A stretch of 64,000 bases of DNA from Hydrogenovibrio thermophilus (GTDB taxonomy: Bacteria > Pseudomonadota > Gammaproteobacteria > Thiomicrospirales > Thiomicrospiraceae). This document shows, piece by piece, positions 1-64,000 of this stretch. The stretch spans positions 806,001 through 870,000 of the forward strand of contig NZ_CP035033.1 in the NCBI RefSeq assembly GCF_004028275.1. Reading direction: 5' to 3'. The notes beneath the pieces were generated by a model. The model was given only the letters and a program-made list of their open reading frames with translations, was not told where the DNA came from and made no database searches. Made by a program: the position numbers and the translations under genes. Positions within the stretch are counted from its first letter, which is position 1. Each line of letters starts with the position of its first letter.

Positions 1-972
1 ACCTTTCCAATCGGCACCGCCGATCGCTTTGAAGCCTCGATTAAGTTGGCGTTTGCCCAGCGCGGTCTGGTGGCGAAAGTGTCCGTGGTGTCCATGCCGG
101 AATTCATCAGTGAAGGCTCGGCCATCAACGATTTTTCCAAGCCGTCGCGAGTCATTCTGGGGAGTCAGGATGAGGATGCGATTGCGATTATGCGGGATTT
201 GATGCGCCCGTTCAATCACGTGACCGATCAGGTCAAGGTGATGTCGACGCGTGCTGCCGAATACACCAAATACGCCGTCAATGCTCTGTTGGCCACGCGG
301 ATCAGTTTGGTGAACGAACTGGCCAATAATGCCGAACATTTCAATATCGATATGGAAGAGGTGCGGCAAGGTTTAGGGTCCGATTCCCGCATCGGGTTCA
401 GTTATCTGTTTCCGGGGTGCGGTTTCGGCGGGCCGAATTTTGCGGCCGACGTGCAAGCCCTGGTGGGTACTTTGCAGTCGAAAGGCTATGATGCGGACTT
501 GTTGAAAGCGGTGCTGCAAAACAATGAAGTCCAGAAAGAGGTTTTGTTCCGCAAAGCCTGGCGTTATTTCAAAAACGATTTGCGCGGTTTGAAAATCGGT
601 ATCTGGGGTTTGTCCTTTAAACCGAATACAGCTACGGTCGATAATGCACCCAGCGTGAAAACCATTGAAGCCTTGGTGGCTCAAGGGGCTGAAGTGGTGG
701 CGTATGACCCGAAAGCCAATCCGTCGTTCAAGGCTTATTGGGGGGAGCGTAACAGTGTCACACTGGTTGAGGATATGTACGAAGCTTTGGAGCAAGTGGA
801 TGCCTTGATGATCCTGACCGAGTGGCGACGCTTCTGGAGTCCGGATTACCAGAGAATGTTCGATTTGATGAAACGACCGGTGGTTTTTGATGGCCGGAAT
901 ATTTACGAGCATGATGTGATGGTGCAGCATGGGTTCCGGCACTTCGGTGTCGGCCGCGGTGAGGTCATTTAG
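1..972 (+). CDS. UDP-glucose/GDP-mannose dehydrogenase family protein, 5'-truncated by window edge
   Basis: The reading frame is open from base 1, so the NAD-binding Rossmann half lies outside the window and the TTG at 46 is not the start. What remains is the central and UDP-binding part of a nucleotide-sugar dehydrogenase (UDP-glucose to UDP-glucuronate, for polysaccharide precursors). Visible family motifs are PEF-ISEGSAI at the substrate loop, the catalytic K-Y-A-V-N segment, and GFGG followed by an aspartate. The oddity is at the nucleophile: families have G-F-G-G-S-C-F-P-K-D, but here it reads G-F-G-G-P-N-F-A-A-D, so Cys is Asn (codon 436-438) and a different Cys sits six residues earlier. 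Family assignment is firm; enzymatic activity is doubtful. A terminator follows directly. Confidence 0.85.
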   Translation, partial: TFPIGTADRFEASIKLAFAQRGLVAKVSVVSMPEFISEGSAINDFSKPSRVILGSQDEDAIAIMRDLMRPFNHVTDQVKVMSTRAAEYTKYAVNALLATRISLVNELANNAEHFNIDMEEVRQGLGSDSRIGFSYLFPGCGFGGPNFAADVQALVGTLQSKGYDADLLKAVLQNNEVQKEVLFRKAWRYFKNDLRGLKIGIWGLSFKPNTATVDNAPSVKTIEALVAQGAEVVAYDPKANPSFKAYWGERNSVTLVEDMYEALEQVDALMILTEWRRFWSPDYQRMFDLMKRPVVFDGRNIYEHDVMVQHGFRHFGVGRGEVI

Positions 973-983
973 TGACGCTGCCT

Positions 984-1015
984 AAAAAAGCCCCGAAAGG
1001 GGCTTTTCTTTTTTT
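984..1015 (+). terminator. Rho-independent terminator after the ugd-like gene
   Basis: Perfect stem AAAAGCCCC (986-994) with GGGGCTTTT (999-1007), GAAA tetraloop, followed by a T-rich run. It lies 12 bases after the stop codon and separates this gene from pssA. Confidence 0.9.
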
Positions 1016-1094
1016 GAAAAGCGTTTAACGGTTGTTTGGCCGAGGGATTGTTTATAAAATGAATCTTTCCTTCCAAATTAATGAATAGGATTTT

Positions 1095-1901
1095 ATGAAA
1101 CCTTTTGAAAAAGGCATTTATTTATTGCCGAATTTGATGACGACCCTGGCGCTGTTCGCGGGATTCTATGCAGTGATTGCCGGGATGAATGGTCAGTTCG
1201 AACTCGGTGCCATCGCAATTTTCGTCGCCATGATTTTTGACGGCTTGGATGGCCGTGTGGCGCGCATGACCAACTCTTGTAGTGCTTTCGGTGCCGAATA
1301 TGACAGTTTGGCGGATATGGTGTCATTCGGTTTGGCCCCGGCGTTATTGGTCTATCAATGGGCGTTGCAGGATTTCGGTAAGCTGGGCTGGCTGATTGCC
1401 TTCATCTTTACCGTGGGAGCCGCATTGCGTCTGGCTCGTTTCAATACCCAAGTGGGGATTGCCGATAAACGTTATTTCCAAGGCTTGCCGAGCCCGGCCG
1501 CTGCGGCGTTGCTGGCCGGTTTTGTTTGGATGATTGAAACCAATCATATCGAGACAGGATTGGAGTCCTTGGCGGTGTTGCTGTTGACATTGGTGGCTGG
1601 GTTGATGATGGTCAGTAATATCCGTTTCAGTTCCTTTAAAGAACTGAACCTGAAAGACAAGGTACCGTTTGTGACCTTGCTGGTGGTGGTGCTGGTGTTT
1701 GTGGTAATCACCTTGAAGCCAGCCATGATTCTGTTCATTCTGTTTTTCGGTTACACCTTATCCGGCCCGGTTATGACGTTGAAGCAATTACAGCAAAAAC
1801 GGGCCTTGCGCCGCCAAGCCAAGTCGCAGGCGAAACCGGAAAAATCACCTGCGACCGAGCCGCAGAATGAACCCCCTACCGAAGAAACTTCAAAAGAGTA
1901 A
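1095..1901 (+). CDS. pssA: CDP-diacylglycerol-serine O-phosphatidyltransferase
   Basis: Integral membrane enzyme that joins CDP-diacylglycerol and serine to make phosphatidylserine, the first step to phosphatidylethanolamine. The CDP-alcohol phosphotransferase signature D-G-x2-A-R-x8-G-x3-D-x3-D is intact at residues 52-74. Several hydrophobic helices follow, and the last 35 residues are a Lys/Glu/Pro-rich cytosolic tail. At 268 residues it is the type II (PssA of most bacteria) form rather than the E. coli peripheral enzyme. The ATG at 1095 has an AGGA ribosome site. leuA begins 8 bases after the stop, so the pair is probably one transcript. pssA-leuA adjacency with ilv genes is common in proteobacteria; here ilvBNC is 26 kb away. 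Confidence 0.92.
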
Positions 1902-1908
1902 TCCATTG

Positions 1909-3453
1909 ATGAAAGAAGAATTGGTCATTTTTGATACCACGCTACGCGACGGGGAGCAAAGCCCGGGCGCGTCCATGACGAAAGAAGAAAAGATTCGTAT
2001 TGCCAAGCAATTGGAAAAATTGCGGGTCAATGTGATTGAAGCCGGTTTTCCGGCCGCCAGTGTGGGCGATTTCGAATCGGTTAAAGCTGTGGCGACGGCG
2101 GTGAAGGATTCGACGGTCTGCGGTCTGGCGCGAGCGGTTGAAAACGACATAGTGCGTGCCGGGGAAGCGATTCAACCGGCCAACTCCGGGCGTATCCACA
2201 CTTTTATCGCGACCTCGCCGATTCACATGGAAAAGAAATTGAAGATGACGCCGGATGAGGTGGTTGAACGTGCCGTCTGGGCGGTAAAGCGAGCACGGGA
2301 TTTTACCGATAACGTCGAGTTTTCGCCGGAAGACGCCGGGCGTTCCGACATCGATTTTTTGTGTCGTGTTATTGAAGCGGTAATCGATGCCGGGGCCACA
2401 ACCATCAATATTCCGGATACGGTCGGTTACAACATTCCCGAACAGTTCGGTGACCTGTTCCATCAATTGCTGACGCGCATTCCGAATTCCGATAAGGCCA
2501 TTTTCTCAGCGCATTGTCATAACGATCTGGGGTTGGCTGTCGCGAATTCTTTGGCGGCCGTCAAAGCCGGCGCCCGTCAGGTGGAGTGTACCATCAACGG
2601 TTTGGGTGAGCGTGCCGGGAACACCGCTTTGGAAGAGGTGGTGATGGCTGTGCGTACTCGTCAAGATATGTTTGCCGTGGATACCCGTATCGAGACCACT
2701 GAAATTCTGGCGGCGTCACGTTTGGTGGCGGGTATTACCGGCTTTGCCGTGCAGCCGAATAAGGCGATTGTCGGCGCCAATGCTTTCTCGCATGAATCCG
2801 GCATTCACCAGGATGGCGTGCTCAAACACCGTGAAACCTATGAAATCATGCGGGCCGAAGACGTGGGCTGGACCACTAATAAGATGGTGCTGGGCAAGCA
2901 TTCCGGCCGCAGCGCTTTCCGCTCGCGTTTGCAGGAATTGGGTATCGAATTCGAAACCGAACAGGAGCTGAACGAAGCCTTTATCAGTTTCAAAGACCTG
3001 GCGGATCGCAAGCACGAAATCTACGATGAAGATTTGCAAGCGCTGGTGACCGACAACAATACCCGTCGGGTGGAAAACGAAGTTTTCCGACTGGTGGCCT
3101 TGAAAGTGGGTACCCAAACCGGCGATTCGCCGACGGCGGAAGTGACGCTGTGGATTGACGGTGAGGAAAAAACCGCCTTTTCCGAAGGCGGCGGGGTGGT
3201 GGATGCCACCTTTAAAGCCATTGAGAAATTGGTGAATTCCGGTGCCAGTCTGGAGTTGTATTCGGTCAGCAATGTCACTAACGGTACCGACTCGCTGGGC
3301 GAAACCACGGTGCGTATGGAAAAGGCCGGTCGCATTGTCAACGGCCAGGGAGCAGACACCGACATCGTGACGGCTTCGGCCAAAGCGTACATCAACGCGC
3401 TGAATAAATTGCAGGATGCCGCCAGTAAGGCCCATCCTCAAGCGGACGTGTAG
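1909..3453 (+). CDS. leuA: 2-isopropylmalate synthase
   Basis: Condenses acetyl-CoA with 2-oxoisovalerate, the committed step of leucine synthesis. The 514-residue protein has the DRE-TIM catalytic motif [13 protein letters not shown] near its start, the metal-binding H-C-H-N-D-L-G, the S-G-I-H-Q-D-G motif, and a full C-terminal LeuA regulatory domain (about residues 390-514) that normally mediates leucine feedback inhibition. An upstream in-frame ATG at 1867 lies inside pssA and would add 14 residues; ATG 1909, just after the pssA stop, gives the family's usual N-terminus ([15 protein letters not shown]). Probably cotranscribed with pssA. Confidence 0.95.
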
Positions 3454-3470
3454 TTTCCAGAGGGGCGGAT

Positions 3471-4037
3471 GTGCAAGCGGATTTTTTAAATACTCTAGGT
3501 CTCACCACTTGGCAAGCCAGGCCTGGGTATTTTGCCAAGTCGGTTACGCGAACGGAGCCGGCGGCGAATTCCATCTCTCTGGAAGCTGAAGCGATGACCG
3601 CGGCCCCAAGCACCGAGATGGAAGTGAATTCAGTGGTATCGGAAGCCGAGATGGCATCCGCCCCTGTTGAAACACCAGCGCCGAAACCGGCGTTTGTTTT
3701 GGTGGGGGCCGGTTTGGACGATATTTGGCAAAATGAATCTGCCGTGCAATGGGGCTTGATGTTGAATATCCTGAAAGCCTTTGGGTTATCTGAAGAACAA
3801 TTACGTTTTTTCGATACCGCGCATGCCGTGACGGATGAAGCGGTGTTTGCCTCCATTGAAGAGGTCATCGACCTGGGAGTGGAAACGGTGTTTGCATTTG
3901 AAGAAAGCTCGCCGTTGATTGAGCAACTTGAAGAAGGGGTGCAAGTGGTGTTTTTGCCATCGTTGGATGAAATGATGCAACGCGGCCAAGCCAAGCGCGA
4001 AACCTTTGAAATCCTGTCTCATGTAATATCTGCCTGA
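3471..4037 (+). CDS. holD: HolD-like DNA polymerase III psi subunit (putative)
   Basis: A 188-residue protein starting at GTG 3471. The N-terminus (L-N-T-L-G-L-T-T-W-Q-A-R-P-G) resembles the conserved L-x2-L-G-I-x2-W-x2-R-x-P start of the psi subunit of the clamp loader. The C-terminal half (about residues 75-185) resembles HolD's alpha/beta fold and ends in a P-S-L-D-E-M helix. Residues 25-72 are an Ala/Glu/Pro-rich, low-complexity linker. rimI follows 11 bases downstream, the usual holD-rimI order in gammaproteobacteria, and this supports the call more than the weak similarity does. A full copy of the CCAGGCCTGG palindrome lies exactly in the conserved W-x2-R-P segment. It could be an unrelated rimI-linked protein. 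Confidence 0.6.
   Translation: MQADFLNTLGLTTWQARPGYFAKSVTRTEPAANSISLEAEAMTAAPSTEMEVNSVVSEAEMASAPVETPAPKPAFVLVGAGLDDIWQNESAVQWGLMLNILKAFGLSEEQLRFFDTAHAVTDEAVFASIEEVIDLGVETVFAFEESSPLIEQLEEGVQVVFLPSLDEMMQRGQAKRETFEILSHVISA
3517..3526. repeat. CCAGGCCTGG iterated palindrome (exact)
   Basis: Exact 10/10 copy inside holD-like, read as Ala-Arg-Pro-Gly. Confidence 0.85.
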
Positions 4038-4048
4038 CGGAACGTCCT

Positions 4049-4525
4049 GTGCCTTCTTGTTACAGTTATTTTCGCCCGATGGACGAATCTGATTTGGATT
4101 GGGTGATGTCGGTTGAGACGGCCGCCTACGACTTTCCCTGGTCTCGTCAAGGGTTTGAAAAAGCCTTGGATGACGGCCTTAGTTATGTGTTCTGTGATGC
4201 TACCCGGCAATCATTGGGTTATGCCTGCTTCTTATCGGTTTTGGACGAAGCGCACTTATTGAACCTGTGTATTGCCCCGGGCCACCATCGTCAGGGGGTC
4301 GCGTCGGAGGGACTGAAGGCGTTGATCGACCATTTTGCTTCCGCAGCGTTTGAGGTGATGTTGTTGGAAGTCAGGGAGTCCAACCCGGCGGTGCGGTTGT
4401 ATAAAAAGCTGGGGTTTGTCGAAGACGGTGTGCGTCCGAATTATTATCCAGTGAAAAGCCAGGAAAACGGGGAGAGGGCCGCTGAACGGGAAGACGCGAT
4501 TTTAATGTCGTGTCGTTTGAATTGA
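4049..4525 (+). CDS. rimI: Ribosomal protein S18 alanine N-acetyltransferase
   Basis: GNAT-fold acetyltransferase that acetylates the N-terminal alanine of ribosomal protein S18 with acetyl-CoA. The 158-residue length fits. Typical RimI blocks are present: the F-P-W near residue 30, the acetyl-CoA pyrophosphate loop H-H-R-Q-G-V-A near residue 75, L-E-V-R-x-S-N, L-Y-K-K-L-G-F, and the terminal N-Y-Y-P-V with E-D-A-I-L-M. The likely start is GTG 4049, 11 bases after the holD-like stop, so translation is probably coupled. The gene is followed by a palindromic terminator. Confidence 0.92.
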   Translation: MPSCYSYFRPMDESDLDWVMSVETAAYDFPWSRQGFEKALDDGLSYVFCDATRQSLGYACFLSVLDEAHLLNLCIAPGHHRQGVASEGLKALIDHFASAAFEVMLLEVRESNPAVRLYKKLGFVEDGVRPNYYPVKSQENGERAAEREDAILMSCRLN

Positions 4526-4550
4526 TTCTGGACTGATTTTAGATGGATAA

Positions 4551-4575
4551 AACGGCCAGGCCTGGCCGTTTTTGG
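4551..4575. terminator. Bidirectional terminator built from the iterated palindrome
   Basis: A perfect 20-bp palindrome (4551-4570), AACGGCCAGG followed by its complement, then a T run. It sits between convergent rimI and suhB. The core 4556-4565 is an exact CCAGGCCTGG. Confidence 0.8.
4556..4565. repeat. CCAGGCCTGG iterated palindrome (exact)
   Basis: Exact intergenic copy with the extended flanks ACGG and CCGTTTTT; forms the rimI/suhB terminator. Confidence 0.85.
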
Positions 4576-4597
4576 GTTTGGCGGTGTTTTAAACCGA

Positions 4598-5398
4598 TTA
4601 GTTTCGGAATTCTTCCGGAATGGTTTTGCCGATGATTTTCGCCATTTCTTTCAGCATTTTGCCGTTGGCAGCAATCAGGTTGCCCGATTCCAGGTATTTG
4701 TCGCCGCCTTTGAAATCACTGACCATGCCGCCTGCTTCGGTCACGATTAAGGCGCCGGCGGCAATGTCCCAAGGTTTTAAACGCATTTCCCAATAACCGT
4801 CCACGCGTCCGCAAGCGACGTACGCCAAGTCCAGTGCCGCGGAACCAGGGCGGCGGATGCCGGCAGTTGTCAGCATGAATTGCTTCAAACTTTCCAGGTA
4901 GGCATCAACGTATTCAAAGTCGTAATATGGGATACCGGTTGCCATCAGGGCGTTTTGCAGGGTTTTCTGTTCACTGACGCGGATGCGGTAGTTGTTGAGG
5001 CGGGCACCGGCACCACGACTGGCGGAGAAGAGTTCGTCACGCAATGGGTCGTAAACCACGCCGTGCATCAGGCGGCCTTTCTCGGTCACTGCGATGGACA
5101 CCGCGAACTGCGGGAACTGGTGTAAAAAGTTGGTGGTGCCGTCCAGCGGGTCGATGATCCATTCAAAATCCGAATCGGTTTGGTGGTGTCCGCTTTCTTC
5201 GGCTTTGATGCTGTGATCCGGGTGGTATTTTCGAATGGTGTCGATGATGATGCGTTCGGCATGTTTATCGACTTCGCTGACATAGTCGTTGCGCCCTTTT
5301 TCTTCAATATCGAGCCGATCAATGTGCTCCAGCTGGTTGGCGATGAATTCACCGGCTTCTTTCGCCGCAATGGTGGCAATATTTAAAATAGGATGCAT
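4598..5398 (-). CDS. suhB: Inositol-1-monophosphatase family protein
   Basis: Mg-dependent phosphatase of the IMPase family; in E. coli SuhB also acts as an rRNA-transcription antitermination factor. The 266-residue protein shows the metal-binding E-E-S-G, then D-P-L-D-G-T-T-N-F, and the second motif W-D-I-A-A-G-A-L-I-V-T-E-A-G-G, in the correct order and spacing. It is divergent from trmJ across 65 bases and convergent with rimI. As in many gammaproteobacteria, suhB and trmJ are divergent neighbours, followed by the cysE-isc block. Confidence 0.93.
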   Translation of the reverse strand: MHPILNIATIAAKEAGEFIANQLEHIDRLDIEEKGRNDYVSEVDKHAERIIIDTIRKYHPDHSIKAEESGHHQTDSDFEWIIDPLDGTTNFLHQFPQFAVSIAVTEKGRLMHGVVYDPLRDELFSASRGAGARLNNYRIRVSEQKTLQNALMATGIPYYDFEYVDAYLESLKQFMLTTAGIRRPGSAALDLAYVACGRVDGYWEMRLKPWDIAAGALIVTEAGGMVSDFKGGDKYLESGNLIAANGKMLKEMAKIIGKTIPEEFRN

Positions 5399-5463
5399 AA
5401 GTTCAGTTCCAGTTGTTAGAATAATCGGTTATTCGAATATAGGCGCATTATAGCGGAAAAAGC

Positions 5464-6249
5464 ATGGTAGAAGATTACAGAACGCACCCGAATTTGGCAA
5501 AGATTAAAATTGTTCTGGTGGAGACGTCACACCCAGGCAATATCGGGGCGGTTGCGCGTGCCATGAAGAATATGGGGTTGAGCCAATTGGTGCTGGTGAA
5601 CCCTAAGGAATTCCCGAGTCAAGTGGCGTCGGTACGGGCGTCGGGTGCCGCCGATGTGTTGAATGACGCGCAAGTGGTGGCGAGTTTGGATGACGCCATT
5701 GCGGATTGTCAGGTGGTGGTCGGAGCCAGTGCGCGGATGCGCAAAGTATCTTGGCCGCAACTGGACGTACGCCAGACGGCACAGTTGGCGATGGAAACGG
5801 TTTCGGCGGATGCGCAAGCGCAGGTGGCGATTCTGTTCGGCCGCGAAGATTCGGGCTTGAGCAATGCGGAGATGGATAAGTGTCATTATTTGGCACACAT
5901 TCCAACCAATCCGACGTACAGCTCGCTGAATATCGCGGCGGCGGTGCAGGTGTTCGTTTATGAGTTTCTGATGGCGACCGATATCAAGAGCGTGCATCAG
6001 GCCGAAGGATATCGGCACCAGTTGGCGAGTGCCGAACAGTTGGAAGGGTTTTACGATCATCTGTATCAGGCGTTGCAGGACATCGCGTTTTTGGACCCGT
6101 CCAAAAATGCTCGCTTCATGCGTCGTATGCGTCGATTGTTCAATCGCAGTCAATTGGATGTCAAGGAAATCGATATTTTACGAGGCATCTTGACCGCGGC
6201 GCAGCGCCAGTCGAATCAATTAAAAACCCTGACTCAGGATCGGGATTAA
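5464..6249 (+). CDS. trmJ: tRNA (cytidine/uridine-2'-O-)-methyltransferase
   Basis: SPOUT-class enzyme that 2'-O-methylates nucleotide 32 of several tRNAs using S-adenosylmethionine. The deep-knot motifs are all visible: N-I-G-A-V-A-R-A-M-K-N-M-G, the L-F-G-R-E-D-S-G-L knot, and I-P-T-N-P-T-Y-S-S-L-N-I-A-A-A-V-Q. The 261 residues match TrmJ, including the C-terminal extension that separates it from TrmL. Start ATG 5464. It precedes cysE by 54 bases in the same direction. Confidence 0.93.
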   Translation: MVEDYRTHPNLAKIKIVLVETSHPGNIGAVARAMKNMGLSQLVLVNPKEFPSQVASVRASGAADVLNDAQVVASLDDAIADCQVVVGASARMRKVSWPQLDVRQTAQLAMETVSADAQAQVAILFGREDSGLSNAEMDKCHYLAHIPTNPTYSSLNIAAAVQVFVYEFLMATDIKSVHQAEGYRHQLASAEQLEGFYDHLYQALQDIAFLDPSKNARFMRRMRRLFNRSQLDVKEIDILRGILTAAQRQSNQLKTLTQDRD

Positions 6250-6303
6250 AATACCGTTCATTAGTTTTACGTTTTTTGACGCTTACCCATTTAAGGAAAC
6301 GGC

Positions 6304-7107
6304 ATGTTCAAACGAATCAGAGACGACATTCAATCCGTATTTGACCGAGACCCGGCGGCACGGAACAGCTTTGAAGTCCTAACCACCTATCCAGGGCTGC
6401 ATGCGGTTCTGTGGTATCGACTATCGCATTGGTTGTGGGGCTTGGGGTTGAAGTGGCTGGCGCGTTTCATCTCCGGTTTGGCGCGTTGGTTTACCGGCAT
6501 TGAAATCCACCCGGCGGCGAAAATCGGCAACCGTTTCTTTATCGATCACGGCATGGGAGTGGTCATCGGGGAAACCGCTGAAATCGGGGATGACTGTACT
6601 TTGTATCATGGTGTGACTCTGGGAGGCACCAGCTGGAATGAAGGCAAGCGTCATCCAACGTTGGGGAATCGTGTGGTGGTCGGTGCCGGTGCGAAAGTGC
6701 TGGGGCCAATCGAAATTGGCGACGATGCCCGTATCGGTTCCAATGCCGTGGTGATTAAATCCGTGCCGAATAATCGGACAGTGGTCGGGATTCCCGGACG
6801 TGTGGTGGAGACCAATCTGAGCGCGAAGGAAAAACGCCGCCAGAAAATGGCGCAGAAAATCGGGTTCGATGCTTATGGTGTGGGTCAGGACGTCGAAGAT
6901 CCGGTGGAGAAGGCCATTTACAGTTTGCTGGATCATGTGCAAAGTCAGGACGAGCAACTGGAGCGCTTGAACGAACAGGTTCAAAAATTGGGTGGGGCGG
7001 ACACGCATGTGGATTTGCCGAGTCTGGATGATGCGGTATTGGAGCCGGATGATCCGGAGCAGCGAGCGCATGTAAAACCGCATGAAACGGGCGAAGCACC
7101 CAAATAG
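6304..7107 (+). CDS. cysE: Serine O-acetyltransferase
   Basis: Makes O-acetylserine from serine and acetyl-CoA for cysteine synthesis. The 267-residue protein has the N-terminal helical domain, then left-handed hexapeptide repeats (about residues 70-165) with the catalytic [12 protein letters not shown] and Y-H-G-V-T-L-G-G-T. The C-terminal roughly 95 residues (V-E-T-N onward) form a helical, charged tail. This is the cysE form usually found just upstream of iscR, linking sulfur supply to Fe-S cluster formation. ATG 6304 has an AAGGAA ribosome site. Confidence 0.93.
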
Positions 7108-7129
7108 AACCTTGAATAAATGCTTGAAA

Positions 7130-7170
7130 TTGGACTAATTCTTGAGTTGTTCGCTAGGTTATTGTAGAAT
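7130..7170 (+). promoter_or_regulatory. iscR promoter with possible IscR operator
   Basis: -35 TTGAGT (7142-7147), 17-bp spacer, -10 TAGAAT (7165-7170). The segment GGACTAATTCTTGAGT covering the -35 resembles a type 1 IscR site (GACT...AGT dyad), consistent with IscR autorepression. The promoter call is good; the operator call is tentative. Confidence 0.6.
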
Positions 7171-7261
7171 GTTACAATTGATTAACAATTGAGTGGCGGT
7201 TTCATTCGCATTTGAGCGAAGAAAGGTTGGCCACCAAGCATTTGCAGAAGGGTTGACAGTT

Positions 7262-7690
7262 ATGAAACTCACGTCAAAAGGACGATATGCAGTAACCGCC
7301 ATGCTGGATATCGCCTTGAATCAGTCCAAAGGTCCGATTACCTTGGCGATGATTTCCGAGCGACAGGATATTTCGCTTTCCTATTTGGAGCAAATTTTCG
7401 CCAAACTGAAAAAAGCGGACTTGGTTTTGAGTGCCAGAGGGCCGGGCGGCGGTTACCGCTTGAGTCGTGATGCGGGTGAAATCACCGTCAGTCAGGTGAT
7501 TTCCGCTGTGAATGAGGATTTGGAACCGAGACGCTGCCGTGGGCAATCGAATTGTCAGAACGGCATGCAATGCTTGTCGCACGAGCTTTGGGCGGATTTA
7601 AGTGATATGATTCAAGGTTTCCTCAGTGGCGTGACGTTGCAGCAAATTATCGACGGGCGTTCCGTCGCGAAAGAAGTGCAATTAGCGTAA
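7262..7690 (+). CDS. iscR: Fe-S cluster-sensing Rrf2-family regulator IscR
   Basis: Transcription factor that carries a [2Fe-2S] cluster and controls Fe-S biogenesis genes. The 142-residue protein starts with [11 protein letters not shown], has the winged-helix segment Y-L-E-Q-I-F-A-K-L, the G-P-G-G-G-Y wing, and the cluster ligands [13 protein letters not shown] with the following H. An in-frame GTG at 7193 would add 23 unrelated residues and overlap the promoter, so ATG 7262 is preferred. Its usual partners iscS and iscU are absent; iscA follows 17 bases downstream. Confidence 0.95.
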
Positions 7691-7707
7691 GCGGAAATGG
7701 AGTAATT

Positions 7708-8034
7708 ATGGCAGTGACATTGACAGAAGCGGCTGCACAACGCGTTAAAACCATGTTGGATAAACGCGGGCACGGCATTGGCTTGAAGGTTTCGACCAAA
7801 GTCAGCGGGTGCACCGGGTTTGCTTATGTGGTGGATTATGCGGACGAAATTACCGAAGGCGACAATGTTTATGAAAGCTTTGGGGTTCAGGTTGTGGTGC
7901 CGAAAAAAAGTTTGGAACAAATTGACGGAATGGAGTTGGATTACGTCAAGGAAAGTCTCCTGAACGAAGGGTTTGAATTTAATAATCCGAACGTGAAAGA
8001 TTCTTGCGGCTGCGGAGAATCGTTCAGCGTTTAA
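7708..8034 (+). CDS. iscA: A-type Fe-S carrier protein (IscA/ErpA family)
   Basis: Small carrier that passes Fe-S clusters to apoproteins. The 108-residue protein has the three conserved cysteines: V-S-G-C-T-G-F and the terminal C-G-C-G. Spacing and the V-V-P-K-K-S-L segment favour IscA, which also fits its place after iscR. The GGAG ribosome site lies 7 bases before ATG 7708. The normal gene order is iscR-S-U-A-hscB-hscA-fdx; here only R and A remain before ndk. A terminator follows. Confidence 0.9.
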
Positions 8035-8057
8035 ATAACGTCTTTCGACAACATCAG

Positions 8058-8089
8058 AAAAGGCCTCGGAATCCCGGGGCTTTTTTTTT
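8058..8089 (+). terminator. Rho-independent terminator after iscA
   Basis: Stem AAAAGGCCTCGG pairs, with two G-T pairs, to CCGGGGC plus T residues, loop AATC, then nine Ts. It ends the iscR-iscA transcript. Confidence 0.85.
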
Positions 8090-8181
8090 CGATAAAGGGC
8101 TTTTTCGCTGATTTTAAAAACCTTTTTTCTGCAATGTTTTTATGAGATTGTTAAAATAAGCTAATTCTAAAATATTGGGTA

Positions 8182-8616
8182 GTGAGTGACATGCTGGAAA
8201 GGACGTTTTCGATTATTAAACCGGATGCGGTGAAGCGTAATTTGATTGGTGAAATTTTAAGTCGTTTGGAACAAAATGGCTTGAAAGTGGTGGCGTCGAA
8301 AATGGTATTCCTGACACGCGGAGAAGCGGAAGGGTTTTACGCCGAGCATGAAGGCAAGCCTTTCTACGAAACGCTGGTCAACAATATGACCGCTGGGCCG
8401 ATTATTGTGCAAGTACTGGAAGGCGAAGACGCCATCGCGAAAAATCGCCAGGTGATGGGGACGACGGATCCTGAGAAAGCGGATGCCGGCACCATCCGTA
8501 AAGATTTTGCCGTGTCGATGCAGCAAAATTCGGTACACGGTTCCGATTCGCCGGCAAGCGCGGCGCGTGAAATCAGTTACTTTTTCAGCGAAATTGAAAT
8601 TTTTTCAGGCAATTGA
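8182..8616 (+). CDS. ndk: Nucleoside diphosphate kinase
   Basis: Equilibrates nucleoside di- and triphosphates through a phosphohistidine. The sequence [12 protein letters not shown], the G-T-T-D-P loop and the active-site N-S-V-H-G-S-D-S are all present in about 142-144 residues. GTG 8182 and ATG 8191 are in frame three codons apart; neither has a decisive ribosome site, and 8191 would give a terminus closer to other Ndk. ndk-rlmN adjacency is conserved in gammaproteobacteria downstream of the isc operon. Confidence 0.93.
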
Positions 8617-8626
8617 TAGGCCGATT

Positions 8627-9760
8627 ATGACTCAAACGGATTTGCAAGCAACGGAACAGGTCGATCATAAAACCGACTTGCTGGGCATGGATATGGCAGG
8701 CCTAGCGGAATTCTTCACTCAGATTGGGGAGAAGCCGTTTCGTGCTGCGCAGGTGATGAAATGGATTCATCAGTTCGGTGTCAGTGATTTCGATGAGATG
8801 ACCAACCTCAGCAAAGCCTTGCGCGAAAAACTGAAACAAAAAGCCGTGATCCGTACCCCGAAAATCGTTTCCGAGCAACGCTCGGAGGATGGCACGATCA
8901 AGTGGTTGCTTGAAGTGGACAACCACAACAGTGTGGAAACCGTATTCATCCCGGAAAAAACACGCGGTACCTTGTGTATTTCATCTCAGGTCGGCTGTGC
9001 GTTGGAGTGCAGCTTTTGTTCCACTGGTCAGCAAGGGTTTAACCGTAACTTGGAAAACTGGGAAATCATTGCGCAAATGTGGGTTGCCAACAAGGCGCTG
9101 GGCTGCAAGCCGAAAGAAGAACGCGTCATTTCCAATGTGGTGTTTATGGGGATGGGGGAGCCGTTGCTGAATGTGACGCACACCTTTCCCGCGGCGCGCA
9201 TTCTGATGGACGACAATGCCTATGGCTTGTCGAAACGCCGCGTGACCATCAGTACGGCCGGAGTGGTGCCGGCCATCGATAAAATTAAATCCTCCGTCGA
9301 CGTCAGCTTGGCCATTTCATTGCACGCCCCGAACAATGCGTTGCGGGACGAGTTGGTGCCGATTAACCAAAAGTATCCGTTGGAAGTGTTGATGCCGGCC
9401 TTGCACCGCTTCGTGGAAGGCGGTCACAGTAAAAAGCACGTGACGGTTGAGTATGTTATGTTGGATCAGGTGAATGATCGTCCGGAACATGCTCGTCAGT
9501 TGATTGAATTGTTGGGCGATTTGCCGTGTAAAGTGAACCTGATTCCGTTCAACCCTTTTCCGAATGCACCTTACAAGCGCTCGTCCAACAACGCGGTACA
9601 CCGCTTTCAAGATGCGTTAATGAAAGCCGGCGTCAATTGCACGGTGCGGCGGACGCGTGGCGATGACATCGACGCGGCCTGCGGCCAATTGGCCGGTAAG
9701 GTGAAAGACCGCACCAAACGTACTTTGCAAACCGTTAACTTGGATAGATTACATGGCTAG
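8627..9760 (+). CDS. rlmN: Dual-specificity RNA methyltransferase (23S rRNA A2503 / tRNA A37)
   Basis: Radical SAM enzyme that makes 2-methyladenosine in 23S rRNA and some tRNAs. The 377-residue protein has the cluster motif C-A-L-E-C-S-F-C (Cx3Cx2C), M-G-M-G-E-P-L, and the C-terminal C-T-V-R-R-T-R-G with the second catalytic cysteine. ATG 8627, ten bases after the ndk stop, is chosen over an in-frame start at 8483 that lies wholly inside ndk. The stop overlaps the start of the following rodZ-like gene by 8 bases, so translation is coupled. Confidence 0.95.
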
Positions 9761-10169
9761 CCCGGAAATGGAAGAAGAAAAGGTAGCACACGACGGATTG
9801 TTGTCCCGCGAGCTTGGGCAAAAGCTGCTGGCGGCGCGTGAACAAAAAGCTTTGTCGGTCGGTGATGTGGCCGAACAATTGAAAATCGCCAAACAGCATA
9901 TCGAACACTTCGAAAGCGACGGGTTCGATTTGCAGACGTTGGACCCGTTTCAACGCGGTTATATTCGTAATTACGCCGAATTGATGAACGTGGATTTGGT
10001 GGAGTATGAACATCTGTTTCCGGAAGCCATTCAAATCGGTTCCAGCCTGCAATCGGTCGATTTGGAAGAGCAAACGGCCAAGCCATTGCTATCCATCGCC
10101 GCCATGCGCATCATTACCGTGCTGTTGATCATTGCAATTGTTGCGTTGCTCATCACCCTCAATGTTTAA
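9753..10169 (+). CDS. rodZ: RodZ-like helix-turn-helix membrane protein, short form
   Basis: RodZ links the MreB cytoskeleton to the membrane and sets rod shape. This 138-residue protein has the cytoplasmic XRE-like HTH_25 domain (about residues 17-85: [10 protein letters not shown]..., [12 protein letters not shown]) and one membrane helix (about 113-136), then stops. The usual 150-200 residue linker and periplasmic domain are missing. There is no downstream remnant: hisS starts 40 bases on. Position between rlmN and hisS is exactly that of rodZ in E. coli, so this is either a reduced RodZ or a relic limited to MreB binding. Confidence 0.75.
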
Positions 10170-10209
10170 CGTTTCGATTACCCACTAAATTAAGAGAAAG
10201 AATTCAGCT

Positions 10210-11481
10210 ATGTCAAAACAAATTACGGCTATTCGCGGCATGAACGACTTGTACGGCGAACAGGCGGAAGCGTTTGATTACCTGGTCAATACAGCGCAAT
10301 CGGTTTTGAATCAGTACGGTTTTGCTTCCATTCGACTGCCGTTGGTGGAAAAGACCGAATTATTCGCGCGCTCCATCGGGGAAGTGACCGATATTGTCGA
10401 AAAAGAAATGTATACTTTCGACGACCGCAATGGCGATAGCCTGACCTTGCGTCCGGAAGGCACAGCCGGTTGTGTCCGCGCCGTGATTCAAAACGGTTTG
10501 GCGCACAACCAAATTCAAAAACTGTATTACACGGGTCCGATGTTCCGTTACGAGCGCCCGCAGAAAGGCCGTTATCGTCAGTTTCACCAATTTGGAGTGG
10601 AAGTTTTCGGGCTGGATTCGGTCGATATCGATGCCGAATTGATCGTGTTGTCGGCTCGTCTTTGGGAACGTTTGGGGTTGGAAAATCTGGAGCTGCAAAT
10701 CAACTCCTTGGGAAGTCAGGAAGCACGTCAGGCCTACCGCGATTTGCTGGTCGAGTATTTGGAAGCGCATAAATCGGAACTGGATGAAGACAGTCTGCGT
10801 CGTTTGGAAAGCAATCCGTTGCGGATTCTGGATACCAAAAACCCTGATATGAAAGCCGTGGTTGACGGTGCACCGAAATTAATCGATCACTTGGATGCCG
10901 AATCGAAACAGCATTACGATGAGCTGAAAGTTTATCTGGATGATGTGGGGATTCCGTATACGGAAAACCCGAATCTGGTGCGCGGGTTGGATTACTACAA
11001 CCGAACCGTATTCGAATGGGTCACGACGGAACTGGGTGCTCAAGGCACCGTGTGTGCCGGTGGACGCTATGACGGTTTGGTCGAGCAGATTGGCGGTAAG
11101 CCGACACCGGCGGTCGGTTTTGCCATGGGCATCGAACGTCTGATGGCGTTGCTGATCGATAAAAATTTGGTCGAACACAAGGCGGCACCGGATGTCTATC
11201 TGGTGTTGGCCGGTGAAGCGGCAAAACGCCCAGGCCTGGTGATTTCCGAGCAAATCCGTGATTATCTGCCTGAATTGACGGTGCAGATGAACTGCGGGGG
11301 CGGCAGCTTCAAAAGTCAGTTCAAGAAAGCCGATAAATCCGGCGCACGCGTGGCGCTGGTGTTGGGCGAAGACGAAGTGCAACAGCAGAAAATCGCCGTG
11401 AAATATTTGCGAGAAGATCGCGAGCAAGCGTTGATGGATTGGTCAGACTTACTGGCCCATTTGTCCGATGTCTTTCAATAA
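10210..11481 (+). CDS. hisS: Histidine-tRNA ligase
   Basis: Class II aminoacyl-tRNA synthetase charging tRNA-His. The 423 residues include motif 2 ([15 protein letters not shown]), the histidine-specific [13 protein letters not shown], motif 3 (G-F-A-M-G-I-E-R), and the C-terminal anticodon-binding domain from about residue 325. ATG 10210 follows a GAGAAAG ribosome site. A full CCAGGCCTGG copy lies in the region encoding the start of the anticodon domain (Arg-Pro-Gly-Leu-Val). Confidence 0.95.
11230..11239. repeat. CCAGGCCTGG iterated palindrome (exact)
   Basis: Exact copy inside hisS, read as Pro-Gly-Leu; left flank AAAACGC matches the extended consensus. Confidence 0.85.
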
Positions 11482-11538
11482 ATCGAATTAAAATATTGAT
11501 TACAATTAACACCGTTTAGCCTCAATTAGGATGAAATT

Positions 11539-12180
11539 ATGAGTCGTTACGAAACAGATGAAGAACAAGTCGCTGCACTGAAAAGCTGGTGGAAAAAGAA
11601 TGGCACTCAGTTGTTGTCCGGTATTTTGGTCATCGTACTGGCCTGGACCGGCTGGACTTATTGGAGCAATGCCAAATTAGCGGAATCCATGAACGCATCG
11701 GCCGTTTTTGAGGTGATGCAATCCAAGCAGCAGCAAGGCGCTTTGGGGGATGTGTTACGTGATGGTTTGAAACTGATGGAAGAACAGCCGAGCAGTCCTT
11801 ACTCCTCGGGTGTGGCCTTAATGATTGCCAAGCACTATTTCGAAGAAGGTAATATGGACAAGGCGGTTGAAAACTATAACTGGGTGGTTGAGAACGCACC
11901 GGGGCAAGCGATTCAATTCATTGCCCAATTGCGTTTGGTGGAATTGTTCATTCAGAAAAAAGAATTTGCTGCGGCGCAAACCACCTTGAGCACGGTTGCG
12001 ACGGATTCTTTGAGCCCGGCTGAGAAAGGAAACTACGATTTCCAAGCGGCTGAATTGGCGTTAGCGGAAGGCGAGATTGAGCAGGCCAAAACCGCGTTGC
12101 AGAAAGTATTGGACAACAATGACGCGCCACAGGGGCTGCATAATCTGGCCAGACTGAAACTGGACGATTTGGCCGGTTAA
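11539..12180 (+). CDS. yfgM: YfgM-like tetratricopeptide membrane protein
   Basis: A 213-residue protein with one N-terminal membrane helix (about residues 24-43) and periplasmic TPR-like repeats. YfgM in E. coli is a SecYEG-associated partner of PpiD that helps handle secreted proteins. The opening Y-E-T-D-E-E-Q-V-A-A-L-K-S-W-W-K-K-N-G is characteristic. Order hisS-yfgM-bamB-der is the standard gammaproteobacterial one. Confidence 0.9.
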   Translation: MSRYETDEEQVAALKSWWKKNGTQLLSGILVIVLAWTGWTYWSNAKLAESMNASAVFEVMQSKQQQGALGDVLRDGLKLMEEQPSSPYSSGVALMIAKHYFEEGNMDKAVENYNWVVENAPGQAIQFIAQLRLVELFIQKKEFAAAQTTLSTVATDSLSPAEKGNYDFQAAELALAEGEIEQAKTALQKVLDNNDAPQGLHNLARLKLDDLAG

Positions 12181-12200
12181 CGAGAGGTTAGAGAAGTTAC

Positions 12201-13445
12201 GTGAGAATGGATTGGTTAAAGCTGGGGGTGGCCGCTGTGCTGGCGACCCAATTGGTGGCATGCTCCTCACCGAAGGTGGTTCGGGTTCCGGCCCCTTTGA
12301 TTGAAATGTCTTCGCCTTATCAAGCGCATAAGGATTGGCAGCTTCAGGTGGACGGATTCAAATATTCCGACAGTGAAGGTCTGTATTTCGCCAAGGGGGA
12401 AGACACGATTTATTTCGGTGTGCCGTCCGGAAACATCACCAAGGCTTTAACTCAACCGCAAGGGCGGTGGACCGATCAGGTCGTTTGGCAGAAGAAACTG
12501 AACGAACCGGTGGTGTCGGGGCCGACGCTTTATGACGATTTATTGATTATCGGCACTTCCAAGGCGCATGTGATGGCGTTGTCGCAGAAAGACGGACACA
12601 TCGTTTGGCAAACGCCGGTTTCGAGCGAAGTTTTGAGCCGTGCCATCGTTGTGGAGGGGCAAGCCTATGTCCGCACGGTGGACGGGAAATTGTATTCCGT
12701 CAATGCCACGTCCGGCAAAATTAACTGGGTGGTCGAACACCAATTGCCGAACTTGTCACTGCGCGGCATCGCGCCCGTTACCTACGACGAGGGCACTTTG
12801 TACGTCGGGTGGGAAAGCGGCAAAGTCGAGGCTTTGGATGCGGCGACCGGCGAGCGGCGCTGGCAGGTGCAGGTGATCATTCCGAAAGGCCGGACCGACT
12901 TGGAGCGTATGGTCGACATTCAAGCGGCTTTGATTATGAAAGGCGGGCGTCTGTTCGTTCTGGGCTATCAAGGTAAGTTGGTGGCGTTGAATCCGGAAAA
13001 CGGCAATTTGTATTGGGCCAAAGACATTTCCGGTTTCCGTGATTTTTTGATTGACCAACAGGCGCTTTACATCGTGGATGAGGACGACATCGTCTATGCG
13101 ATTGACTATGTGAACGGCACGCAGTTGTGGAAGCAGGATCGTTTTAAATATCGTCAGTTGGCCGATCCGGTTTTCTATGGCACGAACCAGATTTTATTGG
13201 CCGACGACCTCGGTTACATTCATTGGATTGACAAAATCGACGGCACGGCAGTCGCGCGTGTCGAAGTGGGCAGCGAATACGGCACCAGTGACCGTATTGT
13301 CCGAGTGAACGTGGCTGGAAAGCGGATTTACGTTCAGGATAACGACGGCTTCAATACCGCCTACACCATTCAACCTTCCGACTGGTATGAGTTCAATCAT
13401 CCGGAAGACCCACTGGGCATCATCGAACAAAAGGATACACCGTGA
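12201..13445 (+). CDS. bamB: Outer membrane protein assembly factor BamB
   Basis: Lipoprotein of the BAM complex that inserts beta-barrel proteins in the outer membrane. The N-terminus has a signal peptide ending in lipobox L-V-A-C-S-S. The rest is a PQQ-type beta-propeller with recurring W-x-G-x2 and A-x-D/N-x3-G blades. About 414 residues, a little longer than E. coli BamB (392). GTG 12201 or ATG 12207 could start translation; GAGAGG lies upstream. The stop overlaps the der GTG start. Confidence 0.93.
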   Translation: MRMDWLKLGVAAVLATQLVACSSPKVVRVPAPLIEMSSPYQAHKDWQLQVDGFKYSDSEGLYFAKGEDTIYFGVPSGNITKALTQPQGRWTDQVVWQKKLNEPVVSGPTLYDDLLIIGTSKAHVMALSQKDGHIVWQTPVSSEVLSRAIVVEGQAYVRTVDGKLYSVNATSGKINWVVEHQLPNLSLRGIAPVTYDEGTLYVGWESGKVEALDAATGERRWQVQVIIPKGRTDLERMVDIQAALIMKGGRLFVLGYQGKLVALNPENGNLYWAKDISGFRDFLIDQQALYIVDEDDIVYAIDYVNGTQLWKQDRFKYRQLADPVFYGTNQILLADDLGYIHWIDKIDGTAVARVEVGSEYGTSDRIVRVNVAGKRIYVQDNDGFNTAYTIQPSDWYEFNHPEDPLGIIEQKDTP

Positions 13446-14935
13446 GCAAAACGGTCATTGCGCTGGTTGGGCGCCCGAATGTCGGAAAATCGACCCTATT
13501 CAACCGTTTGACGCGGTCGCGTGATGCCATTGTGGCCGATTATCCGGGCTTGACTCGAGATCGTCAATACGGCACAGGTCGAGTGGGCGGCCAGCCCTAT
13601 ATTGTCGTGGACACAGGTGGTCTGAGCGGCGAGCAGGAAGGCGTCGATCCGTTGATGGCCGGTCAGGTTCAGATGGCGATTTCCGAGGCGGATGCGGTTC
13701 TGTTTCTGGTGGACGGTCGTTCGGGACTTATTCCCGCCGACGAGACCATTGCCGGATACATCCGCCATTTCGATAAGCCGGTTTATCTGCTGGTGAACAA
13801 AGCCGAAGGCCATGATAAAACCATGATGGCCAGCGACTTTTATCAGATGGGCTTGGGCGACCCTTTTGTGATTTCGTCCGCGCATGGCGATAACGTGAAT
13901 GAAGTGATGGAAGCCGTTTTGGCCGAAGTCGGCCGTGATGAAGAAGACGAAGACGAGCTGGATTTGGACAAACATCCCGGCATTCGTGTCGCGGTGATCG
14001 GACGCCCGAATGTGGGCAAGTCCACGCTCATCAATCGCATGATCGGCGAAGAGCGTGTAGTGGCGTTCGATATGCCGGGCACCACGCGTGACAGCATTTA
14101 TGTTCCCTTTGAACGGGCCGGACAGCTCTATACCTTAATCGACACCGCCGGGGTGCGTCGTCGTAAGAACATCAAAGAAAAAATCGAAAAGTTCAGTATC
14201 GTCAAAGCCATTGAAGCCATGGAGTCTTCCAATGTGGTGGTGTTGGTCATTGACGGTTCTGAAGGCATTACCGACCAGGACTTGACGCTATTGGGGCTGG
14301 CTCTGGAGTCGGGGCGCGGTTTGATTCTCGCCATCAATAAATGGGATAACCTGTCGCAAGAACAGCGCGATAAAATCAAACACGAATTGGAATACAAACT
14401 GCATTTCGTCGACTATGCCAAAAAGCATTTGATTTCCGCGTTACATGGCACGGGTGTCGGCGACCTGTTCAAAACCATTGGCGCCGTTTATCGGGCCGCC
14501 ATGAAGCAGGTCTCCACTTCGGACTTGAACCGCGTGTTGACGCAAGCGGTGTTAGACCATCAGCCGCCATTGATTGGTGGGCGTCGCGTGAAGTTGCGTT
14601 ATGCGCATTTGGGCGGGCTGAATCCGCCTCGTGTCATTATCCACGGTACGCAGGTGGATAAGCTGCCTCAGGCCTACACCAAGTATTTGATGAACGTGTT
14701 CCGTAAAGCGTTTAAATGGGTGGGCACACCGGTGATGATTGAATACAAAGTGACGGCGAATCCTTATGAAAATCGTAAATCCAATTTCACGCATCGTCGC
14801 GGCAAGTCGGAATCTCAGGCGGAGAATGCTTACCTGAAACGTAAAAAGAAAAAAAGCCACAGCAGAAACGCCGGACCCATTAGCTGGGGATGGAACGTCA
14901 AACCGGCTCAGTTGTTCGCTGAGATGGTCGAATAA
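13442..14935 (+). CDS. der: Ribosome biogenesis GTPase Der (EngA)
   Basis: Double GTPase needed for 50S subunit assembly. Two complete G domains are present: G-R-P-N-V-G-K-S-T-L-F, D-T-G-G and N-K-A-E in the first (residues 1-165), and G-R-P-N-V-G-K-S-T-L-I, D-T-A-G and N-K-W-D in the second (about 180-350). They are separated by a D/E-rich linker and followed by the KH-like domain (G-G-R-R-V-K-L-R-Y). The GTG start overlaps the bamB stop (GTGA). The last about 25 residues extend past the usual basic tail. Confidence 0.96.
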   Translation: MSKTVIALVGRPNVGKSTLFNRLTRSRDAIVADYPGLTRDRQYGTGRVGGQPYIVVDTGGLSGEQEGVDPLMAGQVQMAISEADAVLFLVDGRSGLIPADETIAGYIRHFDKPVYLLVNKAEGHDKTMMASDFYQMGLGDPFVISSAHGDNVNEVMEAVLAEVGRDEEDEDELDLDKHPGIRVAVIGRPNVGKSTLINRMIGEERVVAFDMPGTTRDSIYVPFERAGQLYTLIDTAGVRRRKNIKEKIEKFSIVKAIEAMESSNVVVLVIDGSEGITDQDLTLLGLALESGRGLILAINKWDNLSQEQRDKIKHELEYKLHFVDYAKKHLISALHGTGVGDLFKTIGAVYRAAMKQVSTSDLNRVLTQAVLDHQPPLIGGRRVKLRYAHLGGLNPPRVIIHGTQVDKLPQAYTKYLMNVFRKAFKWVGTPVMIEYKVTANPYENRKSNFTHRRGKSESQAENAYLKRKKKKSHSRNAGPISWGWNVKPAQLFAEMVE

Positions 14936-14958
14936 AAAACCCGCCTTTGCGGGTTTTT
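14935..14958. terminator. Bidirectional terminator between der and the ydiJ-like gene
   Basis: Perfect 10-bp stem AAAAACCCGC (14935-14944) with GCGGGTTTTT (14949-14958), loop CTTT. It sits between two convergent genes and has A and T tracts on both sides. Confidence 0.92.
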
Positions 14959-14962
14959 GCGT

Positions 14963-17764
14963 TTAGGGTCGGTTGCACACCGCTTGATGGAAGATTTCCG
15001 CCGGGTGCAACGCGTGTTTCTCCGCGAAGTCTTCCAACTGGTGGCGACAGCTGGTGCCGGTGGCAATCACCAAATCATCGTCTTGCGATTTTTCCAAGGT
15101 CGGCAATAACGTTTGATTGGCGATTTTTAACGAGACGTCGTAATTCTTATAACCGAATTCCCCAGACATGCCGCAACAACCGGAGTTGATGTATTGAATC
15201 TGCAGCTCTGGAATCAGGTTCAAGGCTTTCACGGCTTCCTGAGCTTGTGCCAGGGATTTTTGATGGCAATGCACGTGTAGCCAGGCGGTGCGGGGGACCG
15301 GTCCGAGGTTCAAGTCCATTTGCGCGTGGAGTTTCAGCATCAATTCCTCAAACAATAACACCGACGAAAACGCCCAGGCCTGGTCGTTTTGGGCAATCAA
15401 GTCTTTCGCTTCGTCGCGCCAAACGAGGGTGTCCGACGGTTCGATGCCGACAATGTAATCGGATTCGGCCACGTCCTTTAATTGTTGCTGGATGCCGGTC
15501 AATGCCTGTTTGGCTTCCTTGAGCAGGCCTTGGCTCAGCAACGCACGCGGGGATGATTTTAAAAACACCGGTTTGACATCAAAACCCAGCTTTTGAAGCG
15601 TTTGGATGGCAGCCTGGCCGATTTTGGGTTCCTGGTACTGGATGTATAGGTCCGCCAACACCCAAATGGTGTGATGGGTGTTTTGCGGCACTTCAGGGGG
15701 GATTTTCGAGTGTTGTTTCCACCAAGCGGACAACGACTGTTTTTCCAGCTTCGGCAGGGTGCGGCGTACATCAACGCCCATGACTTTTTTCACCAGGGAC
15801 AAGTTTTGCGTCCAATTGTAGATGGCCGGGAAAATCGCGCCCAGACGCATGAGTTCACCGTAGAATTTAATCGACAGTTTGCTCAAGGAAAAGCGATTGA
15901 TTTGATACAGCACTTCCGATTTCAAACGCGCCATGTCGACACTCGCCGGGCATTCGGTTTTACAGGCTTTACAGCCCAGGCACAAGGATAGGGCGTCTTG
16001 TAACTCGTCCTGGTTCAAGGCTTTGACCGGGCTTGGCTCGGTCAGGGCGTGGCGCAATAAGTTGCTGCGACCGCGTGTTGAATAATTTTCTTCACGAGTT
16101 GCCTGGTAAGACGGACACATGGTACCGCTGCCAGCAGATTTACGGCAAGCGCCGGCTCCGTTACATTTTTCCACGGCATCCATCAACGACAGGTCTTTTG
16201 ACCAATCGTAACCCGGGTTGAGCAATTGTTTGGGTTGGCGGTCGGCGCGCAAGTTGGCGGTAACCGGTGCATCGCCGATAATCACGCCCGGATTGAACAG
16301 GTTTTCCGGATCAAATGCACGCTTGAGTTGCACCAGATAGCTGTAGACCGCTTCGCCGACCTGTTCTTTGATGAAGGGCGCGCGAATACGGCCGTCGCCG
16401 TGTTCGCCGGAAATCGCACCGCGGTATTTTTTAACCAGTTGTGAACTGCGTTCCGCAACCGTCTGGAAGGTACGACGACCTGCTTCGGTGGCCAGGTCCA
16501 TCTCCGGGCGGACGTGAATCAAGCCGACCGAGGCGTGACCGTAGTAGACGCAGCCGATGCCCAGTTCACTCATCAACTGTTGGGTATCTTGATAAAAATC
16601 CGGTAAGGCTCTGACGGGGATGGCGGCATCTTCAATCACCGCAACGGCTTTCTGGCGCGTCGGTTTCCCCATCAAAAGGCCTAGGCCGGCTTTGCGCAGG
16701 TTCCAGACTTTGCCGCTGTCTTGCGGTTCGATAATCGGGCAGGCATAGGCGCCTTGCGTCAGCATCCAGGCCTGGCCACTTTTTAGGCGTTCCTGTAAGC
16801 GGTCGGCGTCTTCATCAAACAATTCCACCACCAGAACTGCCTCGGGGTCTTCTTTCACCCAGAAACGGTTGTGGGTTTGTTCGACATTGTTTTTGGTGCC
16901 GTCCAGGGTGGCTTTGTCGATGATTTCAATTGCGGCCGGGTCGTATTGCAGGTATTCCGGTACGGCTTTCATGGCGGTGGACACCGAATCGAAATGGGCG
17001 CAAAACAGTTGGCGGTGCGTCGGCAAATCCACCAGGTTCAAGGTGGCCTGAGTGATCACGCCTAAGGTGCCTTCACTGCCGCAAATCAACGGTGTTAGGT
17101 TGAACGGTTTGCCGTCCGGATTGAAGGGCTGATAATCGGTGTAAAGCACGTCCAAGGCATAGCCAGTGGTGCGGCGCACAATCGACGGGTCGGGGAAGTG
17201 TTCGACGATTTCCGGACCATGCTTTTCCAGCAGGTCGATGACCGTGCGGTAAATTTCGCCTTCCAGCGATTGCAGGTTCAGTTTGTCGTGCAGTTGTTCG
17301 GCACTTAGATCGTCGAAACGTACCTGTGATCCGTCGGCGAGAATCATTTCCACCGCTTTGACGTGATCGCGGGTGGTGCCGTAATACACCGAATAGGAAC
17401 CGCAAGAGTTGTTGCCGATCATGCCGCCGATCATGGCGCGATTTGAGGTGGAGGTGTCCGGTGCAAAACGCAGGTTATCCTGCTTGACGAAGGCATTCAG
17501 GTCATCCTGAATGACGCCGGGTTCGACGTCGACTTCTTTCAGCTCCGGGCGGTAATCCAAAATGCGGGTCAGGTGTTTGGAAATATCCACCAATAAACCG
17601 GAACCGATGGCTTGGCCGCCCAAGGATGTTCCGCCGGCGCGCATGGTGATGGGTTGCTTTTTGTGCAAGGCGGTTTGGATGCGTTGACGAAGGGCATCGG
17701 TATCCGTTGGATAGATGAATTCTTCGGGAAAAATTTCAAAAACGGAAGCATCAGTCGAAATCAT
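14963..17764 (-). CDS. ydiJ: FAD-binding and (4Fe-4S) oxidoreductase, YdiJ-type D-2-hydroxyglutarate dehydrogenase
   Basis: A 933-residue three-part enzyme. The FAD-binding PCMH domain is at about residues 20-240 (R-A-G-G-T-S-L-G-G-Q, G-N-N-S-C-G). The FAD-oxidase C-terminal domain runs to about 520 (H-A-S-V-G-L-I-H-V-R-P, G-E-H-G-D-G-R). A ferredoxin and CCG region follows (C-L-G-C-K-A-C-K-T-E-C-P, S-G-C-C-G-M). This layout matches YdiJ/D2HGDH, which oxidises D-2-hydroxyglutarate to 2-oxoglutarate and passes electrons to the respiratory chain; a D-lactate dehydrogenase role cannot be excluded. ATG 17764 has an AAGG site; a TTG at 17779 would add 5 residues. It lies directly downstream of serA. 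Confidence 0.85.
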   Translation of the reverse strand: MISTDASVFEIFPEEFIYPTDTDALRQRIQTALHKKQPITMRAGGTSLGGQAIGSGLLVDISKHLTRILDYRPELKEVDVEPGVIQDDLNAFVKQDNLRFAPDTSTSNRAMIGGMIGNNSCGSYSVYYGTTRDHVKAVEMILADGSQVRFDDLSAEQLHDKLNLQSLEGEIYRTVIDLLEKHGPEIVEHFPDPSIVRRTTGYALDVLYTDYQPFNPDGKPFNLTPLICGSEGTLGVITQATLNLVDLPTHRQLFCAHFDSVSTAMKAVPEYLQYDPAAIEIIDKATLDGTKNNVEQTHNRFWVKEDPEAVLVVELFDEDADRLQERLKSGQAWMLTQGAYACPIIEPQDSGKVWNLRKAGLGLLMGKPTRQKAVAVIEDAAIPVRALPDFYQDTQQLMSELGIGCVYYGHASVGLIHVRPEMDLATEAGRRTFQTVAERSSQLVKKYRGAISGEHGDGRIRAPFIKEQVGEAVYSYLVQLKRAFDPENLFNPGVIIGDAPVTANLRADRQPKQLLNPGYDWSKDLSLMDAVEKCNGAGACRKSAGSGTMCPSYQATREENYSTRGRSNLLRHALTEPSPVKALNQDELQDALSLCLGCKACKTECPASVDMARLKSEVLYQINRFSLSKLSIKFYGELMRLGAIFPAIYNWTQNLSLVKKVMGVDVRRTLPKLEKQSLSAWWKQHSKIPPEVPQNTHHTIWVLADLYIQYQEPKIGQAAIQTLQKLGFDVKPVFLKSSPRALLSQGLLKEAKQALTGIQQQLKDVAESDYIVGIEPSDTLVWRDEAKDLIAQNDQAWAFSSVLLFEELMLKLHAQMDLNLGPVPRTAWLHVHCHQKSLAQAQEAVKALNLIPELQIQYINSGCCGMSGEFGYKNYDVSLKIANQTLLPTLEKSQDDDLVIATGTSCRHQLEDFAEKHALHPAEIFHQAVCNRP
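15374..15383. repeat. CCAGGCCTGG iterated palindrome (exact)
   Basis: Exact copy in ydiJ, read as Gln-Ala-Trp; flanks AAAACGC and TCGTTTT match the extended consensus. Confidence 0.85.
16766..16775. repeat. CCAGGCCTGG iterated palindrome (exact)
   Basis: Second exact copy in ydiJ, again read as Gln-Ala-Trp on the coding strand. Confidence 0.85.
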
Positions 17765-17884
17765 GAAATAACCTTGCAAAAAACGGGAAAAGAATCGTTA
17801 GGAGGCGGTTATTTTAATGGATTCGGTTTGATATTGCAGGATTTTTAGCGTTTGAGAGGTGGGGCGAACCCCGGAAGGTTGGAG

Positions 17885-17916
17885 TGCCTTTCCCGCTTTG
17901 AAAAGCCGGAAAGGCA
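17885..17916. other. Long hairpin between serA and ydiJ
   Basis: Outer arms TGCCTTTCC (17885-17893) and GGAAAGGCA (17908-17916), one C-C mismatch, then an inner GCTTT/AAAGC stem, giving a 14-bp near-perfect hairpin. There is no T run on the serA side, so it may be a partial terminator, a pause site or an mRNA-stabilising element rather than a strong terminator. Confidence 0.5.
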
Positions 17917-17922
17917 AGGCAT

Positions 17923-19161
17923 TTAACCGTGGATCACGCGAGTACGGATGGTGCCATCAATGGCTTTCAGTTCCTTCAGGCCGGTTTCACGGTCTTTGGA
18001 ATCCAAATCGATGACCACGTAACCAATTTCGGAATTGGTCTGCAAGTATTGCGCCGCGATGTTGATGTTGTGCTGGCCGAACGATTCGTTGATTTGCGTC
18101 ATGATGCCCGGCTGGTTTCGGTGAATATGCAACAAGCGGCTGCGGTTTTTGTGTTCCGGCAAGGAGACTTCCGGGAAGTTCTTCGCCGATAACGTGGTGC
18201 CGGTGTCGGAGTAACGAACCAATTTGGTGGCCACTTCCTGGCCGATATTTTCCTGGGCTTCTTCCGTGCTGCCGCCGATGTGCGGCGTCAGAATCACATT
18301 GTCGAGGCCTCGCAAAGGGGAGACGAATTCTTCGTTGTTGGATTTCGGTTCCTGTGGGAAAACGTCAATGGCGGCACCGGCCAGGTGACCGGATTTGATG
18401 GCGTCGGCCAAAGCGTCGATATCGACAACGGTACCGCGAGCCGCGTTGATGAAAATCGCGCCTTTTTTCATTTTGGCAAACTCGGCTTCGCCCATCATGT
18501 TCTTGGTTTCATCGGTTTCCGGAACGTGCAGTGAGATGACGTCCGACATCTGTAGCAGGTCATCCAGTGATTTCACTTGGCGCGCATTGCTCAAAGGCAG
18601 TTTGGTTTCGATGTCGTAGAAGTTGACACGCATCCCGATGCTTTCCGCCATGATGCTCAATTGCGTACCGATGTGACCGTATCCGATGATGCCCAGGGTT
18701 TTACCACGGACTTCCACCGAACCGGCGGCGGATTTGTCCCATTCACCACGGTGAACCTTGGCGTTTTTCGCCGGAATGTCTCGTGACAGCAACAAAAGTT
18801 CGCCCAATACCAATTCGGCAACCGAGCGGGTATTGGAGAAAGGCGCGTTGAAAACCGGAATGCCTTTCATCATGGCGGCGCGCAAATCCACCTGGTTGGT
18901 ACCGATACAGAAGCAGCCGATGCCGACCAGCTTCTTGGCGGCGTCCAGAACATCGGCCGTCAAGTTGGTGCGGGAGCGGATACCGATGAAGTGGACGTCG
19001 GCGATTTTGGCTTTCAATTCGTCACCGGAGAGAGACCCCTTGTGGTATTCGATGTTGTAGTAGCCGTTTTCATTGAATACGTCAGTGGCGGTTTGGTGTG
19101 GGCCTTCCAGTAGAAGGATTTTGATCTTATCTTTGGCAAGAGATTTGGATTTGTTGCTCAT
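17923..19161 (-). CDS. serA: D-3-phosphoglycerate dehydrogenase
   Basis: First enzyme of serine synthesis, 412 residues, the E. coli-type form with a single C-terminal ACT domain (about residues 340-412) for serine feedback. The NAD-binding G-Y-G-H-I-G segment, the R-G-T-V-V-D substrate loop and catalytic T-P-H-I-G-G-S-T are intact. Known side activity of this family: reduction of 2-oxoglutarate to D-2-hydroxyglutarate. The next gene on the strand encodes the enzyme type that reoxidises that product. ATG 19161. Confidence 0.95.
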   Translation of the reverse strand: MSNKSKSLAKDKIKILLLEGPHQTATDVFNENGYYNIEYHKGSLSGDELKAKIADVHFIGIRSRTNLTADVLDAAKKLVGIGCFCIGTNQVDLRAAMMKGIPVFNAPFSNTRSVAELVLGELLLLSRDIPAKNAKVHRGEWDKSAAGSVEVRGKTLGIIGYGHIGTQLSIMAESIGMRVNFYDIETKLPLSNARQVKSLDDLLQMSDVISLHVPETDETKNMMGEAEFAKMKKGAIFINAARGTVVDIDALADAIKSGHLAGAAIDVFPQEPKSNNEEFVSPLRGLDNVILTPHIGGSTEEAQENIGQEVATKLVRYSDTGTTLSAKNFPEVSLPEHKNRSRLLHIHRNQPGIMTQINESFGQHNINIAAQYLQTNSEIGYVVIDLDSKDRETGLKELKAIDGTIRTRVIHG

Positions 19162-19351
19162 CGGGTTTTCAAAGCCTTACATTCAAAAGAGAAATTATAA
19201 AAGATTTGGTTTAAATTGTAGAGAGAACTCAAACAATTTCAGTGTGTTATCGTTTTGTGTCCAGTCGCTTTTTGCAAGCGACCGGTGTTTGCCGGTTTCT
19301 GCCCGAGTTATAAGGAGAGAAGAACGGGAGGCGGAAACCGTCGAGAATGGC

Positions 19352-19651
19352 TTACTTGGCTTTTTGAGAAGCGTAGTAGTCCGCCAGTTCTTTGATTTCC
19401 TTGTCGCTCAGGTTTTTCGCGAAAGCTTGCATGGTCGCGTCCTTGCGGAAACCATCTCTAAAGTCCTTCAGCGCCTTTTCAAGGTACTGGGCGTGTTGTC
19501 CGGCCAATTTCGGAAAATTTGGGACAACGCTGTTTCCATCGACACCGTGACAGCCGACACAGGTTTTCGCTTTAGCCGGCATGTCGGCGGCAAACGCTGC
19601 TTGGCTGAACAATAGGCCGCTGGAGAAGGCGATTAAAAATAGTTTTTTCAT
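19352..19651 (-). CDS. Small class I cytochrome c
   Basis: A 99-residue periplasmic monoheme cytochrome. Signal peptide about residues 1-21 (M-K-K-L-F-L-I..., cleavage after A-F-A-A); heme motif C-V-G-C-H; C-terminal Met ligand candidate in A-T-M-Q-A-F. An upstream in-frame start at 19759 would overlap the terminator of the neighbouring gene and destroy the signal peptide, so ATG 19651 is chosen. It resembles soluble cytochrome c553/c5-like electron carriers between the bc1 complex and oxidases; the partner cannot be told from sequence. A tandem relative lies upstream. Confidence 0.85.
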   Translation of the reverse strand: MKKLFLIAFSSGLLFSQAAFAADMPAKAKTCVGCHGVDGNSVVPNFPKLAGQHAQYLEKALKDFRDGFRKDATMQAFAKNLSDKEIKELADYYASQKAK

Positions 19652-19763
19652 AGCTTTAACTCGCTTTGATTGTTTTTGGATGCGCTTATTAAAAACGATT
19701 CCGGCAGTCAGGTCAAGAAAGACGGGATGCCGGTCAGGTCGGTCGTGCAAAATGCACAAACAA

Positions 19764-19789
19764 AAAAAGCCGCATGGAAGCGGCTTTTT
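19764..19789. terminator. Terminator between the two cytochrome c genes
   Basis: Perfect 10-bp stem AAAAAGCCGC (19764-19773) with GCGGCTTTTT (19780-19789), loop ATGGAA. On the minus strand it ends the 19812-20120 cytochrome transcript, so the two cytochromes are likely separate units. Confidence 0.88.
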
Positions 19790-19811
19790 CGACTTTAAGT
19801 AGCGAGGCTAA

Positions 19812-20120
19812 TTAAAGTGTTTGGACGTAAGCCGCGATGTTTTCAATGTCAGCGTCAGAAAGACCCGCTGCCATTGGCGCCATCATGGAAGTCATTGGAC
19901 CAACTTGCTCACCGGCTTTGTATTTGTGTAGTTTAGCAACGATGTCAGCGGCAGGTTGACCAGCTAGTTTTGGTCCAACACCACCTTCACCAGCTGCACC
20001 GTGACAACCTACACAAGTAGAGTAAGCGGCTTGACCAGCTGTAGCGTCACCTGCTGCGTTGGCAGCAGAACCGAAAGCAATCAAAGAAGTTGCAGATAAT
20101 GCAAGTAGTAATTTTTTCAT
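19812..20120 (-). CDS. Cytochrome c, likely highly expressed
   Basis: A 102-residue monoheme cytochrome: signal peptide about residues 1-22 (cleavage after A-N-A), C-V-G-C-H heme site, and several methionines in M-T-S-M-M-A-P-M that could supply the axial ligand. Homologous to its neighbour at 19352 (shared T-C-V-G-C-H-G, P-K-L-A-G-Q and terminal A-x-Y motifs). Codon choice (GGT, GCA, GCT, GAA) differs from most neighbours and matches the ribosomal and acpP genes here, a sign of high expression. Strong TAGGAGAG ribosome site and a clear promoter support this. Confidence 0.88.
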   Translation of the reverse strand: MKKLLLALSATSLIAFGSAANAAGDATAGQAAYSTCVGCHGAAGEGGVGPKLAGQPAADIVAKLHKYKAGEQVGPMTSMMAPMAAGLSDADIENIAAYVQTL

Positions 20121-20172
20121 TTTTGTACTCTCCTAAGCACGATAAAAAAAGTCGGGTTTTACCCTGGGTGCA

Positions 20173-20201
20173 ATTACAAACGAATTCATAACATTAGTCA
20201 A
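20173..20201 (-). promoter_or_regulatory. Promoter of the 19812-20120 cytochrome c gene
   Basis: On the minus strand: -35 TTGACT (20201-20196), exactly 17 bp, -10 TGTAAT (20178-20173). It fits a sigma-70 promoter about 45 bases upstream of the start. Confidence 0.7.
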
Positions 20202-20376
20202 GCCTAAAACCTGAAGGAAGCTTGAAAGAGCGCCAATGTATGGAGCCTTGTTGGCGTTTTTTTGACAAGTGTTGAGAAAGTATGGATGAAGGTTTGTTTA
20301 AGCTTTTATGAACGGCGACTTTTTCAACTTCAGCATCGCCTGATTCGGTGGAAAACGGACGATTAAAACTCCGATT

Positions 20377-20396
20377 ATGGTATAACCTTATACCAT
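20377..20396. promoter_or_regulatory. Perfect inverted repeat, likely operator
   Basis: ATGGTATAA-CC-TTATACCAT, two perfect 9-bp arms with a 2-bp spacer, 26 bases before the small membrane protein at 20422. It includes a TATAAC that could be a -10. No T run follows, so it is an operator candidate rather than a terminator. The binding regulator is not evident nearby. Confidence 0.6.
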
Positions 20397-20421
20397 TGAA
20401 AGCAAAGCGGAGACGTCCGAT

Positions 20422-20598
20422 ATGATTATAAAAGTCTGGTTGTTCATTATTGTATTGACGATTGCCAGTTGGTACTTATTGAAGCTGGCCGGTAAGCCGT
20501 TTCACCTTGGGTGGGTGTTTCTGTTCTGGGTGGTTACGATTCTGGGCGGCACGGCATTTTTCTATATGATTTCCGTGTGGTTTGTGTCCAACCAGTGA
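20422..20598 (+). CDS. 58-residue membrane protein of unknown function
   Basis: Small ORF with a GGAG ribosome site 9 bases before ATG 20422. The peptide has two hydrophobic helices (about residues 4-21 and 31-54) joined by a short K-L-A-G-K-P-F-H loop, and ends W-F-V-S-N-Q. I do not recognise it. It is preceded by a perfect 20-bp inverted repeat that looks like an operator and is convergent with fbpB (12 bases between stops). The ribosome site, membrane-protein composition and dedicated upstream site argue that it is real. Confidence 0.65.
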   Translation: MIIKVWLFIIVLTIASWYLLKLAGKPFHLGWVFLFWVVTILGGTAFFYMISVWFVSNQ

Positions 20599-20610
20599 CG
20601 TCAATTGTCT

Positions 20611-22227
20611 TTAGTGTGATATGGGGCGGCGCTTTTCGGCCCGCGCTCGCAATACTTCAATAATGACCAGGCCTGCCAGGCCGATGCCCATCAATACCAA
20701 GGCCGGTAACGCGGCCGCTTCATATAAACCTTCCGTACTGAGTTCAAAAGTCCGCACCGCCAAAGTGTCCCATCCGAACGGGCGCAATAGATAGGTGGCC
20801 GGTAACTCTTTGAGAATGTCCAGCGTCACCAAAAACAATGCTGTTAATAGGCCTGGGGTCAGTAAAGGCCAGTAGATACGTTTGAACAATTCAAGCGGAG
20901 AAGCTCCTAGGTTCCGTGCCGCTTCGCTGATGGACGGTTTGATGGTTTTGAAACTGCTCTCCACCGGGCCGAAGGCCACAGCCATAAAACGCACCATATA
21001 GGCGATGACCAGTGCAAACAGGCCGCTGCTGAACCATAAACCACCATCGAGTAGGCCGTCCACTTCAAACAGGAACAACATGACGCCAACGGCCAGTACT
21101 GAACCGGGCAAAGCGTAGCCTAATGTTGTGAAGCGGATGCCGAAAGTTTGCAGGCGGCTCAACGGATGGTTGTGAATAACGGCATTGAGAATCAGGGCAA
21201 TCAACACCGTCAGCAACGCGGAGAAGACTGCCAGGATTAAACTGTTTCCGATCCATTCGCTGAGGCGAGGGTCCCAACCGCTAAAGGATTGGTAGGCCCA
21301 CAGGGAGAGTTGTATTAGCGGTAAGCCGAAGGCGAGCAATAGAACACCCGACAGGTAACCCCAGGTTGCAATGGCTTTGACACCCTGCAGGCGGTAGCGG
21401 GTTTGCTGCCTTGGCAAACCACTGTGAAACGCACGTTTGCCGCGTTGGTAGTGTTCCAATGCAATCAGCGTCGCGGCAATGATGAGGAGCAGCGTTGACA
21501 ACTGAGCGGCGGTTTCCAATGAGCGATAATCCACCCAACTGGAGTAGATCGCTGTGGTGAAGGTGTCGTAGTTGAAAATGGCGACGGTGCCAAAGTCGGC
21601 TAGGACTTCCATCAGTGCGAGCGACAACCCGGCAATGACGGCGGGGCGTGCCAGCGGCAGTGAAACACGCCAAAAGGCGCGAAACGGGGAGTCACCAAGG
21701 CTGCGGGCCGCTTCGGTGTAGTTGGGCGGTTGAGCCAGAAAGGCGCTTCGGGTCAACAGATAGACATAGGGATAGAACACCAAACTCATGATGAAGGCTA
21801 CGCCCCAGACGCCTTCGCGGATGTCGAGACCACCTTGCATATTGAGCGTGTCACGGAAAAAGGATTGTACCGGACCGGCGTAGTCGAACACTCCTAAAAA
21901 CACAAACGCCAGCACGTAAGCGGGCACGGCGAACGGCAGGAAGAGTAGCCACTCAAACCAGCGGCGCCCGGGAAATTCACACCGGGTCACCAGCCAGGCG
22001 AGACTGATGCCAAGCACGCCAGTGCCGATGGCCACGCCCAACAATAATTGGAAAGTGTTTCCAAGCAGCTCGAGTAGCAGGTTGTCCGACAGGTGTTGCC
22101 AGAGCCCGCTGTCAATACGGTGCCAGGAAAAGCCCAGGCTCAGTATGGGCAGGGAAATGAGCAGTATCAACGCCCAGAGTGCCAGTTTGGAAAACAGGGT
22201 AAAGGGTTTCAAAGCCGACCTTTTCAT
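20611..22227 (-). CDS. fbpB: Ferric iron ABC transporter permease
   Basis: A 538-residue inner-membrane permease with two fused MetI-like halves and about 12 hydrophobic helices, as in FbpB/FutB/HitB. The EAA-loop motifs are visible in both halves: E-A-A-R-S-L-G-D-S-P near residue 175 and E-A-A-R-N-L-G-A-S-P near residue 440. It moves Fe(III) released by the binding protein across the membrane. It is last in the fbpC-fbpA-fbpB order on the minus strand, after a 218-base gap that contains a terminator and an iterated palindrome. Two motif copies lie in its 3' region. Confidence 0.9.
   Translation of the reverse strand: MKRSALKPFTLFSKLALWALILLISLPILSLGFSWHRIDSGLWQHLSDNLLLELLGNTFQLLLGVAIGTGVLGISLAWLVTRCEFPGRRWFEWLLFLPFAVPAYVLAFVFLGVFDYAGPVQSFFRDTLNMQGGLDIREGVWGVAFIMSLVFYPYVYLLTRSAFLAQPPNYTEAARSLGDSPFRAFWRVSLPLARPAVIAGLSLALMEVLADFGTVAIFNYDTFTTAIYSSWVDYRSLETAAQLSTLLLIIAATLIALEHYQRGKRAFHSGLPRQQTRYRLQGVKAIATWGYLSGVLLLAFGLPLIQLSLWAYQSFSGWDPRLSEWIGNSLILAVFSALLTVLIALILNAVIHNHPLSRLQTFGIRFTTLGYALPGSVLAVGVMLFLFEVDGLLDGGLWFSSGLFALVIAYMVRFMAVAFGPVESSFKTIKPSISEAARNLGASPLELFKRIYWPLLTPGLLTALFLVTLDILKELPATYLLRPFGWDTLAVRTFELSTEGLYEAAALPALVLMGIGLAGLVIIEVLRARAEKRRPISH
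20667..20675. repeat. CCAGGCCTG iterated palindrome (9/10)
   Basis: CCAGGCCTGC inside the 3' end of fbpB; left flank TGA matches other copies. Read as Ala-Gly-Leu-Val. Confidence 0.75.
20849..20856. repeat. AGGCCTGG iterated palindrome core (8/10)
   Basis: TAGGCCTGGG inside fbpB, read as Pro-Gly-Leu on the coding strand. Confidence 0.6.
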
Positions 22228-22368
22228 CGTTGTCTGGTGTTTGTCATGGAGTGTTAGGCCATCCGGTTACCGGCATCCGTGCCGAAAGTCGTTATTTTAA
22301 TCCGTTACAGCTTGGAATCCTATGATTTTCAGGTAATCGGGTCACCGTGGTGATGACATCTTCAAAAG

Positions 22369-22377
22369 CAGGCCTGG
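22369..22377. repeat. CAGGCCTGG iterated palindrome (9/10)
   Basis: Intergenic copy between fbpA and fbpB with flanks AAAAG and GCGTTTT matching the extended consensus. Confidence 0.75.
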
Positions 22378-22386
22378 GCGTTTTAC

Positions 22387-22412
22387 AAAAAAAAGCCCTT
22401 TTAAAAAGGGCT
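22387..22412 (-). terminator. Intercistronic terminator between fbpA and fbpB
   Basis: On the minus strand AGCCCTTTTTAAAAGGGCT (22412-22394) is followed by a run of Ts. It would cut transcription after fbpA and lower fbpB expression relative to the binding protein. Confidence 0.8.
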
Positions 22413-22445
22413 GAATGTCTTAGGAGAACGGTTACGGTTGTCCGG

Positions 22446-23474
22446 TTATTTATAATTGGCTTTCTGCATCAGTTTGACGGCTTCGGCCTGGCGTTTGCCG
22501 ACAATCGCCAGGTTGAGGTCGTCGGCTTTAAAGCTGCCCCAGCTGGCGACTTGCGGATCCAGCGGGATTTTCGGGTTGGCCGGGTATTCTTTGTTGGCAC
22601 CGCCGAATTGTTTTTGCGCCGTGTCGGAGGTTAGCCAGTTCAACAGTTTTTGAGCGGCTTCTCGGTGTTGGGCGTGCTTTAGAATGCCGGCTCCGGAGAC
22701 GTTGATGTGTGTGCCGTAACTGTTTTGGTTGGCCCAGAACAGTTTGATTTTTGTTTGCGGGTTCTTGTCTTGCATGCGGCCGTAGTAGTAAGTGTTGACG
22801 ATGCCGACATCGCATTGACCGGCTTCAATGGCCTTCAATACTTGCGAGTCTTTAGCCTGTGGCTTCGCGGCAAGGTTGCTTACCCAGCCGGTAAGAACTT
22901 GTTCGGTTTTGGTCGCGCCGTCGTGGTCGATCATCGCCGCTACCAGCGATTTGTTATACACCTTTTTCGACGTGCGAAGGCACAGCTTTCCGTGCCAGGC
23001 GTTGTTTGCCAGAGCTTCGTAGCTTGACAGTTCGGAGGGCTGAACGCGTTCGGAGTGATACACGATGGTTCTGGCGCGCACCGATAGACCGGTCCATAGA
23101 TTGTCCGGGTCTCTCAGGTGAGCCGGGATTTTTGCTTGAATTCGATCGACGTTCATGGGTTGGAATAACCCTTGTTGGGCGGCATACCACAGGTTGCCGG
23201 CGTCAACGGTCATGAAAATGTCCGCTTGGGTGCGCTCGCCTTCGGCTTTCAAGCGCTCAATCAAGGCGTTGGCTTTACCGGTTTGTAAGGTCACCGGAAT
23301 GCCGGTTTCCTTTGTGAACTGGTCGAACAGCGGCTTGATCAAGTGCTCTTTTCGAGAAGAATACACCACCAGTTCGTCATCGGCATAGGCTAGTTGAGAG
23401 GTGCCGAGCATTGCCAGGCTGGCAATGGAGAATAAAGTGGTGGCGAAAGCGTGTTTCAATGAACGTTTTTTCAC
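22446..23474 (-). CDS. fbpA: Ferric iron-binding periplasmic protein
   Basis: A 342-residue type II periplasmic binding protein. Signal peptide about residues 1-31 (M-K-K-R-S..., cleavage after A-Y-A). The mature start D-E-L-V-V-Y-S-S-R-K-E-H matches FbpA/FutA. The iron-binding tyrosines are likely those in V-N-T-Y-Y-Y-G-R, preceded by G-I-V. It collects Fe(III) and delivers it to FbpB. The family also includes some thiamine and phosphonate binders, but Y-S-S-R and the Tyr triplet favour iron, as does the Fur box upstream. Confidence 0.9.
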   Translation of the reverse strand: MKKRSLKHAFATTLFSIASLAMLGTSQLAYADDELVVYSSRKEHLIKPLFDQFTKETGIPVTLQTGKANALIERLKAEGERTQADIFMTVDAGNLWYAAQQGLFQPMNVDRIQAKIPAHLRDPDNLWTGLSVRARTIVYHSERVQPSELSSYEALANNAWHGKLCLRTSKKVYNKSLVAAMIDHDGATKTEQVLTGWVSNLAAKPQAKDSQVLKAIEAGQCDVGIVNTYYYGRMQDKNPQTKIKLFWANQNSYGTHINVSGAGILKHAQHREAAQKLLNWLTSDTAQKQFGGANKEYPANPKIPLDPQVASWGSFKADDLNLAIVGKRQAEAVKLMQKANYK

Positions 23475-23514
23475 AAGGCGCTCCTGGTATAAGTATCGGT
23501 TTTCTCGGCGGCGT

Positions 23515-24177
23515 TTAGGCCGCCGTGGGATTGGCGAATTGGATTTTGGATGCGGTCAGTGTGCCGTAGTGGTCGCAGAGGGTTTGCGCATCGGTCTCGT
23601 CATGGGTGACCAATAACGCCGGAGTGTTTTCCTGCTTCAACCACTGGCGGGTTTCTTCCGCCAAACGGTGGCGCAAGGCCGGATCCAGGTTGGAGAAAGG
23701 TTCGTCCAATAATACCAATGCCGGCTTCGGTGCCAAGGCGCGAGCCAAGGCCACGCGCTGTTGTTGACCGCCGGAGATTTCGTGCGGGTAACGGTTTGCC
23801 AAGTCGTTCAAGTGAATCATGGTCAAGAGTTCGTCGACACGACGACGTTGTTCGGTTTTGGATTGACCGCGCAGACCGAAGGCGATGTTTTCCGCAACCG
23901 TCAGGTGTGGAAAGAGGGCATGATCCTGGAACACCATGCTGATATTACGTTTTTCCGGTGGCAAGGATTGGCCATCGCACGCCAGACAACGGTCGTTGAC
24001 GGTGATGACGCCGGATTGGATTGGCGTGAAACCGGCAATAGAGCGCAATAGGGTCGTCTTGCCGCAACCGCTCGGGCCCAATAGCCCGATGATTTCGCCG
24101 GCGGCAAACGATAGGGTGAACTCCTTGAACAAGGCTTGCTGACCCAAATTAATGCAGACTTTATCCAGTTCGACCAT
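23515..24177 (-). CDS. fbpC: Iron ABC transporter ATP-binding protein (short)
   Basis: ATPase of the transporter, first gene of the operon. Walker A G-P-S-G-C-G-K-T-T, Q-loop F-Q-D-H-A-L-F-P-H-L, signature S-G-G-Q-Q-Q-R, and Walker B L-V-L-L-D-E-P are complete, and the H-loop T-H-D-E is present. At 220 residues it lacks the roughly 120-residue C-terminal TOBE regulatory domain of typical FbpC (about 350). The following fbpA starts 41 bases on, so this is not a frameshift remnant within the operon. Start ATG 24177, under the Fur-box promoter. Confidence 0.88.
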   Translation of the reverse strand: MVELDKVCINLGQQALFKEFTLSFAAGEIIGLLGPSGCGKTTLLRSIAGFTPIQSGVITVNDRCLACDGQSLPPEKRNISMVFQDHALFPHLTVAENIAFGLRGQSKTEQRRRVDELLTMIHLNDLANRYPHEISGGQQQRVALARALAPKPALVLLDEPFSNLDPALRHRLAEETRQWLKQENTPALLVTHDETDAQTLCDHYGTLTASKIQFANPTAA

Positions 24178-24222
24178 GTTGCGATTCCATTCTTAATACG
24201 TTAGTCACTAAGATTGGTAACA

Positions 24223-24251
24223 ATATTAAAGAAAATGAGAGTAATTTTCAA
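24223..24251 (-). promoter_or_regulatory. fbpCAB promoter
   Basis: On the minus strand: -35 TTGAAA (24251-24246), 17 bp, -10 TAATAT (24228-24223). The Fur box fills the spacer, as expected for iron repression. Confidence 0.8.
24231..24249. promoter_or_regulatory. Fur box
   Basis: GAAAATGAGAGTAATTTTC matches the 19-bp Fur consensus GATAATGATAATCATTATC at 14 positions and has perfect 6-bp outer arms (GAAAAT/ATTTTC is one base short of fully symmetric placement). It overlaps the promoter elements of fbpC. Confidence 0.8.
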
Positions 24252-24330
24252 TATCAAGAAGAATAAAATCTTTTAACGATGGATAAGATGCTTTTGGGAT
24301 GAAATCAATGGGTGTGTTTGATCCGGTCGT

Positions 24331-25356
24331 TCAGTGGGGTTCGTTAGCGAACTCTTCACGTAACCGCTGGAAGCTTTGGTAGCGGGAATAGTGCAGTTCG
24401 CCGTCTTCAACCGCTTGGCGAATCGCACAGTTGGGTTCGGTGGTATGGGTGCAATTATTGAATTTGCACTGGCCTAGAAAGGGCGCGAAATCCGGGTAAG
24501 CGGCTTCCAGCTCGTGCAATTCGCATGGCATCGGGCTGAATTGACGCACGCCGGGCGAGTCGATGATGTTTCCGGCGTGCCCCGGGTTGACGTCGGCTTC
24601 CTCCGGTAGATGGTACAAAATGCTGTTGGTGGTGGTGTGTTTGCCCAGTCCGGTGGATTCCGACAGGGCGCTGGTTTTGATGTCGATGTCGGGAATCAGG
24701 GCTTTAATGAGTGACGATTTTCCCGCACCGGACGGGCCGACAAAGACACTGTTTTTGCCGGTTAGCAAGGTTCTTAATGCCTCGATGCCATCCCCGCTTT
24801 CAGCCGATACCGGCAGAATATCCAGCCCCAATTCGTCATAGGGAAGTAAGAGTTCGGCAATGGCTTCCCAGTGTTCATCGGACGCCATCAAGTCGATTTT
24901 ATTAATCAGAATCAGCACCGGCAAGTGCATTTGATGGGCGGTGACCAGGTAACGGTCGATCATGTCCGGGTGAACGCCCGGTTCGATGGGGGCGACAATG
25001 CCTAAGAGGTCGATATTGGCGGCCACCATGCGCTTTTGACCGCGAAAACCGGGGCGACTGAGTTCCTGATGGCGTGGGTCGGCCGCGACGACCACGCCGG
25101 TGTTGGGTTCAATGTCGGCCTGCCAGGTGACGGTGTCGCCGGCCACCAGCTTGCCCAGGTGTTGGCGTACGGCGCAGTTGTGGAGTTGGCCGTCTTCGGA
25201 CTCCACCAGCAGACGTTTGCCGAAGTTGGTAATGACCAGGCCTGGTCGTTTTTCACCCAGTTGGGAATCGCCGACCGTTTCCGTGGCGGTGCGCTCCTGA
25301 TGTTGCTTTTGCTTCACCCGGCGCTGTTGTTGTTGGTTGAGTTTGCGTTTCGCCAC
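24331..25356 (-). CDS. rsgA: Ribosome small subunit-dependent GTPase A
   Basis: Late 30S assembly GTPase, 341 residues. The order is an N-terminal basic segment (K-R-K-L-N-Q-Q-Q-Q-R-R), an OB fold (about 40-105), a circularly permuted GTPase domain (N-K-I-D before G-P-S-G-A-G-K-S-S and D-S-P-G), and a C-terminal zinc knuckle (C-x-F-N-N-C-T-H...C). An exact iterated palindrome lies early in the gene (Arg-Pro-Gly-Leu-Val). phhB is 25 bases upstream on the same strand. Confidence 0.95.
   Translation of the reverse strand: MAKRKLNQQQQRRVKQKQHQERTATETVGDSQLGEKRPGLVITNFGKRLLVESEDGQLHNCAVRQHLGKLVAGDTVTWQADIEPNTGVVVAADPRHQELSRPGFRGQKRMVAANIDLLGIVAPIEPGVHPDMIDRYLVTAHQMHLPVLILINKIDLMASDEHWEAIAELLLPYDELGLDILPVSAESGDGIEALRTLLTGKNSVFVGPSGAGKSSLIKALIPDIDIKTSALSESTGLGKHTTTNSILYHLPEEADVNPGHAGNIIDSPGVRQFSPMPCELHELEAAYPDFAPFLGQCKFNNCTHTTEPNCAIRQAVEDGELHYSRYQSFQRLREEFANEPH
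25236..25245. repeat. CCAGGCCTGG iterated palindrome (exact)
   Basis: Exact copy in rsgA with right flank TCGTTTTT; read as Pro-Gly-Leu-Val on the coding strand. Confidence 0.85.
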
Positions 25357-25380
25357 GAAGGTTTCTTTGGTTAAGGGGGG

Positions 25381-25722
25381 TTAAGCCAGCAAAGCGTCGA
25401 TTTTGGCGGCCAGAATAAAATCGTTTTGACTCAGTCCTTTGATATTGTGGGTGGTCAGAGTGATTTTGCATTGATTATACCCAAAGCACACTTCCGGATG
25501 ATGATCTTCTTTGTGCGCCACCCAGGTGACGGCGTTCACAAACGCCACGGTTTGGTGGTAGTTTTTGAAGGAGAAGGTCTTGGTGAGCGTCAGGTAATCC
25601 AACGGCACATCCCAGCCCGGCATTTGTGAGAGGTAGCTCTCAATAGTGGGGATAATCAATGGCTTGCTGCCTTTTTCGATGTCGGTGCAGGATTGGTCTT
25701 TTAGTGGCAATTCGTGTGTCAT
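25381..25722 (-). CDS. phhB: 4a-hydroxytetrahydrobiopterin dehydratase (PCD/DCoH family)
   Basis: A 113-residue protein with the pterin-4a-carbinolamine dehydratase signature K-E-D-H-H-P-E-V and the later T-T-H. PCD recycles the pterin cofactor of aromatic amino acid hydroxylases. No phenylalanine hydroxylase is in the window; in many bacteria the protein stands alone and serves molybdopterin or folate-related chemistry or as a stability factor. It precedes rsgA in the same direction. Confidence 0.9.
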   Translation of the reverse strand: MTHELPLKDQSCTDIEKGSKPLIIPTIESYLSQMPGWDVPLDYLTLTKTFSFKNYHQTVAFVNAVTWVAHKEDHHPEVCFGYNQCKITLTTHNIKGLSQNDFILAAKIDALLA

Positions 25723-25792
25723 AAATTACGGTTCCTGTGTTTGATCTCGTTAATAACGTTGCGCTTGATCGCTTTCAATAGGGACTAGCGCT

Positions 25793-27040
25793 TTATTTTT
25801 CAAGCGACTTTAAGTGGTCAATGCGGATTTTAGCCGGCGGATGACTGTCGTGATACGCTGAATAAGTCGGATCCGGGGTCAGGCTGCTGGCATTGTCGCG
25901 ATACATTTTCAGCAGCGCGGAAATCAACGGGGCCGAACCGGTGGTTTGTGATGCGAAGGCATCGGCTTCAAATTCGTGCTTGCGGCTTTTGAAGGCGGCA
26001 ATCGGCCCGAAGAAAAAGAACATCACCGGGATGGCGGTCATAAACAGCAATAACGCGGCGGCTGGCGTTTCCGAAGTCATGCCCAAGCCTTGGTAAAACG
26101 CCGGTAATTGCGTCAGCCAGCCCAGAACGAACAAGCCGGCAAAGCTCAAGGCAAAGGATTCGATCATGCGTTTTTTGATGTGGCCGTGCTTGAAATGCCC
26201 CAGCTCATGTGCCAGTACCGCTTCGACTTCTTCCGGTGTTAAGGACTCCAGTAGGGTGTCGAAAAACACAATGCGTTTGTTTTTGCCAAAACCGGTAAAA
26301 TATGCGTTGCCGTGACCGGAACGCGAGGAACCGTCCATGACGAAAATGCCGTTTGACTCGAATCCGGTGCGCTCCAGCAGGGCTTCAATGCGCTGTTTCA
26401 TTTCGCCGTCTTCCAACGGGGTGAACTTGTTGAAAATCGGCGCGATCCATTTCGGGTAAGCCCAAAGTAACAGCAGGTTGAACGCCACCCAAAGCACCCA
26501 GGTATAAAACCACCAGGCCTGGTCGAAATAGGCATTCATAATCGACAGCACCGCCCAGGCCAATGGCAGGCCGATGATTAAGCCGAGCAACCATTGTTTG
26601 ACAAGGTCGGAAATGAATTTGCCGACGGTCATTTTATTAAAGCCGAAAGCCTCTTCGATTTTAAAGGTGGAGATGATGGCGAACGGAAGGTGCAGTAGCG
26701 ACAAAAACCAGAAGGTAGACAACAAGAAACCGACATCACGCCAGATGGGTGATAGATCCGTCGCCAGCCAGTAATTGTAAATTTCTTGAAAGCCGCCGCC
26801 GAGCGTCATGAACAATAAGACGGCGGCGTCGAAAAATAAGACGAATCGTGAGAGTTGCAGTTTGGCGCGGCTGTAATCGGCGGCTTTGTGGTGTGCTTCT
26901 TCGGTGACAACACTTTGGAAGTCTTCCGGCACTTGGTTGCGGTGGGTACCGATGTGGAACTGGTTTTTGATGTTGAGCCACAGCTCGATGACTAGGTTAA
27001 GAATCAGGGTGGTTGCAAATAATACGGTAATCCAATTCAT
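25793..27040 (-). CDS. M48 family metallopeptidase (Ste24/CAAX protease-like)
   Basis: A 415-residue multi-span membrane zinc protease. The zinc motif H-E-L-G-H-F-K-H-G-H is near residue 280, with the third ligand in the downstream E-F-E-A-D-A-F-A. Around seven hydrophobic segments are visible. The long N-terminal membrane region resembles Ste24p (M48A) rather than the shorter HtpX. Bacterial members are thought to take part in membrane protein quality control; the substrate is unknown. Divergent from orn. Confidence 0.88.
   Translation of the reverse strand: MNWITVLFATTLILNLVIELWLNIKNQFHIGTHRNQVPEDFQSVVTEEAHHKAADYSRAKLQLSRFVLFFDAAVLLFMTLGGGFQEIYNYWLATDLSPIWRDVGFLLSTFWFLSLLHLPFAIISTFKIEEAFGFNKMTVGKFISDLVKQWLLGLIIGLPLAWAVLSIMNAYFDQAWWFYTWVLWVAFNLLLLWAYPKWIAPIFNKFTPLEDGEMKQRIEALLERTGFESNGIFVMDGSSRSGHGNAYFTGFGKNKRIVFFDTLLESLTPEEVEAVLAHELGHFKHGHIKKRMIESFALSFAGLFVLGWLTQLPAFYQGLGMTSETPAAALLLFMTAIPVMFFFFGPIAAFKSRKHEFEADAFASQTTGSAPLISALLKMYRDNASSLTPDPTYSAYHDSHPPAKIRIDHLKSLEK
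26513..26522. repeat. CCAGGCCTGG iterated palindrome (exact)
   Basis: Exact copy in the M48 protease gene, read as Gln-Ala-Trp within a membrane helix. Confidence 0.85.
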
Positions 27041-27162
27041 GGAACGATGCCTTGTCTTGTTGTTTGCGTGCCTGTGTTAGTCGCGCGGTTTTTTTGAACG
27101 TCGAAGAAGCGGCGAATTCCGCATTTCCGGCGTTGTGCGCGTTGAGGCTGGCTCGAATAAAG

Positions 27163-27190
27163 TTTAAACTAGCGCCTATTCTAGTTTAAA
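27163..27190. promoter_or_regulatory. Perfect 10-bp inverted repeat before orn
   Basis: TTTAAACTAG (27163-27172) and CTAGTTTAAA (27181-27190), spacer CGCCTATT. The right arm runs into the AAAAGG ribosome site of orn. It could be an operator for the divergent M48/orn promoters or an mRNA hairpin restricting orn translation. Confidence 0.55.
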
Positions 27191-27197
27191 AGGTTCA

Positions 27198-27761
27198 ATG
27201 AGTGTAGTGATGAAGTCTGAAAATAATTTGATTTGGATTGATCTGGAGATGACCGGTTTAGACCATAAAGCCGATCAGATTATCGAGATCGCCACGGTGG
27301 TAACGGATGCCGAATTGAATGTACTGGGCGAAGGACCGGTGATTGCGATTCAGACGGAACAGCATTACCTGGACGGAATGGATGAATGGTGTACCACGCA
27401 TCACGGCAACTCCGGTTTGACCAAGCGCGTGCAGGAGAGCGATATTTCGATGCGCGAATCGGAATTGCAGACGCTTGAGTTTCTGAAAGATTTTGTGCCG
27501 AAAGGCAAATCGCCGATGTGCGGCAACACCATTTGTCAGGATCGCCGTTTTCTGATTGAGCAGATGCCGGAATTGGAAGCGTTTTTCCATTACCGAAACC
27601 TGGACGTGTCCAGTTTGAAGGAATTGGCCCGACGCTGGGCGCCAAGCGTGTATTCTTCCCACAAGAAAAAAGGCGCGCACCTAGCGCTGGACGATATTTA
27701 CGAGTCGATTGAGGAGTTGAAACACTATCGTCAAAATCTGTTTTTACCGGAGTTTCGTTAA
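27198..27761 (+). CDS. orn: Oligoribonuclease
   Basis: DEDDh 3'-5' exonuclease that degrades short RNA and dinucleotides such as pGpG. The 187-residue protein has I-D-L-E-M-T-G (DE), D-R-R-F-L (D) and the H-L-A-L-D-D (H, D) motifs. ATG 27198 lies close to AAAAGG; a second in-frame ATG is at 27210 and either would be functional. A 10-bp inverted repeat touches the ribosome site. Confidence 0.95.
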
Positions 27762-27843
27762 ACGCCGTTCGGCACTTTCTATTCCGGTGATTTTCAAACC
27801 GATTAATTTCAACTTATGGGTTTATAAAAGCGCCTAAGTTCGT

Positions 27844-27887
27844 TATAATCGCCTGCTTACCCTGCGAAACTGCAGGGCTTTGTTTTT
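27844..27887 (+). promoter_or_regulatory. ilvB promoter -10 and candidate leader attenuator
   Basis: A consensus TATAAT (27844-27849; -35 weak, TTTATA) precedes a hairpin CCCTGC-GAAACT-GCAGGG (27860-27877) followed by CTTTGTTTTT. Transcription would begin near 27856, placing this terminator-like hairpin at the very start of a leader of about 120 nt. I find no branched-chain-rich leader peptide. It may instead terminate orn read-through. Confidence 0.5.
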
Positions 27888-27974
27888 AAAGTTATTTTTA
27901 AACGTGGCAAGGCTGTCGAACCGTTAAAACAACCAGGTTTCGGAGCTTTGCGACCAAAACGGAGGACCGTTGTT

Positions 27975-29678
27975 GTGGAATTAACTGGTGCCCAGATTCT
28001 TGTTCATTATTTGGAAGATGAGGGCGTAGAGCATATTTGGGGGTATCCTGGAGGGGCGGCGTTGCCTATCTATGATGCCTTGGATACGGATGCACGTAAA
28101 ATGAAACACGTGTTGGTCCGTCATGAACAGGCTGCGGTTCACGCAGCGGACGGGTTCGCGCGCTCTACAGGTCTACCAGGGGTCGCTCTTGTAACATCCG
28201 GGCCGGGTGCCACCAATACCGTCACCGGTATTGCGACAGCTTATATGGATTCGATTCCGATGGTTGTCATCACCGGCCAGGTCGCCACCAATATGATTGG
28301 TCTGGATGCCTTCCAGGAAATCGATACGGTGGGGATTACAAGACCGATCGTCAAACACAACTTCTTGGTCAAGGATGTCAAAGACCTCGCGATCACGCTC
28401 AAAAAAGCGTTTTACATCGCAACGACCGGTAGACCCGGTCCGGTCGTGGTCGACATCCCGAAAGATGTCCAAAATGCCAAAAGCTCTTATGAATATCCAC
28501 AAGAAGTCAGTTTGCGCTCCTATGTACCTGTAACGAAAGGCCATAGCGGACAAATCAAAAAAGCCATCGATATGATGATGAAAGCGAAGAAGCCGATCAT
28601 TTACACCGGTGGTGGTGTGGTGCTCGGCGGCGCGTCGGAAGCCTTGACGGAATTGGCGCGTACCTTGGGCTTTCCGGTGACCAACACCTTGATGGGGTTG
28701 GGTGCGTATCCGGCGGAAGACAAGCAGTTTGTCGGCATGCTCGGGATGCATGGCACTTATGAAGCCAATTTAACCATGCATAACTCCGATGTGATTATCG
28801 CCATCGGTGCACGCTTCGATGATCGAGTGACCGGGAATTTGGAAAAGTTCTGCCCGGATGCTCGCGTCATTCATATCGATATCGACCCAGCGTCGATTTC
28901 CAAAAACGTGGCGGTGGACATTCCGATTGTCGGGCCGGTCAAACAAGTGTTGTTGGAAATGCTATCGCTGTTGAGCAAAACCAAGAAAAGCGTGGACAAG
29001 AAAGCCTTGGCCAGCTGGTGGGAGCAAATTGAAGCTTGGCGTGCCACCGATTGTTTGCGTTATGATCAGGTGGGACACAAAATCAAGCCGCAAGCGGCCA
29101 TGGAAACCGTTTGGGAAGTCACTAAGGGCGATGCCTATGTGACGTCGGACGTTGGTCAGCATCAAATGTTCGCCGCGCAGTACTATAAGTTCAATAAGCC
29201 GCGTCGCTGGATTAACTCCGGCGGTCTGGGCACGATGGGCTTCGGTTTGCCGGCGGCGATGGGCGTACAGGCGGCTTTTCCGGAATCGACCGTTATCTGT
29301 GTCACGGGTGAAGGATCGATTCAAATGAACATTCAGGAATTGTCGACCTGCTTGCAATACGGCTTGCCGATTAAGGTGGTCTGTTTGAACAACGGCTTCC
29401 TTGGGATGGTGCGTCAGTGGCAGGAGTTCTTCTACGATCGTCGTTATTCGATGTCGTATATGGATTCCTTGCCGGACTTCGTTAAGCTGGCCGAAGCCTA
29501 TGGGCATGTCGGCGTACGTATCGAAGATCCGAAAACCATGAAACAAGAGCTGGAAGAGGTCTTTTCCGATAAATACAAAGATCGTTTCGTCTTTATTGAC
29601 ATCGTGACCGATCAGCAGGAGAACGTCTATCCGATGATTCCTGCTGGCGCCGGTCTGGATGAGATGATTTTGGTATAA
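27975..29678 (+). CDS. ilvB: Acetolactate synthase large subunit
   Basis: Thiamine-diphosphate enzyme forming acetolactate and acetohydroxybutyrate, the first common step of branched-chain amino acid synthesis. The 567-residue protein has the W-G-Y-P-G-G-A start, the catalytic [12 protein letters not shown] glutamate, the FAD-binding middle domain, and the TPP motif in its G-E-G...N-N form, common in proteobacterial synthases. GTG 27975 is chosen because a strong GGAGG ends 9 bases before it; an in-frame TTG at 27948 would lie ahead of that site. ilvN follows 13 bases on. Confidence 0.95.
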
Positions 29679-29691
29679 GGGGGAGAGACGA

Positions 29692-30183
29692 ATGAAGCAT
29701 ATTATTTCAATGTTGATTGAGAATGAGTCTGGCGCGCTTTCCCGTGTGGCGGGCTTGTTTTCGGCACGTGGTTACAATATTCACGCTCTGACAGTGGCGC
29801 CGACCGATGACGAGACGATGTCGCGTTTGACGTTGGTCACCAGCGGTGATGATCAGCAAATCGAGCAGATCGTCAAGCATTTGAATCGTTTGATTGATGT
29901 CATCAAGGTGGTGGACATCACAGAAGGGCAGCACATTGAGCGAGAGCTAATGCTGGTGAAATTGAAAGCCGTCGGCGGTATGCGTGAGGAAATCAAACGC
30001 TTGTGCGATATTTTTCGTGGCACCATCGTTGACGTGACTTCCAATATCTACACCGTTCAGTTGGTGGGCGAAACACAGAAGCTTGACGCTTTCATCGATG
30101 CGATCGACGAAGGCTTGATTGTTGAAATTGTGCGTTCCGGCGCAGTCGGCCTGATGCGTGGTGAGAAATCGCTCCACCTGTAA
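29692..30183 (+). CDS. ilvN: Acetolactate synthase small (regulatory) subunit
   Basis: A 163-residue IlvH/IlvN type regulator. The N-terminal ACT domain (I-I-S-M-L-I-E-N-E-S-G-A-L-S-R-V-A-G-L-F) binds valine for feedback inhibition, and the C-terminal domain (about 80-160) activates the large subunit. It follows ilvB closely, with GGGAGAG before ATG 29692. Confidence 0.95.
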   Translation: MKHIISMLIENESGALSRVAGLFSARGYNIHALTVAPTDDETMSRLTLVTSGDDQQIEQIVKHLNRLIDVIKVVDITEGQHIERELMLVKLKAVGGMREEIKRLCDIFRGTIVDVTSNIYTVQLVGETQKLDAFIDAIDEGLIVEIVRSGAVGLMRGEKSLHL

Positions 30184-30237
30184 CGATTATCCGAATGGAC
30201 AAAATAAGATTTATTATTACGATTAACTTACTTTTAA

Positions 30238-31263
<1,026 letters not shown>

Positions 31264-31310
31264 GATTGTTTCGTTCAGGCTCGAAAGGGCCTTTTTGAAT
31301 CGACTGTTGA

Positions 31311-31337
31311 AAAACCTGCCGCCGGCAGGTTTTTTTA
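31311..31337 (+). terminator. Rho-independent terminator after ilvC
   Basis: Stem AAAACCTGCCG with CGGCAGGTTTT around a single C, meaning an effective small GCCG-type loop, then TTTTT. Ends the ilvBNC transcript. Confidence 0.88.
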
Positions 31338-31356
31338 TGCCCGTCAGATAAATTGA

Positions 31357-31366
31357 CCAGGCCTGG
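31357..31366. repeat. CCAGGCCTGG iterated palindrome (exact)
   Basis: Exact intergenic copy 20 bases after the ilvC terminator. Confidence 0.85.
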
Positions 31367-31645
31367 CAAAGATTCGGTTTGCGGCCTCGGCTAAAACAAG
31401 CATTTGTGAATCGTATTTTTACGGATTAAAATACCGGGTAAGACGTGACAGTGTTTTAGGCGGGGCAGTTTGGTATCAATCGAGTTGGTTTCCGTGTTTT
31501 TGCGGAATAAAAAACAACGAAATGACGGTTAAGTTGTTATCATATATACAAACTTTAAATATCGGTTCTTCGCCCGAATGCGTGTTGTATGGCAAGGATA
31601 AAATAAACAATTGAACGAACCGTTAAGTGTGGTTATCAAACATCT
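31367..31645. other. Intergenic region before the MSHA operon
   Basis: About 280 bases without a credible ORF. The AT-rich part at 31530-31562 (TTGTTATCATATATACAAACTTTAAAT) is the likeliest promoter zone for the msh operon, but no pair of boxes stands out. Confidence 0.4.
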
Positions 31646-33007
31646 ATGTATTGCTCTTTCTTTGGTCTGAAGAAACTCCCGTTTAAAATTTCACCGGATT
31701 TGACGTTCTTCTATAAACAAGCCGCGCGAGACGAAATTGCGCAGGCATTGCTGTTTTCCATCGAGCGTGGGGACGGCATCATTACGGTGACCGGTGAAGT
31801 CGGTGTTGGCAAAACCACTTTGCTGCGTCTGCTGTCGGATCGGTTGCCCGCCAATTATATTCAAGTGTACATTTCATCACCGACCCTGTCGGACAAAGCC
31901 TTATTGACGTTTATTTGCACCGAGTTATCGATTCCGGTGAATCCGGAGGACGGTAAACCGGAATTGATGACACGATTGAGTCGTTTTCTGATTGACGAAT
32001 ACCGTCAAAACCGGCGGGTGGTGATGTTGATTGATGAGGCGCAGGCGATGACGCTGGATGCCTTGGAAGAGTTGCGGTTGCTGGGAAACCTGGAAACCGA
32101 GGAAGATAAGTTGTTGCAAATGGTGTTGTTCGGTCAGCCGGAATTGGACGTGACCTTGCAGGATCCGCGCGTTCGCCCGTTCAAAGATCGGGTGGCCAAC
32201 CACTTCACGATTCAGCCATTGGACGATGACGAAGTGATGCATTATCTGAATTACCGAATGCGGGTGGCGGGGTATATGCAGGCGGATTTATTTTCACTGA
32301 GCATTGCCAAACGTATCCGGCAGGCCACAGGCGGTCTGCCACGCTCGATTAATCTCTTGGCCGATAAGTTATTGATGGTGGCTTTTTCGAAAGGCGATGC
32401 GCGTTTAAAAGCCTCGCACTTCAAAGGACTGGTACCCCAGTCTAACAAGATTCGGTCTCGATTGACCTGGGGGTTGGTGGCGTCCTTTATGGTGGTGGCC
32501 GTCGTGGTCGTGCTTTGGTTCGCGGATAAGGCGAATTCGGACATTCCGACCGATACAACCGAGCCGGTGGCTTGGTGGCAGGCTACGCAACAATTAGCGG
32601 ACACGGCGGCGCATTTCGGTGTCAGTTCTCAGCGTTTGGTGCAGTTGACGGATATGGATCGTGAGACGCGGCGTTTTTTGCGTACCCAATCGGCTTCTAA
32701 ACCGTTGATTCTTGTCAGTGCCATGCCGTTGCGGCGTTTTGATAATGTGTACTCCAACGTTTTGAACGGGTTGGATGTGGCCAATCGCGCACATTTGTTT
32801 GCAGTCGTCGATGCGCAAAGCGATCCTTCGGATATTCAGTTTCGGCTGCTTTACGACCCGAGAGCGGAAGCGGGATCGGTCTTACGAAACAAACAAATCG
32901 ATTTACAAACCTTGTCGGGCGCTGAATCCCGTATCGTATCGGTTTCCAGTGTGGCAGAAATGATTGCGCGCTCGCCCAAAGAGCGAGGCGTTTCAGCCGG
33001 ATCTTAG
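31646..33007 (+). CDS. mshM: MSHA biogenesis ATPase MshM (ExeA/GspA-like)
   Basis: A 453-residue protein. An AAA+ ATPase domain (about residues 1-260) starts M-Y-x2-F-F-G-L-K-K-L-P-F, has Walker A G-E-V-G-V-G-K-T-T, Walker B V-V-M-L-I-D-E-A-Q and sensor G-G-L-P-R-S-I-N. One membrane helix follows (about 270-291), then a roughly 160-residue periplasmic part. This is the ExeA type that couples ATP to secretin assembly through peptidoglycan. It is first in the operon and 29 bases before the secretin gene, matching the mshM-mshL pairing. Confidence 0.85.
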   Translation: MYCSFFGLKKLPFKISPDLTFFYKQAARDEIAQALLFSIERGDGIITVTGEVGVGKTTLLRLLSDRLPANYIQVYISSPTLSDKALLTFICTELSIPVNPEDGKPELMTRLSRFLIDEYRQNRRVVMLIDEAQAMTLDALEELRLLGNLETEEDKLLQMVLFGQPELDVTLQDPRVRPFKDRVANHFTIQPLDDDEVMHYLNYRMRVAGYMQADLFSLSIAKRIRQATGGLPRSINLLADKLLMVAFSKGDARLKASHFKGLVPQSNKIRSRLTWGLVASFMVVAVVVVLWFADKANSDIPTDTTEPVAWWQATQQLADTAAHFGVSSQRLVQLTDMDRETRRFLRTQSASKPLILVSAMPLRRFDNVYSNVLNGLDVANRAHLFAVVDAQSDPSDIQFRLLYDPRAEAGSVLRNKQIDLQTLSGAESRIVSVSSVAEMIARSPKERGVSAGS

Positions 33008-33036
33008 GGCGCGTAAAAAGGAATGAAAAAAGCATC

Positions 33037-34788
33037 ATGAAGAAAATAGCGTTAATTCTCCCAGGCCTGCTTTGGATTCTGGCGGGGTGCAGTACCTCGG
33101 ACAGTGTCAAGCGTGAGCCTTTGGCGCCGCCGGTATCGGATAAGTTCAATCTGCAAGGGCATTTGACGCCGGAAGACGATATGGCGCAATCGACGGCCAA
33201 GCCGGCGGCGATTCCCGAATTGGTAACCGACGAACCAATCAATCTCGACCCGAGCGAGCAAAAAAACATTAAGCGTTATAGTGTGTCCGCGATTAACGTG
33301 CCGGTATCGGATTTGTTGTTCAATTTAGCGAAAAACGCCGATAAGCAACTGGATCTGTCATCCGCGGTGCAGGGGCGGGTCACTATCAATGCCATTAACC
33401 AGCCTTTGGAACGCATTTTACAGCGCGTGACGGCGCAAATCGATGCGTTGTACGAGTTGCAAGGCGACACCATTGTCATCACGCCGGACAAGCCGTTTTG
33501 GAAAAGCTATGAAGTCGACTACGTCAATGTGACGAAACACATTAACGATTCGACGGTCATGAAAATGTCGGTCGGCAATGTGGCGCAAGGCGTCAGCTTG
33601 AATAACGGCAATCAGAACAGTCAGTTCAAGCTGGATACCAAAGCGGTCAACGATTTCTGGAAAACACTGGAAGAAAACGTCTCGGCCATGGCGATGCTGG
33701 AAGTCAAGCCGATTAAAACGGTGTCTCATAAGCGCACTTATGATGGTGACCGTCAAACCGATCGACAGAACATGGGGCAAGAGTACTGGGGTGGTAACTA
33801 TGCCGAGGGGAGCAGTAGCCAGGCCATGGAGACAGTGACGTCCACCACCTCTGAGAAAGTGCAAAACGTAGTGGTCAATAAAGAAGCCGGGTTGTTGACC
33901 GTGTTCACAACCGGTCGACAACATAAAGAAATCGAAGCTTATTTGGAAAACACTTTGCACCGTACCAATAAACAAGTCCTGATTGAAGCGACGGTGGTGG
34001 AAGTCGAGTTAAATGACCAGTATCAGGCCGGGGTGGATTGGAGTGCGGTAACCTCGAACTCGTCCGGTTCCAGCGCCATTACCCAAAGTATGCTGGGCAG
34101 CAATTTATCCAACGATCCGAACTTTTCCATCAACCTGACGTCATTGGGCACTTGGGATTTCTCGCTGGGCATCAAATTGTTGCAAAAATTTGGCGACACC
34201 AAAGTCTTGTCCAGCCCGAAAATCATGGCGATGAACAACCAGGCGGCGTTATTGAAAGTGGTGAAAAACGAAGTCTATTTCACCGTCGACGTGAACCGGG
34301 AATCCGCCACGTCGGTGAGTGCGGGGGTTACGACCTATGAAACCATGGTGCACTCGGTGCCGGTCGGGTTCATGATGCATGTGACGCCGTTCATTACCGA
34401 CGACGGTGAGATTTCACTGAATATCCGTCCGACCTTATCGCGCATCGTCAGTTATGTGGACGACCCGAACCCGGAGTTGGCGAAAGAAAATATCGTCAGT
34501 AAGGTGCCGGTGATTCAGGAACGCGAAATGGATTCGGTATTACGGTTGCGTGATAAGCAGACGGCGATTATCGGTGGTTTGATTCAAGATACACACAGTA
34601 ACCAGCGTGAAGGTGTACCGGGTTTGATCGACATTCCTTGGGTGGGCGACTTATTCTCCTATCGGGATGATACTGTTCAAAAGTCGGAGCTGATTATCTT
34701 TATTCGTCCGATCATTATTAATAACCCGGATATCGAGCACGGTGACTTGAAAGCCATGAAACCGCTGTTACAGACGACGAGTAACTAA
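33037..34788 (+). CDS. mshL: MSHA-type outer membrane secretin MshL
   Basis: A 583-residue secretin lipoprotein. Signal peptide with lipobox L-A-G-C-S-T, then a secretin/TonB short N-terminal (STN) domain (about 85-150). The C-terminal secretin domain (about 300-570) includes V-P-V-I-Q-E-R-E-M-D-S-V-L-R-L-R and I-I-G-G-L-I-Q-D. It forms the outer-membrane channel for the pilus. A 9/10 copy of the iterated palindrome sits inside the signal peptide (Leu-Pro-Gly-Leu). The stop is immediately followed by the mshN ATG. Confidence 0.88.
   Translation: MKKIALILPGLLWILAGCSTSDSVKREPLAPPVSDKFNLQGHLTPEDDMAQSTAKPAAIPELVTDEPINLDPSEQKNIKRYSVSAINVPVSDLLFNLAKNADKQLDLSSAVQGRVTINAINQPLERILQRVTAQIDALYELQGDTIVITPDKPFWKSYEVDYVNVTKHINDSTVMKMSVGNVAQGVSLNNGNQNSQFKLDTKAVNDFWKTLEENVSAMAMLEVKPIKTVSHKRTYDGDRQTDRQNMGQEYWGGNYAEGSSSQAMETVTSTTSEKVQNVVVNKEAGLLTVFTTGRQHKEIEAYLENTLHRTNKQVLIEATVVEVELNDQYQAGVDWSAVTSNSSGSSAITQSMLGSNLSNDPNFSINLTSLGTWDFSLGIKLLQKFGDTKVLSSPKIMAMNNQAALLKVVKNEVYFTVDVNRESATSVSAGVTTYETMVHSVPVGFMMHVTPFITDDGEISLNIRPTLSRIVSYVDDPNPELAKENIVSKVPVIQEREMDSVLRLRDKQTAIIGGLIQDTHSNQREGVPGLIDIPWVGDLFSYRDDTVQKSELIIFIRPIIINNPDIEHGDLKAMKPLLQTTSN
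33061..33069. repeat. CCAGGCCTG iterated palindrome (9/10)
   Basis: CCAGGCCTGC in the mshL signal-peptide coding region, read as Pro-Gly-Leu. Confidence 0.75.
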
Positions 34789-36099
34789 ATGAGTGTGTTG
34801 CTGGATGCCTTGAGAAAAGCGGCCGCCGAAAAACAGACGGCGGGAAGCGTTTCTGAAGAAACGGCCAGGCCTGGTCAAAACCGGAAAACGGTCACATCTG
34901 AGCGTTTAGTCGACGGGCAGGATGTGGTGTCTTCCTCGTTTGAAGATAAAGTGCAGCAACCTGATATGCTGACTGAGGCGATGCCGGAAAAGCGTCTTCA
35001 AGTAGCTCCGGCTGGGACAAATGAGTCGAAGGTGCCGGATTGGAGTCTGTCGCAAATACCGGGGTATCAATCGGAAGCGTCCTTGGAAAATGCAAAGCGG
35101 CAGCGAGCGCAGGGCGTTTTGCAGGCCATGCAACAAGCCCGCCAACCAAGTGGTCATCCGCTGCGCTGGTTGGGCGGCAGTGCTTTGGCGGTGTTTGTTC
35201 TGGCCGGTTTGGGGTACTACGGCTGGGCGTATTTTCAAATGCAAACTCAGGCGGTCAATCATGAACTGGCGGCGTATCGAACCGTGCCCCAGGAGACGGT
35301 GCTCCCCGTCAGTTCGTCATCGGATGCCGTCGAGTCAGAGGAAGACAAGGTTCAGCCGCAAACCCAAGCGAGTCTTTCCGAGCCACCAAATAAAGCGATG
35401 CCCATCGCTCGAACAGAACGCGTGAACGCGCCGGCCGTGGCAGGAAAATCGGTGACGCCGGCGGTCGCGTCTGTGCCGACCAAACATTTGAAAATCGTGG
35501 CGATGACCGAACCAACGGAGGCAGAAAAGGGCTACCAAGCCTATCAGGCCGGGAAATTGGATGAGGCGCGACAATTCTACACATCGGCTTATCAGCAGGA
35601 TGCCCAAAACCTTCCGGCTCTGTTCGGTTTGGCTGCGGTGTCAGTCAAACAGGGACGTAAATCGAATGCACTTCGTCTTTACCAACGTATTCTCGAAATC
35701 GATCCTCAAAACCTGCGAGCGCAGGATGCAGCATTAATGCTGAGCAGTCAGGTGCAAGGCGAAGCCTCGACGGAAAACCTGGTGAAACGCGTGCGTGATT
35801 TTCCCGAGAACGCTGCACTACAGGCTGCCTTAGGGCATCAGCTGGCGAAAGAGAACAACTGGGTGGCGGCTCAAAAACAATATTTTAAAGCCTATCAATT
35901 GGCACCCAACCGTGAGGATTACGCGTTGAACTTGGCGGTGAGCCTCGACAAATTAGGCGAGTATGACTTGGCAAAACAATATTATGAGCGGGTTTTACAG
36001 GCTTCTTCGGCCCGTTTGTCGGCGGAACGAAAAGAGCAGGTCCGTCAGCGTGTCAGCGCGTTACAGACGTTTTTGAACCGGGAAGCGAAACCATCATGA
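34789..36099 (+). CDS. mshN: MSHA biogenesis TPR protein MshN
   Basis: A 436-residue inner-membrane protein: cytosolic N-terminus beginning M-S-V-L-L-D-A-L-R-K-A-A-A-E-K-Q (typical of MshN/GspB-like proteins), one membrane helix (about 127-147), a Ser/Pro/Glu linker, then TPR repeats (about 245-430: Y-Q-A-Y-Q-A-G-K-L-D-E-A, L-A-A-V-S-V-K-Q-G). It starts with no gap after mshL. Likely a scaffold between ATPase and secretin. An exact iterated palindrome lies near the start. Confidence 0.82.
   Translation: MSVLLDALRKAAAEKQTAGSVSEETARPGQNRKTVTSERLVDGQDVVSSSFEDKVQQPDMLTEAMPEKRLQVAPAGTNESKVPDWSLSQIPGYQSEASLENAKRQRAQGVLQAMQQARQPSGHPLRWLGGSALAVFVLAGLGYYGWAYFQMQTQAVNHELAAYRTVPQETVLPVSSSSDAVESEEDKVQPQTQASLSEPPNKAMPIARTERVNAPAVAGKSVTPAVASVPTKHLKIVAMTEPTEAEKGYQAYQAGKLDEARQFYTSAYQQDAQNLPALFGLAAVSVKQGRKSNALRLYQRILEIDPQNLRAQDAALMLSSQVQGEASTENLVKRVRDFPENAALQAALGHQLAKENNWVAAQKQYFKAYQLAPNREDYALNLAVSLDKLGEYDLAKQYYERVLQASSARLSAERKEQVRQRVSALQTFLNREAKPS
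34865..34874. repeat. CCAGGCCTGG iterated palindrome (exact)
   Basis: Exact copy in mshN, read as Ala-Arg-Pro-Gly; left flank AAACGG matches the extended consensus. Confidence 0.85.
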
Positions 36100-36108
36100 G
36101 AGGGGTTT

Positions 36109-37791
36109 ATGGATAAGGCACGCCTTGGCGATCGTTTGGTTGAAGCCGGTTATATTACGCCGGATCAGTTGCGTATTGCCCTGACCGAACAGAGTGTGAC
36201 CGGCAAGAAGCTCGGTAAGGTGCTGGTTACCCTGGGGTTCCTTGCCGAACAGGATGCGCGGCAGATATTGGGCGATGTGGTTGGCTATTCCTCCATGTCG
36301 TTGCAGGGTGTGGTCCCCGATTCCAAAGCCTTGGAGTTGGTGTCTGAAGAATTTGCACGAACCAATCTGGTGATGCCGATCAGCCTGGACGGCGACCGAA
36401 TGAAAGTGGCGATGGCGAGCCCGGATGACATTTTGTTGATGGACCACCTTAAACGTCACATTCAAGGCGAGGTTCGCATTGAACCGATCTTGGTGGTTGA
36501 AAACGAAATTCAAAATGCCATCGACCATTTTTACGGGTATGAATTGTCGATTGACGGCATCTTGAAAGAGTTGGAAACCGGGGCGCCGGAAAGTTACAGC
36601 CGCTCGTTACAAGATGAGTATTCCCAGCCCATGGTACGCCTAGTGGATAATATCTTGACCGATGCGGTGAAAAAAGGCGCGTCGGATATCCATTTTGAAC
36701 CGGAAGAATATTACATTCGCATCCGCTATCGCATCGACGGGGTGTTGCAGGAAATTCGCTTATTGCACAAATCATTCTGGTCGGGTCTGGTGGTGCGTTT
36801 GAAAGTGATGGCCAGTCTGGATTTGACCGATCAGCGGATGCCGCAGGATGGTCGGATGGAACTGGTCGTGCACGGTCGTCAAATCGATTTTCGTGTATCG
36901 ACATTGCCGGGCCGTCAGGGCGAAAATTTTGTGCTGCGTATTCTGGACCGGGAAAAAGGCATCGTGCCATTGAAAACGCTGGGGCTCGATGCCGACAGTC
37001 ATCGCGAATTGGAGTTGATGATGTCGCGGCCAAACGGCATCGTTTTGGTGACAGGGCCGACCGGTTCCGGTAAAACCACGACACTCTATTCGATGTTGAA
37101 TGAGATGAACCGGGAAGGGGTTAATATCATGACCTTGGAAGATCCGGTCGAATATCCGATGGGGATGGTGCGTCAAACCTCAATCAACGAGGACATCGGT
37201 ATGACGTTCGCCACCGGGATTCGCGCCATCTTGCGTCAGGATCCGGACATTATTCTGGTGGGGGAGATTCGTGACAGCGAGACGGCGGAAATGGCTTTCC
37301 GGGCCGCCATGACGGGGCATCAAGTGTTGACGACGCTGCATACTAATTCCGCTATTGGAGCGATTCCACGCTTGCTTGATATTGGCATTTCCCGTTCGAT
37401 TTTGTCGGGCAATATCACCGGTATCTTGGCTCAGCGTTTGGCTCGCCGTTTATGTGAGCATTGTAAGGAATCTTATCGTCCGGATACTTTTGAGCGACGT
37501 TTGGTCGGCTTGGAACATGACTCGGACTTGGTTTTGTATCGGGCTTGTGGTTGTTCGGCCTGCAATGGTATCGGTTATAAAGGGCGTTTGGCGATTCTGG
37601 AGACCTTACGCGTCACCGACGAAATGGACGATATGATCATGGCCGGTCAGTCTCAGCATGCCATTCTCGACAAGGCCTTGGAAAACGGTTTTTCCCCTTT
37701 GCTGCAAAATGCTTTGAAGCGGGTTCGGGCCGGAGAAACGACTCTGGATGAAATCAGTCGAATCGTCGATTTGACGGAACTGGTGTCATGA
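36109..37791 (+). CDS. mshE: MSHA pilus extension ATPase MshE
   Basis: A 560-residue GspE/PilB-family ATPase powering pilus extension. The N-terminal MshEN/T2SSE domain (about 1-150, with L-G-x-R-L-V-E-A-G-Y and L-G-K-V-L-V) is the type that binds cyclic di-GMP in MshE. The catalytic core has Walker A G-P-T-G-S-G-K-T-T, the Asp box, Walker B I-L-V-G-E-I-R-D and the His box T-T-L-H-T-N. A tetracysteine zinc motif (C-x2-C...C-x2-C) is near residue 460. AGAGGGG ribosome site. Confidence 0.9.
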   Translation: MDKARLGDRLVEAGYITPDQLRIALTEQSVTGKKLGKVLVTLGFLAEQDARQILGDVVGYSSMSLQGVVPDSKALELVSEEFARTNLVMPISLDGDRMKVAMASPDDILLMDHLKRHIQGEVRIEPILVVENEIQNAIDHFYGYELSIDGILKELETGAPESYSRSLQDEYSQPMVRLVDNILTDAVKKGASDIHFEPEEYYIRIRYRIDGVLQEIRLLHKSFWSGLVVRLKVMASLDLTDQRMPQDGRMELVVHGRQIDFRVSTLPGRQGENFVLRILDREKGIVPLKTLGLDADSHRELELMMSRPNGIVLVTGPTGSGKTTTLYSMLNEMNREGVNIMTLEDPVEYPMGMVRQTSINEDIGMTFATGIRAILRQDPDIILVGEIRDSETAEMAFRAAMTGHQVLTTLHTNSAIGAIPRLLDIGISRSILSGNITGILAQRLARRLCEHCKESYRPDTFERRLVGLEHDSDLVLYRACGCSACNGIGYKGRLAILETLRVTDEMDDMIMAGQSQHAILDKALENGFSPLLQNALKRVRAGETTLDEISRIVDLTELVS

Positions 37792-37801
37792 AGGAAGTTT
37801 G

Positions 37802-39007
37802 ATGGAAGTCTATCGCTATACCGGTGTCAACCGTTTCGGAAAACGGGTGCGAGGCGAGGTGCAAGCCTCGAATGAACAGGATTTGGAACAGCGTTTGCGC
37901 TCCGCTCAAATCGACTTGCTGTCTTTTCGTGTCAAGTCTCCCGGTTTGTTCAGTGGTTTCGGGCACCATAAAATTACTCGGCGTGACATCATTACCCTGA
38001 CGACGCAGTTCAAACAATTACTCAAGGCCGGTGTGCCCTTGATGGAAATCATCGATGACCTGCGCAAATCCGATGACAGTGACGCGACGCGGGAAATGCT
38101 TTCGGCCGTCTATGAGTCAATGGAAGGCGGGCAAAGCTTTTCGCAAGCGTTGAAACCCTATGAAAACCGTTTGGGGGCCGTGTACATCGCTTTGGTTGCG
38201 GTAGGAGAAAAGACTGGCCAGATGGCGACGGTGTTGAGTCGTTTGGAAACCATGCTGAAATGGGAAGAAAGCCTGGCGGCCAAAACCAAAAAAGTCATGA
38301 TTTATCCGTCGATTGTGGGGTTGGTGGTGCTGGCGGTTATTTTGATGATGATGCTGTTTGTGGTGCCGGAACTGGTGTCCTTTATTCGTGAAATGGGTGG
38401 CGAATTAAGTTTTGCAACTGAATCCCTGATTGCGGTATCGGGGTTTATGCAACATTATCTGCTGGAATTGGTACTGGTGCCGATGGTGGTCTGGCTGGGG
38501 GTGAAATGGTGGAAAAATCGTTCGCAGGCGTTTCGAATCCAAATGGATCGGTTGCTGTTCAAAATTCCCGTGATCGGCCCTGTGTTGTATAAGTTGAAAA
38601 TTGCCCGTTTTGCCAGCACATTGGCGGTGATGCACAGTGCAGGCATCCATTTCGGTGAATCGTTAAAGTTGTCGGCTTCCGTGGTGGCTAATGCTTATCT
38701 GGAACGAAACATCGAACGTGCCATGCTGTTGATTGAAGAAGGAGAAACGATTTACCAGGCTTTTTCACTGGCTGAGGTGTTTCCGTCCATGGCCATTCGA
38801 ATGGTCAAAGTCGGTGAACAAAGTGGCGGTATGGACGAAGCGCTGCGTCATGTCAGTGACTATTACGATGCCGAAGCCAAAGAGAGCATCGAACGGATTG
38901 AACCGGCGATTGAACCTTTGCTGACGGTGGTGATGGCTTTGGTGGTCGGTTGGGTCATGCTGGCGGTGCTTGGTCCGGTTTATGAAACCATTTCAAAGGT
39001 GCAATGA
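37802..39007 (+). CDS. mshG: MSHA inner-membrane platform protein MshG
   Basis: A 401-residue GspF/PilC-type polytopic protein with two T2SSF domains (about 65-190 and 270-390) and three membrane helices. The opening Y-R-Y-T-G-V-N-R-F-G-K-R-V-R-G is family-typical. ATG 37802 follows AAGGAAG; a TTG one codon earlier is less likely. Its stop overlaps the next start (ATGA). Confidence 0.88.
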   Translation: MEVYRYTGVNRFGKRVRGEVQASNEQDLEQRLRSAQIDLLSFRVKSPGLFSGFGHHKITRRDIITLTTQFKQLLKAGVPLMEIIDDLRKSDDSDATREMLSAVYESMEGGQSFSQALKPYENRLGAVYIALVAVGEKTGQMATVLSRLETMLKWEESLAAKTKKVMIYPSIVGLVVLAVILMMMLFVVPELVSFIREMGGELSFATESLIAVSGFMQHYLLELVLVPMVVWLGVKWWKNRSQAFRIQMDRLLFKIPVIGPVLYKLKIARFASTLAVMHSAGIHFGESLKLSASVVANAYLERNIERAMLLIEEGETIYQAFSLAEVFPSMAIRMVKVGEQSGGMDEALRHVSDYYDAEAKESIERIEPAIEPLLTVVMALVVGWVMLAVLGPVYETISKVQ

Positions 39008-40584
39008 TGCGATATAGCTTGTTTCTGCGGGATGAAGGGTTCGATGTCGTCGACTTAGAGGCGACAGAACGTGATCATCTGGCCACAGCGTCATTGACGT
39101 GGGAGCCGCAGGCCATTCGCGACTTGTTGGGTGAGTTTGAGCCGTCGCATGGCTTGGCACTGGTGTTGGATTTTTCCGACGAGTCTATGCATTATGAATG
39201 GGTTCCCAAGCTGTTTCCGTGGGAACGGCCGGCTTTGGAAAAGCGTCTGAAAAGCCGGTTTGAAAAAAGTGCCTTCGTACACGCTCACTGGCTGCCGGTA
39301 TTTCAGAAAAATGCCGAAGGTCGAGAAGAACAACTGATTCTTTTGGCGAATGCCTCCCATTCACCCAAGCTCGATATGTTGCTTGGGTTCATCGAGGAGT
39401 TTGGGTTGGCCTTGCGGCAAGTGTATTCTTACACGTTTTTAATGGAAACCTGGTTCTTGAAGCGTTTGGCTCGTCGCATCGGTCTTAAAGGCAAACGCCT
39501 TAAGCAACCGTTTATTCTAACGGTGCGAGAGACCGAACGACGGTTCCGTCAGTTCGTGTTGATCGAATCACAGTTACGGATGACCCGGAACATTGAGCTG
39601 GACGATGTTTTGGATGAGGCGGAATGCTCCCGTGCGCTGGCGGATGAAACGCGTGCCACGTTGCGTTACCTCTACAACCAAAAACTGGTGCCTTTCAATC
39701 ATGAAGTCGGGCAAGTGTATCTGGATGGTTACGGTCAGGCGGTGGCACCGGTAATGGGCGCGCTGCGCGCCAGCCTGGTGTCCACCAGTTGGGACCGAAC
39801 TCGATTGATTCTCAAAGGCGAATCACTCGGCGGCTTGGGACTTGCGCCGTCTGCGCCGAATGAAAAAAGGACGTTGATGTGTTTGGTGCAGTTTTTGAAA
39901 ACCGCTGCGCCAGCCTCTTTTTATCGCAATGCCTATACAGAACGGGTTGGGCGTTTATGGCAATGGAACCGGCTGACTTGGCTGTCATGGGCACTGGTGG
40001 CTTTGTTGGGAAGTTATGCTTTATTGCAGACGGCGATTGATTATTTCGTGTTGACGGATAAGGCCGAGCAGGTGATGGCGAAACAGCAGCAGTTTGAACA
40101 GGATAAGCAACGCCTGCAGAGCGTGATTCATTTGCAGTATGATGCCGAAGATATGAAAGCGACGGTCGAATTTTTCGACCAACTCAAGCGGGTGAAACAG
40201 CACGGTTCGGTTGGCCGAGAACTGGCTGTCTTGAGCCGTGTCGTGAACAGGCATCCGGCGATTGAACTTACGGAAATACGTTGGAACCGTCACCCTGTTT
40301 TGGATGAAGAGCGGGTTCAAGTGTGGTTATCCGGTCATGTGAAAGGCAACCAGCGCTATGAGGTGCTGTTGCAAAAAGCGGACGCATTTATGGCGGGCAT
40401 TCGAGAGGATTCTCGCGTGGAGCAACTGAAATATGTCAATGAACCTTTGAATCGAAATGCAGCTCAGGCGCTTGCCGTGGAAGGTCGTCTGGAGCGTAAA
40501 ACTCAGGAACTGCCGTTTAGCCTGACGTATCGCTTGAAAGTTTTCGAACCTTTGACACCTGCCCCGACGGAGGAAACGCCATGA
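39004..40584 (+). CDS. mshI: MshI-like pilus assembly protein (PilM-PilN-type fusion)
   Basis: A 526-residue bitopic protein. The cytoplasmic part (about 1-310) resembles the actin-like PilM/GspL-type domain, then one membrane helix (about 323-345) and a periplasmic coiled-coil plus ferredoxin-like part (about 355-520) like PilN. Position after mshG and before PilO- and PilP-like proteins fits MshI. Coupled to both neighbours by ATGA overlaps. Primary sequence is weakly conserved, so the name rests on topology and context. Confidence 0.65.
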   Translation: MMRYSLFLRDEGFDVVDLEATERDHLATASLTWEPQAIRDLLGEFEPSHGLALVLDFSDESMHYEWVPKLFPWERPALEKRLKSRFEKSAFVHAHWLPVFQKNAEGREEQLILLANASHSPKLDMLLGFIEEFGLALRQVYSYTFLMETWFLKRLARRIGLKGKRLKQPFILTVRETERRFRQFVLIESQLRMTRNIELDDVLDEAECSRALADETRATLRYLYNQKLVPFNHEVGQVYLDGYGQAVAPVMGALRASLVSTSWDRTRLILKGESLGGLGLAPSAPNEKRTLMCLVQFLKTAAPASFYRNAYTERVGRLWQWNRLTWLSWALVALLGSYALLQTAIDYFVLTDKAEQVMAKQQQFEQDKQRLQSVIHLQYDAEDMKATVEFFDQLKRVKQHGSVGRELAVLSRVVNRHPAIELTEIRWNRHPVLDEERVQVWLSGHVKGNQRYEVLLQKADAFMAGIREDSRVEQLKYVNEPLNRNAAQALAVEGRLERKTQELPFSLTYRLKVFEPLTPAPTEETP

Positions 40585-41219
40585 GATTCATCGAATCGAA
40601 CGGGTTGCGCCGTTATTTGGCTTGGCCGCTGGGCGTTTTGGTGGCGACGCTGCTGTTAATCGGATTGGGGCGTTGGTTTCTTTTGGAACAAACCCATGCA
40701 CTGCAAACCCATGTTCAGCAACAGGTCGCGCATTTGGATCGTTTGGTTCGGCAGGTCGAATTCCTGAAAAAACAAGCGCAATTGTTTCATGCCTACGGCG
40801 AAGCCTACTCCCAAATCAACCCCGAAGACCTGGTCGATCAGCAGGGGCGCGTTGCTTGGACCGATGCATTGTTGAACATTCAAAAGTCGTTGGCATTGAA
40901 ACCATTTAAAATTCAATTCGAGCCGGAAAAAGTGTTGCGCCAAAATGACTTGAAATACATTCCGTTGGAAAAGCCGATTTTCTTCTTTACCCGATTGAAC
41001 TTGTCGGCGGGCTTGCAGTCGGACCGTGATATCCTGACGCTGTTTCAACGTATTTCAACCGACATTACGCCGTTTTTCTTGATTGAAGGGTGTGATTTGG
41101 ATCGAGATGCCAATACGAAATCACCGGTTTTTAATTTGAATAAAGGCGGTATCCGTATGGCGTGTTCGCTGATTTTTTTTGAAGCCAAGCCGAGAGCGTT
41201 TGAAGGGAAGGCCTTATGA
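40581..41219 (+). CDS. mshJ: MshJ-like (PilO-type) pilus assembly protein
   Basis: A 212-residue protein with one N-terminal membrane helix (about 13-32), a short coiled coil (Q-V-A-H-L-D-R-L-V-R-Q-V-E-F-L-K-K-Q) and a periplasmic alpha/beta domain, the topology of PilO/GspM. Start ATG overlaps the preceding stop, and its own stop overlaps the next start. Assigned by topology and order. Confidence 0.62.
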   Translation: MRFIESNGLRRYLAWPLGVLVATLLLIGLGRWFLLEQTHALQTHVQQQVAHLDRLVRQVEFLKKQAQLFHAYGEAYSQINPEDLVDQQGRVAWTDALLNIQKSLALKPFKIQFEPEKVLRQNDLKYIPLEKPIFFFTRLNLSAGLQSDRDILTLFQRISTDITPFFLIEGCDLDRDANTKSPVFNLNKGGIRMACSLIFFEAKPRAFEGKAL

Positions 41220-41563
41220 GACAGCTAAGTGGTTGGAAGGTATTATTAGGGCTATGTTTGACCGTGGCTGTTCAGGCTGCAGAACCTAAGTTGGAAAGAT
41301 TGTTTTATACCCCCGATCAACGGGCTCATATCGAACAGGCGCGCCAAGCGTATTTGAACCCGGAGGCTAAGCCGTCCCAACGCCCGTCGCCAGTTCAAAA
41401 TGCGGTGACGCCGACGCAACGGAAACCGAAAGTGTCGGCGATTATTGTCTTGCCGGACGGGCAGCGGCAAGTGCGTGTGAACGGACGTTACCAATCTTTA
41501 TCGGATAATCGAGTACAATTAGACGCACGAGGAAACGTGGCGAAATCAAATGACGTGGAGTGA
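41216..41563 (+). CDS. mshK: MshK-like small periplasmic protein
   Basis: A 115-residue secreted protein: signal peptide about 1-21 (cleavage near V-Q-A-A), then a Pro-rich middle and a C-terminal segment (S-A-I-I-V-L-P-D-G-Q-R-Q-V-R-V-N-G-R-Y) like the PilP/GspC homology region that docks on the secretin. Last gene of the cluster; its 3' end overlaps rmuC by 14 bases. Confidence 0.6.
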   Translation: MRQLSGWKVLLGLCLTVAVQAAEPKLERLFYTPDQRAHIEQARQAYLNPEAKPSQRPSPVQNAVTPTQRKPKVSAIIVLPDGQRQVRVNGRYQSLSDNRVQLDARGNVAKSNDVE

Positions 41564-43010
41564 ATTTGTGGAAGTGTTGCAGGCAAACCCGTGGGCTTGG
41601 GGGCTGCTGGTCGTATCGGTCGGACTGGCCGTGATGACCGTTCGTTTGAAACGACAGCGCGATGCGGCACAGGATAAACTGCCAGGCCTGGCCAGATTGG
41701 AGGAAGAAGCCGATGCGCTTCAAGCACAAAATCAGCGGTTGCAGGCCGAAATGGTGGATTTGCAGGTGATGAAAGGCGAAGCCAATCAGCAACGCGAACA
41801 GGTGGCGCAATTACGCCAGGATTTAGGCGTACAACAAGCGCAATATGAACAGCTTCAGCAACGTTATGCGCATGCGCAGTCGGAATTGTCGGGTCTCAAA
41901 AACCGTATGGAGGCGGAGCGGGAAAGTCATGCCGAAAAGCTGGCGTTATTGGAAAACGCCAAGCAAACGCTGATGCAGGAATTCAAGGTGTTGTCGAATG
42001 AAATCCTCGACCAAAAGCAACAGCAAATGCGCCAGCAAAGCAAAGAGACCATCGGCGGCTTGATTCAACCGGTACAAACCGCTTTGAACGAATTCAAGCA
42101 ACGGATCGAAGCCGTGCACAAGGAAGACTTGGAAGGACGCGCCTCCTTAACCGAGCAGTTGCGACACTTGTCGGAGTTGAATCGGTCGATGACCCAGGAA
42201 GCGCAGAACCTTACCAAAGCCCTGAAAGGCGACCAAAAAATGCAGGGCAATTGGGGCGAATTCATACTGAAAAAACTGTTGGAATCCAGTGGATTGCGGG
42301 AAGGGGTCGAATTTGAAACCGAAAAGAGTTTTACCGAGGAAAGCGGTCAACGGCTCCGTCCCGATGTGGTAATCAATCTGCCGGATAACAAGCACGTCAT
42401 CATTGATTCCAAGGTCTCGTTGCTCAGCTACGAGGCGGCTTTGAACGCCGACGACGAGATTGAAAAACAAAAACACCTCAAAGCCCACTCGGCCAGCTTG
42501 ACCAAACACATCCAAGCCTTGTCGGAAAAACGCTACGATCATTTGTCGTTACTGAACGCACCGGATTTTGTGTTGATGTTCATCCCGATTGAAGGCGCTT
42601 ACATGATGGCGATTGAACAGAATCCGACCATCTTTGAAAACGCTTTCGACAAGCGGGTAGCGGTGGTCACGCCCACCACTTTGTTTACGACCTTGAAAAC
42701 CATTGAGCAGTTGTGGCGTTATGAACGTCAATCGGAGCATACCGTGAAACTGATTCGCCGTGCGGCGGACGTGCATGATAAATTTGCCGGCTTCGTTGAT
42801 ACCTTCGAGAAAATTGGCAAACAATTGACGACGGTGCAAGGGTCTTATGACCAAGCCAGAAAGCAAATGATGAGCGGCAGCGGAAATTTAGTGCGGCAGG
42901 CTGAAATGTTGAAAGAGTTGGCCGGTAAAACCAAAAAAGAAATTCCTCAGCATTTATTGGATGAAGCGGAGGGGGTGCCGTTGCTTTCAGAAGAAACCGA
43001 CAAGTCTTAA
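41550..43010 (+). CDS. rmuC: DNA recombination protein RmuC
   Basis: A 486-residue protein with an N-terminal membrane helix (about 16-33), a long coiled coil (about 45-160), and the conserved RmuC nuclease-like domain (about 220-430: G-N-W-G-E, L-R-P-D-V-V-I-N-L-P-D, D-S-K-V-S-L, F-V-D-T-F). RmuC limits inversions at short inverted repeats in E. coli. It overlaps mshK at its start and the receiver gene by 4 bases at its end. An exact palindrome copy lies just after the membrane helix. Confidence 0.9.
   Translation: MTWSEFVEVLQANPWAWGLLVVSVGLAVMTVRLKRQRDAAQDKLPGLARLEEEADALQAQNQRLQAEMVDLQVMKGEANQQREQVAQLRQDLGVQQAQYEQLQQRYAHAQSELSGLKNRMEAERESHAEKLALLENAKQTLMQEFKVLSNEILDQKQQQMRQQSKETIGGLIQPVQTALNEFKQRIEAVHKEDLEGRASLTEQLRHLSELNRSMTQEAQNLTKALKGDQKMQGNWGEFILKKLLESSGLREGVEFETEKSFTEESGQRLRPDVVINLPDNKHVIIDSKVSLLSYEAALNADDEIEKQKHLKAHSASLTKHIQALSEKRYDHLSLLNAPDFVLMFIPIEGAYMMAIEQNPTIFENAFDKRVAVVTPTTLFTTLKTIEQLWRYERQSEHTVKLIRRAADVHDKFAGFVDTFEKIGKQLTTVQGSYDQARKQMMSGSGNLVRQAEMLKELAGKTKKEIPQHLLDEAEGVPLLSEETDKS
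41682..41691. repeat. CCAGGCCTGG iterated palindrome (exact)
   Basis: Exact copy in rmuC, read as Leu-Pro-Gly-Leu-Ala. Confidence 0.85.
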
Positions 43011-43390
43011 TTGTTGTTGACTGTCTGTGTCAGTAACCGCTTGACAGCGTCAATCAGGGTCAATGGCTGAAACGGTTTGATAACCCAGGCCGAGACATGC
43101 AATGATTTGGCTTGTTCCTTGATGCAGGGGTCGGTCTCGGCCGTCAGCATCAATATCGGTGTATGCTCGTACTCCGCTTGTTCGCGCAGATGTCTGACCA
43201 ATTCCAGGCCGGTGTTCTCCGGCATCAAGTAATCGATGACGAATAAATCATAATGCGTCCGACGTGTGTGTTCCAATGCTTCCGACATAGAACTCGCCAA
43301 ATCGACGGTCCAGTCCGGTTGCGTTTTAAAGGTGATTTTCAGCATGTTTCGGATGACATCGGCATCGTCGACAGCGAGTAGATGCGCCAT
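43007..43390 (-). CDS. Single-domain response regulator (CheY-like)
   Basis: A 127-residue receiver with no output domain. Acidic pair D-D at residues 8-9, phospho-acceptor Asp in L-F-V-I-D-Y-L-M-P near residue 53, the L-T-A-E Thr switch, and V-I-K-P-F lysine near residue 104 are all present. It may signal by protein contact, as CheY or PilG/PilH do. No kinase is next to it. It is convergent with rmuC, sharing 4 bases. Confidence 0.88.
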   Translation of the reverse strand: MAHLLAVDDADVIRNMLKITFKTQPDWTVDLASSMSEALEHTRRTHYDLFVIDYLMPENTGLELVRHLREQAEYEHTPILMLTAETDPCIKEQAKSLHVSAWVIKPFQPLTLIDAVKRLLTQTVNNN

Positions 43391-43461
43391 GGCTTTTCTC
43401 GGTTGCAGTTCTTTTCACACCATTCTAGCAAACCCCTTGAAATATAAAGGAATTAATTTTG

Positions 43462-43469
43462 AGGCCTGG
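43462..43469. repeat. AGGCCTGG iterated palindrome core (8/10)
   Basis: GAGGCCTGGTCGG between the receiver gene and rpsP. Confidence 0.6.
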
Positions 43470-43492
43470 TCGGCAATAAATGCCTGAAAAAA

Positions 43493-43550
43493 TTGAAAAC
43501 TTTGCGGTTTTTGGTATATAATCCCGCTTTTCCAGTTTTCGGCTGGAAAA
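43493..43550 (+). promoter_or_regulatory. rpsP operon promoter with 5'-terminal hairpin
   Basis: -35 TTGAAA (43493-43498), 18-bp spacer, -10 TATAAT (43517-43522). Transcription would start near 43529, right at a perfect hairpin TTTTCCAG (43528-43535) / CTGGAAAA (43543-43550), so the mRNA begins with a stem-loop. The leader to rpsP is about 110 nt. Confidence 0.75.
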
Positions 43551-43641
43551 TGCATGAGAAAAACAAAGTGCGGAAGCGCTTTAGTAGAAGAATTTGTTAG
43601 CAGGATTTCCTGTTATCGCCGATCAAGATAGGAGTAATCAA

Positions 43642-43884
43642 ATGGTCGTAATTCGTTTAGCCCGTGGTGGCGCCAAAAAGAACCCTTATTACCGTGTGAT
43701 GGTTGCGGATCAACGTAAATCCACTACCGGGCGTTTCATTGAACAAGTTGGTTTCTATAACCCAACGGCTCGTGGCCAAGAAGAAAAGCTTCGTCTTGAT
43801 TCGGCGCGTATCGAACACTGGGTGAACCAAGGTGCTCAAATGAGCCCTCGCGTTAAGAGCTTGGTTGAAGACGCTGCTAAATAA
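43642..43884 (+). CDS. rpsP: 30S ribosomal protein S16
   Basis: 80-residue small-subunit protein ([18 protein letters not shown]). ATG 43642 has a clear AGGAG 8 bases upstream; an earlier in-frame start at 43594 would add 16 unrelated residues in the leader. First gene of rpsP-rimM-trmD-rplS. Confidence 0.97.
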
Positions 43885-43909
43885 TCCTTGTTGATACATT
43901 AGGTGTCGA

Positions 43910-44458
43910 ATGTCTTCTTCGCAAGACGAACATATCATTCTCGGCCAGATTAATGGCATTTACGGTGTTCAGGGATGGGTCAAAATTTTTTCCCATACCG
44001 AACCCCGCGAGAATATTTTGAATTACTCACCCTGGCTGGTGCGAGTCAAGGGCGAATGGCGAACCATGTCGTTGCAAGACGGCCGTTCGCAAGCCGGTGG
44101 CAAATCCATTATCGCGAAACTCGACGGTGTCGATGATCGTGATGTGGCCCGTGAATTCATGGGCTGTGATATCGCCATTACTCCGGATCAGTTACCGGAC
44201 ACCGATGACGGCTATTATTGGCGTCATCTAATTGGCTGTGAAGTCAGCAATCTGCAAGGTGAGGTGCTGGGGCAGGTTTCGGAAATCGTCGAAACCGGCG
44301 CGCATGATGTGTTGCGTGTGACGCAAATTCTGCCGGGCGGTGAGACGCGGACAACGTTGATTCCATTTGTCATGGACACTTTTATCCTGGCGGTCGATGT
44401 CGACGCCAAGCGGATTCAGGTGGACTGGCAAGCGGACGACGAAGATTCCGACACGTGA
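43910..44458 (+). CDS. rimM: Ribosome maturation factor RimM
   Basis: A 182-residue 16S processing factor: RimM beta-barrel domain (about 8-90; [15 protein letters not shown]) and PRC-barrel domain (about 100-175; Y-Y-W-R-H-L-I-G). Acts on the 30S head near S19. Its stop overlaps the trmD GTG start. Confidence 0.95.
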
Positions 44459-45171
44459 CGATGCGATTCGACGTCGTCACCTTGTTTCCGGAAATGTTTT
44501 CGGCGTTGCTGGAATCCGGCGTTTCCCGACGGGCTTATCAAGACGGTCTGTATGGGTTTCAAACTTGGAACCCTCGAGCCTATACACAGGATAAGCACAA
44601 GACGGTCGATGATCGTCCATATGGTGGTGGGCCGGGCATGGTGATGATGTATCCGCCGTTGAAAAAAACGGTCGATGCCATTGCTGAAGCCAATGACGAA
44701 AAGCCGCATGTGGTGTATTTGTCACCCCAGGGAGTGCCTCTGACGCAGCAAAAGTTGGCGGCGCTAAGCCGAAAGCCGGCATTGACCTTAGTTTGCGGAC
44801 GATACGAAGGCATTGACGAACGGTTTATCGAGACTTGTGTCGATGAAGAAATTTCCGTTGGGGATTTCGTCGTCAGCGGCGGCGAATTGCCGGCCATGAT
44901 GTTGATGGATGGCTTGATTCGTTTGATTCCGGGCGCTTTAGGGCACGAGCAATCGGCCGAGCAGGATTCATTTTCGGACGGTTTATTGGATTGCCCGCAT
45001 TATACGCGCCCGGTTGAAGTAGATGGATTAGCCGTTCCGGATGTTTTGCAAGAAGGGCATCATGCGAAGATCGACGCTTGGCGTCACGAACAAAAGCTTG
45101 CCAGGACCAAGCAAAAACGTCCTGACCTATACACGGCTTATTTGGCTCGACAGCAAAAGACCGAATCCTAG
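44455..45171 (+). CDS. trmD: tRNA (guanine-N1)-methyltransferase
   Basis: SPOUT enzyme making m1G37 in tRNAs. Motifs [12 protein letters not shown], the knot G-R-Y-E-G-I-D-E-R and [12 protein letters not shown] are intact, about 236-238 residues. The start is either GTG 44455, overlapping the rimM stop (GTGA), or ATG 44461 two codons later; the product differs only by two residues. Confidence 0.95.
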
Positions 45172-45273
45172 CCGTGTTTGACAATTCGGATTCAACCTCT
45201 GGCAGCTTCGTCTGTGAATGTTGGATAAAATACATTTCATCCTAAGGGATGAGCTAATTTGGAGTGCTTAAAG

Positions 45274-45621
45274 ATGAGCGATATCATCAAGCGTATTGAA
45301 GCGGAGCAAATGACAAAGGAATTGCCTGAGTTTGGTCCGGGGGACACAGTGATTGTTCAAGTAAAAGTTAAAGAAGGGAATAACGAGCGTCTGCAGGCGT
45401 ATGAAGGGGTTGTGATTTCCAAGCGCAACCGTGGTTTGAACTCTTCTTTCATCGTCCGTAAGATTTCTCACGGTGTGGGTGTTGAGCGTACGTTCCAAAC
45501 TTACAGCCCATTGGTTGATTCGGTTGAAGTCAAGCGTCGTGGTGACGTAAGACGTGCGAAATTGTACTATCTTCGTGATCGTTCCGGTAAGTCGGCACGT
45601 ATCAAAGAGAAGGTTAAGTAA
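45274..45621 (+). CDS. rplS: 50S ribosomal protein L19
   Basis: 115-residue large-subunit protein with [12 protein letters not shown] and the R-D-R-S-G-K-S-A-R tail. ATG 45274 follows GGAG by 9 bases; the in-frame ATG at 45259 has no such site. Preceded by a 102-base leader after trmD and followed by a terminator. Confidence 0.97.
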
Positions 45622-45632
45622 TTTCTCGATTC

Positions 45633-45657
45633 AAAGCCCTCTTCGCGAGGGCTTTTT
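45633..45657 (+). terminator. Terminator of the rpsP-rimM-trmD-rplS operon
   Basis: Perfect stem AAAGCCCTC (45633-45641) with GAGGGCTTT (45647-45655), loop TTCGC, then Ts. Confidence 0.93.
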
Positions 45658-45717
45658 TGTTTTCCGCTCCAGTATTTTTTCACATTTCCATCGGCATGAC
45701 TGTGCTATCGTTATTTC

Positions 45718-46611
45718 ATGTCATCGAACCTGCCAACCGATATTACTAACTTCATCCAATTTCTGCGTTTAAACGAGGGTTTGAGCGATAATACGCTGCA
45801 AGCTTATCAACGGGATCTCAAGAAATTTTGGGCCTATGTCGAACCGACTGCGTTGACGCAAATCGAACGGGATCGGGTTGAGGATTTTTTGTACCAATGG
45901 CACGAAAATCAAGGCAGCGCCCGGAGTATCGCCCGATGTTTGTCGACTTTGAAACGTTTTTATCAGTTCATGGTGTCGAATCAGCGCATGGCGACCGATC
46001 CGGCCGGTGCCGTGAAAGCGCCAAAGTTGATGAAAAAAATTCCCCGGGTCATTTCGGAACAGCAAGTGGAAGCCTTGTTGAATGCACCTGACGAAACCAC
46101 GCCGCTGGGGCAGCGGGATAGAGCAATTTTAGAGTTGATGTATGCGTCGGGATTGCGGGTGTCGGAAGTGGTCAATTTACCGTATGAGCAAATCAACCTG
46201 TCGGCCGGTCTGGTGCAGGTGAGCGGGAAAGGCAAAAAAGAGCGGATCGTTCCGATTGGGCAGTTAGCGATTGAAGCGGTGGCGGATTACTTAAAATCCG
46301 CCAGGCCTGCTTTGTTAAAAGACAATCGCTGGGTGCCGACGCTGTTTGTATCACGCCTCGGGCGACCGATGACGCGGCAAACCTTGTGGCACCGTATTAA
46401 GAATTTGGCGTTTGAAGCCGGTATTCAAGGGGATTTGTCTCCACATGGATTGCGGCATGCTTTTGCGACCCATCTGATTAATCATGGCGCCGATTTGCGC
46501 ACGGTTCAGTTGTTGTTGGGGCATTCCGACTTGTCGACCACTCAGATTTATACGCACGTTGCGAAGGCTCGTATGCAGAAGATTCATCAGACACACCATC
46601 CTAGAGGTTAA
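45718..46611 (+). CDS. xerD: Site-specific tyrosine recombinase XerD
   Basis: Resolves chromosome dimers at dif with XerC under FtsK. The 297-residue protein has the SAM-like N-domain and a catalytic domain with Arg in A-S-G-L-R-V-S-E-V, Lys in G-K-G-K-K-E-R, H-G-L-R-H, H in L-G-H-S and Tyr in T-T-Q-I-Y-T-H. The E. coli-like xerD-dsbC order favours XerD over XerC. A 9/10 palindrome copy is in the gene. Confidence 0.93.
   Translation: MSSNLPTDITNFIQFLRLNEGLSDNTLQAYQRDLKKFWAYVEPTALTQIERDRVEDFLYQWHENQGSARSIARCLSTLKRFYQFMVSNQRMATDPAGAVKAPKLMKKIPRVISEQQVEALLNAPDETTPLGQRDRAILELMYASGLRVSEVVNLPYEQINLSAGLVQVSGKGKKERIVPIGQLAIEAVADYLKSARPALLKDNRWVPTLFVSRLGRPMTRQTLWHRIKNLAFEAGIQGDLSPHGLRHAFATHLINHGADLRTVQLLLGHSDLSTTQIYTHVAKARMQKIHQTHHPRG
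46301..46309. repeat. CCAGGCCTG iterated palindrome (9/10)
   Basis: CCAGGCCTGC inside xerD, read as Ala-Arg-Pro-Ala. Confidence 0.75.
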
Positions 46612-46664
46612 TCGATGTGATCAGTAAAGCTAAACATATTGAAAATGAAACGATAGGACAAAAC

Positions 46665-47390
46665 ATGAAAATGGGATTATCCACATTCAAACCCTGGTCA
46701 ATTGGTATGGCGTTGTTGGCGTGTTCCGGTTGGGCGTTGGCCGATGAAGCCGTCATTCAAAAAAAATTGCAGCAATTGATTCCGGGTGCGCCGCCGGCGA
46801 AGATCCAGGAAAGTCAGATTCCCGGTTTATATCAAGTGTCGATCGGGCCGAAAATCGTTTACATGAGTGCCGACGGGCACTATCTGGTCTCCGGCAGTAT
46901 TGTGGATTTGAATACTCGTGAAAATCTGACTGAAACCGCCAAGAACCAAGCGCGTAAAACCGAATTGGAGAAGCTCTCGGTCGACAGTATGATTATTTAC
47001 CCGGCGAAAGGGTCGACCAAGCGGACCATTACGGTATTTTCCGACATCGATTGCCCATATTGCCGCAAGCTGCACAAAGAGATTCCAGCGCTGAATGAGG
47101 CTGGCATCGAAGTGCGTTACATGGCTTATCCGCGTGCCGGAGTCGGCTCGCCGGCTTACCAGAAAGCGGTGTCTGTATGGTGCAGTGATGACAGCCGTCA
47201 AGCGATGGATCAGGCGATGGAGAGTGGTCAAGTGAGCCCCAAAACGTGCCAGAATCCGGTTCAGAAACACATGATGGAAGCTGAGGCCTTCGGTGTCAGC
47301 GGTACGCCGAACATTGTGTTTGATTCCGGCGAAATGATTCCGGGCTATGCACCGGCCAATGAACTGATTAAGATGCTGGTGAAAAGCTGA
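46665..47390 (+). CDS. dsbC: Thiol:disulfide interchange protein DsbC
   Basis: Periplasmic disulfide isomerase. The 241-residue precursor has a signal peptide (cleavage after W-A-L-A), an N-terminal dimerisation domain (about 25-85), and a thioredoxin domain with active site C-P-Y-C, cis-Pro G-T-P-N, and a second cysteine pair further on. ATG 46665 has an AGGA site; the in-frame GTG at 46617 would put 16 polar residues before the signal peptide. Confidence 0.92.
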   Translation: MKMGLSTFKPWSIGMALLACSGWALADEAVIQKKLQQLIPGAPPAKIQESQIPGLYQVSIGPKIVYMSADGHYLVSGSIVDLNTRENLTETAKNQARKTELEKLSVDSMIIYPAKGSTKRTITVFSDIDCPYCRKLHKEIPALNEAGIEVRYMAYPRAGVGSPAYQKAVSVWCSDDSRQAMDQAMESGQVSPKTCQNPVQKHMMEAEAFGVSGTPNIVFDSGEMIPGYAPANELIKMLVKS

Positions 47391-47435
47391 GAGAGCTGAA
47401 TAATTTCAGAAGAAAATTGTACTTAGATGAAAAAT

Positions 47436-47462
47436 AAAAAAGGGGCGATCAGCCCCTTTTTT
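47436..47462. terminator. Bidirectional terminator after dsbC and the 47461-48696 gene
   Basis: Stem AAAAAAGGGGC (47436-47446) with GCCCCTTTTTT (47452-47462), loop GATCA. Its right arm overlaps the stop codon of the minus-strand gene. Confidence 0.92.
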
Positions 47463-48696
47463 ATTCTTTGATGTTCAGCTCCGGTGCCCGGTAGCTGTAT
47501 GGATTGGGGCGAGACGCCAACTCCTGAGTGACGGTTTCCAAATCCTGCACTTTCTTCTGGATATGATCCTGCTGGGACTTCAGTTCCGTGACCTGTTTGC
47601 TGAGTTGTTTCAAGCTGCTGTCGATGTTTTTCAGCGCACCTGTGTCTGAAGTCCCTTTCGTTTTGGAGGCGGAGGCTTTCATTTGTGCGTCCAGAGTGGC
47701 TTGGATTTTTTTCAACAGTTTGCGCTGTTCGCTGACCGACCAGGAAATGCCGTTCAGCTTTTTCACTTGCGATTCGGTCAGGCCCATAGACGTCACTTCG
47801 ACCGGTGCCACAGCGGATTGTGTGGTTTTGTGCAAAGTCGAAGCCTCGATTTTGGCTTGCACGTCCTGAATCTTCTGTAACAACGCTTGGATGCCCGCAT
47901 ATTGTTGGGCACGCTCGTCGGCATAGTGTTTCAGGTCTTTTTGAACCGCTTCCATCATTGCACCGGAAGCTGGTGTGACGGATTCGCTGACAGCTTTTGG
48001 CTCCGTCGTGGCGGTTTGGGTTTCTTGGCTGACTTCGTTTGTCACACTTTCTTGAGTGGCTTCGGCTTCCGGCTTCATATCAGCGTTGGTCGGAGCTTCC
48101 GGTGCCGGTTTTGAAGCGGAAATGCTCGCGCCATCGGTTCTCGGAATGTTCAGTCGTTGAATGTCTGCCGCCAAAGCTTCAATCAATGAGGATAACTGGT
48201 CCACTTTCAGGTTGAGGTTCTTATTGAACAGAGTGTTTTCCGTGGTGATGATGTCAAGTACATCCCCTTTTAGAGCGTCATGTTTTTTGCTGAGGCTGTA
48301 ATACAGCCAGCTCATAATACCAACGGAAATCACGCTGACGGCAATCGACACCGACATCATGATGGTGATGGCATTTTTTGCCGTTTTCAGGTCATTCGAC
48401 GCCGCGCGCAGTGATTGTCGCCAAGCGACATTCGAATCCGATAGTTCGATGATTTGCGCTTTTTGTTCGTGGGAAATTTTAATGGCGGCTTCGGCCGCGG
48501 ACTGGCTTTGTTCGGCGGCCAACTGAGCCGTCTTGGCGGCTTCCAATGACAGTGCGGCGGCATCCAGATGGTCGGCTTCACCGGAGGCTTCCAGCGCCTT
48601 GTTTTTTTCGGAGGCTTTTTCCACTTCTTCCTGCATTTCGGCCGAAGCGTTTTCCAATTGCTCCAATTCGTCTAGTAGATCGTCCGTATCACTCAT
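47461..48696 (-). CDS. Single-span membrane protein with coiled coils, unknown function
   Basis: Not recognised. The 411-residue protein has a cytosolic acidic N-terminus (D-D-L-L-D-E-L-E-Q-L-E) and Ala-rich coiled coil (about 48-105), one membrane helix (about 108-134), a Thr/Ser/Pro/Glu-rich periplasmic region (about 190-240), and coiled coils (about 240-285 and 325-395). It follows the acidic protein gene by 12 bases and shares with it the N-terminal D-D-L-L-D-x-L-x-Q-L-x-E and an Ala/Lys/Gln-rich helix, suggesting common descent or a matched pair. The layout suggests a scaffold spanning the inner membrane. Confidence 0.8.
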   Translation of the reverse strand: MSDTDDLLDELEQLENASAEMQEEVEKASEKNKALEASGEADHLDAAALSLEAAKTAQLAAEQSQSAAEAAIKISHEQKAQIIELSDSNVAWRQSLRAASNDLKTAKNAITIMMSVSIAVSVISVGIMSWLYYSLSKKHDALKGDVLDIITTENTLFNKNLNLKVDQLSSLIEALAADIQRLNIPRTDGASISASKPAPEAPTNADMKPEAEATQESVTNEVSQETQTATTEPKAVSESVTPASGAMMEAVQKDLKHYADERAQQYAGIQALLQKIQDVQAKIEASTLHKTTQSAVAPVEVTSMGLTESQVKKLNGISWSVSEQRKLLKKIQATLDAQMKASASKTKGTSDTGALKNIDSSLKQLSKQVTELKSQQDHIQKKVQDLETVTQELASRPNPYSYRAPELNIKE

Positions 48697-48708
48697 AGTG
48701 GATTGCCT

Positions 48709-50085
48709 TTATTTTTTCCCCAGTGCGTCGATACGACTTTTCAGGGACTCATTCGTTTGTCTTAATTCGGTATTCTTGCTGCGAATTTCCGCCAGTTGAG
48801 CCAGTAGCTCATCATTTGAAACCGGTGCGCTCAGTTCGGACAGCTCGATTTCATACCCGGCGTTTTTCGCGGCTTCAAAGGCACGTTCCGTCGCTTGGAA
48901 GGTGGCTTCAATGGCTTTTTGTGCTTTATCGGCCGACGCCTGGGCTTTTTTAGAGACTTCCAGCGCCAATCGGGTGGCTTCATGTGCGGTTTCCGCGACT
49001 TCCGAACTGATTTGTTTCACTTCGTCGTCGATGGCGATGGCTTCTTCCATACTATCGATGCTGTCCGCGGCTTGCTCAATTAATGAAGTGTCGTCAGAGG
49101 CTTCGGCCGACTCGGTTGTCGAGACGGCTTCAGGTTCTGGGGTCTCATCATTCATGGCATCGGTTTCATCCATAGAAGGTTCGGTTGCGCCTGCCATTTC
49201 CACAGGGGATTCCATTTCCGGCGAGGTATCCTCTTCAAGAGCGGTCTCTTCCGTCGCAGCGTCTTCGATATCCGGCAATTCACTGTCCAGTTCAGATGTC
49301 GGTTCGGCCTCCGTTTCCGTTGCATCGAGTGTTTCCTCGGCCACAGTGGCTTCCGGTTCGTCCGTTAGTTCTGGTAGGGCTTCATCCGTCGCGGTGTCAT
49401 CGGTTGGCAGACTGTCGTCTGTGTCCAAGGCATCCAAGATTTCATTGTCACCCGTATCACCTTCTGTTTCAGCGGTTTCTTCCGGTAGCTCCAATGATTC
49501 GATGGCCTTGTCTTGGAAGTCATTTTCCAGTTCAGCCATTTCATTCGCCATGGCGTCAATGTCGTCTATCGCATCATCGGTTTCCGGAAGGTCGTCATCC
49601 GGCGCTTTTGCAGAGGACGCTTCGGTTTCAAAGGCGGTCGTCTCTTCGTCCTGAGTTTCCATTTCCGAGTCCATGTCGGGCACCGCTTCATCCATCATTT
49701 CATCCGAAGGTTCCAGTGGGGTTTCCAGCGCTTCGGAAACGTCGTCTTCTAGCGTGTCGGAAGTGTTTTCGACTTCCGCCAATAGCTCGTCCACGGTCTG
49801 GGCTTCGTCTTCAGTGAACGGCAGGTCGTCTTCGCCCGAGTCGATATCGGTAGCCGTTGTCGTGGTTTCCGGTTCAGGGGATGGGGTTTCTGGAGGTGGT
49901 TCCGGTGTATCTTCCGACAATTCCGGTTCAACGTCGGTTTCCGCCAGTTGATCCAGAGCATCCAGCAAGTCGTCAGCATCCGATTCGCTCGCCGGTGCAT
50001 CGCCGGCTTCGGCAATGGATTCTTCGCCCATCATTTTCAGCATTTCCTGGGTTGCTAAATCGTCTTTTTCCATATCCGCGGTCAT
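48709..50085 (-). CDS. Highly acidic coiled-coil protein, unknown function
   Basis: Not recognised. The 458-residue protein has no signal peptide or membrane helix. Residues 1 to about 340 are dominated by Asp, Glu, Thr, Ala and Pro with almost no Lys or Arg, so it should be disordered with a very low pI. Residues about 345-458 form an Ala/Glu/Lys-rich coiled coil ending S-L-K-S-R-I-D-A-L-G-K-K. It is cotranscribed with the membrane coiled-coil gene 12 bases downstream. The long open frame on the opposite strand here is a composition artefact. Confidence 0.8.
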   Translation of the reverse strand: MTADMEKDDLATQEMLKMMGEESIAEAGDAPASESDADDLLDALDQLAETDVEPELSEDTPEPPPETPSPEPETTTTATDIDSGEDDLPFTEDEAQTVDELLAEVENTSDTLEDDVSEALETPLEPSDEMMDEAVPDMDSEMETQDEETTAFETEASSAKAPDDDLPETDDAIDDIDAMANEMAELENDFQDKAIESLELPEETAETEGDTGDNEILDALDTDDSLPTDDTATDEALPELTDEPEATVAEETLDATETEAEPTSELDSELPDIEDAATEETALEEDTSPEMESPVEMAGATEPSMDETDAMNDETPEPEAVSTTESAEASDDTSLIEQAADSIDSMEEAIAIDDEVKQISSEVAETAHEATRLALEVSKKAQASADKAQKAIEATFQATERAFEAAKNAGYEIELSELSAPVSNDELLAQLAEIRSKNTELRQTNESLKSRIDALGKK

Positions 50086-50185
50086 GATTGAATACCTTTT
50101 AAATGCGTTCAGCTATCTTAGCGCAACAAGGCCGGTTTTGGATACCGGACGCTTATTGCGGATATTTTGTGTAACGAAAAGCATG

Positions 50186-50872
50186 TTATGTGCCAGTTAT
50201 AAAGGATGTGAGTTCTTCCAGGTGTTCAAATGCCAGTTTTTGACCGCCGGTCGGGTGGGTAAAGGAAAGGAAACAGGCATGCAACAATAAACGCTGACTC
50301 ATCTTTAAGCTGTGCGTATCGGCATAAAGATTATCGCCCAGAATCGGGTGGCCGAGCATTTTCATGTGTAAGCGAAGTTGATGGGAACGACCGGTGATGG
50401 GGGTGAGTTGCATGAGCGAGAGGCCGTTGCCTAGGTGTTCCGCCTGCCAAAGGGTTGTGGCCGCTTTGCCTTGCCGAAAATCGATTATTTGCAAGGGGCG
50501 CTTTTCCCAGTCGCAGCGCATGGGCAGCCGAATCCGTCCTTCGGGTTGACTGGGGTGTCCGTAACAAATGGCTTGGTAGCGCTTTTCGGTTAGTCGATCC
50601 TGGAATTGAATACTGAGGTGGCGGTGTGCGGCTTTATTTTTAGCCAGAACCATCAGGCCGGAGGTATCCATGTCCAGGCGATGGACGATGAGTGCCGAAG
50701 TGCAATGGGTATGTACTTGTGCCAGAAGGTTATGGTCGGGATGGACGTTACGACCCGGCACCGACAGTAATCCGGAGGGTTTGTTGACGACCAGAAGGGC
50801 GTCGTCTTCGTAAATCACCCAAGCTGGGTCGAAAGGAATATGGGGAATGTCGGTTCGATAGGCTGTGGTCAT
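50186..50872 (-). CDS. rluA: Pseudouridine synthase RluA (23S rRNA U746 / tRNA U32)
   Basis: A 228-residue RluA-family enzyme without an S4 domain, the length and layout of dual-specificity RluA. Catalytic Asp is in H-R-L-D-M-D-T-S-G-L; the N-terminal V-N-K-P-S-G-L-L-S-V-P-G and I-T-G-R-S-H-Q-L-R-L-H motifs are present. TruC is the main alternative. Confidence 0.88.
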   Translation of the reverse strand: MTTAYRTDIPHIPFDPAWVIYEDDALLVVNKPSGLLSVPGRNVHPDHNLLAQVHTHCTSALIVHRLDMDTSGLMVLAKNKAAHRHLSIQFQDRLTEKRYQAICYGHPSQPEGRIRLPMRCDWEKRPLQIIDFRQGKAATTLWQAEHLGNGLSLMQLTPITGRSHQLRLHMKMLGHPILGDNLYADTHSLKMSQRLLLHACFLSFTHPTGGQKLAFEHLEELTSFITGT

Positions 50873-50963
50873 GGTATTGGTGAGTACGAAGCTGAATGGA
50901 AGCGGAAACTGTCCAATGGATACGTTAAAATAATGGCCTTTATTGTAAAAGAGAAAAGGTTTG

Positions 50964-51446
50964 ATGAGTCATAAAGTTTCAGTAATTTTTGTCTGTTTAG
51001 GCAATATTTGCCGCTCACCGACGGCGCATGCGGTTTTTCGTGATTTGGTGTTGGCGGAAGACTTACAGGATCAGATTCGAATCGATTCTGCGGGCACCGC
51101 ATCATGGCATAAAGGTAAGCCGGCCGACAGTCGGTCGATTGAAGTGGCGCACGGGCGCGGTATTCAAATGGATGACTTGCGGTCCCGTCCGGTAGACATG
51201 GGGGATTTGATTGAGTTTGATTATGTGTTGGCGATGGATGATGCCAACTATGCGGATTTGATGGCGATGGCTTTGCCGGAACAGCGGGAAAAAATTCGCA
51301 TGTTTTTGGAGTTTGCCCCGGAATTCGAGGAAAGAGAGGTGCCGGACCCATACTATGGCGGACCTCAAGGCTTCGATCATGTGTTTGATTTGGTGACGGC
51401 GGCGTCGCAAGGCTTGTTGACTGAAATCAAACGTTCCCACCTGTAG
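50964..51446 (+). CDS. Low-molecular-weight protein tyrosine phosphatase
   Basis: A 160-residue LMW-PTP. The phosphate loop C-L-G-N-I-C-R-S-P (Cys11, Arg17) is at the N-terminus and the general-acid Asp is in D-P-Y-Y-G-G near residue 128. These enzymes often act with tyrosine kinases in capsule export; the ugd-like gene 50 kb away is not close enough to infer a link. ATG 50964 follows AAAAGG; a TTG one codon earlier is less likely. Confidence 0.92.
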   Translation: MSHKVSVIFVCLGNICRSPTAHAVFRDLVLAEDLQDQIRIDSAGTASWHKGKPADSRSIEVAHGRGIQMDDLRSRPVDMGDLIEFDYVLAMDDANYADLMAMALPEQREKIRMFLEFAPEFEEREVPDPYYGGPQGFDHVFDLVTAASQGLLTEIKRSHL

Positions 51447-51490
51447 TTAGTTGACAGGGTGTTTGCCTGTGTTTTCGCTGTCCTGAAAAG

Positions 51491-51518
51491 CAAAAACGAC
51501 CAGGCCTGGTCGTTTTTG
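51491..51518. terminator. Bidirectional terminator made of the extended iterated palindrome
   Basis: A perfect 28-bp palindrome between convergent genes (phosphatase and rne). Left half CAAAAACGACCAGG, right half its exact complement, giving an A tract and T tract on both sides. It contains the exact CCAGGCCTGG and the fullest form of the extended consensus in the window. Confidence 0.85.
51500..51509. repeat. CCAGGCCTGG iterated palindrome (exact)
   Basis: Core of the 28-bp palindromic terminator; best match to the extended consensus. Confidence 0.88.
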
Positions 51519-51602
51519 ATCTTGATGCCTCCACTCAGGATTGGCGTGATTCAACACGCCAATCCTGAGAATGCTTTTTGGAGGAGTACTTCGAAAACCG
51601 GA

Positions 51603-54005
51603 TTACGATTTGGTGGTTTCCAAGGCGTCTTCCGAGGTCTTGTCAGACGTTGAATCCGCTTTCGATTCCGTGACCGGTGTTTCGGCTTTTGGTTCCGTTT
51701 TCGGAGTTTTGGCCGGTTTGGCATCGGCTTGAGGCTTAGCTTCCGTGGTCTCAGTTTTCACCTGAGTTTGAGCTTTCGTATTCGGCTTTTCATTTGTCTG
51801 GGTGTCGCCTGGTGTTTTAGGCGCATCCTTGTCCGCTTCCGGTGCCGGCAAATTGTGAATTGACATGGTTTCCGCACCTTCCGGCTTACGACGGCGGCCG
51901 TTGTAGCTACGGGTGTTGTAGCGACTACGGCGTCTTGGACGCTCGGAGGAGGACTCTTGGTTGTCTTTGTCGGATGAAGCGGAACCGGTTTCGGCATTTT
52001 TCACCGCTTTGCCGGCGGCTTTACTTTCCTTGGTTTCTTTCGCTTTATTCGATTTGTTGTCGTTTGCCGGCTTGTTGTCCGCTACGGTTTCGTTTTTGTC
52101 CGCATTGTTGTTGCGCGAACGGGAGCGACGGCGGCGGTTTTCCTTGCCTTCGGTTTTGCGTTCATCGGCTTTCGGTCCATTACGGTCGTTGCGCTTGTTG
52201 TCGCGGCGGTTGTCGTTCTTGTCAGAGTCTTCCTTGTCGGATGAGCGACGGCGGTTATTGTTGCGGCTGCGGTTGTTGCGGTTGCCGTTCCGTCCATTGT
52301 TTCTGGAACGGTTTTCCTTTTTCGGTTCTTCGGCCTCTTCTTGCTCGAACAAGGCTTTCCACAAACGGGTGAACAAGCCCGGTTTGGCTTCTTCTTTTGG
52401 CGCTGGTGGCGGGGTGCTCGGTTGCATATTCTTGATGGCCGGTTCTTCCTTAACCACATTCGGCTTGGCCTGTTGTTCCGCTTCGTCCTTGGCGATTACT
52501 TCCTTGATCTTGTAGCTGGAATCAATCGGCACGTCGTCACCGACGCGAGTTCTTTCCATTCGGTAATCCGGCGTGTCCAAATGTTCGTTCGGAATGACGA
52601 GAATATGCAGATTGTGGCGGTCTTCAATGCCGGTAATCTGGTGACGTTTTTCGTTCAGCAGGAAGGTGGCGACCTCCACCGGCAATTGCACGGTGACGCG
52701 GCGCGTGTTTTCCTTCATGGCTTCTTCTTCCAACAAACGGAGAACTGACAGAGCCAGTGATTGGACGCCGCGGATGACACCGGTGCCTTTGCATCGTGGG
52801 CAAATCATCTGGGTGGATTCTTCGATGGACGGGCGCAAGCGCTGACGCGACATTTCCAACAGGCCGAAGCGTGAAATCTTACCGATTTGCACACGGGCGC
52901 GATCGGACTTCACCGCTTCACGCATTTTGTTTTCCACGTCACGCTGATGACGGTTGGAATGCATGTCGATGAAATCGATCACGACCAGGCCGCCAATGTC
53001 ACGCAAGCGGAGTTGGCGAGCGATTTCGCAGGCGGCTTCCAGGTTGGTGTGGTAGGCGGTTTCTTCGATGTCGCCACCTTTGGTGGAGCGACTGGAGTTG
53101 ATGTCGATAGATGTCAGCGCTTCGGTGATGTCGATGACGATGGCGCCACCGGACGGCAAGGTCACTTCACGAGTGTAGGCTGTTTCGATTTGCGACTCGA
53201 CTTGGAAGCGAGTGAATAATGGAATAGTGTCCTGATACGGTTTGACTTTATACACTTGGTGTGGCATGACGTGCTGCACAAAATCACGTGCCTTGTGGAA
53301 GGTTTCCATGTCGTCGATGATGATTTCACCGATGTCTTGGCGCAGGTAGTCCCGGATGGCCAAGATGACGATGTCGGATTCCTGGTGAATCAGGAAAGGG
53401 GCACTTTTTTCAGCGGATGCCTTTTGAATGGCTTCCCAAAGTTGCACCAGATAGTTTACTCCCCATTGCAGTTCTTCGGTGGATTTGCCGACACCGGCGG
53501 TGCGGATAATCAGCCCCATGCCTTCCGGCATGTCCAGGTCTTTCAGCGCGTCGCGGGTTTCGGAACGGTCATCGCCTTCAATGCGGCGGGAAATACCACC
53601 GGCTTTGGGGTTGTTCGGCATCATCACCACATAAGGGCCGGCCAAGGTGATTTGCGTGGTCAGAGCTGCGCCTTTGTTGCCGCGCTCTTCTTTTTGAACC
53701 TGAACAATCAACTCCTGACCTTCGGACAGAATATCCTTGATGGACAGGCGTTCGCCTTTGGCGTTTTCAGGGTAATATTCTTCAGCGACTTCCTTAAAAG
53801 GCAGGAAGCCATGACGCTCAGCGCCGTAGTCTACAAAAGCCGCTTCCAAGCTCGGTTCGATTCGAGTGACGGTTCCTTTATAGATATTGGCTTTTTTCTT
53901 TTGGTGGTGTGGGGTTTCGACATCTAGATCATATAGTTTTTGACCGTCGACTAAGGCAATACGCACCTCTTCGGACTGCGTAGCGTTAATCAGCATTCTT
54001 TTCAT
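51603..54005 (-). CDS. rne: Ribonuclease E
   Basis: The main endoribonuclease of mRNA decay and rRNA/tRNA processing, 800 residues. N-terminal catalytic half: S1 domain (about 37-120), 5' sensor, DNase I-like domain with catalytic Asp in V-V-I-D-F-I-D-M and the later D-R-A-R-V-Q, and Zn-link C-P-R-C. From about residue 505 the tail is low-complexity: a membrane-anchor-like amphipathic stretch ([10 protein letters not shown]), an Arg/Asn-rich RNA-binding part, then Lys/Thr/Glu/Pro repeats. Shorter than the E. coli protein (1061). Divergent from rluC across a long leader. Confidence 0.95.
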
Positions 54006-54500
54006 GCGATTCTCTTTTTATTGATTTATAAGGAAGCTCGCATGTCGAACAGGGGAAGGGATAATACGAGAAATGGGGCTGGGCGATTAGGCGTCTTGAA
54101 TCAACCGTTTTATTCTTGTTGCAACGATCGGGCGTTTGATTAGGTCGTCCGGCATTCGATTGCGTTTTTGAGGTTGTCGTTTTTGTCGAGCTGTTTATCG
54201 GTTGTTGAAAAATGGTAAAAGCTCTTAGCCAATCAGAAGGGCAGTTTGCTGCGGTTCTAATTTATTTTGTTATTCGCTCAGTTTCAATTCTTAATGCAAT
54301 TGCTCTCGTGTGGTTGAGCCGTCGTCTTATGAACGTCGCGTTTACTTGCGGGTGCGACGGCTAACTTTTTATTCGCTTCTTAGCCTGCTGACAGGGTCGC
54401 TTCAGGTTAAAAAATTCTTTAAGCCGCTGTTTCGAAAGCTTAAATAGCTTGTTGATTTAAATGGGAAACAGCCACTCTCATGTTCTTTTATTGCGCATTT
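54006..54500 (-). promoter_or_regulatory. Long structured 5' leader of rne
   Basis: From the predicted start near 54494 the untranslated leader is about 490 nt. It can fold into several hairpins, including GCTGTTTC (54426-54433) / GAAACAGC (54465-54472) with an inner TTTAAAT stem, and GCCGTCG (54318-54324) / CGACGGC (54355-54361). No protein-coding ORF with a ribosome site is visible. E. coli rne has a 361-nt leader that RNase E itself cleaves to autoregulate; by analogy this leader may do the same. Confidence 0.6.
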
Positions 54501-54529
54501 AATATACCATCCCTTGACGTACCATGCAA
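54501..54529 (-). promoter_or_regulatory. rne promoter
   Basis: On the minus strand: -35 TTGCAT (54529-54524), 17 bp, -10 TATATT (54506-54501). It is the best sigma-70-like pair in the rne/rluC intergenic region. Confidence 0.65.
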
Positions 54530-54692
54530 TTGAAATATTTCACCAGGTCTCGGCGGGCGCATTGAAAGTGTCAACACCACATCGACAAAGCCTGATTTAG
54601 CGCTCGGGATAAGGTAAAATAGGCGGTTTTTAAAATGCCGGTCGTTTCATCGAGGTATGTTGCGGTCGCGTCGGCGGATTTATGGAATATAT

Positions 54693-55628
54693 ATGGGTGT
54701 AAAGTTTCTTGAGGTGACCTCGGAGGACGAGGGGCAGCGGGTGGATAATTTTTTGATGCGCCATTATCGAAATGTCCCCAAAACCTTGATTTACCGGATT
54801 ATTCGTAAAGGCGAAGTGCGGGTGAATAAAGGGCGCGTCAAGCAAAACACTCGTTTGGCCGACGGGGATGTGGTGCGGGTGCCGCCGATTAAGGTGCCGG
54901 AAAAAACCGAGTCCACCGTGCCGGCCGGCCAGTTACAGCGCATTGAAGACAGTATTCTTTACGAAGATAAGGATTTGATGGTCATCAATAAACCCTCCGG
55001 TGTGGCGGTGCATGGCGGCAGTGGTATTCAGTGGGGGTTGATTGAGGTTGTCCGTGCGTTACGCCCGCTGGCCAAGCGTCTGGAACTGGTGCATCGTTTG
55101 GATCGTGAAACCTCCGGCTGTATTTTATTGGCGAAAAAAGCATCGGTGCTGAAAGCGCTCCATGAACAGATTCGTGAAAACAAGATGGCCAAAGAATATT
55201 TGGCATTGCTGACCGGCCATTGGCCGAAAGGTTTGGAAAAAGTCGATTTGCCGCTGTTGAAAAACACCTTGCAGTCAGGCGAGCGGGTCGTGAAAGTCTC
55301 GAAAGAGGGCAAGCCGTCGGTCAGCTATTTTCGGATATTGGAACGTTTTGACGATTGCGAGTTGGCCGCGGTACGCCTCAAGACCGGTCGAACGCATCAA
55401 ATCCGGGTGCATGCCTTGTCGCAAGGTTGTCCGTTGGTGGGGGATGATAAGTACGGCGATAAGATACTGAATAAGGCTTATAAGAAACTGGGGATGAAGC
55501 GTTTGGCTTTGCATGCGCAGTATCTGGGATTCGAACACCCGGTGACCCAGGCCTGGCTAAAAGTGGAAGCGCCGTTGCATGACGATTTTGAATTAACCTT
55601 GACGAATTTGCGGGGAGAGAAAGCATGA
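54693..55628 (+). CDS. rluC: Pseudouridine synthase RluC (23S rRNA U955/2504/2580)
   Basis: A 311-residue enzyme with an N-terminal S4 domain (D-N-F-L...Y-R-I-I-R-K-G-E-V-R-V-N) and catalytic domain (H-R-L-D-R-E-T-S-G, G-R-T-H-Q-I-R-V-H). Divergent rne-rluC order is conserved. ATG 54693 gives the family N-terminus; an in-frame ATG at 54657 adds 12 residues (M-L-R-S-R-R-R...) and cannot be excluded. The stop overlaps the HAD gene start (ATGA). An exact palindrome lies near the 3' end. Confidence 0.93.
   Translation: MGVKFLEVTSEDEGQRVDNFLMRHYRNVPKTLIYRIIRKGEVRVNKGRVKQNTRLADGDVVRVPPIKVPEKTESTVPAGQLQRIEDSILYEDKDLMVINKPSGVAVHGGSGIQWGLIEVVRALRPLAKRLELVHRLDRETSGCILLAKKASVLKALHEQIRENKMAKEYLALLTGHWPKGLEKVDLPLLKNTLQSGERVVKVSKEGKPSVSYFRILERFDDCELAAVRLKTGRTHQIRVHALSQGCPLVGDDKYGDKILNKAYKKLGMKRLALHAQYLGFEHPVTQAWLKVEAPLHDDFELTLTNLRGEKA
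55547..55556. repeat. CCAGGCCTGG iterated palindrome (exact)
   Basis: Exact copy in rluC, read as Gln-Ala-Trp. Confidence 0.85.
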
Positions 55629-56296
55629 CAAGGCAATACCAGTGTGTGATTTTTGACTGGGACGGAACGCTGATGAATTCCGAAGCGCGAATCGTGTCGT
55701 CGATTCAAACCGCGGCGGAGCGAGTAGGTTTTCCGGTATTGCCGTACGATGTTTCCAAGCAAATCATCGGCTTGAGTCTGGAAAAAGCGATTTTAACGCT
55801 CTACCCCGATGCCGATGCGTCGGGTATCGAGGCGATGGCCAAGGGTTATACGGATTGTTTTTTGGATGAATCCTGTGTGCCGATGTTGCCGTTCGATGGC
55901 GCGGAAGCTTTGTTGCAATTTTTGCACGGTGAAGGCGTGAAAGTCGCGATTGCCACCGGCAAGAGTCGGAAGGGGCTGGATCAGGTGTTGGATGAGGTCG
56001 GGTTTGAACCGTATTTCCACTTTACGCGTACCCCGGTGGAATCCGAATCCAAGCCGAGCCCGTTGATGTTGCAACAGATTTTGGATGAATTCGATTTGGC
56101 GCCGGAGCAGGCGGTGATGGTCGGCGATACCGAATTTGACATGCAAATGGCGCAGACCATCGATATGGACCGGATTGCGCTCAGTCATGGTGTGCATGAG
56201 CTGGAGCGTTTGCAAGGCTTTGACCCGGTGGCCAGTTTCGACGATTTAATGTCGATGCAGGCCTGGTTAAAAGGCCGATTGTTACCACACGCTTAA
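55625..56296 (+). CDS. HAD-superfamily hydrolase (phosphoglycolate phosphatase-like)
   Basis: A 223-residue subfamily IA phosphatase: D-W-D-G-T-L at the start (nucleophile Asp), cap domain (about 15-85), motif II A-T-G-K-S, Lys in S-K-P-S-P and motif IV V-G-D-T-E-F-D. The substrate cannot be read from sequence; genes at this position beside rluC are usually annotated as HAD or Gph-like. Translationally coupled to rluC. A 9/10 palindrome lies near the C-terminus (Gln-Ala-Trp-Leu-Lys). Confidence 0.88.
   Translation: MTRQYQCVIFDWDGTLMNSEARIVSSIQTAAERVGFPVLPYDVSKQIIGLSLEKAILTLYPDADASGIEAMAKGYTDCFLDESCVPMLPFDGAEALLQFLHGEGVKVAIATGKSRKGLDQVLDEVGFEPYFHFTRTPVESESKPSPLMLQQILDEFDLAPEQAVMVGDTEFDMQMAQTIDMDRIALSHGVHELERLQGFDPVASFDDLMSMQAWLKGRLLPHA
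56258..56266. repeat. CAGGCCTGG iterated palindrome (9/10)
   Basis: GCAGGCCTGG near the 3' end of the HAD gene, read as Gln-Ala-Trp-Leu-Lys, the same peptide as the rluC copy. Confidence 0.75.
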
Positions 56297-56309
56297 GTCG
56301 CGAACGATC

Positions 56310-56918
56310 TTAATCCGGGAGGTAAGGCAGTTGCAGGCCGCACTGTCTCAAAAAATGCGTCAAGTCGATCAGCGGTAGGCCGATTAAAGCGTTCGGGTCT
56401 TTGCCTTCGATGGATTCAAATAACGTAATGCCCAAGCCTTCCGATTTGAAACTGCCGGCGCACTGATAAGGCTCTTCCAGTATCAAGTAATTGTGAATGT
56501 CGATTTCCGATAGGCTTCGGAAAGTGACATGCGTTTCATCCAGCGTTTGTAATGTGAGGTTATGGCGAGTGTCCAGAACCACCAGGCCTGTCCGGAAGGT
56601 AACGGTTTGACCGCTGAATTGTCGAAGCTGTTCAACGGCGTTTTCGTAATGGTGCGGTTTGCCGATGGGACGGCCCTGGAAACTGGCGCTCTGATCGGAC
56701 GCGATAATCAGTGCGTCCGGGTGATGCGGCGCGATGGCTTCGGCTTTCGCCAGCGAGAGGCGGTTGACCATCTCGGCCACGGTTTCGCTCGGGTTTGGGG
56801 TTTCGTCCACCTCGGGTTTGGCGGTTACAAACGGCAATCCAAGCTTTTCCAAGAGCATTTTTCGGAAAGGGGAAGTGGATGCCAGAACGATTTGTGGGAG
56901 AGATGACGTCGAAGTCAT
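56310..56918 (-). CDS. maf: Maf family nucleotide pyrophosphatase (YceF type)
   Basis: A 202-residue Maf protein, house-cleaning pyrophosphatase for modified nucleotides (YceF acts on m7GTP). Motifs L-A-S-T-S-P-F-R, K-P-E-V-D-E-T and S-D-Q-S-A are present. Position opposite yceD-rpmF matches E. coli yceF. Contains a 9/10 palindrome read as Thr-Gly-Leu-Val. Confidence 0.9.
   Translation of the reverse strand: MTSTSSLPQIVLASTSPFRKMLLEKLGLPFVTAKPEVDETPNPSETVAEMVNRLSLAKAEAIAPHHPDALIIASDQSASFQGRPIGKPHHYENAVEQLRQFSGQTVTFRTGLVVLDTRHNLTLQTLDETHVTFRSLSEIDIHNYLILEEPYQCAGSFKSEGLGITLFESIEGKDPNALIGLPLIDLTHFLRQCGLQLPYLPD
56582..56590. repeat. CCAGGCCTG iterated palindrome (9/10)
   Basis: ACCAGGCCTGT inside maf; read as Thr-Gly-Leu-Val on the coding strand. 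Confidence 0.75.
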
Positions 56919-57010
56919 GCTAGGCCTTTGTTTTTTTTAAAATTTTGCTAAAATAGGATGGCGGATTTTATCGCCATTTATTTTTGACTTTGGAATGTAA
57001 TAAGAGTATT

Positions 57011-57550
57011 ATGCGCGCCATGTTAGACAAGCTTCCGGATTTGATTGACCCTGTTTACTCTTCGCAACATGATAAACGATTTGTTGCACGAGTCAATCAA
57101 GAGCGTTTCCCGCGCCTGAAGCAGCTGCTTTTTTCGGCAGAACATGATGTGGAAGTGGACGTACACTTTTATTATCACCCGCAATATAAAATGCACGGGT
57201 TTGATATGGAATTGGATACGGTCTTCACGCTGGAATGTCAGCGCTCGCTGAAAGGGTTTGACTATCCATCCTCATCAACGATTACCGGCGTGTTTGTCGA
57301 GTCCATGGCTTTGGCCGAAGACTTGCCTTCCGATGTGGAAGTCTACGAAGTGTCGGAAGAGAAAATCTCATTGATGGATTTGGTGGAAGACGAGCTGATG
57401 TTATCGGTGCCTTTGTCGCCAATCAATGAAGCCAGTGAAATGGACTATCAGAACCCTTCCGAGGAAGTGGGGCTGCCGGAAGAAAAAGAATTAGAGAAAA
57501 AGGAAAATCCTTTCGCGGCGTTGAAAGGATTAAAAGACAACCCGAATTAA
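57011..57550 (+). CDS. yceD: YceD/DUF177 large rRNA subunit accumulation protein
   Basis: A 179-residue protein found upstream of rpmF in most bacteria and needed for normal 23S rRNA levels in E. coli. Conserved features are L-E-C-Q-R near residue 68, L-V-E-D-E-L-M-L-S-V-P and the terminal N-P-F-A-A-L-K-G-L. ATG 57011 follows AAGAG; ATG 57020 is also possible. The usual second cysteine of a C-x2-C pair is Ser here. rpmF follows 18 bases on. Confidence 0.9.
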   Translation: MRAMLDKLPDLIDPVYSSQHDKRFVARVNQERFPRLKQLLFSAEHDVEVDVHFYYHPQYKMHGFDMELDTVFTLECQRSLKGFDYPSSSTITGVFVESMALAEDLPSDVEVYEVSEEKISLMDLVEDELMLSVPLSPINEASEMDYQNPSEEVGLPEEKELEKKENPFAALKGLKDNPN

Positions 57551-57568
57551 CCTTCAGGAGATATTAAG

Positions 57569-57742
57569 ATGGCTGTACAAAAAAGTCGTAAAACCCCTTC
57601 AAGACGTGGTATGCGTCGTTCGCACGATGCGTTGAGCGCGGCACCAATCACCGTTGATGAAACCACCGGTGAAGTTCATCGTCGTCACCACGTTACAGCG
57701 GATGGCTACTACAAAGGCAAAAAAGTCATTCAAGACAAATAA
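57569..57742 (+). CDS. rpmF: 50S ribosomal protein L32
   Basis: 57-residue large-subunit protein: [20 protein letters not shown] start and ending G-K-K-V-I. AGGAG lies 8 bases before ATG 57569. It lacks the zinc-binding cysteines of the C+ form. Standard member of the yceD-rpmF-plsX-fab block. Confidence 0.97.
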
Positions 57743-57839
57743 TCTTTTTTAAGGGGTGTCGCCGTCCGGCGGCCACCTCTCATTTCTTTTGCATTCCCCA
57801 TTTCTGTTTTTTTTGGATTACTGTTTTTAGGATCTGACC

Positions 57840-58880
57840 TTGAGTATTAAAATTGCTATCGATGCGATGGGCGGTGACCACGGTATTAAGGTAACTGTTC
57901 CAGCTTCTTTGGAAGCTTTGTCAAAATTTCCGGATCTTTCGATTGTTTTGGTGGGTAATCAGCCCTTGATTGAAAAAGCCCTGGCCTCCCATCAATATGA
58001 TGAATCGCGGCTGTCCGTCGAACATGCCGAACAAATTGTAGAGATGGACGACCTGCCTTCCAAAGCGTTGCGGAATAAGCGTAAATCGTCGATGCGCATC
58101 GCGCTCAATCTGGTGAAAGAAGGTGTTGCACAGGCGGCGGTCAGTGCCGGTAATACCGGCGCCTTGATGGCGGTTTCCAAGTTTGTGCTGAAAACGTTAC
58201 CGGGCATTGATCGTCCGGCCATTTGTACTCAGATGCCGACCATGAAAGGCCATGTCCATGTTTTGGACTTGGGTGCGAATGTCGGGGCCGACGGACAAAG
58301 CTTGGCGCAATTCGGTGTAATGGGATCGGTTTTGGCGAATGCGGTCGATAATAACGCCAAGCCACGCGTGGCGCTGTTGAATATCGGCGAAGAAGAAATT
58401 AAAGGGCATCAGCGCATCAAAGACGCTAATGAGTTGTTGAAAAACAGTTCCATCAATTACGTCGGTTACGTGGAAGGCGATGAAATCTACCAGGGCGATG
58501 TCGACGTGGTTTCCTGCGATGGTTTTGATGGTAATGTGGCCTTGAAGTCCAGTGAAGGCGTTGCGAAAATGATTTCCTTTTACTTGAAAGATGCCTTTAA
58601 TAAAAACCTTCTGACCAAACTGGCCGGTTTGGTCGCGTACCCTGTCCTGAAAGCTTTTAAAGAAAAAGTCGATCCTAGACGTTATAATGGGGCCTCATTA
58701 TTGGGGTTACGTAAAATTGTCATCAAAAGTCATGGCGGTGCCGATGCGTTTTCGTTTTATCACGCCATTGCCGAAGCGCGCTTGGAAGTGATTAAAAACG
58801 TACCGGAGTTAATTGCGTCCGAAGTGAAGACGATTCTGGACAGCCACTCCGACGACCAACCCTTGGAAAAACAAGAATAA
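57840..58880 (+). CDS. plsX: Phosphate acyltransferase PlsX
   Basis: Converts acyl-ACP to acyl-phosphate for phospholipid synthesis; 346 residues. Begins I-K-I-A-I-D-A-M-G-G-D-H-G and contains S-A-G-N-T-G-A-L-M and D-G-F-D-G-N-V-A-L-K. The only sensible start is TTG 57840 with AGGAT upstream, an uncommon start codon worth noting. Confidence 0.95.
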   Translation: MSIKIAIDAMGGDHGIKVTVPASLEALSKFPDLSIVLVGNQPLIEKALASHQYDESRLSVEHAEQIVEMDDLPSKALRNKRKSSMRIALNLVKEGVAQAAVSAGNTGALMAVSKFVLKTLPGIDRPAICTQMPTMKGHVHVLDLGANVGADGQSLAQFGVMGSVLANAVDNNAKPRVALLNIGEEEIKGHQRIKDANELLKNSSINYVGYVEGDEIYQGDVDVVSCDGFDGNVALKSSEGVAKMISFYLKDAFNKNLLTKLAGLVAYPVLKAFKEKVDPRRYNGASLLGLRKIVIKSHGGADAFSFYHAIAEARLEVIKNVPELIASEVKTILDSHSDDQPLEKQE

Positions 58881-58904
58881 CAGGCGACAGCTAAAGCAGG
58901 TCCT

Positions 58905-59882
58905 ATGAGTCAAAAAATCTACAGTCGAATTATTGGAACGGGAGGTTATCTCCCAGAAAAGGTGATGACCAACGCCGATTTGGAAAAAATGGTGGACACC
59001 AGCGACGAGTGGATTCGAGAAAGGACCGGGATTGAAGAAAGACGCATTGCCGCGGAAGGGCAAACCACCTGTGACTTGGCGGAACAAGCTTCATTGCAGG
59101 CGCTGGAAATGGCGGGCGTTACGCCGCAGGAATTGGATTTGATTCTGGTGGCGACCACGACACCTGATAAGATTTTTCCAAGTACCGCGACCTTGTTGCA
59201 AGCTCGTTTGGGCAATCACGGCGCGCCGGCTTTCGATTTGCAAGCCGTTTGTACCGGATTTGTCTACGCCTTGAGTGTGGCGGATCAATACATTAAAACC
59301 GGTATGGTCAAGCGCGCCTTGGTTGTCGGAGCGGAGACGTTGTCGCGTATCACCAACTGGGAAGACCGCAATACCTGCGTCTTGTTCGGAGACGGAGCCG
59401 GTGCCGTGGTGCTGGAAGCGTCTGAAGAAACCGGTATCTTGTCTACACACATCCATGCCGACGGTCAGTATGAAGAGTTGTTGCATGTCCCATCCGGCCC
59501 GTCCAAAGTGCCGCAAACCGATGAAATTGCCGAAAGAACCATGTCGATGAAAGGTAATGAAGTCTTCAAGATTGCGGTGAATACGTTAAGCCAAATCGCC
59601 TCGGAGACCTTGAACGCTAACCAGATGGAAAAAACCGACTTGGATTGGTTGGTTCCGCATCAAGCGAATTCCCGTATTATTAAAGCCACGGCCCGCAAAC
59701 TGAGATTAGGCGACGATCAAACCGTGATGACGGTGAGCAAACACGCCAATACCTCCAGTGCATCCATTCCGCTGGCATTGAATGAAGCGGTACGTGATGG
59801 TCGCATCCAGAAAAATCAGGTCGTGCTGTTGGAAGCCTTCGGCGGCGGCTTTACCTGGGGCTCTGCGTTGCTGCGTTTTTAA
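58905..59882 (+). CDS. fabH: 3-oxoacyl-ACP synthase III
   Basis: Starts fatty acid synthesis by condensing acetyl-CoA with malonyl-ACP. The 325-residue protein has catalytic Cys in Q-A-V-C-T-G-F, His in V-P-H-Q-A-N and Asn in A-N-T-S-S-A-S. Follows plsX by 24 bases. Confidence 0.96.
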
Positions 59883-59885
59883 TGG

Positions 59886-59894
59886 CAGGCCTGG
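59886..59894. repeat. CAGGCCTGG iterated palindrome (9/10)
   Basis: GGCAGGCCTGGTCAG, three bases after the fabH stop, in the fabH-fabD gap. Confidence 0.75.
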
Positions 59895-59934
59895 TCAGAA
59901 TTCAGATTAATCAAATTTAAGGAACGTTTATATT

Positions 59935-60858
59935 ATGTCATACGCGTTTGTTTTTCCCGGTCAAGGGTCGCAATCCGTTGGAATGCTGGCCGATATGGCT
60001 GAGCAGCATGCCGTTGTAAAATCCACATTTGATGAAGCTTCTGAAGCCTTGGGTTATGACCTTTGGAGTGTGGTACAAAACGGTCCGGAAGAAAAATTGA
60101 ACCAAACCGATGTCACGCAACCGGCGATGTTGACGTCCGGTATCGCTATCTGGCGCGCCATGGCCGAGCAGAAAACCTTGGCGCCGGCGTATCTGGCGGG
60201 GCACTCGCTGGGCGAGTACACGGCCTTGGCGGCGGCGGGTGTGATGAATTTGGCGCAAGGCGTGGAATTGGTCGCCGAGCGCGGACGCTTGATGCAATCC
60301 GCCGTGCCAGCCGGTGAAGGGGCTATGGCGGCTGTTTTGGGCTTGGAAGATCAGCAGATTGTTGACATCTGTGCCGCCGCAGACGGTGTCGTGGAAGCGG
60401 TGAATTTCAATTCACCGGGGCAGGTGGTGATTGCTGGTGCGAAAACCGCGGTGGACGCCATTTTGCCTGTATTTGAGGAAGCGGGTGCCAAACGTGTTGT
60501 GCCGTTGGCGGTCAGCGTGCCATCTCACTGCTCTTTGATGAAGCCGGCGGCGGATGCCTTGGCCGAAAAACTGAACGGCATGGCGCTGAACACGCCAACC
60601 ATTCCGGTTCTGCATAACGTCAATGTCGAAACCGCTGCTTCGGAAACGGAAATCAAACAGGCGTTGGTGGAACAATTGTACCGTCCGGTGCAGTGGGTGA
60701 AGACGGTTGAAAAAATGAAATCCTTGGGTGTCGAGCGTTTATATGAGCTGGGCCCAGGCAAAGTGTTGATGGGGCTGAACCGTCGCATCGATCGTAAAAT
60801 GGGGATGCAAGCCGTTTACGATTCGGCTACACTTACGGCATCGTTGGAAACTCTCTAA
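59935..60858 (+). CDS. fabD: Malonyl-CoA:ACP transacylase
   Basis: Loads malonyl groups on ACP. The 307-residue protein has F-P-G-Q-G-S-Q, the nucleophile Ser in G-H-S-L-G-E-Y and catalytic His in S-V-P-S-H-C. AAGGAACG ribosome site. Confidence 0.96.
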   Translation: MSYAFVFPGQGSQSVGMLADMAEQHAVVKSTFDEASEALGYDLWSVVQNGPEEKLNQTDVTQPAMLTSGIAIWRAMAEQKTLAPAYLAGHSLGEYTALAAAGVMNLAQGVELVAERGRLMQSAVPAGEGAMAAVLGLEDQQIVDICAAADGVVEAVNFNSPGQVVIAGAKTAVDAILPVFEEAGAKRVVPLAVSVPSHCSLMKPAADALAEKLNGMALNTPTIPVLHNVNVETAASETEIKQALVEQLYRPVQWVKTVEKMKSLGVERLYELGPGKVLMGLNRRIDRKMGMQAVYDSATLTASLETL

Positions 60859-60868
60859 GGAAAACCTT

Positions 60869-61609
60869 ATGTTATCTGGAAAAATAGCTTTTGTAACAGG
60901 GGCGAGCCGTGGCATCGGAAAGGCGATCGCCTTGGATTTGGCGGCGAATGGCGCAACGGTCATTGGAACGGCCACATCTGAAAACGGTGCGCAAGCCATT
61001 ACCAACTATTTAAAGGAAGCGGGCGCGCAAGGTGTGGGTAAATGTTTGAATGTCACCGATGCTGAAATGATTGCCTCCGTATTGGGTGAAGTGACCAAAG
61101 AGTTTGGTACGCCGACGGTTCTGGTGAACAATGCCGGGATTACACGCGACAACCTGTTGATGCGTATGAAAGACGATGAATGGAACGACATCATCGACAC
61201 GAATTTGAGTTCGGTTTACCGCATGTCCAAGGCGTGTCTGCGCGGAATGATGAAAGCCAAGCAAGGCGCCATTATCAACATTGCATCCGTTGTCGGTGTG
61301 ATGGGCAATGCCGGGCAAACCAACTATGCCGCAGCCAAAGCCGGGATTATGGGCTTCACCAAATCCTTGGCCCGTGAAATCGGTGCCAAGAATGTGACCG
61401 TAAACACAGTGGCACCGGGCTTTATCGATACCGATATGACGCGCGCCTTGCCGGAAGAGCAGCGTGAAGCCTTGACGCAACAGATTCCATTGAAGCGTCT
61501 GGGAGAGCCAGAAGACATCGCCAAAACGGTGACCTTTTTGGCCTCGGAAGGCGGCAGCTATATTACCGGTCAAACCATTAATGTAAATGGTGGTATGTAT
61601 ATGATTTAA
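60869..61609 (+). CDS. fabG: 3-oxoacyl-ACP reductase
   Basis: NADPH-dependent SDR of fatty acid elongation. The 246-residue protein has G-A-S-R-G-I-G cofactor loop, N-N-A-G, catalytic Y-A-A-A-K and the terminal G-G-M-Y-M. AAGGAAAA ribosome site 10 bases after fabD. Confidence 0.96.
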   Translation: MLSGKIAFVTGASRGIGKAIALDLAANGATVIGTATSENGAQAITNYLKEAGAQGVGKCLNVTDAEMIASVLGEVTKEFGTPTVLVNNAGITRDNLLMRMKDDEWNDIIDTNLSSVYRMSKACLRGMMKAKQGAIINIASVVGVMGNAGQTNYAAAKAGIMGFTKSLAREIGAKNVTVNTVAPGFIDTDMTRALPEEQREALTQQIPLKRLGEPEDIAKTVTFLASEGGSYITGQTINVNGGMYMI

Positions 61610-61628
61610 AAGCCGATTCAGGCTTTTT
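61608..61628 (+). terminator. Terminator or attenuator after fabG
   Basis: AAAAGCC (61608-61614) pairs with GGCTTTT (61621-61627), loop GATTCA, beginning within the fabG stop codon. It separates fabG from the acpP promoter. Confidence 0.65.
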
Positions 61629-61653
61629 AAATCTTTGGCTATTGGATTTGGCT

Positions 61654-61659
61654 TATAAT
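61654..61659 (+). promoter_or_regulatory. acpP promoter -10 box
   Basis: Consensus TATAAT in GGCTTATAATG, about 112 bases before acpP. No good -35 is visible at 17 bp. A separate acpP promoter is expected given its high demand. Confidence 0.55.
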
Positions 61660-61770
61660 GCGTTTGGATGTTTTTTCAAAATAGCTTGAAAAAAAACAAA
61701 GATAAAGCGAAAATGAGCGGAATTTTTGAAAGAAGAATTTTAATTTAACTAGTAAACCGGAGAATATTCC

Positions 61771-62007
61771 ATGAGCAGTATTGAAGAACGCGTCAAAAAA
61801 ATTGTTGTAGAACAATTGGGTGTTGAAGAAGACCAGGTTACCCCTGATGCTTCTTTCATCGATGATTTAGGTGCGGATTCATTGGACACAGTTGAGTTGG
61901 TTATGGCATTGGAAGAAGAGTTTGACTGCGAAATTCCTGACGAAGAAGCAGAAAAAATCTCTACTTTAGCGCAAGCAACTGCTTATGTAGAAGCGAACCT
62001 AGACTGA
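61771..62007 (+). CDS. acpP: Acyl carrier protein
   Basis: 78-residue acidic helical carrier. The 4'-phosphopantetheine site is Ser37 in G-A-D-S-L-D-T-V-E. Codon use is strongly biased as in ribosomal genes. Own promoter and terminator suggest independent high expression within the fab cluster. Confidence 0.97.
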
Positions 62008-62028
62008 TCTAAACTGAAAGTTTTTCAG

Positions 62029-62053
62029 AAAAGCCGTTTTTACGGCTTTTTTT
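62029..62053 (+). terminator. Terminator after acpP
   Basis: Perfect stem AAAAGCCGT (62029-62037) with ACGGCTTTT (62042-62050), loop TTTT, then Ts. Confidence 0.92.
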
Positions 62054-62182
62054 GTTTCTGGCCACTGAAAAATCGCCAAGTCGATATTTAATTATGTGGG
62101 GCTTGGCGAAAGGCGCATGGAACAATGGAATAAAACACTGACGGATAAGCGTCGGTGGCGTGTGAATGTAAAGGAATGAAAG

Positions 62183-63421
62183 ATGAAAATGCGTCGTGTT
62201 GTGGTAACGGGTATCGGTTGTGTCACACCGGTCGGGAATACGGTTGAAGCCACTTGGTCGGCCTTGCTGAAAGGGCAAAGCGGTATTGAAACCATTAAAG
62301 GCTTTGACACGGATGGTTTTGCCGTGACATTCGGTGGGGAAATCAAAGATTTTGATATTACCGAATACATTACACCCAAAGAAGCGAAAAAAATGGACCC
62401 GTTCATTCACTATGGGATGGCAGCGGGCACGCAAGCGCTCAAAGACTCCGGTTTGGAAGTGACCGAAGAGAATGCCGAGCGTATCGGTGTGTCCATCGGT
62501 TCCGGTATTGGCGGGATCGGCTCCATTGAGAAACAACATGCGACCTTGCAGAAATCCGGTCCGCGTCGTGTTTCACCGTTTTTCGTTCCAAGTTCCATCA
62601 TTAATATGGTCTCCGGTAACCTGTCGATCATGCACGGTTTGAAAGGCCCGAATATGGCGATTGGCACCGCCTGTGCAACCGGTACACACAGTATTGGTGA
62701 TGCCTACCGAATGATTCAATTCGGCGATGCCGATGTGATGGTCGCCGGTGGGGCGGAACAAGCCACCACGCCGCTGGGATTGGCCGGGTTTGCCGCGGCG
62801 AAAGCCTTGTCGACCCGCAATGACGATCCGCAAACCGCCAGCCGCCCTTGGGATAAAGGGCGCGACGGCTTCGTTCTGAGTGACGGTGCCGGTGCCGTGG
62901 TGTTGGAAGACTATGAACATGCGAAAGCGCGTGGCGCGCATATTTATTGTGAAATCGTCGGTTTCGGCATGAGTGGTGACGCATATCATATGACCAAACC
63001 GGCCGACGGCGGGGAAGGCGGCGCGCGTTGTATCCAAAATGCTTTGCGAAACGCCGAGCTGAACCCGGATCAAATCGATTACATTAATGCGCACGGCACC
63101 TCGACACCGGCCGGTGATGTGTGTGAAGCCAGCGCGATCAAATCCGTCTTTGGTGACCACGCGCACAAATTGGCGGTCAGTTCCACCAAATCCATGACCG
63201 GGCACGCCTTGGGCGCGGCCGGGGCGATGGAAGCCGTGTTCACCGCCTTGATGATTCAAGAGCAGGTATTGGCGCCGACTATTAATTTGGAAGATCCGGC
63301 GGACGGATGTGATTTGGACTTTGTGTCCGATGGGGCACGTGAGGCGAAAATCACCTATGCGGTGTCCAACTCGCTTGGGTTTGGCGGAACCAATGCCTCT
63401 TTGGTGTTTGCTAAAGTTTAA
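62183..63421 (+). CDS. fabF: 3-oxoacyl-ACP synthase II
   Basis: Elongating condensing enzyme, 412 residues. Cys in T-A-C-A-T-G, His in A-H-G-T-S-T-P and His in G-H-A-L-G-A-A-G form the triad. ATG 62183 and ATG 62189 are both in frame after AAGGAATG. Last of the fab block. Confidence 0.96.
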
Positions 63422-63462
63422 TGGTTTTTGACTGCTTCCGACATCAATAAAGGTTCGACCAA

Positions 63463-64000
63463 ATGGCCGCCACGTCTACGCAGACAATGAACGTTGTTTC
63501 CATTGACTGTCCACAAGTTGACCTGTTAAAACTGCATCAGCTGGATGCGGCACGCTATCCGTTTTTATTGGAGAGCGTGGCCCAAGGGCAATTGGGACGT
63601 TTTGATGTGCTGTTTGCCTTTCCGCAAGACACCTTGACCTTGTCGGATGCAACCGACGCCGAGGCGTTCCAAAATGCGTTTCACGACGCCTATCAATCAC
63701 TCCAAGTTCCAGACATTGATTCGGACTTACCCTTTACCGGCGGTTGGTTCGGTTATTTCAGCTATGATTACGCTCAGGTCGTCGAACCGACGCTGAATTT
63801 GCCTGTGTCCGATTTACCGTTGGCGGTGTTGGTTCGAGTGCCGGCGGCGGTGATGGTCGATCATCAAACCGGACAGGTACACTTTATGGCCGAAGCCGGT
63901 TTTGAGGCGTGTCTCGACACCATGCATCAGGATTTTGAATCGGCGCAAGCCCGGCCGGATAAACCGGTCGATATTCAGGTCACTAATCGCTGGGAAGAAC
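63463..64000 (+). CDS. pabB: Aminodeoxychorismate synthase component I, 3'-truncated by window edge
   Basis: Open frame from ATG 63463 (AAAGG upstream; a second in-frame ATG at 63487) to the end of the window, 179 codons. The visible part matches the N-terminal domain of PabB/TrpE-like enzymes: residues around L-D-A-A-R-Y-P-F-L-L-E-S and G-G-W-F-G-Y-F-S-Y-D are the characteristic substrate-loop motifs. PabB makes 4-amino-4-deoxychorismate for folate; anthranilate synthase TrpE is less likely from the G-G-W-F-G-Y-x-S-Y form. pabC often follows fabF in relatives, so a para-aminobenzoate gene here fits. Confidence 0.82.
   Translation, partial: MAATSTQTMNVVSIDCPQVDLLKLHQLDAARYPFLLESVAQGQLGRFDVLFAFPQDTLTLSDATDAEAFQNAFHDAYQSLQVPDIDSDLPFTGGWFGYFSYDYAQVVEPTLNLPVSDLPLAVLVRVPAAVMVDHQTGQVHFMAEAGFEACLDTMHQDFESAQARPDKPVDIQVTNRWEE

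Follow-up and report, generated by a model that had tools for sequence, protein, structure and literature searches.

A conserved gene pair for an acidic and a membrane-spanning coiled-coil protein in the Hydrogenovibrio/Thiomicrorhabdus order, with a possible link to motility

In the window (the whole 64,000-nucleotide stretch of Hydrogenovibrio thermophilus DNA that was analysed), two complete minus-strand ORFs, genes A and B, fill exactly positions 47,461 to 50,085 and are separated by a gap of 12 nt (Table 1). A candidate ribosome-binding site of B can be read from the sequence, and a terminator-like hairpin follows B; the region holds 8 such terminator-like sites, against 6.4 expected by shuffles. 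An earlier note, made from the sequence alone, had placed a two-gene unit here. This could be confirmed, as the ORFs are complete, correctly placed and kept as a pair across relatives. The surrounding genes are housekeeping genes, and no flagellar genes are found there.

Table 1. Features of the A-B locus, in positions of the window
Feature	Position	Strand	Description	Basis
Gene A	48709..50085	minus	458 aa, acidic protein, helical C-terminus	ORF; alignment A1 (n=25)
A residues 5-20	50026..50073	minus	conserved N-terminal motif EKDDLATQEMLKMMG	family alignment
A residues 25-335	49081..50013	minus	D/E-rich linker	contains DDLL motif, otherwise unconserved
A residues 37-49	49939..49977	minus	ADDLLDALDQLAE motif	19/25 A proteins
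A residues 336-458	48712..49080	minus	conserved, helical C-terminus; Ala/Lys/Gln helix followed by a short coiled coil	alignment, model
Possible RBS of B	48706..48710	minus	AAAGG, overlaps A stop codon	read from sequence; candidate
Gene B	47461..48696	minus	411 aa, single-span membrane coiled-coil protein	ORF; alignment A2 (n=29); AlphaFold model
B residues 4-15	48652..48687	minus	TDDLLDELEQLE motif	29/29 B proteins
B residues 43-108	48373..48570	minus	cytosolic helix with LEAAKTAQLAAEQSQ and WRQ site	alignment, model
B residues 109-135	48292..48372	minus	membrane span	hydropathy
B residues 136-183	48148..48291	minus	conserved juxtamembrane periplasmic helix	inside stretch common to C
B residues 244-395	47512..47967	minus	periplasmic coiled coils	AlphaFold model
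B residues 399-405	47482..47502	minus	PYSYRAP tail motif	conserved in B proteins
Terminator-like hairpin	47433..47465		between B and dsbC-type gene, readable on both strands	

Protein A opens with a short conserved segment (residues 1-24, mean majority fraction 0.63 in the family alignment), whose helix-like motif KDDxATxEMLxMMG is distinct from the DDLL motif. The linker (residues 25-335) contains 38% D+E and 1% K+R and carries a net charge of -115; in some relatives it is built from short repeats. The DDLL motif within it occurs in 19 of the 25 aligned A proteins, where 1.6 would be expected from same-letter shuffles (pattern [DE][DAEG]LL[DNESM], residues 21-90). An AlphaFold model of a read-through chain (A 330-458 plus B 1-140; pTM 0.33) predicts that the C-terminus of A is helical. 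The charge and the modelled helices agree with the description of the upstream product as an extremely Asp/Glu-rich protein with a C-terminal coiled coil. The alignment (A1) covers 25 of the first 30 loci and excludes those with an open 5' end (L008, L009, L019, L025) or cut by a contig end (L028). Several A and B starts were shifted to a downstream start that lines up.

Conserved across the B family are the DDLLDEL start, a single membrane span, coiled coils in the periplasm and the YxY tail (alignment A2, 29 of the 30 loci, L028 excluded). The DDLL-type motif was found in the first 25 residues of all 29 proteins, with 3.0 expected for this pattern, which is looser than that used for A. R93 of the WRQ site as well as K164 and E173 are invariant in 29/29. 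A single uncharged hydrophobic stretch is present, at about residues 108-135, and the AlphaFold model (moderate confidence, pLDDT 65.6, pTM 0.29) places helices at 4-37, 43-183, 244-292, 308-344 and 352-395. Both support the proposal of a single-span membrane protein with periplasmic coiled coils, and the membrane tether holds. Near the end, Y.[YF] followed by R/K/S/E/Q occurs in the last 32 residues of 29/29 proteins and the stricter Y.YR in 20/29, both as raw counts without chance control.

The likeness between A and B had been put down to a common DDLL opening and a similar Ala/Lys/Gln helix. The first was only partly retained: B does start in this way, at residue 5, but the copy in A begins at residue 38, and the final E of the proposed motif is an N in B (QLEN). 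The second stood up in profile comparison, with an hhalign score of 37.0 against 23.6 for the best of 120 shuffles and 27.1 for reversed B, although the probability given to this match is 30%. When the two were compared without gaps, the observed score was reached by 5 of 500 shuffles that preserve the heptads and nearly equalled by reversed B, while none of 500 reached it in each of three other kinds of shuffle. A and B may be diverged paralogues that zip together, as the note proposed.

Neither protein of the window has a Pfam or NCBIfam match above cut-off, and they were thus rightly called unrecognised. In PHROGs and PADLOC, which have no cut-offs, A has no match and B has weak ones (E 0.0013 in PHROGs; E 8.8e-6 in PADLOC to LmuB, spread over residues 9-393). 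Family members were scanned for B against NCBIfam and for A against Pfam (both at E 0.01). The 29 B members match 18 families, with a best E of 3.2e-6 to an SMC model and SMC-type models matched by seven or eight members; the 25 A members match six families, each with at most two members, and window A none. Among PDB sequences, B matches 43 coiled-coil-type chains, best a methyl-accepting chemotaxis protein (E 2.1e-5, profile positions 146-392), and A matches three helical chains. All these matches were judged to reflect coiled coil and were rejected as true relatives. A partial literature search, which does not show absence, yielded no paper recognised as describing A, B or the protein C introduced below.

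The A and B genes are inherited as a unit in the Hydrogenovibrio/Thiomicrorhabdus order. Profile searches of the 62 genomes of the order matched B in 59 of them and A in 56, and none has A without B. In 29 of 30 loci A immediately precedes B, and the remaining locus is cut by a contig end; the spacing, measured in 24 loci, is 9-57 nt. Even shrunken pairs stay adjacent (G022: A 111 aa, B 296 aa; G082: A 109 aa, B 298 aa), and their B proteins retain the YxYRNP tail. Profile searches and neighbourhood comparison thus bear out the conservation as a pair. Neither of the two outcomes that the note set as refuting came about. Outside the order, 365 genomes sampled from the class yielded the pair once. 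This divergent pair belongs to a genome (G118) that is 84% complete, has a CheW match and no FliM match, and is the sole representative of its own order in the sample. The whole class sample (369 genomes, 4 of them of the order) gave 15 matches for B, 6 for A and 9 for C, with E 0.01 used for A and C. The remaining out-of-order matches (11 B, 2 A, 6 C) were set aside as short weak stretches, judged collectively from E-value and profile position.

For presence and absence, a high-quality set of 50 genomes was used, from which 12 of the 62 were excluded for completeness below 90% or contamination above 5%. Four of the 50, without a full-length A match, are also without C (Fisher p 1.5e-4, uncorrected for shared descent). 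As the C search used a single protein query, some absences of C may reflect divergence. The correlation with FliM gave p 0.04 for B, 0.08 for A and 0.14 for C; it is weak because just one high-quality genome (G015) lacks FliM, and this genome also lacks A, B, C and CheW. FliM and CheW are present in G011 (97% complete), where neither A nor B is matched, and C and FliM in G070 (79% complete, among the excluded), again with no A or B match. G015 belongs to the same genus as the two genomes with shrunken pairs.

A relation newly recognised here concerns a third protein, C, encoded elsewhere in the genome. On profile evidence, the membrane and periplasmic part of B is homologous to C, from the membrane span to the tail (hhalign 97.7%, 217 columns). 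The evidence lies in the score and not in this percentage, since shuffles reached up to 72% probability: the score is 98.0, with all 120 shuffled controls at or below 46.1, and the periplasmic parts alone score 57.7, with 40 controls at or below 25.1. Between A and C no relation was found (0.6%). C resembles B in its acidic cytosolic part and N-terminal LL motif. It differs in that this cytosolic part fails to align with the Ala/Lys/Gln helix and the WRQ site of B, in its proline/glutamate-rich linker, and in adjoining LppC and LPP20 genes. In all 11 C loci fetched, C is flanked by LppC and PepN-like genes and, on its opposite side, by an LPP20 gene. In 5 of the 11, plus the own genome (G000), PilZ, FlgN-like, FlgA and CheV-like genes are present as well, and this set is missing from the other 6. 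The alignment of C (A4) holds 20 loci, out of 53 genomes. Labels for FlgA, PilZ, LPP20, LppC, FliM and CheZ are based on Pfam; those for CheV, FlgN, PepN, FliJ, RluC, LMW phosphatase, cca and the gsh genes, and the name 'FlgP' for the LPP20 protein, were given by reading the sequences.

A, B and C all carry short LL peptides that resemble the CheY-binding ends of FliM and CheZ. The C-terminal peptide of CheZ binds CheY, and in the same genome this end reads SQDEVDDLLGDLGI; the N-terminus of FliM reads MDDILSQDEVDALLK. According to excerpts of PMC6700473 and PMC9126983, the LSQxEIDALL motif of FliM binds CheY-P. The xDxLL core lies at or near the protein end in 29/29 B, 19/25 A and 20/20 aligned C proteins. 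Of 24 C proteins, 22 have the motif IDALLDEAE and two a version with one residue changed. The pattern is short and was drawn up with the sequences of A, B, C, FliM and CheZ already known, and it lies mid-protein in 9 of its 16 matches. For the full FliM motif, the LSQ part was not found in A or B, and C reads NDLDSIDALL. Neither A nor B matches a FliM or CheZ domain in Pfam or NCBIfam, and a PDB sequence search with the N-termini of B and C, a query too short to decide the matter, returned no CheY partner chain.

The pair may be a scaffold linked to movement, because B is related to C, which is encoded near flagellar genes in several genomes. The reading preferred here, with a probability of about 0.38, is that A and B build an acidic scaffold, tethered to the envelope, which serves the machinery of motility or chemosensing and in which C probably takes part. 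In such a scaffold, the long negative linker would spread A as a brush, while its C-terminal helices would oligomerise or pair with the cytosolic helix of B. The single long helix of B could then carry the A-B assembly through the membrane, and the periplasmic coiled coils and YxY tail could fix the complex to the envelope or to a motor structure. All three proteins would use their short peptides to capture a client, most plausibly a CheY-type receiver, because FliM and CheZ of the same genome end in similar peptides. Binding between A and B, binding of CheY and the function itself are what we infer. A narrower version, which appears rather improbable, makes A, B and C a module specific to the order, which would keep CheY-type receivers at the envelope, next to the flagellar motor, as a membrane-bound store or sink for CheY-P; the acidic assembly, tethered by B and C, would display many FliM/CheZ-like peptides. 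A coarse literature search found no envelope store or sink of this kind. If the motility scaffold is real, the order, which consists of sulfur-oxidising bacteria, possesses a membrane-anchored device of its own for motility or chemosensing, composed of a protein with an apparently PopZ-like order of parts and a relative of an LPP20/flagellar-neighbourhood protein.

The A-B pair could also be a scaffold of the envelope or of cell shape that has nothing to do with motility, C being an old duplicate with a separate role. This alternative is unlikely. B would form a periplasmic coiled-coil skeleton like CrvA/CrvB, and A would be its partner on the cytosolic side. The cells of these genera, depending on the species, have spiral, vibrioid or rod shapes. 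The single span and modelled periplasmic coiled coils of B, the housekeeping neighbours, the near-universal presence in the order and the genome with C but neither A nor B would all fit. It is opposed by the joint absence of C and full-length A from four high-quality genomes and by the N-terminal LL motifs common to all three proteins, and the likeness to CrvA would be one of layout. Even if motility is not involved, a near-universal uncharacterised gene pair of the order remains, with conserved end motifs that are directly testable.

That A works alone as a PopZ-like condensate or pole organiser, built from an N-terminal client helix, the acidic linker and oligomerising C-terminal helices, with B merely co-transcribed or a membrane client, is less probable still. 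The composition of the linker is constrained, and conserved motifs lie beside and within it, as this would suggest, but in the genomes of the order A never occurs without B, and the two proteins shrank together in G022 and G082. Pfam includes a PopZ family, which was absent from the Pfam matches of the 25 A proteins (E 0.01). The order of parts in A appears to be that described for PopZ in excerpts of PMC9512792. It is very improbable that the pair serves its chromosomal neighbours, e.g. as an anchor for RNase E or pseudouridine synthases: pseudouridine-synthase matches (two genes, which may cross-match) are present in 17 of the 19 loci compared and RNase E in 10, but housekeeping gene order needs no functional link and the G118 pair follows a gene read as cca.

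The pair can be compared with several known systems. CrvA/CrvB and FimV/HubP are membrane-anchored coiled-coil or acidic scaffolds, and A and B would resemble them in this layout. The xDxLL core of FliM and CheZ is common to A, B and C, whereas A and B are without the LSQ part. The E-ring proteins FlgY, MotE and FlbB are motor accessories with a signal peptide or membrane anchor and a coiled coil, according to the portion of PMC13023049 that treats them, and B is like them in its anchor and coiled coil. FlgY homologues are described there as having an MgtE_N-type head and as absent from beta- and gammaproteobacteria; this head (PF03448) was not found in B (Pfam, E 1) or C (E 0.1). PopZ, in the account excerpted from PMC9512792, is confined to alphaproteobacteria and consists of a short N-terminus, an acidic linker of 78 residues and a helical C-terminus. 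Protein A appears to share this order, with a conserved short N-terminus, an acidic linker and a C-terminus modelled as helical, but its linker has about 310 residues, it occurs in Gammaproteobacteria, and it is paired with a membrane protein.

The pair formed by A, the gene for the upstream acidic protein, and B, the gene for the downstream single-span membrane coiled-coil protein, is real and is conserved as a pair. The two ORFs that the earlier note had placed at 47461-50085 are both complete and on the minus strand, with their coordinates exact, and they are spaced by 12 nt in the window. Upstream of A lies a RluA-type pseudouridine synthase gene on the same strand, at a gap of 100 nt. A search of 47300-50900 for sigma-70-like promoters gave none, against 2.2 in shuffles. 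The two products had been called unrecognised, and A and B indeed belong to no described family within the libraries searched. In the order Thiomicrospirales, the family profiles detect A in 56 and B in 59 of 62 genomes. A directly precedes B in 29 of the 30 loci first fetched; in the 30th the contig ends inside B.

Coordinates of the pair, its flanking hairpin, its shrunken counterparts and protein C (positions without a prefix refer to the window; L-prefixed positions refer to fetched loci)
Feature	Position	Strand	Description
A	50085-48709	minus	complete ORF, 458 aa
B	48696-47461	minus	complete ORF, 411 aa
Terminator-like hairpin	47433-47465		A and T tracts flanking both sides; could serve both strands; between B and convergent dsbC-type gene
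C	L052:5242-6513 (own genome C1:1672241-1673512)	minus	423 aa; matched by B profile, E 1.9e-6
Shrunken pair	L054:9325-10563		A 111 aa, B 296 aa; adjacent, between pseudouridine-synthase gene and FKBP-like gene
Shrunken pair	L055:9634-10880		A 109 aa, B 298 aa; adjacent, between pseudouridine-synthase gene and FKBP-like gene

Across 19 loci compared, the surroundings of the pair gave matches to the window's two pseudouridine-synthase genes, which may cross-match each other, in 17 cases and to RNase E in 10. The distribution, the A-before-B order and the shared neighbours suggest that the pair is old and has been inherited vertically within one order. Among the genomes sampled, it is almost confined to that order. 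The sample of the class Gammaproteobacteria comprised 369 genomes (4 from the order itself, 365 others), and outside the order a convincing pair was found in genome G118 only, with adjacent genes (A, E 3.5e-23; B, E 1.9e-5). This divergent pair, from another family of the class, lies at L140:2-1367 downstream of a cca-like gene, and its B copy runs off the contig. The remaining matches outside the order were discarded as short and coiled-coil-like, by E-values and positions only. In G022 and G082, two genomes of the order, A and B are shrunken and keep their usual place, and the shrunken B copies of L054 and L055 retain the YxYRNP tail. A stand-alone receiver-domain protein is encoded at 43007-43390 (minus strand), next to genes at 36-43 kb that resemble a pilus or secretion cluster; it was matched in only 2 of the 19 loci compared around the pair.

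Conservation of A, as the mean majority fraction over 25 sequences, is 0.63 for residues 1-24, 0.55 for 37-46, 0.56 for 336-402 and 0.48 for 403-458, and falls to 0.22-0.23 elsewhere in the linker. The composition of this linker is kept (window copy: 38% acidic, 1% basic). In some relatives it is made of short repeats, such as LDEVAE in locus L026 and IEDSAD in L024; LDEVAE, DEL and IEDSAD recur in the A genes of L024, L025, L026 and L027, all from one genus, as if selection acted mainly on composition. In B, the same measure gives 0.65 for the N-terminal motif, 0.59 for the helix with LEAAKTAQ and WRQ, 0.54 for the juxtamembrane periplasmic helix and 0.66 for the tail, while residues 184-305 are unconserved (0.23-0.27). 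The AlphaFold model of B, of moderate confidence (pLDDT 65.6, pTM 0.29), has a single helix (43-183) across the membrane span, followed by three periplasmic helices.

A and B had also been proposed to be diverged paralogues that zip together. Comparison of their helix profiles scored 37.0, above the maximum of 23.6 among 120 shuffles and the 27.1 of reversed B, at a probability of 30%. In an ungapped test, the score was never reached by free, 11-periodic or local shuffles (500 each) but was reached by 5 of 500 heptad-preserving shuffles, with reversed B near-equal (49.5 against 48.9). A read-through A-B chain, across the stop codon of A, was modelled as helices (pTM 0.33).

A relative of B is found in protein C, encoded elsewhere in the own genome. 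C has an acidic N-terminus with a conserved IDALLDEAE, one span, a periplasmic coiled coil and a Y.YSAP tail; Pfam gave no match above cut-off for it, and NCBIfam none. B and a profile built from 20 C proteins align at 97.7% over 217 columns that run from shortly before the membrane span as far as the tail. The score of 98.0 compares with at most 46.1 in 120 local or within-heptad column shuffles of C, although some column shuffles still attain 72% probability; without the span it is 57.7, with a maximum of 25.1 among 40 shuffles. Scores so far above the shuffled controls, with and without the span, make it very likely that B and C are paralogues from near the membrane span to the tail. Profile comparison detected no relation between A and C (0.6%).

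A single-protein query matched C in 53 of the order's 62 genomes. Beyond genomes of the order itself, the C profile recovered just six weak matches across the class. The gene order PepN-like, LppC-like, C, LPP20-like recurs in all 11 C-bearing loci fetched, sometimes with a small ORF intervening. At five of these, PilZ, FlgN-like, FlgA and CheV-like genes are also present; the other six are without that set. The own genome, G000, has the set too. The FlgA neighbourhoods of G011, G017, G022 and G082 hold no C, which can lie elsewhere. The LPP20 neighbour is LPP20 by Pfam and unnamed by NCBIfam; FlgP is our own label for it, by reading and not by a family call. In other bacteria the basal disk is formed by FlgP (PMC11756786).

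The favoured reading, to which we give a probability of about 0.38, is that A and B together with C form an envelope-tethered acidic scaffold serving motility or chemosensing. FliM was detected in 57 of the order's 62 genomes. Among the 50 high-quality genomes (at least 90% complete, at most 5% contaminated), G015 is the sole one lacking FliM, and A, B, C and CheW domains are missing from it too. A full-length A match is absent from four of the 50 (G011, G015, G022, G082) and C from the same four, C alone being absent from three more. This shared absence gives p 1.5e-4, uncorrected for relatedness, and G015, G022 and G082 are of one genus. When the absence of FliM is compared with that of each protein in the 50 genomes, p is 0.04 for B, 0.08 for A and 0.14 for C. 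Against a link with motility, A and B are both missing from G011, which has FliM, and from G070 (79% complete, outside the 50), which has FliM and C; G118 (84% complete) has the pair and no FliM match. The CheW match of G118 adjoins putative glutathione-synthesis genes, their identity read from sequence. A chemosensory instead of a strictly flagellar role is possible. A scaffold for shape or the envelope ranks below one for motility or chemosensing and seems unlikely, and a PopZ-like organiser acting alone is more doubtful again.

A short LL motif is common to A, B and C. B starts with TDDLLDEL, the counterpart in A is ADDLLDAL (residue 37), and IDALLDEAE near the start of C is invariant in 20 aligned proteins (exact in 22 of 24 C proteins seen, with a one-residue change in two). 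In the own genome, the FliM N-terminus reads MDDILSQDEVDALLK and the CheZ C-terminus SQDEVDDLLGDLGI. Of 158 own-genome ORFs examined, seven carry a loose form of the motif close to an end, within the first 50 or the last 25 residues: A, B, C, FliM, CheZ, a FliJ-like protein and one more. Nine further ORFs have it mid-protein. These counts describe and do not test, because the pattern was drawn up with A, B, C, FliM and CheZ already known and its placement has no chance control. In the CheA-like ORF of the own genome (L134:1901-3301), the linker holds two nearly identical repeats whose core resembles that of FliM (ISDDEFEALLNQRD, ITDEEFEALLNQRD). Conservation argues for the LL motif as a working peptide, and CheY is a candidate binding partner. 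The CheZ terminal peptide binds CheY-P, as does FliM. For the FliM motif, binding of CheY-P is established (PMC6700473, PMC9126983).
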